Below, piece by piece: positions 1 through 24,986 of a DNA stretch of 24,986 bases (position 1 is its first letter; each line of letters starts with the position of its first letter). A program made the translations under genes and the position numbers. A model generated the notes under the pieces. It did no database searches and was not told where the DNA came from. It worked only from the letters and a program-made list of their open reading frames with translations. This DNA is from a virus. The DNA lies in the IMG/VR virus record IMGVR_UViG_3300030085_001476, positions 1-24,986 of that record. One strand, 5' to 3'.

Positions 1-1002
1 TACCCTACCAAGGCGAATGGCGGCTGCACCTGGCGCGGGGTGTGGATGTCCACCAACCCGATGGATTCGGATCACTGGTGGCCTGGCCTGGCTGAGAAGA
101 ACCCGATCAGGGGCAAGTACCCCTGGAAGTTCTACAAGCAGCCAGGCGGCGTCACAGAGGCGACGGCAGAGCATGAGGACAACATCTTTGCTGCCGGCAA
201 GCACTGGATCAACAACCCGCGCGCTGAGAACGTGAATAACCTGCCGCCTGGTTATTACGAGCAGCAGCTAGCCGGCAAGACGCTGGATTGGATTCAGTGC
301 TATGCCGGCGCGCAGTATGTTTATGTTCAGGATGGCAAGCCTGTGTGGCCTGAGTTTAGCGACAGTGTGATGTCGGGCGATGTTGAGATTGAGCCGGGCT
401 GGCCGGTGCATATTGGTTTGGACTTTGGTTTGACGCCTGCGGCTGTGTTTGGTCAGAAGATGCAGAACGGCAGGTGGCATGTGGTTCACGAGCTGGTGGC
501 GTTTGACATGGGCCTGGAGCGGTTCTGTCATCACCTGGTGGCTGACTTGCAGCAGCACTTCCCGAAGTCGGATGTGCTGATCTGGGGCGACCCGGCTGGT
601 GTGAAGCGCGATGAGATATTCGAGGTGACCGCGTTTGAGCATATGCGGACGCTGGGCCTGCATGCCAGGCCGACCAGCTCGAATGATTTCATGGTGCGCC
701 GTGAGGCCGGCGCTATGCCGATGAACCGGATGATCGACGGCAAGGCTGGCCTGGTTGTGTCGAACAAGTGTACGCGCACCCGCAAGTCTCTGGCCGGCGG
801 CTATCACTTCAAGCGGATTGCTGTCGGGGCCGGCTATGAGCGGTTCCGCGACGCGCCGAATAAGAACGAACATTCGCATGTGGGCGATGCGTTTGGCTAT
901 TTGATGCTGGGTGCCGGCGAGGTGAGGGCGATCACGCGCAACAGCCAGTTCAGCAATCAGTTCAAGCAGCTCAAGGCCAACACAGACTTTAGCGTGTTCT
1001 GA
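1..1002 (+). CDS. terL: Terminase large subunit, C-terminal part (gene starts before the window)
   Basis: This is the packaging motor subunit that drives DNA into the prohead and cuts the concatemer. The frame is open from base 1, giving 333 visible residues, so the N-terminal ATPase Walker motifs lie outside. What remains is the end of the ATPase domain (tryptophan-rich segment with WRG and STNP, about residues 11-20) and the RNase H-like nuclease. The nuclease acidic residues are probably D141 in the LDFG motif, D197 in WGDPAG and D296 in HVGDAFG. An internal ATG at base 40 is not the start, because the conserved sequence runs upstream of it. The stop overlaps the next ATG (TGATG). The gene lies before portal and capsid, unlike T7, where the terminase genes follow the fibre gene. 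The family is clear; the packaging type cannot be told from this fragment. Confidence 0.93.
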   Translation, partial: YPTKANGGCTWRGVWMSTNPMDSDHWWPGLAEKNPIRGKYPWKFYKQPGGVTEATAEHEDNIFAAGKHWINNPRAENVNNLPPGYYEQQLAGKTLDWIQCYAGAQYVYVQDGKPVWPEFSDSVMSGDVEIEPGWPVHIGLDFGLTPAAVFGQKMQNGRWHVVHELVAFDMGLERFCHHLVADLQQHFPKSDVLIWGDPAGVKRDEIFEVTAFEHMRTLGLHARPTSSNDFMVRREAGAMPMNRMIDGKAGLVVSNKCTRTRKSLAGGYHFKRIAVGAGYERFRDAPNKNEHSHVGDAFGYLMLGAGEVRAITRNSQFSNQFKQLKANTDFSVF

Positions 1003-1463
1003 TGATCACCAATGATCCCGGCATCACATTTGTGCCGTTCCACTGGGGCCACGCCTATGCAATGGATCTGCGGGAGCATGACGCGCGATATTTCAGGTCT
1101 GTGCCTAATTTTCGCGACATGCTGCGCCAGTACCAAGAGACCGGCAACGCTAAGACCGCGATGATGGGCGGCAAAATTATCTGCTGTTTTGGTTATGTCG
1201 AGCTGTGGCAGGGCGTCGCCGAGATGTGGATGCTGACATCCAACCACATTGAAACCCATCCGGTTGCAGCAACGAGGGGCGCACAACGACATATCAACCA
1301 CATTGCAACCGAAGCTAAACTGAAGCGGTTGCAGATCACTGTTGATGTAACGCATGTGGTTGCAATGCGGTGGGCCGATGCGTTAAAGTTCAACCGTGAG
1401 GGCGTCCTGCGGCAGTATGGTGCTGACGGTGCCGACTACATGATGTTTGCGAGGTATTACTAA
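1002..1463 (+). CDS. GNAT-fold phage protein, resembling T7 gp13-type proteins
   Basis: A 153-aa protein with the layout of a small GNAT acyltransferase-like domain. An N-terminal strand-helix region is followed by a central stretch (about residues 50-70) with GGKIICCFG then LW.GVAEMWML, and a C-terminal part (about 105-150) with a helix ending in LKFNREGVLRQYGADG, the usual last segment of GNAT folds. T7-like phages carry a similar protein, gp13, needed for building the internal core, but in T7 it follows the tail genes, whereas here it follows the terminase. I see no clean acetyl-CoA pyrophosphate loop (Q/RxxGxG/A), so enzymatic activity is doubtful. ATG overlaps the terminase stop and TAA overlaps the next ATG, indicating translational coupling. 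Fold assignment is by pattern only. Confidence 0.6.
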   Translation: MITNDPGITFVPFHWGHAYAMDLREHDARYFRSVPNFRDMLRQYQETGNAKTAMMGGKIICCFGYVELWQGVAEMWMLTSNHIETHPVAATRGAQRHINHIATEAKLKRLQITVDVTHVVAMRWADALKFNREGVLRQYGADGADYMMFARYY

Positions 1464-1678
1464 TGAGTAGCTTGGTTCGCGTACCAACACCGCCGCCACC
1501 AGATCCAGAGCTGGTCGAGGCGCAGCAGAAGCAACAGGCGCGCCTTGATGAGCAGGAGCGCCAGAAGCTGGCTCAGATTGCTGCTCGTCGTCGTGCGCGC
1601 ATGATTGGTGGGCGTCGCTCGTTACTGTCGCCCGAGCGTGAAGATGCCGAGATGGGTATCCAGCGCACACTGGGTTAA
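1463..1678 (+). CDS. Small proline- and arginine-rich phage protein
   Basis: A 71-aa protein that I do not recognise functionally. It has a proline-rich N-terminus (PTPPPPDPE), a glutamine/arginine-rich probable helix (about residues 18-47) and a C-terminal GGRRSLLSPER motif. I recall that last motif in small unnamed proteins next to terminase/portal genes of podoviruses. It has no membrane segment or signal peptide. The start overlaps the stop of the GNAT-like gene by one base (TAATG), and only 17 bases separate it from the next small gene. Position suggests an accessory role in head assembly or an early virion component, but nothing in the sequence proves that. Confidence 0.72.
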   Translation: MSSLVRVPTPPPPDPELVEAQQKQQARLDEQERQKLAQIAARRRARMIGGRRSLLSPEREDAEMGIQRTLG

Positions 1679-1695
1679 TCTACAAGGAGCAAGAG

Positions 1696-1854
1696 ATGCC
1701 AAAGGTAGTTTCTAAGGACGGCAAGACCCGCCACTTTGCGTACAGCAAGGCCGGTATGAAGGCGGCGAAAGAGTACGCGCGCCAGACTGGTGGTCGCATG
1801 ACCAACGCCAGCATGAAGAGCAAGATGGCGAAGAAGAAGACATATGGCGCGTAA
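1696..1854 (+). CDS. Small lysine-rich protein, 52 aa
   Basis: A short ATG-initiated reading frame with a strong ribosome-binding site, AAGGAG at 1684-1689, six bases before the start. The product is highly basic and methionine-rich, with a middle segment YSKAGMKAAKEYARQTGG likely to be helical, and ends in a KMAKKKT run. It overlaps the following gene by 11 bases. Position, coding character and ribosome-binding site all fit a real gene. Function is unknown. The positive charge would suit nucleic-acid binding, which is inference only. Confidence 0.72.
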   Translation: MPKVVSKDGKTRHFAYSKAGMKAAKEYARQTGGRMTNASMKSKMAKKKTYGA

Positions 1855-2029
1855 ATTTGCCAGGGTGCCGAAGGACAAGAAGTCCGGCATCCCGGCCAAG
1901 TACATTGCCGGCGCTAAAGACCCGGACAAGCGCCGCGCCGAGATCAAGCGCACCCGGCGTTTGTACAAGCGCGGTCTATTGACGCCGGCAATGATGGACA
2001 GGATCAGCGAGGAGCGCAGTCGTGGCTAA
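1844..2029 (+). CDS. Small basic phage protein, 61 aa
   Basis: A 61-aa arginine/lysine-rich protein. Notable segments are SGIPAKYIAGAKDPDKR followed by RRAEIKRTRRLYKRGLLTPAMMDRI, the latter probably a pair of helices. The same pattern (a YVAGAK-like motif, then an amphipathic basic helix, then LTPAMMD) occurs in unnamed small proteins of marine podoviruses as I recall them. The start lies inside the end of the preceding frame, and its last codons contain the GTG start of the next gene. No membrane segment or catalytic motif is visible. It could bind DNA or RNA or be a minor head component. Confidence 0.72.
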   Translation: MARKFARVPKDKKSGIPAKYIAGAKDPDKRRAEIKRTRRLYKRGLLTPAMMDRISEERSRG

Positions 2030-2240
2030 GTTTTCAGGCATCCCCGGTGCCAGCCGGTTTAGTCAGGAGAAACTGAACAAGGTCTATCGTAGGGGGTTGG
2101 GTGCATACTATTCCGCTGGTAGTAGACCAAAGGTCTCAGCTCATCAGTGGGCGATGGGCCGGGTAAAATCTTTTGTCAGTGGCAAGGGCGGTGCGCGCAA
2201 GGCAGACGCTGATCTTCTAAAAGGAAAGGATAAGAGCTGA
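2022..2240 (+). CDS. DUF5824-like small phage protein
   Basis: A 72-aa protein beginning with GTG. The ribosome-binding site GAGGAG (2009-2014) is seven bases upstream and fixes this start, which sits inside the final codons of the previous gene (GTGGCTAA). Its core, YRRGLGAYYSAGSRP then HQWAMGRVKSFVSG and GGARKADADLL, matches the pattern I associate with the DUF5824 family: a small domain in many phages with a conserved tryptophan-containing helix and an ARKAD motif. The family has no assigned role that I know of. The stop TGA overlaps the next ATG. The Pfam assignment is from memory and should be treated as probable. Confidence 0.74.
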   Translation: MAKFSGIPGASRFSQEKLNKVYRRGLGAYYSAGSRPKVSAHQWAMGRVKSFVSGKGGARKADADLLKGKDKS

Positions 2241-2536
2241 TGGCGGTTTTGGATAAAGGCATTGGTCTGGTTGAGAAAGACATCTCGGCTGAGAATACAT
2301 TCAGCGATGGCATTTATGTCGAGGGTGATTTTAGTTTTTCGATCAGCGGCACGTTTGTCGGCACAGTGACTGTGCAGCGTAGCTTTGATGCGGGTTCAAC
2401 CTTTCGTGATGTTGACAGCTTCACAGCACCGATCGAGACAGCCGGCTTTGATGGTGAGCCTATTGTGGTCTACCGCGCCGGCATCAAGACTGGCGACTAC
2501 AGCAGCGGCACCGCATCAATTCGCATCGGGAGATAG
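2240..2536 (+). CDS. Small beta-rich phage structural-type protein
   Basis: A 98-aa protein with alternating hydrophobic/polar residues predicting an all-beta fold. Threonine, serine and glycine are plentiful, and a SFDAGSTFRDVDSF segment lies near residues 68-81, a pattern often found in small virion proteins carrying a beta-sandwich. Unlike its basic neighbours it is acidic to neutral. It has no signal peptide or membrane segment. AAGGA at 2226-2230 precedes the ATG by nine bases, and the ATG overlaps the previous TGA. It might be a head or fibre decoration protein or a minor tail component; I cannot choose from sequence alone. Confidence 0.68.
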   Translation: MAVLDKGIGLVEKDISAENTFSDGIYVEGDFSFSISGTFVGTVTVQRSFDAGSTFRDVDSFTAPIETAGFDGEPIVVYRAGIKTGDYSSGTASIRIGR

Positions 2537-2538
2537 CA

Positions 2539-2685
2539 ATGCCGAAGGGATCGTATTCTCCGAAACAAAAGAGGCTGGCCCGGATTGCTGCGCCGCGTGA
2601 CAAGATCACCGGCGCTGATCTGGCAATGCTCCGCAAGAAGCGCACCCTAGTGACTGGTGGTGCCAAGAAGCAAGCTCGTGGCTAG
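2539..2685 (+). CDS. Small basic protein, 48 aa
   Basis: A short ATG-initiated gene with GGGAG (2528-2532) six bases upstream and only two bases between the previous stop and its start. The protein begins PKGSYSPKQKRLARIA and continues with a KITGADLAMLRKKR segment, then a basic tail GGAKKQARG. Similar unnamed 45-60-aa proteins occur beside portal genes in marine podoviruses as I recall. The end overlaps the GTG start of the DUF6321-like gene (GTGGCTAG). Function unknown. The charge would suit nucleic-acid or head-vertex binding. Confidence 0.7.
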   Translation: MPKGSYSPKQKRLARIAAPRDKITGADLAMLRKKRTLVTGGAKKQARG

Positions 2686-2977
2686 GACGCCAGCGTGGCA
2701 ACGTAAGGCCGGCAAAAACCCGAAGGGTGGTCTCAATGAGGCTGGCCGGCGTTCTGCTAGGGCGCAGGGCATGAACCTGAAACGCCCGGTCAAGTCTGGT
2801 GACAACCCGCGCCGCGCTAGCTTTCTTGCGCGTATGGGCAACATGCCGGGGCCTGAATACAAGGACGGCAAGCCCACGCGCCTGCTCTTGTCGCTTCGCG
2901 CTTGGGGCGCTAGCTCCAAGGCCGACGCGAGAAGGAAAGCCAAGAACATCAGCAAGAGGAACGAAGCCAGTGCATAG
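2678..2977 (+). CDS. DUF6321-like phage protein
   Basis: A 99-aa basic protein. Its sequence AWQRKAGKNPKGGLNEAGRRS, then VKSGDNPRRASFLARMGNMPGPE, then LSLRAWGASSKADARRKAK is the signature I associate with DUF6321, a family in marine and cyanobacterial phages. I chose GTG 2678 over in-frame GTGs further upstream (2657, 2660) because the family usually starts MARTPAWQRK and because the neighbouring genes show the same GTG-in-stop overlap. No good ribosome-binding site is visible, so it probably depends on coupled translation from the 48-aa gene. The stop TAG overlaps the portal's GTG. The role of the family is not established; the many R/K residues and tryptophans suggest nucleic-acid binding. 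Confidence 0.78.
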   Translation: MARTPAWQRKAGKNPKGGLNEAGRRSARAQGMNLKRPVKSGDNPRRASFLARMGNMPGPEYKDGKPTRLLLSLRAWGASSKADARRKAKNISKRNEASA

Positions 2978-4529
2978 TGTCGAGCAAATACTGAAGCGGC
3001 ACGAGGCCGCGCAGCGCCGCAAGGATCACTGGCGGCAGATCTACGAGGACTGCTACGAATTCGGTCTGCCACAGCGCAACCTGTATGACGGCTACTATGA
3101 GGGCGGCGGTTCGCCAGGCCAGAACAAGATGGTGCGCGTGTTCGACAGTACCGCCATCAATGCCGTCCAGCGTTTTGCCAACCGCATCCAGTCGGGCCTG
3201 TTCCCGCCCTATGCCAACTGGTGCCGGCTGGAGCCGGGCGCTGATATCCCAGAGGATCGCCGCATTGAGGCGCAGGCTGCGCTCGACATCTACGCTGAGA
3301 AGATGTTTTCGGTTTTGCGCCAGTCTAACTTTGACCTGGCGATGGGTGAGTTCCTGCTGGATCTGGCAGTCGGCACCGCCGTCATGCTGGTGCAGGACGG
3401 CGATGACATGACGCCGATCAGGTTCACGGCTGTGCCGCAGTACCTGGTTGCCATTGAAGAGGGCGCATATGGAAAGGTAGACAATGTCTACCGCCGCATG
3501 CGTATGAAGGGCGAGGCAATCACACAGCACTGGTCTGACGCCGAGCTGCCCGATCGCTTGCAGCGCATGATCGAAGAGAAGCCGACCGAGGAGGTCGAGC
3601 TGCTGGAAGCCACGCTGTATGACATTGAGCGCGGCGACTTTTGCTATCATGTCATCTGGCCTGCCGGCAAAAGCCAACTCCTGATGCGGCGCATGAAGAC
3701 ATCGCCGTGGATTGTGGCGCGCTACATGAAAGTGGCCGGCGAGGTCTATGGGCGCGGCCCCCTGGTCACGGCCATCCCCGACATCAAAACCCTCAACAAG
3801 ACGCTGGAGCTGCTCCTGAAGAACGCCAGCCTGTCGATCGCCGGCGTCTACACGGCGGCAGACGATGGCGTACTGAACCCGCAGACCATCCGCATTGCGC
3901 CGGGTGCCATCATTCCAGTGGCGCGCAACGGTGGCCCACAGGGTGAGAGCCTGCGGCAAATGCCGCGCTCTGGCGACTTCAACGTCAGCCAGATCGTGAT
4001 CAATGATCTACGCATAAACATCAAGAAGATCCTGCTGGACGACACTTTGCCGCCTGACAATATGTCGGCCAGGTCTGCTACCGAGATCTCGGAGCGCATG
4101 CGTGAGCTGTCATCGAATCTTGGCAGCGCCTTTGGCCGGCTCATCACTGAGACGATGGTGCCGCTGATCGCGCGCATCCTGTACGTTATGGATGATCGCG
4201 GCCTGATTGAGATGCCGCTGAAGGTCAACGGCCTTGAGGTCAAGGTTGTGCCGATCAGCCCGATTGCCCAGGCGCAGAGCATGGGCGACATCCAGAAGAT
4301 CATGCAGTGGGTCGAGATGTCCTCGGCGCTCGGCCCCGAAGGTCAGATGTCGGTCAAGACCGGCAGCATCCCTGACTATGTGGCCGACAAGATGGGCATC
4401 CCCGCAGACCTGCGTACAACGCCGCAGGAGCGCCAGCAGATGATGGAACAGGCCGCAGCTATGATGCAGGCCCAGGCGCAGGCAGAGGCCCAGCAGGGGC
4501 CGGCAGAAGCGCCGCCGGAAGGAATGTAA
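2970..4529 (+). CDS. Portal (head-tail connector) protein
   Basis: A 519-aa protein of the T7 gp8-like portal family, forming the dodecameric ring at the head vertex through which DNA enters and leaves. Family features visible: N-terminal helix LKRHEAAQRRKDHWRQIYEDC; FDSTAINAVQRFANRIQSGLFPP (about residues 53-75); GRGPLVTAIPDIKTLN in the stem/clip region (about 256-271); and a glutamine/alanine-rich C-terminus from about residue 484. Length fits the family. The open frame extends to 2799, but upstream codons read unlike a portal and overlap the DUF6321-like gene. GTG 2970 has GAGGA nine bases before it (2956-2960) and repeats the GTG-within-stop pattern. It lies directly before the Bbp19-like and scaffold genes, as expected for this module. 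Confidence 0.92.
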   Translation: MHSVEQILKRHEAAQRRKDHWRQIYEDCYEFGLPQRNLYDGYYEGGGSPGQNKMVRVFDSTAINAVQRFANRIQSGLFPPYANWCRLEPGADIPEDRRIEAQAALDIYAEKMFSVLRQSNFDLAMGEFLLDLAVGTAVMLVQDGDDMTPIRFTAVPQYLVAIEEGAYGKVDNVYRRMRMKGEAITQHWSDAELPDRLQRMIEEKPTEEVELLEATLYDIERGDFCYHVIWPAGKSQLLMRRMKTSPWIVARYMKVAGEVYGRGPLVTAIPDIKTLNKTLELLLKNASLSIAGVYTAADDGVLNPQTIRIAPGAIIPVARNGGPQGESLRQMPRSGDFNVSQIVINDLRINIKKILLDDTLPPDNMSARSATEISERMRELSSNLGSAFGRLITETMVPLIARILYVMDDRGLIEMPLKVNGLEVKVVPISPIAQAQSMGDIQKIMQWVEMSSALGPEGQMSVKTGSIPDYVADKMGIPADLRTTPQERQQMMEQAAAMMQAQAQAEAQQGPAEAPPEGM

Positions 4530-4532
4530 GAC

Positions 4533-4802
4533 ATGACACCTGATGGATGGGAAGGTCTGCAACTTGCAGATCCTGAGATTGCAAGAAAGCAGCAGGTAGA
4601 TAAGGACGATGTAGATCGCCTGTACCTGCGCGTGTTCGGCAGTGATGATGGGCAGAAGCTGCTCACCCATCTGCGATCACTGACGATAGAGCAGCCGACC
4701 TGGTACCCCGGCGAGGATGCCAGCCACGGTTTTGCTCGTGAGGGCCAGAACAGTCTGGTTCGCGAAATCGAGCGGCGTATGCAAAGGGCAAGAGAACTAT
4801 GA
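4533..4802 (+). CDS. Bbp19-like phage protein
   Basis: An 89-aa protein. The core is LYLRVFGSDDGQKLLTHLRS then QPTWYPGEDASHGFAREGQNSLVREIERR, closely matching the small conserved phage domain named after Bordetella phage Bbp19. It is usually found between portal and scaffold/capsid genes, as here. It is soluble, mostly helical at both ends, with no membrane segment. Its biochemical role is not known to me; position suggests head assembly. AAGGA (4519-4523) lies nine bases before the ATG, and the gene overlaps the scaffold gene by ATGA. Confidence 0.85.
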   Translation: MTPDGWEGLQLADPEIARKQQVDKDDVDRLYLRVFGSDDGQKLLTHLRSLTIEQPTWYPGEDASHGFAREGQNSLVREIERRMQRAREL

Positions 4803-5605
4803 ACGACGAAACTGAGGGGCTGCTGGCCGATGCTCAACCACAGAGCGACGACAACCAGCAGCAAGCCGAAGAGCAGTCTATTTCACACCTGCAACCAGAC
4901 ACCGAGCCATCGCTTGACGATGTCACACTGGCGACAGAGGATGACGAAATCACCTTTGAAAGGCCGGAGTGGTATCCCGACAAGTTCTGGGATGAGAGTG
5001 ATGGGCCGGATCTTGAGAACCTGGTCAAGAGCTACAATGAGCTTCAGAAGGCTTTCTCGCAAGGCCAGCATAAAGTGCCGGATGAGTATGATCAGTCTAT
5101 CTTTACACAGGCTGGCATTCCAGAGGACGATGAGCTGTATGCGACGTACCGTGACTGGGCCTCGCGCAATGGCGTTAGCCAGGCAGCGTTCAACGAGCTG
5201 GCCGGCAAGTTTATTGAGATGGCTGGCGCAGAGAATGAGCAAGCTGCTATCTCGCACAAAGAAGAGTACGAGAAGCTGGGCCCGAATGCCGATGCCACCA
5301 TCAAGTCGATGACGACCTGGGCGCAGAGCCTGGTCAACAAAGGCGTCTGGGGGCAGGATGATTTTGAGGAGTTCAAGATCATGGGCGGCACAGCGCAAGG
5401 CTTGCGCGCCTTGCAGAAGGTGCGGAGCTACTATGGCGACAGGCCCATCCCTGTCGATGTCGGGCCGGTAGAGGGCGCGCCGTCGAAAGAGGAGCTGATG
5501 GCTATGGTCGGCAAGCCTGAATACAAGAGCGACCCAGCGTATCGCGCGAAGGTCGAGAAGGCTTTCGAGCAAGTCTACGGCACTGAAGACTACACACCAA
5601 TGTGA
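4799..5605 (+). CDS. Capsid assembly scaffolding protein
   Basis: A 268-aa, strongly acidic protein between the portal and capsid genes, the place of T7 gp9-type scaffolds. The first 55 residues are low in complexity and rich in Q, E and D. A PEWYPDKFWDE then LVKSYNELQKA segment (about residues 59-85) is typical of podoviral scaffolds. The rest is largely helical and charged, and the C-terminal region contains basic residues that could contact the capsid protein. Scaffolds guide coat subunits into a prohead and then leave or are degraded. ATGA overlaps the upstream gene. A terminator follows within six bases, so this ends the first transcription block. Confidence 0.85.
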   Translation: MNDETEGLLADAQPQSDDNQQQAEEQSISHLQPDTEPSLDDVTLATEDDEITFERPEWYPDKFWDESDGPDLENLVKSYNELQKAFSQGQHKVPDEYDQSIFTQAGIPEDDELYATYRDWASRNGVSQAAFNELAGKFIEMAGAENEQAAISHKEEYEKLGPNADATIKSMTTWAQSLVNKGVWGQDDFEEFKIMGGTAQGLRALQKVRSYYGDRPIPVDVGPVEGAPSKEELMAMVGKPEYKSDPAYRAKVEKAFEQVYGTEDYTPM

Positions 5606-5610
5606 TGAAG

Positions 5611-5642
5611 AAGCGGGGGCGTTTACAGCTCCCGCTTTTTTT
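5611..5642 (+). terminator. Rho-independent terminator after the scaffold gene
   Basis: A nine-base-pair stem with one G-T pair (left arm 5611-5619, right arm 5629-5637) has a nine-base loop and runs into seven Ts (5636-5642). It follows the scaffold stop by five bases and would end or attenuate transcripts from the portal block before the capsid gene. Confidence 0.85.
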
Positions 5643-5650
5643 CATATACT
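5622..5650 (+). promoter_or_regulatory. Candidate sigma70 promoter for the capsid gene, laid through the terminator
   Basis: A -35-like TTTACA (5622-5627, 5 of 6 matches to consensus) and a -10-like TATACT (5645-5650, 5 of 6) are separated by exactly 17 bases. The -35 element sits in the terminator's loop, and the -10 follows its T-run. A start about seven bases downstream, near 5657, would begin the capsid mRNA at the first hairpin of its leader. The match is seen directly; activity is inferred. Confidence 0.6.
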
Positions 5651-5656
5651 TTGCGC

Positions 5657-5738
5657 GACAGACAATCGTCTTCGACCTGTCAGACCCGCTTGGGGGCGTA
5701 GCGTTTATGCCCAAGCCGCAGCCCGAAAGGACACCTGC
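5657..5738 (+). promoter_or_regulatory. Structured 5' leader of the major capsid mRNA
   Basis: Three candidate hairpins lie in series. The first pairs GACAG 5657-5661 with CTGTC 5677-5681, with an inner GTC/GAC pair (5668-5670 with 5674-5676). The second pairs GCTTGGG 5688-5694 with CCCAAGC 5710-5716, seven perfect base pairs. The third pairs GCAG 5718-5721 with CTGC 5735-5738, enclosing CC-GAAA-GG (5723-5730), a GNRA-capped stem. No convincing reading frame uses this interval. It may stabilise the mRNA or tune translation of the capsid gene. Confidence 0.5.
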
Positions 5739-5777
5739 TAGGCGCAATCAGTGTTAACTTTTGTATAGGAGTGAGAA

Positions 5778-6611
5778 ATGGCTGTAGGCATTTCTTCCGC
5801 TTTCGTACAACTGTTCGATGCCGAGGTGAAGCAGGCATACCAGGGCGCACGCGCTCTTGCCGGCGTAACTCGTGAGCGGACAAACGTCGAAGGCAACCAG
5901 GTGAAGTTCCCGAAGATCGGGAAAGGCACCGCAACTGTTCGCGTACCTCAGACCGATGTGACACCGTTGAACGTGACCTATTCGCAGATCACCGCCACGA
6001 TGTCCGACTATATCGCTGCTGAGTACTCGGATATTTTCCAGCAGTCCAAAGTCAACTTCGATGAGCGCCAGGAGCTGGTGCAGGTCGTGGGTGGCGCTAT
6101 TGGTCGCCGCATGGATCAGCTCGTCATTGACGCGCTGAACGCTGCGTCGTCGCCTTCTACCGTTGCAACCTCGGTTGGCGGTGCAGGCACCAACATGAAC
6201 CTCGCTAAGCTGCTTGCAGCTAAGAAGGCTCTGGACGCCAACAACGTGCCGGCAGACAACCGCTGCATGATCATCCATGCAAACGGCCTGTCCGCGCTTC
6301 TCGACGAGACTGAGCTGACCAGCAGCGACTTCGCTACTGTCAAGGCTCTCTCGACTGGCGAGATCGACACGTTCCTCGGCTTCAAGTTTATCACCATTGG
6401 TGACCGTGATGAGGGTGGCCTGCCGCTCCCATCGACCCGTACTTGCTTTGCGTTCCACCGCGACGCAGTCGGGCTGGGCATCAGCATGAACCAGCGGAGT
6501 GAGATCAACTACGTTCCTGAGAAGACTTCGTTCCTTGTGTCTTCGATGTTCTCGGCTGGTGCCGTTGCCATCGATGACGAGGGCATCGTCAAAATCTCGG
6601 CAACCGAGTAG
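5778..6611 (+). CDS. Major capsid protein
   Basis: A 277-aa coat protein of the HK97-fold class found in T7-like marine podoviruses. Visible features: the N-arm AYQGARALAGVTRERTNVEGN (about residues 20-40); the QVKFPKIGKGTATVR segment; DYIAAEYSDIFQQSKVNFDERQELVQVV (about 77-104), which reads as the E-loop-to-spine-helix region; GRRMDQLVIDALN; and a C-terminal beta-rich part ending VAIDDEGIVKI. The length is shorter than T7 gp10 (about 345 aa) but normal for this subgroup. AGGAG (5767-5771) lies six bases before the ATG. It has its own leader and candidate promoter, consistent with needing the highest expression in the genome. The small decoration-type gene follows 15 bases later. Confidence 0.93.
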   Translation: MAVGISSAFVQLFDAEVKQAYQGARALAGVTRERTNVEGNQVKFPKIGKGTATVRVPQTDVTPLNVTYSQITATMSDYIAAEYSDIFQQSKVNFDERQELVQVVGGAIGRRMDQLVIDALNAASSPSTVATSVGGAGTNMNLAKLLAAKKALDANNVPADNRCMIIHANGLSALLDETELTSSDFATVKALSTGEIDTFLGFKFITIGDRDEGGLPLPSTRTCFAFHRDAVGLGISMNQRSEINYVPEKTSFLVSSMFSAGAVAIDDEGIVKISATE

Positions 6612-6626
6612 AGAGGAGACTGATCA

Positions 6627-6899
6627 ATGGCTTATGCTAATTCCGGCCTGAACGTGATCGGTGCAGCAAAGAAAGGCAATGCGCCTTCTCTTTACACCTA
6701 CACCTCAACTGATGCTATCGCGACAGTGAACACTGCCGGATACTTCAACGACCTGTCTGACACTTTGGCGGTAGGCGACATCATCTTTGTGCATGATTCA
6801 AACACGCCGACCTTGTCCATCGTGATGGTCGCGTCGAATGCTTCAGGTGTTGTCGATGTCACTGACGGTACTACCGTCGCCATGACCGACAGCGACTAA
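6627..6899 (+). CDS. Small beta-rich protein downstream of capsid, probable head decoration protein
   Basis: A 90-aa protein with alternating beta pattern: YTSTDAIATVNTAGYFND, then LAVGDIIFVHDSNTPTLSIVMVASNASGVVDVTDG. Proteins with this motif commonly follow the coat gene in marine podoviruses. They are thought to decorate or cement the capsid or form a head fibre base, but I know of no direct test for this subgroup. It has no signal peptide. AGGAG (6614-6618) lies eight bases before the ATG. It shares a transcript with the capsid gene, since a GC-rich hairpin terminator follows within seven bases. Confidence 0.78.
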   Translation: MAYANSGLNVIGAAKKGNAPSLYTYTSTDAIATVNTAGYFNDLSDTLAVGDIIFVHDSNTPTLSIVMVASNASGVVDVTDGTTVAMTDSD

Positions 6900-6905
6900 A
6901 CTGGT

Positions 6906-6936
6906 GGGGCCGGTTCGCCGGCCCCCCTTCTCTTTC
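6906..6936 (+). terminator. Terminator after the capsid/decoration pair
   Basis: A perfect eight-base-pair GC stem (6906-6913 with 6918-6925) is closed by a TTCG tetraloop and followed by a T-rich but C-interrupted tract (6928-6936). The hairpin is very stable. The weak T-run suggests partial read-through into the tail genes, which have no obvious promoter of their own here. Confidence 0.75.
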
Positions 6937-6949
6937 ATGGAGTGGCGCT

Positions 6950-7564
6950 ATGGCGGCTGGTGATACCAAACTATCTATCGTTTCAGATGCGCTGATCATG
7001 CTGGGGGCTTCCCCCCTTTCATCGTTTGCGGATGGTACAGATGAGGCCCAGGTCGGTGACCGCCTCTATGATGATGTCCGCGACACCATTCTGATGCAGT
7101 ACCCATTTAGCTGGACGCTAAAGAAGGTGAAGCTCGCACGGCTTGCCGAGGCTCCGATCAATGAGTGGAAGTATAAGTATCAGTTCCCTGGCGACATGCT
7201 GGGCAACCCGCGCGCTGTGTTCAGCACCAACGCGGTTGGCGCTAACCCTGTGCGCGACTTTGAGATCTACTCTGGCGGCGTGTTTACAAGTCTGGAGGAG
7301 GTCTTCATTGACTACCAGTTCAGACCAGAGCCTGCCAACTTCCCGCCTTATTTCGTGCGCCTGCTGAAGACAGCCCTGGCTGCTGAGTTCGCAGAGCCGA
7401 TCACAGATCAGATCACCAAAGCCGAATACTATCACAGCAAGGCTTATGGTTCGCCGTCTGAGAACATGCGCGGCGGTCTGATGCGTGTTGCGATCAACAT
7501 TGATGGCGCAAGTCAGCCATCGCAAAACATCCAAGAGTTTCCGATTGCAGACATAAGGTACTAG
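6950..7564 (+). CDS. Tail tubular protein A (T7 gp11-like adaptor)
   Basis: A 204-aa homologue of the ring protein that joins the portal to the tail nozzle. The N-terminal KLSIVSDALIMLGASPLSSF then AQVGDRLYDDVRDTILMQYPFSWTLKKVKLARL (about residues 6-64) is the standard family opening. YKYQFPGDML, VFIDYQFRPEPANFPPYFVRLLKTALAAEFAEPIT follow. Length matches the family (about 190-205 aa). GGAG (6939-6942) is seven bases before the ATG. It is followed after one base by the nozzle gene, the invariant order in T7-like tails. Confidence 0.93.
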   Translation: MAAGDTKLSIVSDALIMLGASPLSSFADGTDEAQVGDRLYDDVRDTILMQYPFSWTLKKVKLARLAEAPINEWKYKYQFPGDMLGNPRAVFSTNAVGANPVRDFEIYSGGVFTSLEEVFIDYQFRPEPANFPPYFVRLLKTALAAEFAEPITDQITKAEYYHSKAYGSPSENMRGGLMRVAINIDGASQPSQNIQEFPIADIRY

Positions 7565-7565
7565 A

Positions 7566-9773
7566 ATGAGCCGCATCATTCAGATCCAGAATGACTTCAC
7601 CAGCGGTGAGCTAGACCCCAAGCTGCGTGCGCGCACTGACCTTACTCAGTACAAGTCGGGTCTGACTACAGCGCGCAATGTCAACATCCAGCCGCAGGGC
7701 GGTGCCAAGCGTCGAGACGGCACCAAGTATGTCGCCACGTTGGATAGTGGGGCAGCCAATGCTGTGCGGATGGTGGCGTTTGAGTTCAGTGTCAGCGACA
7801 GCTACATGCTGGTCTTCACCCCCGGCAAAATGTATGTGTTCAAGGACAATACCCTGATCACTGACATCAATGGCAGCGGCAATGACTTTTTGACTGTGGC
7901 CAGCCTGACGGCGGCTATCCTGCCTGAGATGAACTGGGTGCAGTCTGCTGACACCTTGATCGTAGTGCATGAGGATTTGCCGCCAACGACGATTGTACGA
8001 GGCGCAACTGACAGCGACTGGACTGCCAGCACCATCACCTTTGGTCATATCCCAAAGCATGCCTTTACTTTGAAGACTGACAACCCTGATTTTGACATAA
8101 CGCCAAGCGCAACATCAGGCAACATCACACTCACCGCGTCGTCAGTTACGACTGACACTGGAACAGCGCAGGCCGGGACAACCAGCACAATTACGCTAAA
8201 GTCAGCAACAAGCTACACAAGCGATGATGCCTGTAATGGCTTTTCGCTGCACATTACTGGCGGCACTGGTTCTGGCCAGCACCGGCACATATCTGACTAT
8301 GTGGCATCAACCAAGGTCGCCACAGTCTTTCCTGACTTTGACACAGCGCCAGATAACACCAGCCAGTATGAGGTGAAGGCGTGGGGTGCAAACAGTGTTG
8401 ATGAATATGTAAACGTCAACAATGGATTTGGTCGCGCTCGCATAACCAAGTATGTCAGCAACACAGTCGTCAATGCGTTTGTTGAGGTGCCATTCTTTGA
8501 CACTAGTGCTGTAGTATCTGGCGACTGGGAGCTGGAGTATGGCTATGAAGACAGCTGGTCATCGGCGCGTGGCTATCCGCGCAGTGTGACGTTTCATGAG
8601 GGGCGTCTTTACTTTGGCGGCACCAAGAGCCGGCCTTCCACTTTGTTTGGCTCAAGGGTTGCTGACTTCTTTGACTTCAATCCCGGTCAGTCATTGGATG
8701 ATGAGGGTGTTGAGGCAACGCTAGACACTGGTACGTTTAATGCGATTGTCGATATCTTCTCTGGTCGCAACTTGCAGGTCTTCACCACTGGCGCTGAGTT
8801 CTTTGTGCCGCAGACGCTGGATACGCCGATCACGCCGACTAACCTGATCGTAAAGCAACAGACGCAGTTTGGCATGAAGCCTGGCATTAGGTTGCAGAAC
8901 ATTGAAGGCTCGACGTTGTTCATTCAGCGACAGGGCAAGGCGCTGCAAGAGTTTGTGTTCAGTGATAGCGTGCAGGCTTACACCTCGGCCAAGATATCGC
9001 TGCTGTCATCTCACCTGCTCAAGTCGCCAGAAGAGATGGCAGTGCGCGTGTCAACATCGACAGATGAGGGTGACCGCTTGCTGATCGTCAACGGTGATGA
9101 CGGCAGCATTGCTTGTTACACTTTGTTACGCAGCCAGAACGTGATCGCGCCGTCCGAGTGGACAACCGATGGCGAGTTCATCAATGTCGGTGTAGACATT
9201 GACACCATCTATGTCGTAGTCAAGCGCACGATCAATGGCTCTGATGCGTATTATGTCGAAGCGTTTGATGAAAACACCTTGCTTGATAGTGCCAAGACTG
9301 GGAGCGCCGCCAGCTCTGTGACAATGGGTCACCTAGAGGGTGAGACGGTCAAGATCATCAGGGATGGCGTGCTAGAAGCAGATCAGACTGTGCCGGCGTC
9401 ACCCTTCACCGTTACATTCGCCACAGCGGCCACTAGCAGCCATCAGGTCGGCCTTAACTTTACGCCAGAGGTAAAGACACTGCCGGTGGAGCCAAGGCTT
9501 GCCAGCGGCTCTCTGAGGGGCTTTAAGAAGCGTATATTCGAGGTGAACGCCGAGCTGTTTGAGACGCAGGCGTTGACCATCAATGGCAAGCTGGTGCCGT
9601 TCCGCAGGTTCGGTGCTAGTGCATTGGATGGTGCTGTGCAGGAGTTTACTGGCCTGAAGACGGCGCACGGCATTTTGGGGTATAGTTATGATGGGCAGAT
9701 CACCATCGGCCAGACAGTGCCGTTGAAGATGACACTGCTGGGTATCGACTACAAGGTGAGCGCGGGACAGTAA
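7566..9773 (+). CDS. Tail tubular protein B (T7 gp12-like nozzle)
   Basis: A 735-aa protein forming the tail nozzle. The N-terminus QIQNDFTSGELDPKLRARTDLTQYKSGLTTARNVNIQPQGGAKRRDGTKYVA is the classic opening of this family. Further typical segments are YPRSVTFHEGRLYFGGTKSRPSTLFGSRVADFFDF (about residues 337-371) and GRNLQVFTTGAEFF (about 399-412), part of the beta-propeller platform. The remainder is beta-rich to the C-terminus. A threonine/serine-rich insert at about 175-260 may be an exposed domain. Length is close to T7 gp12 (about 790 aa). It contacts tail tubular protein A above and the fibres at its side. Confidence 0.93.
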   Translation: MSRIIQIQNDFTSGELDPKLRARTDLTQYKSGLTTARNVNIQPQGGAKRRDGTKYVATLDSGAANAVRMVAFEFSVSDSYMLVFTPGKMYVFKDNTLITDINGSGNDFLTVASLTAAILPEMNWVQSADTLIVVHEDLPPTTIVRGATDSDWTASTITFGHIPKHAFTLKTDNPDFDITPSATSGNITLTASSVTTDTGTAQAGTTSTITLKSATSYTSDDACNGFSLHITGGTGSGQHRHISDYVASTKVATVFPDFDTAPDNTSQYEVKAWGANSVDEYVNVNNGFGRARITKYVSNTVVNAFVEVPFFDTSAVVSGDWELEYGYEDSWSSARGYPRSVTFHEGRLYFGGTKSRPSTLFGSRVADFFDFNPGQSLDDEGVEATLDTGTFNAIVDIFSGRNLQVFTTGAEFFVPQTLDTPITPTNLIVKQQTQFGMKPGIRLQNIEGSTLFIQRQGKALQEFVFSDSVQAYTSAKISLLSSHLLKSPEEMAVRVSTSTDEGDRLLIVNGDDGSIACYTLLRSQNVIAPSEWTTDGEFINVGVDIDTIYVVVKRTINGSDAYYVEAFDENTLLDSAKTGSAASSVTMGHLEGETVKIIRDGVLEADQTVPASPFTVTFATAATSSHQVGLNFTPEVKTLPVEPRLASGSLRGFKKRIFEVNAELFETQALTINGKLVPFRRFGASALDGAVQEFTGLKTAHGILGYSYDGQITIGQTVPLKMTLLGIDYKVSAGQ

Positions 9774-9774
9774 G

Positions 9775-10236
9775 ATGGGTGCAGGTGCAGCAATGCCGCT
9801 GATGGCGGCGTCGGCTTTCATGTCATTGCAGGCAGCGCAGACGCAGGCGCGTGGCCTGCAAGCGCAGGGCGCGTATGCCAAGCTGCAAGCAAAGCAGGAA
9901 AGCCTGAAGTACAAGCAGAACGCGGTTGCCGTCCTAGACAACATTCTTGCAACATCAGCAACAATCACCGCCAAGGCGGCTATGGGTGGCGTAGATCCCT
10001 TCAGTGGGTCTGCCAAGGCACTGCGCGACTACGCCGTGTCGAAGGGCGCACAGGAGCTTTACACGCTGCAAGAGGGCGAGATCATCGCGCTTGCTGGTGG
10101 CAGGATGCAGGCACAGCAGTATGCCTCGCAGGCACGAGCCGCGCGCCAGGCCGGCATTGCCAGTGCCATTGGCAGCTTGGGCTACGGCTTGCAAATGCAG
10201 CAGAGTATAGGAGGCCCAGGTGGCACGACTCCCTAG
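9775..10236 (+). CDS. Internal virion protein, T7 gp14-type
   Basis: A 153-aa, alanine/glutamine-rich protein directly after the nozzle gene, the place of T7 internal virion protein B (gp14), which is ejected and forms the outer-membrane end of the DNA channel. The N-terminus MPLMAASAFMSLQAAQTQARGLQAQGAYAKLQAK and the NAVAVLDNILATSATITAKAAMGGVDPFSGSAKAL segment fit the gp14 pattern: a hydrophobic helix, a Q/A coiled coil, then an AxGGVxxxSGS motif. It overlaps the next gene by 17 bases. The family assignment rests on position and composition plus the GGVDPFSGS motif. Confidence 0.78.
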   Translation: MGAGAAMPLMAASAFMSLQAAQTQARGLQAQGAYAKLQAKQESLKYKQNAVAVLDNILATSATITAKAAMGGVDPFSGSAKALRDYAVSKGAQELYTLQEGEIIALAGGRMQAQQYASQARAARQAGIASAIGSLGYGLQMQQSIGGPGGTTP

Positions 10237-11962
10237 ATACCGTCCACTTGGCGCTCAGATCCCCAACCTGCCGCAGGTAGACTATGTCGGCACGGCGCGC
10301 GCACAGGCGCGCGTGGCCGACACTATCTCCAAGCAGCTTGACAGGATGGCCAGCGTCGCCTTCCGCGAGGCAGAGATACAAGCCAAGATTGAGGGCGCAG
10401 AGTACGGCGCGACAAACGCACCATCAGCACAAGAGCTGCTGGACGCGCAGAGTGATGAGCAGCGCGAGGCGCTGACGCCTGGCGGCACTGGCACGGTGTA
10501 TGATCGTGCGGCGCGTGAGGCGGCGTTGCGGGTGATTAGCACTAACCTAGAAACAGCAGCGCGCAATGAGATTGCCGCTGTACGCGCCAATGCCAAGGTT
10601 GACTTCACGCCCCTCGACCAGGTGCAGAACGAGATCGACGGTATCATCAATGGTTACAGCGGCGCACTGTACGATATCTCGCCGGCGGCAGCGCCCAACT
10701 TGCGTGGCACACTGTCTAGTGTCGGCAACAGCGCGGCAATGGCACACGCCAATATCATGGCTGACAAGGCAGTCAAAGATGTAGAGTTCAGTGCGGTTGC
10801 CGGCATGCAGTCAATTGTTGATGGCATTGCTGATCGCGCAATCATGGCGGCTGGCGTCAGCAAGGACGAGCTGGCAAGCACCATTATGGTTGAGCGGAAT
10901 AACATATTGAAGCTGGCTGACGCAGTAGATGACCCCACAGCTTTCGTCAGCATGACTAACAACTTTAACAACAATGTCGATGCGGCATTGGCTGGGGCTG
11001 TATCCGATTGGGTGATGCAAGACCCGATTGGCCACAGCAAGCAGCTAAGGGAAGGCAAGATTGAGAACACGGCCATCAACAACATTGTGTCAGTGATGAG
11101 CGATGACCAGCGACGCACGGCCTTCAAGGCATCGAATGATGCGGTCATAGCGTTCTACAGCATGGAAGCATCAGAGGATGCGTCTGCTAGCAGGAAGCGC
11201 AGCGCGCGTGTGCGTGAGCTGAGTGACGGCCTGCTTGATATGATCAGAACAGGCAACATTGACGGCGCGCAGGGCTTGATTGATGAGCTGTCTGATTTAG
11301 ACGCAAGCAAGGCCGAATCGTACTACAATGCGCTGTATGTAGAGGGCGGCGTTGATGTGGCTGAAGAGATCACGCGCCTTAACAGAAATGCACTGAACGG
11401 TACACTTACAGAAGACGAGGTTGTCAGCGCCATCAATCGCCGCGTCATCACGCGCACGACTGCCGGCACGTTCTTTGACCGCATAGATTCGATGCGTAGC
11501 GATGACCACAACCAGGCCATGAAGCTGGTGCGGAATGCGTTTGGCATTCCTGAGATGGGGCTTGTTGAGATCAACCCGACAGGCAAGAGGGCAGATGCCA
11601 TGCGCCTTGTGGGTGAGGCTGAGAGTGAGCTGATCATCGCATCGCGCGCTGATCCAGGCATGGACAAGATTGCTTGGGCCAATGACTTCATCAAGAGGGG
11701 CAATGTCGCCAAGCGGATTGAAGAAGAAAACAAAGCGGCGCAAAACACTATAAACAGGATAGCGGAGAGTGATTTAGGGATGCCGCTTGGCTCATCTAAG
11801 GACGACATTATTCTTAGATCAACGCAGATGCTGACAGAGAGAAAGAGTGGCATCATTGCGGGTGTGACCGGCACATCTGGTGATCTAATGTATCCAGACC
11901 ACCAAGCTACGCATGAGAAGCTGATGGATGCCTACATTGTCCTTGAAAGGAACGAGCAATGA
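10220..11962 (+). CDS. Internal virion protein, T7 gp15-type position
   Basis: A 580-aa, mostly helical, alanine-rich protein. GTG start with GGAGG six bases upstream. It begins ARLPRYRPLGAQIPNLPQVDYVGTARAQARVADTISKQLDRM, a common opening for middle internal core proteins of marine podoviruses: a short proline-rich lead, then a long coiled helix. No enzymatic motif is evident. In T7, gp15 forms part of the periplasmic tube during genome ejection; its place between the gp14-type and large gp16-type genes gives this the same job by inference. The stop overlaps the next ATG (ATGA at 11959-11962). Confidence 0.75.
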   Translation: MARLPRYRPLGAQIPNLPQVDYVGTARAQARVADTISKQLDRMASVAFREAEIQAKIEGAEYGATNAPSAQELLDAQSDEQREALTPGGTGTVYDRAAREAALRVISTNLETAARNEIAAVRANAKVDFTPLDQVQNEIDGIINGYSGALYDISPAAAPNLRGTLSSVGNSAAMAHANIMADKAVKDVEFSAVAGMQSIVDGIADRAIMAAGVSKDELASTIMVERNNILKLADAVDDPTAFVSMTNNFNNNVDAALAGAVSDWVMQDPIGHSKQLREGKIENTAINNIVSVMSDDQRRTAFKASNDAVIAFYSMEASEDASASRKRSARVRELSDGLLDMIRTGNIDGAQGLIDELSDLDASKAESYYNALYVEGGVDVAEEITRLNRNALNGTLTEDEVVSAINRRVITRTTAGTFFDRIDSMRSDDHNQAMKLVRNAFGIPEMGLVEINPTGKRADAMRLVGEAESELIIASRADPGMDKIAWANDFIKRGNVAKRIEEENKAAQNTINRIAESDLGMPLGSSKDDIILRSTQMLTERKSGIIAGVTGTSGDLMYPDHQATHEKLMDAYIVLERNEQ

Positions 11963-14031
11963 ACGTCCTAGAGCAGGAGCTGATTAACACACAGCTTGCG
12001 CTAGAGAGTGGTGTCAAGCTGCAAACGCGCGTTGATGATGACGGCATGGTGCGCTCTGAGGTATTCATTCCAGAGCCGCAAGGTTTCTATGCGCCGGGTG
12101 AAGCGCCGACAATGCAAGAGCTGGGAGTGACAGGTGACCCTAAGAAAGTTGCAGGTGCTGGCGCTGCTACTCTGGGCGGTTTGGCTGGCGGAGCGTTTAG
12201 TGGCCTGATGGGCCTGATCCCTGACTTGCTTGAGCTGGGCGCTGGCCCAGCGTCAAAAGAGGCTGCTGCAAAGGTGCGTGAGAACTACGGCACTGAGGCG
12301 TGGCGTCAGTCGTTCTTTGACTTTGTGGACACGCTGGATGTGCCGGAGCCCTACAAGTTTCTGGCCAAGGACGCGGCGATGGTCGGCGAGGTCACTGGCC
12401 TGCCAGGTGCCGCTGCCGCAGCCAAAGGCGCGCCCAAGGTGGCAGGCGCTATCGGTGAGGCTGTCAGCGACTACGCTGCCGGCGCACCGGCGCGGGTGGC
12501 AGAGCGCCAGGGCAGTGTCACGCTGGGCATGGGTGTAGATCCGACAGCGATTGTTGACGATGCCATTGTGGCTGGCCAGAAGCTGATGGGTGGCCAACCA
12601 TCGTTTGCTGCGCGCACGGCTGATGATGCGCCAGTCATTGGTGTGCCTGGTCAGTACACGGTCAACAACCCTGCCTATGAGCCAGTGCAGCTTGCGCGTA
12701 AAAACGAGATGTTTGTTGCTGCGAAGATGACGCCGTCAAACTTTGCCGCACAGTCGGACAGGCTTGATGAAATCAGTGCAGAGTTTGCTGACCCGCTTGC
12801 ATCGACGCAGGGCTATGTGGACATGATGTCGAAAACGCTCAACCGACAAGATGTGCCGGCACCACCTGCCTGGATGATTGAGCATGCCAACGATATGAAT
12901 AAATGGTCTGATTGGTTCAAGGGTTTGACACCAGATCAGATCAAGGCAGCCAACGATGGCCTAGCTGTTCAGAACAGATTCAAAACCGCTTATGCGGCGG
13001 GAGCCGGCCCAGAGCTGACAGGTCAGCTTATGCTGTGGTCAATCTTGTCCCGCATGCTGTCTGCGTTCCCGCATGAGAGCGGATACAAAGATCTGGCTGA
13101 GAAAGCCATGCCATTTATCAAGAAGGCGACAGATGGCCAGTGGTCTGACCAAGACACAAGCGCCTGGCTTGATATGGTCAAGACGACAATCCCTGCCGGC
13201 AGCCCTGGAAGATCTGCAACATCTAATGCCAATGCGTTTGGCAAAACATTCTTGCCTAAGATGGCAGCAACAGATGCGTCAGGTAAGTCTGCGTTGACCA
13301 GGTTGCATGAGATGATCGCTAACCAAGACATGTCCAGCCAAGAAATACGGCGAGCATACTATGGCCTGGCAGAGGACACCGGCATCAAGAACAAGATCCT
13401 GTCCTTTGCACTGCTAGTGTCGGGCCGCAATGATGTTGTGGTTCTTGACCGAATCCAGATCAACCAGATGTGGGGCGGTGGTGAGAAGATCTATGACGAC
13501 ATCATGCAGCAGTTCGACACATCACAAGGTTTGGCCCAGTATGAGGCACTAGAGCGGTCGCTGATGAGCCGAGTGCCAGAGCTGTACAAGATGGCAGGAC
13601 GCACAGAGCCTGGTACAGTAGGCCGGTATCACTGGGAGAGCTGGGTGCTGTCATCTGGCCAGGTCGTATCGCACCCAACCTTGGAAGCTGTTGTCAGAAC
13701 ATCAACAGGGCAAGCCAAGCCGGTTGCCGGCGTCCCAGTGATGGAGGGTAGATTCCACACCAAGATGTCTGGCGTAAAGTATGAAAAGATGCCAGACGGC
13801 ACCAACAGGTATGTCTATGAGACCAGCACAGGTGAGCCGTATGCGTTCACTAAACCTGAAATAGATGCTATGTTTGCCGAAGCATTTAAGAAAAAGTCTG
13901 GAGTGTTGCCGGCCAATTTCCCTGGAGTGAAGGCTTTCGAGGGTGGCAACATACCGTGGTATGAATTTGAAGGAGTGAACCGTGGAAAACTCGACGAACT
14001 CATCCGAGCCGCAGGAACAAAAATCGAATGA
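11959..14031 (+). CDS. Large internal virion protein with a GIKNK...LDR domain
   Basis: A 690-aa protein in the ejection-protein block. The first 190 residues are glycine/alanine-rich with hydrophobic stretches (about 68-95 and 140-170) that could insert into membranes. The centre (about 330-510) carries a conserved-looking block: QLMLWSILSRMLSAFPHESGY, IPAGSPGRSATSNANAFG, EIRRAYYGLAEDTGIKNKILSFALLVSGRNDVVVLDRIQ. The last stretch recalls the helix-hairpin-helix/catalytic-aspartate region of HhH-GPD DNA glycosylases (possible catalytic D497), but this is speculative. I recall similar blocks in virion proteins of marine podoviruses without known function. The C-terminus ends inside the 46-aa gene. 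Ejection role is by position. Confidence 0.7.
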   Translation: MNVLEQELINTQLALESGVKLQTRVDDDGMVRSEVFIPEPQGFYAPGEAPTMQELGVTGDPKKVAGAGAATLGGLAGGAFSGLMGLIPDLLELGAGPASKEAAAKVRENYGTEAWRQSFFDFVDTLDVPEPYKFLAKDAAMVGEVTGLPGAAAAAKGAPKVAGAIGEAVSDYAAGAPARVAERQGSVTLGMGVDPTAIVDDAIVAGQKLMGGQPSFAARTADDAPVIGVPGQYTVNNPAYEPVQLARKNEMFVAAKMTPSNFAAQSDRLDEISAEFADPLASTQGYVDMMSKTLNRQDVPAPPAWMIEHANDMNKWSDWFKGLTPDQIKAANDGLAVQNRFKTAYAAGAGPELTGQLMLWSILSRMLSAFPHESGYKDLAEKAMPFIKKATDGQWSDQDTSAWLDMVKTTIPAGSPGRSATSNANAFGKTFLPKMAATDASGKSALTRLHEMIANQDMSSQEIRRAYYGLAEDTGIKNKILSFALLVSGRNDVVVLDRIQINQMWGGGEKIYDDIMQQFDTSQGLAQYEALERSLMSRVPELYKMAGRTEPGTVGRYHWESWVLSSGQVVSHPTLEAVVRTSTGQAKPVAGVPVMEGRFHTKMSGVKYEKMPDGTNRYVYETSTGEPYAFTKPEIDAMFAEAFKKKSGVLPANFPGVKAFEGGNIPWYEFEGVNRGKLDELIRAAGTKIE

Positions 14032-14122
14032 TGTGATGGCGCTGGTAGTGGCGCTGTACGACAGTCGTGAGAAAATGCCGATGCAGGCAGAGCCAGACGA
14101 GGCAGTAGAAGGCGAAGCATAA
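13982..14122 (+). CDS. Small acidic protein, 46 aa, between two ejection proteins
   Basis: A short frame starting at GTG with AAGGAG (13970-13975) six bases before it, the best ribosome-binding site in this part of the window. The first 50 bases overlap the end of the 690-aa gene in another frame, and its TAA overlaps the ATG of the 948-aa gene. The product is acidic: a polar N-terminus rich in S, N, E and Q, then a helix DVMALVVALYDSRE, then an acidic tail. It may couple translation of the 948-aa gene, act as a small assembly factor, or both. Function unknown. Confidence 0.62.
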   Translation: MENSTNSSEPQEQKSNDVMALVVALYDSREKMPMQAEPDEAVEGEA

Positions 14123-16968
14123 TGGCGCGTGTCACCAAAGATCTGGACGAGATGCAGGAAGCCGCCGGCGTTCAGGCGGCGCTGTTCCCTGACGCGCCGG
14201 CAGAAGAGACTGTGCAGCCTGAGATAGCGCCAGAGGCACGAGAAATCTTAGAGGTGACTGGCCCCATCGCCACAGATGAGGGTGAGCCTGTACAGGTCGC
14301 CGGCCTTGTGGATGTCGTCACAGATCTTGGCAGCAAGGTCACAAAGCGCATCGCCGAAGCTGAGAAGCGCGTTATACCAGGTGTGCCGCCAGAGGACATC
14401 CAGCAGGTCGGTGAGCGCGTTGTTGTGCGCCAGGCTGACCCCGACGACATTGCGGCGCTGGAGACTATCGTCGGCAAGGACTACACCAAAGGTCTGAACC
14501 TGCCGGCGATTATGACTGCGTCTGGTGAGTTTGATCTGGCCGGCTACATGCAGCAGGTCAAGAACCTGAACAGTGATCTGTTTGAGCGCGCACGGCGCGG
14601 CACCTTGAACTATGACACGCTGTTGAGCCTGGCAGAGCAGCAAGGCACAGACCGCGTCCTAAAGAAGTGGCTGACGCGAGACCCTGGCCAAGGCGAGACG
14701 GCAGAGGATGTGCTGGCGGCTCTGATCTTGGCGCGTGATCTGACCAAGCAAACCGGCAGAAAGTTTGAAGAGGCGCGCGCTGCCAATGATCCAGCCACGC
14801 GCAAGCAGCTCTTCGCGCAGGCAGCGCAGTATATGACAATGGAGTTCACGCTGTACTCCAACCTGTCCGGTGCCACCAGTGAGGCTGGCCGCTTGCTATA
14901 CGCCATGCAGCAGGCGCAGAAGATCGGCGTGGACACGCGGCGCAGTGATGAGCTGCTGAAGATCCTAGAGCAGGAAGGCGTCGATATAGAACATCTGGGT
15001 GAGATGTACCTGGCACTGCCAGCGCCGGCACGGCCACAGTTTACGCAGGGGATTATGAGCAAGGGCGCTGATGTCCTGACTGAGGTGTTCATCAACTCTA
15101 TCCTGTCATCGCCTGTGACGCACGGCGTCAACATTGCCGGCAACGGCATCTTCAGCTTCTACAAAGGCATTGAGGAGACACTGGCTGGCGGCATTGGCGC
15201 AGTACGCACCATGCGGCCTGGTGCCAACCAGGAGCGCGTCTACATGCGCGAGGGCATGATCCAGATGGACAGCATCCGCGCATCGTTCCTTGATGCGCTG
15301 ATCGTGTCAGGCAAGGCGTTCATCAAAGAAGAGGCCGGCGACTTTGCGTCAAAGATTGATGTCCGCAACCAGCGCGCCATTGGCACGACTGGAGATGTGA
15401 CCGAGATCTTCAACCAAGCCAGGCAAGGCAACTATGGCGCTGCCACCATCAACACGCTCGGCACTGCCGTCCGCATGTCTGGCCGGTTCTTGCTGGCAGA
15501 AGACGAATTCTTCAAGGCGATTGGCTACCGCGCGTCGGTACACAAGCAGGCACTGGCTAGGTCGCTGTCGCTGTATGACGAGATGATTGCCGGCGGCAAG
15601 ACTGTGGACGAGGCCAAGATTGCAGCGGCAGAGCTGCGGAACAGCATCATCAATGACCCGCCAGAGGCAGTGATGACCACAGCGCGAGATGCGGCGCGTG
15701 AGCTGACGTTCCAAGGCGATCTGGACGGCTTCCTTGGCAACATGCAGCCGTTCATGTCCCACCCCGCCACCAAGCTGTTCGGTGTGCCGTTCTTCAAGAC
15801 GCCGGTCAATGTGTTGCGCGAGGTCGGCGCTAGATCGCCTATGGTTCTGGCCAACCCTGGTTTTTACAGCGCCATCAAGGCAGGTGGCCGCGAGGCCGAC
15901 ATGGCGATGGCAAAGCTGACTATGGGGACAGGCATCATGGGTACGTTCTCCATGATGGCGGCTGGCCTATCAGGGCCGCAGAACCAAGTGATTATTATGG
16001 GGGCCGGCCCGACTGACCCGCAGGCGCGTCAGGCTATGGATCGCTTGGGCCTGTACCCGCACACCATCAACATCCGGCAGGCTGACGGCACCTACAAGGG
16101 CGTCACCTACTCGCGCCTCGACCCGCTGTCGGGCATGTTGGCCATTGCGGCTGACTATGCGTATTACGCGCAGTATGAGGACGATAACGATGTGCTGACC
16201 AACCTGGCGACTGCCGCCGGCCTTGGCATGTACAACTACGCGCTGGAGATGCCGTTCCTTGAGGGCGTCGCAGATCTGTCGCGCATCCTGAACCAGCCAG
16301 ACCCAGGGCTGGCATTTGAGCAGCTTCAATCATTCATGTCTGAGCGCGCCAGCACAGCGGCGCTGTCTGCCATTCCGACAGTGTCGTCGCTGGGTGCCAC
16401 TATTGAGCGGGTGCAACATCCGCATGCGTCCAACACGATGATGCCGCCTGTCGGCATCTTTAACGAAGACCCGACGCAGTTGCCGCCATACATGCGCGGC
16501 TTCTACACGGCGTTGCAAAGGGCCAAGGCGCGGCACCCGATGTTCAGCAAAGACTTGCCGCCATCGCTCAATCTGTGGGGCGAGGTGCGGATGCAGGGCA
16601 AGGGCGTTGGCTATGAGCTGTGGTCGCCCATCCGCATCAACGAGGCAAAATACAGAGGGCTGGATAAAGAGCTGATGAACCTGGGCGATGGCTTGGCTAT
16701 GCCCAGCAAAAAGATTAACGGCGTCTTGCTCAATGCCGAGCAGTACAACTTTATGATTCGCCGGCTCAATGAGCCGATAGCAGGAGAGCCTAGACTACTA
16801 GATGCACTGAACGATCTAATCTATTCCTCGGACTACGGTTTACTTACCACAAAGGAAGACAAGCTGGCCGCAATCCGAGCGACAGCAGAGCCGTACTATG
16901 CGGCTGGCCGCAAGCTGTTGATGGCTGAAGACCCTTCTCTGGCAGACCGTATTAACGCGGCGAGGTAA
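14122..16968 (+). CDS. Largest internal virion (ejection) protein, T7 gp16-like position, LPD38-like region
   Basis: A 948-aa protein, the last and largest of the ejection block. The acidic N-terminal 100 residues are followed by long helical regions. MSKGADVLTEVFINSILSSPVTHGVNIAGN (about residues 312-340) and PFMSHPATKLFGVPFFKTPVNVLREVGARSP (about 543-575) are typical of the large-polyvalent-protein-associated domain LPD38 shared by phage and conjugative-element proteins injected with DNA. A hydrophobic segment (about 599-617) and GPTDPQARQAMDRLGLYPHTI follow. I see no lytic transglycosylase motif, which T7 gp16 carries. It probably forms the inner part of the trans-envelope channel. The LPD38 label is from memory of the family pattern. 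It is shorter than T7 gp16 (about 1,300 aa). Confidence 0.78.
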   Translation: MARVTKDLDEMQEAAGVQAALFPDAPAEETVQPEIAPEAREILEVTGPIATDEGEPVQVAGLVDVVTDLGSKVTKRIAEAEKRVIPGVPPEDIQQVGERVVVRQADPDDIAALETIVGKDYTKGLNLPAIMTASGEFDLAGYMQQVKNLNSDLFERARRGTLNYDTLLSLAEQQGTDRVLKKWLTRDPGQGETAEDVLAALILARDLTKQTGRKFEEARAANDPATRKQLFAQAAQYMTMEFTLYSNLSGATSEAGRLLYAMQQAQKIGVDTRRSDELLKILEQEGVDIEHLGEMYLALPAPARPQFTQGIMSKGADVLTEVFINSILSSPVTHGVNIAGNGIFSFYKGIEETLAGGIGAVRTMRPGANQERVYMREGMIQMDSIRASFLDALIVSGKAFIKEEAGDFASKIDVRNQRAIGTTGDVTEIFNQARQGNYGAATINTLGTAVRMSGRFLLAEDEFFKAIGYRASVHKQALARSLSLYDEMIAGGKTVDEAKIAAAELRNSIINDPPEAVMTTARDAARELTFQGDLDGFLGNMQPFMSHPATKLFGVPFFKTPVNVLREVGARSPMVLANPGFYSAIKAGGREADMAMAKLTMGTGIMGTFSMMAAGLSGPQNQVIIMGAGPTDPQARQAMDRLGLYPHTINIRQADGTYKGVTYSRLDPLSGMLAIAADYAYYAQYEDDNDVLTNLATAAGLGMYNYALEMPFLEGVADLSRILNQPDPGLAFEQLQSFMSERASTAALSAIPTVSSLGATIERVQHPHASNTMMPPVGIFNEDPTQLPPYMRGFYTALQRAKARHPMFSKDLPPSLNLWGEVRMQGKGVGYELWSPIRINEAKYRGLDKELMNLGDGLAMPSKKINGVLLNAEQYNFMIRRLNEPIAGEPRLLDALNDLIYSSDYGLLTTKEDKLAAIRATAEPYYAAGRKLLMAEDPSLADRINAAR

Positions 16969-16980
16969 ATCGTGTACAAT
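16952..16980 (+). promoter_or_regulatory. Candidate sigma70 promoter before the fibre genes
   Basis: TTAACG (16952-16957, 4 of 6 to consensus) and TACAAT (16975-16980, 5 of 6) are spaced 17 bases apart, straddling the end of the 948-aa gene in the only gap before the fibre gene. A start near 16987 would leave a very short leader with AAAGGA at its 5' end. A chance match cannot be excluded. Confidence 0.38.
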
Positions 16981-17002
16981 GCGCCACAAAGGATGATGTG
17001 CA

Positions 17003-18337
17003 ATGGCTGACTATAATATCAACGCAGTGACGCGCCGCGTCGTGTTCACCGGCTCTGCCGGCTTGGGGCCGTATGCATTCACCTTTGAAATTTTGGATGA
17101 CAATGACCTGGCGATCTTCCTGAACGCCACACTGCTGACACTAAGCACAGACTATACCGTCACAATCAATCCAAATGGCACCGGCTCAGTGACGCTGGTG
17201 ACTGGCGGCTCAATCTCAACTGCGCCAACAGCCGATGACACTATTGTGATTTTGGGTGCGCGTGACATTGAGCGCGTCACAGACTTTGTGACCGCCGGCG
17301 ATCTGCTGGCGTCTAGCCTCAACGAGCAGCTCGACAGCAACATCATCTTTGAGCAGCAGATTGATGAGCGTGTAGATCGCTCTATCAAGTTCCCAGCATA
17401 TGACAACTTTACCGGCGACAATGTGTTGCCGGCAGCATCGTCACGCGCCGACAAGCTGCTCAGATTTGATGCAAATGGCGACATTGGAGTTGAGACTGTA
17501 ACGGCCATCAGTGCCAATGCTGTGGTCGGTGCCAACTTTGTTAACAACACTTTCACCGGCGATGGCTCAACCACTGGCTTTACGATGACCACAGAGCCGG
17601 GCTCTAAGAACAACGCCCAGGTTTACATTGACGGCGTCTACCAGCTCAAGTCCACCTTTTCTGTATCAAGCACAACCCTGACATTTACTGAGGCACCGCC
17701 TCTGAATGCAAATGTCGAAGTGATAATCGGCAATGCTGTTGATACATTCACGAGCGACGCAACCAATGTGAACATCACAGACAGCTCTGGGTACTACGCG
17801 GCCTCTACAGTAGAGGCTACTCTTTCGGAGATCGGCGATACTCTGTTTGCAAAAACATCTGCTGGCGCTGGGATTACTAGCGGCACCGGCACTGTTTACA
17901 AGGCCGGCGCGTCACGCGGCGGTGACATTATCATCACTAGGATATTCATTGATTTGACTGGCCTTAACAGCGGCGCTCAGGCTGGCGATATCATTGGAGT
18001 AAATGGCACATCATCTGTCTGCCATATTGGTCAGATTACAGCCGCAACAAACGGCACAATCTTCTGGGGCAAGATGACCTGCATTGAGACGCCGGCAGGT
18101 GGTGATACCGATATTGATTTGTATGCGGCAAATGAAGGCACTGGCGTTGAGGATGGCGCGATTGCTGATCTAACAGAGACGCAGCTAATCAATGCCGGCA
18201 CAGCATCGGCTGGCAATGAAGATTTAGTATCTGCTGTACCATCAGCAAATCAATATTTGTATCTAGTGGGGCAAGGCACTGCCAATGCCACATACACTGC
18301 TGGCCAGTTTCTCATTGAGCTTTATGGATATGCGTGA
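17003..18337 (+). CDS. Tail fibre protein with T7 gp17-type N-terminal anchor
   Basis: A 444-aa fibre. Residues 1 to about 125 match the T7 tail-fibre N-terminal domain that docks on the nozzle/adaptor: VFTGSAGLGPYAFTFEILDDNDLAIFLN, TDYTVTINPNGTGSVTL, IVILGARDIERVTDF, LLASSLNEQLDSNIIFEQQIDERVDRSIKFP. The rest is a repetitive S/T/G/N-rich beta region, including a TFTGDGSTTGFTM then YIDGVYQLKSTFSV module (about residues 180-220), a small domain common in fibres. The C-terminal part is probably a receptor or adaptor contact. AAAGGA precedes the ATG by nine bases. At 444 aa it is shorter than T7 gp17 (about 550 aa), which fits its acting as an anchor for the two proteins encoded next. Confidence 0.88.
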   Translation: MADYNINAVTRRVVFTGSAGLGPYAFTFEILDDNDLAIFLNATLLTLSTDYTVTINPNGTGSVTLVTGGSISTAPTADDTIVILGARDIERVTDFVTAGDLLASSLNEQLDSNIIFEQQIDERVDRSIKFPAYDNFTGDNVLPAASSRADKLLRFDANGDIGVETVTAISANAVVGANFVNNTFTGDGSTTGFTMTTEPGSKNNAQVYIDGVYQLKSTFSVSSTTLTFTEAPPLNANVEVIIGNAVDTFTSDATNVNITDSSGYYAASTVEATLSEIGDTLFAKTSAGAGITSGTGTVYKAGASRGGDIIITRIFIDLTGLNSGAQAGDIIGVNGTSSVCHIGQITAATNGTIFWGKMTCIETPAGGDTDIDLYAANEGTGVEDGAIADLTETQLINAGTASAGNEDLVSAVPSANQYLYLVGQGTANATYTAGQFLIELYGYA

Positions 18338-18345
18338 GGTAAGTT

Positions 18346-19005
18346 ATGACCATTAAAAATCGCGGCGGCATCTTTGGCAGGAACCCATCATTCAATGATG
18401 TAACAATATCTGGCTCTGTGTCGCTCCCAAATGACAGCGTCTCTGGCAATGCTATTGATGGGGGCAGCGCCGCTGTTGACACGCTCCTTGTGGGGACAGC
18501 CGCTGAAACTGATCTTAATGATACTGGCGACGCCGGCTTGTCCATTGAAGCTGGTGGCAGAACAAAGATAGCTGCCACTGGTCAAGAAGTTATGCAGATC
18601 AACCGATCTGAAGCAGACACCAGTAGCAGAAACATCATTCTGTTTTATCGCAACGGTGCAAATGTGGGGAAGATTGAAGGCGATGGATCAAGCACAACAT
18701 ACGCCACATCTTCAGACTACAGGCTCAAAGAAAATGTGGCGGCGATTTCCGGCGCGACTGATCGCCTGAAGCAGCTCAACCCTGTGCGGTTTAACTTCAT
18801 TGCTGATGCCAGCAAAACTGTTGATGGCTTTCTGGCGCATGAGGTTCAGGCTCATGTGCCAGAGGCAGTCACCGGAACAAAGGATGAGGTGGATGCAGGC
18901 GGCAACGCTATCTACCAAGGCATAGACCAGTCAAAGCTGGTGCCTTTATTGGTGGCAACGATCCAAGAGCTTGAGGCGCGGATCACGGCGTTGGAGGCAG
19001 GCTAA
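18346..19005 (+). CDS. Short fibre protein with C-terminal S74 intramolecular chaperone
   Basis: A 219-aa protein. After a glycine-rich beta segment (residues 10 to about 118), residues 120-219 form a Peptidase_S74 domain, the self-cleaving chaperone that trimerises fibres and then cuts itself off. The S-D-Y-R-L-K motif gives the catalytic serine S123 and lysine K128, spaced five residues as in endosialidase chaperones. VRFNFIADASKTVDGFLAHEVQAHVPEAV then a coiled end IQELEARITALEAG follow. After cleavage the mature fibre would be only about 122 residues. It may be a small accessory fibre, or the chaperone may act for the neighbouring fibres in trans; sequence alone cannot say. TAATG joins it to the tailspike gene. 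Confidence 0.87.
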   Translation: MTIKNRGGIFGRNPSFNDVTISGSVSLPNDSVSGNAIDGGSAAVDTLLVGTAAETDLNDTGDAGLSIEAGGRTKIAATGQEVMQINRSEADTSSRNIILFYRNGANVGKIEGDGSSTTYATSSDYRLKENVAAISGATDRLKQLNPVRFNFIADASKTVDGFLAHEVQAHVPEAVTGTKDEVDAGGNAIYQGIDQSKLVPLLVATIQELEARITALEAG

Positions 19006-20687
19006 TGGCACTCACTAAAATATCGCAGGGTATGATTGATGAGACTGGCCTAGATACCAGTCTCAGGGCCTACACAAGGATATTCATCCCAGCGGACTAC
19101 AGTGCGGCTGGCGATGGCTCGACTGATGATGCCACCGCGATGCAGAACGCAATCAACGCTTTGAACACGGCTGGCGGCGGCATCCTGGAGCTTGGCGACA
19201 AGACCTACCGCATTGATACCAGCCTGACCATTTACGCGAACATGACAATCCGAAATGGTACTCTTGATTTCAGCAATCAAACATCAACAGGCGGCGGTCA
19301 AACCCCATCAGACAACTCTGTTGGTTTGTTCTTGGCCAGCGGGATTGCCACAAGTCAGGCAGACATCAATGCAACAGTAAACCGAGGTGCTCACCAGATT
19401 ACTGTCGTAAGCACAACCAACCTTGCAGCGAATGATGTAATTTATCTGCGCGATCCGAATGTCAACTTTGGTGATGGCGTTGATGAGACTACAGCAAAGA
19501 AGAGCGAGTACGCTGTCATCCGCAGCATTGATAGCTCAACTCAATTCACTTTGCATGCTGCGGCTGAAGACACATACACATCTTCAACTGGTGTTGTTGA
19601 TGTAATGACGCCGAATGAAAATGTGGTGATTGAAAACCTGCGCCTGATCGGCAACGGCGACGACACAAACAGAACCACAGCAATCAACCTACAATCCACA
19701 CGCAATGCCATTGTCAGGAATGTAAGAACAGAGAAATGGCAGAACCGTGGTGTGCGAATTGCAGAAAGCATCAATGCCCGTGTCGAAGGCTGCGAGTTCC
19801 TTGAGCATGATAACACTGGCTTGGGATATGGCGTCACATTTACTGATGGCTGCTATGGCTGTGTGGTAGACAACTGCAACTTTATTTTCTGTAAGCACGG
19901 CGTTTCTATTGGCGGCGGTGATCTTGTGTCGCGTGGCACAAAAGTGTCCCGCTGCTCTTTCAGAGGATCAGTTCAGCAAGCTATCGACGCTCATCAGGGA
20001 ACCTGTGATGACATAATCACAGAAAACTATATTGCGGCCAGCGATCATGCTGGGCTGTCATCAGGGCAAAATGGCATCAGCTATCGTGGCGGTAGCTGTG
20101 TCATCAGCAACAACATGATCGACAGGTCATATGATACAGCAATCACTGTCTTTTCGGCCAAGGGGCCAAACCGTGAAAAGTTTGCTGTCATCACTGGCAA
20201 CACAATTAAGAACATGAGGACAGGCGGCAGAGGCATCATATGCAATTATCAGGACAGCAACAGCAATCAAGTGAGGTCATTGATCATCAGCAATAATGCA
20301 ATGATGGAGATGAACGGCGATTTTGAGTACGGCATTGAGGTTCACGCCAACGCAGAGACAATCAGCAACCTGGTGATCTCTGGCAACACCATTGATGAGA
20401 CTGACACCTTTGGCATTTACTTGCACCGCAGTAACTCTAAAAACATTCAGTTCTTCACCATCAATAACAATGTTGTAAAGCTGGCCGGTGGCACTGCTCT
20501 TGAGATTGGCGTTGGCAGTAACTTTGGCACGATTGTGGGCAATTCAGTCTATGGGGTGAACTCCAGCGACACCGCAATGGATATTGATGGCAGCCATATT
20601 ACTGTTGATGGGAACCAGACCCACAATGTTGCAACCGGCATTGATACGAGTGGCGGCACATCAATTACTACTGGTGATAATGGATAA
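19005..20687 (+). CDS. Tailspike with right-handed beta-helix (pectate-lyase-like fold)
   Basis: A 560-aa protein. The N-terminal part TRIFIPADYSAAGDGSTDDATAMQNAINAL then GGILELGDKTYRID (about residues 24-70) is the standard start of phage tailspike/pectate-lyase-3 proteins. Some 430 residues follow with repeated N-rich turns (ISNNMID, ITGNTIKN, ISNNAMME, ISGNTID, INNNVVK, IVGNSVYG), one per coil of a parallel beta-helix. Such spikes bind and often hydrolyse or lyse surface polysaccharide. I cannot assign catalytic residues. It lacks the T7-type anchor, so it probably attaches through its first 20 residues or through the preceding fibre. It is cysteine-rich for a spike at about 264-302. Confidence 0.85.
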   Translation: MALTKISQGMIDETGLDTSLRAYTRIFIPADYSAAGDGSTDDATAMQNAINALNTAGGGILELGDKTYRIDTSLTIYANMTIRNGTLDFSNQTSTGGGQTPSDNSVGLFLASGIATSQADINATVNRGAHQITVVSTTNLAANDVIYLRDPNVNFGDGVDETTAKKSEYAVIRSIDSSTQFTLHAAAEDTYTSSTGVVDVMTPNENVVIENLRLIGNGDDTNRTTAINLQSTRNAIVRNVRTEKWQNRGVRIAESINARVEGCEFLEHDNTGLGYGVTFTDGCYGCVVDNCNFIFCKHGVSIGGGDLVSRGTKVSRCSFRGSVQQAIDAHQGTCDDIITENYIAASDHAGLSSGQNGISYRGGSCVISNNMIDRSYDTAITVFSAKGPNREKFAVITGNTIKNMRTGGRGIICNYQDSNSNQVRSLIISNNAMMEMNGDFEYGIEVHANAETISNLVISGNTIDETDTFGIYLHRSNSKNIQFFTINNNVVKLAGGTALEIGVGSNFGTIVGNSVYGVNSSDTAMDIDGSHITVDGNQTHNVATGIDTSGGTSITTGDNG

Positions 20688-20857
20688 TGGCGAGGCCTAC
20701 TGTTACATCGGTTAAAGCCGAACTCGACACCCATGAGGCGGTCTGCGCTGAACGCTGGAAGGAAACCATCCTGCGTATTAAGCGCATTGAAACAATTATG
20801 ATCGGCACTGCTGGCACCACTATCCTGCTGCTGATCGGCATCATTGTAGGAGGCTGA
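20687..20857 (+). CDS. Small single-span membrane protein, XhlA/holin-like
   Basis: A 56-aa protein overlapping the tailspike stop by one base (TAATG). Residues 1-33 form an amphipathic helix (AELDTHEAVCAERWKETILRIKRIE). Residues 34-56 are one hydrophobic span ending GIIVGG. This N-terminal helix plus C-terminal anchor is the layout of the XhlA hemolysin family and of several small phage lysis proteins. It lies at the head of the lysis cassette, so it could be an accessory holin, antiholin or pinholin-like protein. A 3TM holin candidate is encoded further on, which makes the accessory role more likely. Assigned by layout only. Confidence 0.68.
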   Translation: MARPTVTSVKAELDTHEAVCAERWKETILRIKRIETIMIGTAGTTILLLIGIIVGG

Positions 20858-20858
20858 C

Positions 20859-20987
20859 ATGGCACACCTGTACGATCTGAACCCACACCTGCGCCCTGGC
20901 AAAACCGTTGCGCCTAAGAAGGAGGCCACACCAAAGGCGGCACCGAAGAAGCGCGGCAGGCCCAAGGGAAGCAAGAACAAGAAATGA
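20859..20987 (+). CDS. AT-hook-like small basic protein, 42 aa
   Basis: A very small gene with a perfect AGGAGG (20848-20853) five bases before the ATG, located in the end of the previous gene. The N-terminus is MAHLYDLNPHLRPGK. The C-terminal half is lysine- and proline-rich and ends KKRGRPKGSKNKK, a close match to the AT-hook core (RGRP flanked by basic residues), which binds the minor groove of A/T-rich DNA. The strong ribosome-binding site and tight fit between neighbours make it a real gene. Its target could be host or phage DNA, or the basic tail may act in another way. Confidence 0.7.
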   Translation: MAHLYDLNPHLRPGKTVAPKKEATPKAAPKKRGRPKGSKNKK

Positions 20988-21176
20988 ATGATCCATGCGT
21001 TCCTTCTGTTCGTCTTTATTGGAGTGGGTGACGACAAGGTTCTCAAGTCGAATGACCTCTACTTCAGGTCAGTCGATGACTGCATTTACTTTGCCAAGAG
21101 ACTACACGGCCAGGGCAACATCACCGCGTACTGCCTGCCAGTACAGGTCGATCCCAAAAAGGTGAGGGTGTACTGA
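20988..21176 (+). CDS. Small protein with hydrophobic N-terminus and two cysteines
   Basis: A 62-aa protein starting directly after the previous stop. Residues 1-13 (MIHAFLLFVFIGV) are hydrophobic, like a short signal-anchor. The remainder is polar with C32 and C49 and a conserved-looking end ITAYCLPVQVDPKKVRVY. I recall similar unnamed proteins next to lysis genes in marine podoviruses. The two cysteines would form a disulphide if the body faces the periplasm. It lacks a lipobox, so it is not a lipoprotein spanin. ATGA overlaps the next gene. Function unknown; lysis or envelope role by position. Confidence 0.65.
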   Translation: MIHAFLLFVFIGVGDDKVLKSNDLYFRSVDDCIYFAKRLHGQGNITAYCLPVQVDPKKVRVY

Positions 21177-21871
21177 TGACTGACCCAGTCTCAATCGCGC
21201 TGGCCTCATTTACCGCGATAAAAAAAGGCTTTCAGATCGGGCGTGACCTCGAATCCATGATGGGCGACCTGTCGAGGTGGATGGGTGCGCTCTCGGATCT
21301 GGAGCAGCAAGAGAAGGAAGCCAAGAACCCGCCCATCTTCAAGAAGCTGTTTGGCGGCAAGACTGTGGAGCAACAGGCGTTGGAAGCCTTCGCAAATGCA
21401 CGACGCGCCAGGGCGCAGCGGGACGAGCTGAAGCAGTGGATCTCGCTCACGCTGGGGCAGTCTGCCTGGGAGGAGCTGATCCGCATGGAGGGGCAAATCC
21501 GCAAACAGCGCCAGGAGACGCTCTACAGGCAGCGTGAGCGGCGTCGCAAGTTTGTAGAGGTGTTGGCCTGGACGATCCTGGTAGGGGCCGGCAGCGCCGT
21601 CCTGGTGGCGTTTGTGCTGCTACTGAAGGCGCACACGGCACAGGCCAATGACTGGGCCAACGACATGACAGTCTGCCGGCTGGTCAAGTGTATGAAGCTG
21701 GACAAGACGCAGGAGGTCTGTGTCTATCGCGGCGCACACAACACGCAAGAAACCCTGTTCTTCAAATATGGTGAGTGGAAGCCGCGCGAGTATCTGTGCC
21801 AGTGGCAAGTTGACCAGCCGCCACCGCCGAATGTTTACGAGGTATTGAAGGCTATCAAGGAGAGCCAGTGA
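21176..21871 (+). CDS. Inner-membrane protein with cytoplasmic coiled coil and cysteine-containing C-terminal domain
   Basis: A 231-aa protein. Residues 20-125 are helical and highly charged (coiled-coil like), ending in a basic patch RQRERRRK. Residues 127-150 form one membrane span. Residues 151-231 hold four cysteines (C167, C172, C182, C208) and a PPPP stretch. The positive-inside rule places the N-terminal coil in the cytoplasm and the cysteine domain in the periplasm, where disulphides could form. Position between the small lysis-region genes suggests a role in lysis, superinfection control or virion assembly at the membrane. It does not match i-spanins, which are anchored at the N-terminus with a periplasmic coiled coil. 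I do not recognise the family by name. Confidence 0.72.
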   Translation: MTDPVSIALASFTAIKKGFQIGRDLESMMGDLSRWMGALSDLEQQEKEAKNPPIFKKLFGGKTVEQQALEAFANARRARAQRDELKQWISLTLGQSAWEELIRMEGQIRKQRQETLYRQRERRRKFVEVLAWTILVGAGSAVLVAFVLLLKAHTAQANDWANDMTVCRLVKCMKLDKTQEVCVYRGAHNTQETLFFKYGEWKPREYLCQWQVDQPPPPNVYEVLKAIKESQ

Positions 21872-22188
21872 TGGGCAAAAAGTTACAGCCGGCAAGTGAG
21901 TACGAGAAGTACGACATGGACGGCGATGGCGTTGTTACTGACGAAGAGCTGGAACACGCCAAAGAAATACGCGAGACAGAGCGGGATTTACGCAAGAGTT
22001 TGGCGCAGCTCCGCATGGCTCGGTGGACATTGATAGGCATGGGGGCGTTTACTGCCGGCATGTTTAGCCCTTGGATCAGCATTGAGCGAATCGAGGCGCT
22101 GTCTGAAATCAGCAATCTATTCTACATATCGGGCGCTGGCATTGTCGGCGCATACATGGGAACAACAGCTTGGATGTCTAGAAAATGA
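21871..22188 (+). CDS. EF-hand membrane protein
   Basis: A 105-aa protein. Residues 15-26 are a canonical EF-hand calcium-binding loop with D15, D17, D19, G20, V22 and E26 in the correct places. Next comes a charged helix (30-50) and two hydrophobic spans (about 52-70 and 82-102). I chose ATG 21871, whose first base is the last of the previous TGA, over the GTG three bases upstream. Two spans with a soluble N-terminal domain fit a holin-like or membrane-tethered regulator. The single EF-hand suggests control by divalent cations, plausible for a marine phage but untested. The next gene overlaps by ATGA. Confidence 0.75.
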   Translation: MGKKLQPASEYEKYDMDGDGVVTDEELEHAKEIRETERDLRKSLAQLRMARWTLIGMGAFTAGMFSPWISIERIEALSEISNLFYISGAGIVGAYMGTTAWMSRK

Positions 22189-22562
22189 TACAGGCACTGA
22201 TACCCGCAATCACAGAGCTTGCCGGCGGGTGGCTCAAGGGCAAGGCAGAAGAGAAGGCGGCGCAGGCCAGGGTCAAGGTCGCCAAGGCAGAGGCCGAGGC
22301 AGAGGTGATGCGCGTCGCTGCTACACACGAGGCCGGCTGGGAGAAGGTCATGGCCGAGGCCAGCAAGGATTCGTGGAAGGACGAAGCCTGGACGATCTTG
22401 TTCATTGCGATCATCGCCATGTGCTTCATCCCGCCATTGCAGCCGTATGTCGAGCGCGGGTTTGATGCGTTGAGCCGTACACCGGACTGGTTCCAGTGGG
22501 CCATGTACGCCTCAATAGCGGCGAGCTTTGGTTTACGCGGACTGAAGGGACTGAAGAAATGA
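22185..22562 (+). CDS. Holin of the 3TM/GTA-holin type
   Basis: A 125-aa protein. A short N-terminal hydrophobic segment (about residues 1-16) is followed by an alanine/lysine/glutamate helix (18-60), then SKDSWKDEAWTILFIAIIAMCFIPPLQPYVERGFDAL with a membrane span at about 68-86, and a second span at 102-118 after TPDWFQW. The SWKDE...FIPP...GF..L pattern is typical of the 3TM holin family also found in alphaproteobacterial gene transfer agents. Holins open the inner membrane so the cytoplasmic endolysin can reach the wall. The stop overlaps the lysozyme start (ATGA at 22559-22562). Confidence 0.82.
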   Translation: MIQALIPAITELAGGWLKGKAEEKAAQARVKVAKAEAEAEVMRVAATHEAGWEKVMAEASKDSWKDEAWTILFIAIIAMCFIPPLQPYVERGFDALSRTPDWFQWAMYASIAASFGLRGLKGLKK

Positions 22563-23011
22563 ACAAGGACAAACTGCGCCAGGAGCTTGCAGAGGACGAA
22601 GGCTGCAAGTACGAGATCTACCTAGACCACCTGGGCCTGCCCACGTTTGGCATTGGCCACCTAGTGGTGGAGGATGACCCAGAACACGGCCAGCCTGTCG
22701 GCACCGCTGTTGATGAGGAGCGGGTGCGGCAGGTGTTCTCGCTGGACATTGCGTCCACGCTGGACGAGTGCCAGGTGCTGTACCCAGACTTCGATGATCT
22801 GCCGGAAGAGGCGCAACTGATCATTGCCAACATGATGTTCAACATGGGCAGGCCGCGCCTGTCCAAGTTCAAGGGCATGAAGGCCGGCGTCGATGCCAAA
22901 GACTGGAACCGCGCCGCTGACGAGATGGTGGACAGCCGCTGGTACGACCAGGTCACCAACCGCGCCAAGCGCCTGGTCGCGCGTATGCGCGCCATCGAAG
23001 ACACCGCATAA
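22559..23011 (+). CDS. Endolysin, T4-type lysozyme (GH24)
   Basis: A 150-aa muramidase cutting the peptidoglycan MurNAc-GlcNAc bond. The catalytic triad is visible with T4 lysozyme spacing: E14 in the DEG motif, D23 in YLD, and T29 in PTFGIGH (T4 uses E11, D20, T26). The C-terminal lobe includes IIANMMFNMGRPRLSKFKGM then WNRAADEMVDSRWYDQVTNRAKRL, both standard for the family. Although the frame is open further upstream to GTG 22496, ATG 22559 is the start: AAGGGA (22545-22550) is eight bases before it, it overlaps the holin stop, and the N-terminus fits the family. There is no signal peptide, so release depends on the holin. Confidence 0.94.
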   Translation: MNKDKLRQELAEDEGCKYEIYLDHLGLPTFGIGHLVVEDDPEHGQPVGTAVDEERVRQVFSLDIASTLDECQVLYPDFDDLPEEAQLIIANMMFNMGRPRLSKFKGMKAGVDAKDWNRAADEMVDSRWYDQVTNRAKRLVARMRAIEDTA

Positions 23012-23036
23012 AAAAGCCCCCGCGCTGGGCGGGGGC
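23010..23036 (-). terminator. Terminator for the - strand operon at the convergent junction
   Basis: An eight-base-pair GC stem (23016-23023 with 23029-23036) with a five-base loop is followed, reading the - strand, by a run of six Ts (bases 23010-23015 are As on +). It ends the LexA-like operon. On the + strand the same hairpin follows the lysozyme stop by four bases but has no T-run there, so it is at best weak for the late genes. Confidence 0.8.
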
Positions 23037-23057
23037 AGTGGGAGGAAAACGTAAGGT

Positions 23058-23258
23058 TCAAGACAACTCTATGTGTCTGGTGCCGATGCGTCTAGCCCTT
23101 CCTTTTTCAATGACCAGGCGCAAATGCACTGCGGCTGTGAAATGGCTGATGCCCATCATCTCGCCTATGGTGCGGAGCGTAGGCGTGTAGCCCTGCTCCT
23201 GCTGGTGCTTGGCGATGGCGTCGTACACCGCTTGTTGTTTTTTGGTCAGCGTCTGCAT
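23058..23258 (-). CDS. LexA-type winged-helix DNA-binding protein without protease domain
   Basis: A 66-aa protein whose whole length matches the LexA N-terminal DNA-binding domain. LTKKQQAVYDAIAKHQQEQGYTPTLRTIGEMMGISHFTAAVHLRLVIEKGRARRI lines up with LexA's LTARQQEVFDLI...G.PPTRAEIAQRLG...AAEEHLKALARKG, followed by a wing. It lacks the C-terminal S24 autoprotease, so it cannot be inactivated by RecA-driven self-cleavage. AAGGAG lies eight bases before the ATG, and the ATG overlaps the stop of the nuclease gene (TGATG), so the two are translated together. It could repress its own operon or act on host SOS-like sites. It is the last gene before the - strand terminator. Confidence 0.85.
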   Translation of the reverse strand: MQTLTKKQQAVYDAIAKHQQEQGYTPTLRTIGEMMGISHFTAAVHLRLVIEKGRARRIGTRHIELS

Positions 23259-24223
23259 CAGTCAATCTCCTTCACGCTGAGTGTCTTGGCGCGCACAGTA
23301 CGCGCCGGCTTGGCAGGCGTCACCTTCTCAGGCTGTGCCTTGTAGTTGCGGGTAGGCCACTTGACCTCGACCATCTTGTTGCCGACCAGGCCACGCGCAC
23401 CTGGCGCTTCGCCGATGGCGTCCATCAGCGTTGTGGTGGCGTCGCTGATGTCCTCCTCGGCATTGGCCTTGCTGCGCTGTGCCAGCAGGAGCTGCTCCAG
23501 CGCAATGGCCTCGTCGGTGTCAGGCTCAATGTCGATCATGGGCAGCGACAAATCTACCGAGCTGTACGCAATCCTGGCGTCGCCAGGCGAGTAGGGCGGG
23601 TAGTAGTCCCGCTCTTTGCGGCGGCGTTCAAAGTCCACCACCGCGTCGCGGATCTGCATCTGCACCACAGGGTCTGGCCTGTAGACGTAGATGTACAGGT
23701 GGATGCTCTGGTACAGCGTGACGATGGCACCCCACTTGGCCTCTGGGTAGCACATGAGCTGCGCCTGGAGCTGCAAGGGGCCGCGATACCAGCGTGGCCG
23801 CTCTGATGGCGGGGCTGATGTCAGCTTCGATTCGATGATGCCGATCTTGCCGGCAGTCTCAATCGTGCCGCCCTGCGGCAGGAAGATCTTGCGGTCAGGG
23901 TCGGCTTTAATCAGGCCGGTTCCCTTGCCTGCACCATCCAGCGACGCGGCCAGTGCCAGGTCTTTGTGCTGGTACGGCACAGTGATCTCAGTCTCGACAT
24001 CAGTCATGCCGAGGCGCTTGCCGCACTCGCGCAGCAGCATTGGCTCTGCCAGGTTGCCGAGGTACATGGCGTCGCTCTCGACGAACTCCTCAACGTAGGT
24101 GCCGGCGTCGCGTTGCAGGAATTCGTCCAGCAGCTCGTTGGGTGTGCCGTAGGGCGATGCGTTCAGGAGCTGCGGGATGCGGGATGCCGACATCTGGTTG
24201 TCGGGCGTCAGTTTACCTACCAT
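23258..24223 (-). CDS. YqaJ/lambda-exonuclease-like recombination nuclease
   Basis: A 321-aa PD-(D/E)XK nuclease. Motifs in order: GNLAEP with E60, LAASLDG with D96, IIESK with E131 and K133, and LQAQLMCY with Q153/Q155, the full set of the YqaJ/lambda exo family, which resects DNA ends for single-strand annealing and recombination. The C-terminal 80 residues are extra, ending in a basic KPARTVRAKTLSVKEID tail that may bind DNA or a partner. The ATG overlaps the end of the upstream 45-aa gene. No annealing protein (Beta, RecT or Erf type) is visible in the window, although it could lie just outside. The LexA-like gene overlaps its stop. Confidence 0.85.
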   Translation of the reverse strand: MVGKLTPDNQMSASRIPQLLNASPYGTPNELLDEFLQRDAGTYVEEFVESDAMYLGNLAEPMLLRECGKRLGMTDVETEITVPYQHKDLALAASLDGAGKGTGLIKADPDRKIFLPQGGTIETAGKIGIIESKLTSAPPSERPRWYRGPLQLQAQLMCYPEAKWGAIVTLYQSIHLYIYVYRPDPVVQMQIRDAVVDFERRRKERDYYPPYSPGDARIAYSSVDLSLPMIDIEPDTDEAIALEQLLLAQRSKANAEEDISDATTTLMDAIGEAPGARGLVGNKMVEVKWPTRNYKAQPEKVTPAKPARTVRAKTLSVKEID

Positions 24224-24354
24224 GCCACTGCCCCCCCAAACTTCGCCATGAGCGCCCAGATGTTGTACTCGGTGGTGAAGAAGTTAGTCCCGAAGAAGAT
24301 GCCGAGGAAGCCGATGAACAAGCCCCCGACAATGTCGATGATGATGTGACGCAT
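24217..24354 (-). CDS. Small membrane peptide, 45 aa
   Basis: A short - strand gene between the recombinase and nuclease. A perfect AGGAGG (24365 down to 24360) lies five bases before its ATG. Its TAG sits inside the start of the nuclease gene (ATGGTAG), overlapping by seven bases. The product begins MRHIIIDIVGG, continues with one strongly hydrophobic span (about residues 4-26, rich in F, I, L and G), and ends in a short polar tail with WALMAKFGGAVAW. It may be a membrane-acting peptide (toxin-like, exclusion or lysis control), or it may chiefly couple translation to the nuclease. Function unknown. Confidence 0.65.
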   Translation of the reverse strand: MRHIIIDIVGGLFIGFLGIFFGTNFFTTEYNIWALMAKFGGAVAW

Positions 24355-24363
24355 TGATACCTC

Positions 24364-24986
24364 CTATGCGTTGATCAGGTTACGCACTGAGCTGGCATGC
24401 CACTGCCCACCCATTGCGGTCGGGATGCCGGCGCTGTTGAGCGCCGACGCGATAGCGCGCAGGCTCTGGCCTGCATTACGCAATGCTGTGATGATCGGCA
24501 TCGCCTGCGGCGCGACCTTGGCGGTGGCGTCGCGGCGAATGCCGGCGGTGGCAGCGCCACCCTTGGCGGGGCAGGGAGACCCCAGCTTGACGCCGCGCTG
24601 CTTGGCAGCGGCCAGTGCCGCCTTGGTGCGCTCCGAGATGCGGCGACCTTCCCACTCGGCGAACACTGCCGCCATCTGGAGGAAGGTGCGGTCTGCTTCC
24701 GGCATGTCAGCGCAGACGATGGGGACGCCGGCCTCAAGCAGGCCGGTGATGAAATGCACGTTACGCGCCAGGCGATCCAGCTTGGCGATCAGCAGCGTCG
24801 CGCCAGTCTCCTTGGCCAGCGCAAGCGCCTGGGCCAGCTCTGGGCGGTCGGCGCGCTTGCCGCTCTCGACCTCGGTGAACTCGGCGATGATGTCATAGCC
24901 GGCGACAGCGTGGCGCTGAGCATCCAGGCCAAGGCCGGACTGGCCCTGGCGCTGGGTGCTGACACGGTAGTAGGCGACGTACTGGG
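24364..24986 (-). CDS. Serine recombinase (resolvase/invertase family), N-terminal end cut by the window edge
   Basis: The open - strand frame runs off the right edge; 206 residues are visible. The catalytic domain opens with QYVAYYRVSTQRQ, where S9 (codon 24960-24958) is the nucleophile. The helper motif KLDRLARN (about residues 66-73) and the AVFAEWEGRRISERTKAALAAAK segment before the E-helix follow. A C-terminal helix-turn-helix (SLRAIASALNSAGIP...WHASSVRNLINA) binds DNA. Probably only a few residues are missing. At about 210 aa it is a small resolvase/invertase, not a large phage integrase (450 aa or more). It could invert a tail-fibre segment, resolve dimers, or act in integration with other factors. 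It starts the visible - strand operon. Confidence 0.9.
   Translation of the reverse strand, partial: QYVAYYRVSTQRQGQSGLGLDAQRHAVAGYDIIAEFTEVESGKRADRPELAQALALAKETGATLLIAKLDRLARNVHFITGLLEAGVPIVCADMPEADRTFLQMAAVFAEWEGRRISERTKAALAAAKQRGVKLGSPCPAKGGAATAGIRRDATAKVAPQAMPIITALRNAGQSLRAIASALNSAGIPTAMGGQWHASSVRNLINA

Follow-up and report, generated by a model that had tools for sequence, protein, structure and literature searches.

The window analysed here is a stretch of DNA of 24,986 nt from a marine phage, whose structural block shows the T7-like gene order of a podovirus. The element under study lies in the gap between two genes that the original prediction had taken for the scaffold and capsid genes. 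Matches to PHROG profiles agree with that reading (Table 1): the upstream open reading frame (ORF), with its TGA stop at 5603–5605, corresponds to a head-assembly (scaffold) gene, and the downstream ORF to the gene for the major head protein. The hairpin behind the small ORF that follows the capsid gene is very stable, and comparable hairpins are found approximately 300 nt past the capsid stop in many relatives, which suggests a closed two-gene capsid unit. Directly in front of the capsid gene, the ribosome-binding site AGGAG is located outside the leader fold described below and behind TTAACTTT, and looks open in RNA folding. The TTAACTTT sequence, which is present in 20 of the 46 leaders of the window's own clade (g1), precedes the Shine-Dalgarno sequence in an arrangement that we take to resemble the translation enhancer of T7 gene 10. 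Elsewhere in the window, a promoter-like site with a score of 9/12 (TTAACG-17-TACAAT, 16952–16980) lies directly before ORF 17003–18337, for which no PHROG match was obtained, and possibly marks the start of a second late unit.

Table 1. Positions of genes and predicted signals around the capsid gene of the window.
Feature	Position	Strand	Evidence and remarks
Scaffold/head-assembly gene	4799..5605	+	PHROG phrog_1052 head assembly, E 9.5e-9; upstream of element
Intrinsic terminator (predicted)	5611..5642	+	Stem 5611–5620/5628–5637, loop 5621–5627, T-run 5636–5642; fold, arm re-pairing in relatives
-35 element TTTACA	5622..5627	+	In terminator loop; 5/6 vs consensus
-10 element TATACT	5645..5650	+	Just past T-run; 5/6 vs consensus
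Leader hairpin H1, GACAG-ACAA-UCG..CGA-C-CUGUC	5657..5681	+	Covariation; first base = predicted start
H-type pseudoknot (predicted)	5687..5712	+	S1 5687–5690/5700–5703, S2 5694–5699/5707–5712
Leader hairpin H3, GCAG-C-CC..GG-ACAC-CUGC	5718..5738	+	Alignment, covariation; module also in g2 and MEP301-type alignments (A4, A5)
Conserved GGCG, leader 3' edge	5741..5744	+	Alignment
Open A/U-rich ribosome-binding region	5754..5771	+	TTAACTTT 5754–5761, AGGAG 5767–5771
Major capsid protein gene	5778..6611	+	PHROG phrog_3437, E 1.5e-57
Small ORF 3' of capsid gene, in capsid unit	6627..6899	+	
Terminator-like hairpin GGGGCCGG-TTCG-CCGGCCCC, closing capsid unit	6906..6925	+	Weak T tail

The hairpin downstream of the scaffold gene consists of AAGCGGGGGC, the loop GTTTACA and GCTCCCGCTT, and is followed by the T-run and CATATACT. 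RNA folding reproduced the hairpin and left TTTACA single-stranded within its loop; the longest form has a free energy of -28.1 kcal/mol, and in this form the T-run is paired as well. The pattern scan did not report the terminator at 5611–5642, probably because its stem reaches into the T-run. The structure nonetheless has the hallmarks of an intrinsic (Rho-independent) terminator, namely a G+C-rich hairpin, a T-run behind it, and compensatory change in related sequences. As had been predicted, TTTACA is situated in the terminator loop and TATACT after the T-run, each agreeing with the consensus at five of six positions. The spacer between them is 17 nt long and is made up of the 3' arm and the T-run, and transcription is predicted to start at 5657. 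With -35 and -10 hexamers at a distance of 16–18 nt and in a conserved position, the site has the features of a sigma70-type promoter, so that promoter and stem-loop terminator are combined in one intergenic element, hereafter the composite. This promoter ranked top of 20 kb in the pattern scan and is the only site in the window, on both strands, that scores at least 10/12; a site of that quality turned up in 0.3% of the shuffles of the intergenic region. Overall, the window holds no excess of promoter-like sites (7 found vs 10.4 expected).

A nucleotide search of a phage collection returned no relatives, and relatives were therefore sought via the capsid protein. In a viral contig collection this approach yielded relatives in several clades, and 180 distinct loci were analysed, a number that excludes the HTVC010P-type set. 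Clade g1 comprises 46 loci, and the composite was assigned in 39 of these: 35 by script, and L010, L043, L045, and L056 by eye. As near-copies inflate locus counts, the main tests were performed on distinct sequences, to which the 39 composite loci contribute 33. Alignments were made with MAFFT, and structures were proposed from those alignments, as a result of which controls with slid structures are biased toward structure; stronger support for the leader fold comes from the shuffle control and from the fact that a g1 model detects g2 leaders. All support for the composite and the leader is sequence-based.

Within g1, the spacer is exactly 17 nt in all 33 distinct composites, and the -35 element reads TTTACA in 22 of them, with other TTTACN or TTGCNN hexamers in the remainder. 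The -35 and -10 elements contain 1.40 and 1.43 bits of information per position, compared to 0.47 and 0.66 bits for the two hairpin arms, which occur in 26 versions. Arms from the same locus fold at a mean of -19.4 kcal/mol, vs -8.7 kcal/mol when arms are swapped to give chimeric hairpins. Because the hexamers stay while the arms vary and re-pair, promoter and terminator are both under selection, and on this comparative evidence both signals are maintained in the same bases. When anchored to the leader, the g1 promoter scores a mean of 9.59/12 vs 3.56 ± 0.47 in shuffles, a degree of conservation well above what chance would give. These results bear out the central claim of the original prediction, that a terminator and a sigma70-type promoter are joined in one element before the capsid gene. 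The alignment of related phages that it had proposed as a check likewise turned out in its favor, as both elements are conserved and the opposite pattern, with the hairpin kept and the hexamers lost, was not seen. The promoters of g2 and of the MEP301-type loci fit the E. coli consensus less well, and this consensus may not be that of the host.

At the predicted start the RNA appears to be structured, a feature on which the original prediction was silent. The structured leader spans 5657–5744 and contains two hairpins with a 4x1 internal loop that flank the pseudoknot; the internal loop of H3 is the mirror image of that of H1, and the helices of the pseudoknot are CGCU/AGCG (S1) and GGGCGU/(A)UGCCC (S2). 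The distance from the end of the -10 element to the last base of the outer 5' arm of H1 is 11 or 12 nt in 41 of 44 g1 loci, and this tight distance suggests that the RNA starts flush with H1, or within 1–2 bases of it. On 33 sequences, the g1 leader is 92.6% paired vs 84.0% when shuffled, and both sides are changed in 82 cells vs 26.8. The pseudoknot shares in these changes: S1 is 99.2% paired with 12 two-sided changes, and S2 is 95.4% paired, with both sides changed in all six pairs. RNAalifold proposed a pairing of columns 43–44 with 73–74 in g1, which was rejected for the pseudoknot, where the two-sided changes occur.

For the mixed set L059–L080, a consensus fold restricted to nested pairs failed until the clades were aligned separately. 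The g2 leader then consists of H1, an extra hairpin, the pseudoknot, and H3 (96.1% paired). The MEP301-type leader (90.6% paired) likewise has an extra hairpin after H1, which is followed by a stem whose CG/CG loop contact is invariant and by H3. In the HTVC010P-type pelagiphages (alignment A6), H1, a middle stem, and H3 are found (98.7% paired). None of 500 shuffles reached the observed paired share in any of the four clades, and structures slid by 1–3 columns drop to 21–48% paired. Evidence for the pseudoknot is partial in g2, where S1 has four two-sided cells, and in the MEP301-type leaders, in which S1 never varies. With compensatory helices above both the shuffled and the slid controls, the leader qualifies as a structured cis-acting RNA, and these substitution patterns indicate selection on its fold.

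Model R1, for which only g1 sequences were used, placed the leader of most g2 and mid loci in the same position, with E values of 1e-7 to 1e-13 (4e-4 for L059). In most loci of the window's clade it scored 80–108 bits on the + strand and at most 13 bits on the - strand, the reverse-strand scores being near background. Model R2, which was built from the clade of MEP301, matches the single MEP301 record, and HTVC010P-type leaders were not found with it. Short or mismatched outer H3 stems explain why a simple motif finder for H1 and H3 failed to pick up MEP301, HTVC010P, and the Manatee Spring phage. The evidence for the pelagiphage-type leader consequently comes from alignment counts, and the leader of the Manatee Spring phage was recognized by eye only. 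H1 and H3 modules with compensatory changes precede the capsid gene in HTVC010P (L236, upstream of 1201) and in L242–L321, and these modules are kept though the pelagiphage capsids are only approximately 30% identical. No match was found at the leader among the 4227 models of Rfam 15, either in the window (E up to 5) or in ten relatives (E up to 1), and the leader probably represents a previously undescribed RNA family. Literature searches, one of which was too broad to inform, retrieved no description of an embedded promoter-terminator or of a capsid leader RNA.

Two single genomes deserve mention here. In MW202572 (L239), a small annotated 'hypothetical protein' before the capsid gene (1086–1175) overlaps an apparent leader, with H1 and H3 assigned by eye, and this ORF is therefore probably spurious. 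In Vibrio phage 1.182.O (L240, upstream of 1150), H1-like and H3-like modules in the capsid leader outscore 200 of 200 shuffles, possibly extending the leader RNA family.

A search with PF00940, which detects T7 polymerase as a positive control, gave no hit to a T7-type RNA polymerase in MEP301 or SI2, whose genomes are complete. The same search detected no such phage-encoded single-subunit enzyme, as a T7-like capsid unit would call for, in a Vibrio relative or in 14 viral fragments, which include the window (its record is itself a fragment). In the paper on MEP301, neither an RNA nor a DNA polymerase was identified (PMC8024684). As the complete relatives lack a T7-type RNA polymerase, a host-type promoter is expected for the capsid unit, and on the same grounds we infer that the composite is used by the host polymerase. 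The transcript ends and the promoter strength at the composite are likewise predicted.

The site is probably the front end of an insulated capsid unit, comprising a terminator, a host-type promoter, a structured 5' leader, and an open ribosome site. Transcripts of the portal and scaffold genes would be terminated, completely or in part, by the hairpin with its T-run. A host sigma70-type holoenzyme would bind the same DNA, with the loop as its -35 element and the bases past the T-run as its -10 element, and a new capsid transcript would begin at about 5657. Starting flush with the leader (H1, the H-type pseudoknot, and H3), this transcript would fold at its 5' end at once. The leader would most likely shield the 5' end of the capsid mRNA from RppH/RNase E-type decay and may bind a protein too, the open A/U-rich ribosome site would drive high capsid synthesis, and the second hairpin (6906–6925) would close the two-gene unit.

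The putative function of the leader can be read in more than one way. Protection of the 5' end is weakened as an explanation by the HTVC010P-type leaders, which are not obviously flush with a promoter, and binding of a protein is a serious alternative or addition, since the mirrored loop exceeds the needs of simple 5' protection. The leader might thus be autoregulatory or ligand-binding, with the capsid protein, the scaffold protein, a host protein, or a metabolite binding the mirrored loops and controlling translation or RNA stability. We consider this somewhat doubtful as a full account, and it is compatible with an insulated capsid unit. The two inverted copies of the 4x1 loop, with compensatory changes in four clades, would fit such a role, and phage leader pseudoknots such as that of T4 gene 32 offer a precedent by analogy; against it, the ribosome-binding site is open outside the fold, which leaves no obvious off state, and the binding partner is purely putative. 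In a wider and tentative form, the leader could represent an ancient and hitherto undescribed class of regulatory RNAs in phages, in which a dedicated phage or host protein recognizes the mirrored modules and controls capsid output across window-type, OM43 (MEP301), and SAR11 (HTVC010P) podoviruses. The composite would then be the exact-5'-end launcher of one lineage, and the pseudoknot, in this wider form, is backed by covariation in two clades.

Across the lineages, promoter and leader are steady, and the terminator and its overlap with the promoter are variable. In the capsid tree, the composite is characteristic of the clade to which the window belongs, with L138 in addition. Loci L021, L053, and L054 have kept TTTACA and the -10 element with a separate, upstream terminator, and in L033 and the L041 group the promoter is kept without a strong terminator. 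Among the MEP301-type loci a terminator hairpin is present upstream in 37 of 65, of which 28 are apart from the scored promoter and nine are without a scored promoter (one of these being L138). In the g2 and mid clades no terminator was detected in the stretch examined, and g2 does have the leader. As to L138, which belongs to the MEP301 clade, inspection by eye showed TTGCGT in the terminator loop, 17 nt, and TATAAG (upstream of 2610); its label as a composite was set by eye too, and it appears to have evolved the composite independently. As the terminator and the overlap come and go, compaction or insulation is indicated rather than an obligatory timing switch, although the two complexes may still interfere with each other. 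The overlap itself is probably not the function, and by comparison of these sequences it looks like mainly compaction in the window's lineage.

The original prediction had seen in the overlap a possible timing switch, and this part of it does not hold up well. In such a switch a terminating polymerase would block the promoter and capsid transcription would start once upstream traffic falls, or the reverse. A terminating complex and a promoter complex would indeed need the same DNA, the composite is retained in 39 of the 46 loci of the window's clade, and L138, placed by eye, apparently made it independently. Such a switch is nevertheless unlikely, as the close relatives L021, L053, and L054 hold promoter and terminator apart, g2 is without a terminator, and many MEP301-type relatives have both signals apart; a conserved switch should not come apart so freely. 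That only the terminator is functional, and the -35/-10 match a by-product of a favored loop and an A/T-rich tail, is hardly credible: A/T-rich DNA after T-runs readily mimics a -10 element, and TTTA is perhaps just a good loop, but the 17-nt spacing is invariant, the hexamers outlast 26 arm pairs, TTTACA and the -10 element persist in loci that have lost the hairpin or hold it at a distance (L021, L033, L053, L054), and the predicted start is the beginning of the leader RNA. It is also highly improbable that the conserved leader acts as DNA, for example as an origin or packaging site, since its location in a gap between structural genes and the inverted repeats often seen in origins are outweighed by G-U pairs on the + strand, the strong strand bias (80–108 vs at most 13 bits), the conservation of unpaired loops, and the position directly after the promoter.

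An insulated capsid unit of this kind provides a testable picture of how podoviruses without an RNA polymerase of their own could make far more capsid than portal via the host machinery. Terminator and promoter would be selected together in 40 bases, and the sister lineages are natural controls for the overlap. Most important, the capsid message of widespread and abundant marine phages apparently opens with a member of an RNA family that Rfam lacks; as cultured phages (MEP301, HTVC010P) carry the leader, its function is directly testable.

Several known systems resemble parts of this arrangement. Composite promoter-terminator motifs of T4-like phages, the PeSLs, were reportedly described by Arbiol et al. 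in 2010 and Comeau et al. in 2014. PeSLs (promoter-early stem-loop) are cited as such motifs in PMC4503421. As far as titles and citations of the PeSL work convey, the likeness lies in the coupling of a host-type promoter to a stem-loop terminator within an intergenic element of a phage, and the PeSLs are early-promoter cassettes tied to mobile-gene shuffling in T4-like myoviruses, whereas we find a single podovirus element before the capsid gene. On that same limited basis, what sets the present element apart is the -35 hexamer inside the loop, the fixed spacing, and the tie to a structured leader. Confined to a single position ahead of the capsid gene, within the structural block of a podovirus, the composite works like a PeSL but belongs outside the PeSL group of T4-like phages.

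The gene 10 unit of T7 combines the strong promoter phi10, a leader with a stem-loop and the TTAACTTTA translation enhancer, and the terminator T-phi. The capsid unit of the window would be similar in having a separate high-output capsid transcript, a structured 5' end, a TTAACTTT-like sequence, and a terminator after the unit. T7 differs in that it transcribes the unit with a polymerase of its own and lacks an overlap of terminator and promoter, and the predicted leader fold of the window shows no sequence relationship to that of T7 and is much more intricate. By its covariation, the leader is of a known kind, the structured cis-acting leader, but of no family in Rfam 15. Stabilizing stem-loops at the 5' end are known from bacterial and phage mRNAs, for example in the ompA leader, and share with the present leader a 5' end that is base-paired from its first nucleotide or close to it; the present leader instead combines a pseudoknot with two mirrored internal-loop hairpins, conserved across clades whose capsids are as little as approximately 30% identical. 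The pseudoknot in the leader of T4 gene 32 is of the H-type and is located in a phage mRNA leader as well; the two leaders have this in common but differ in architecture, and autoregulation is a feature of the T4 system.
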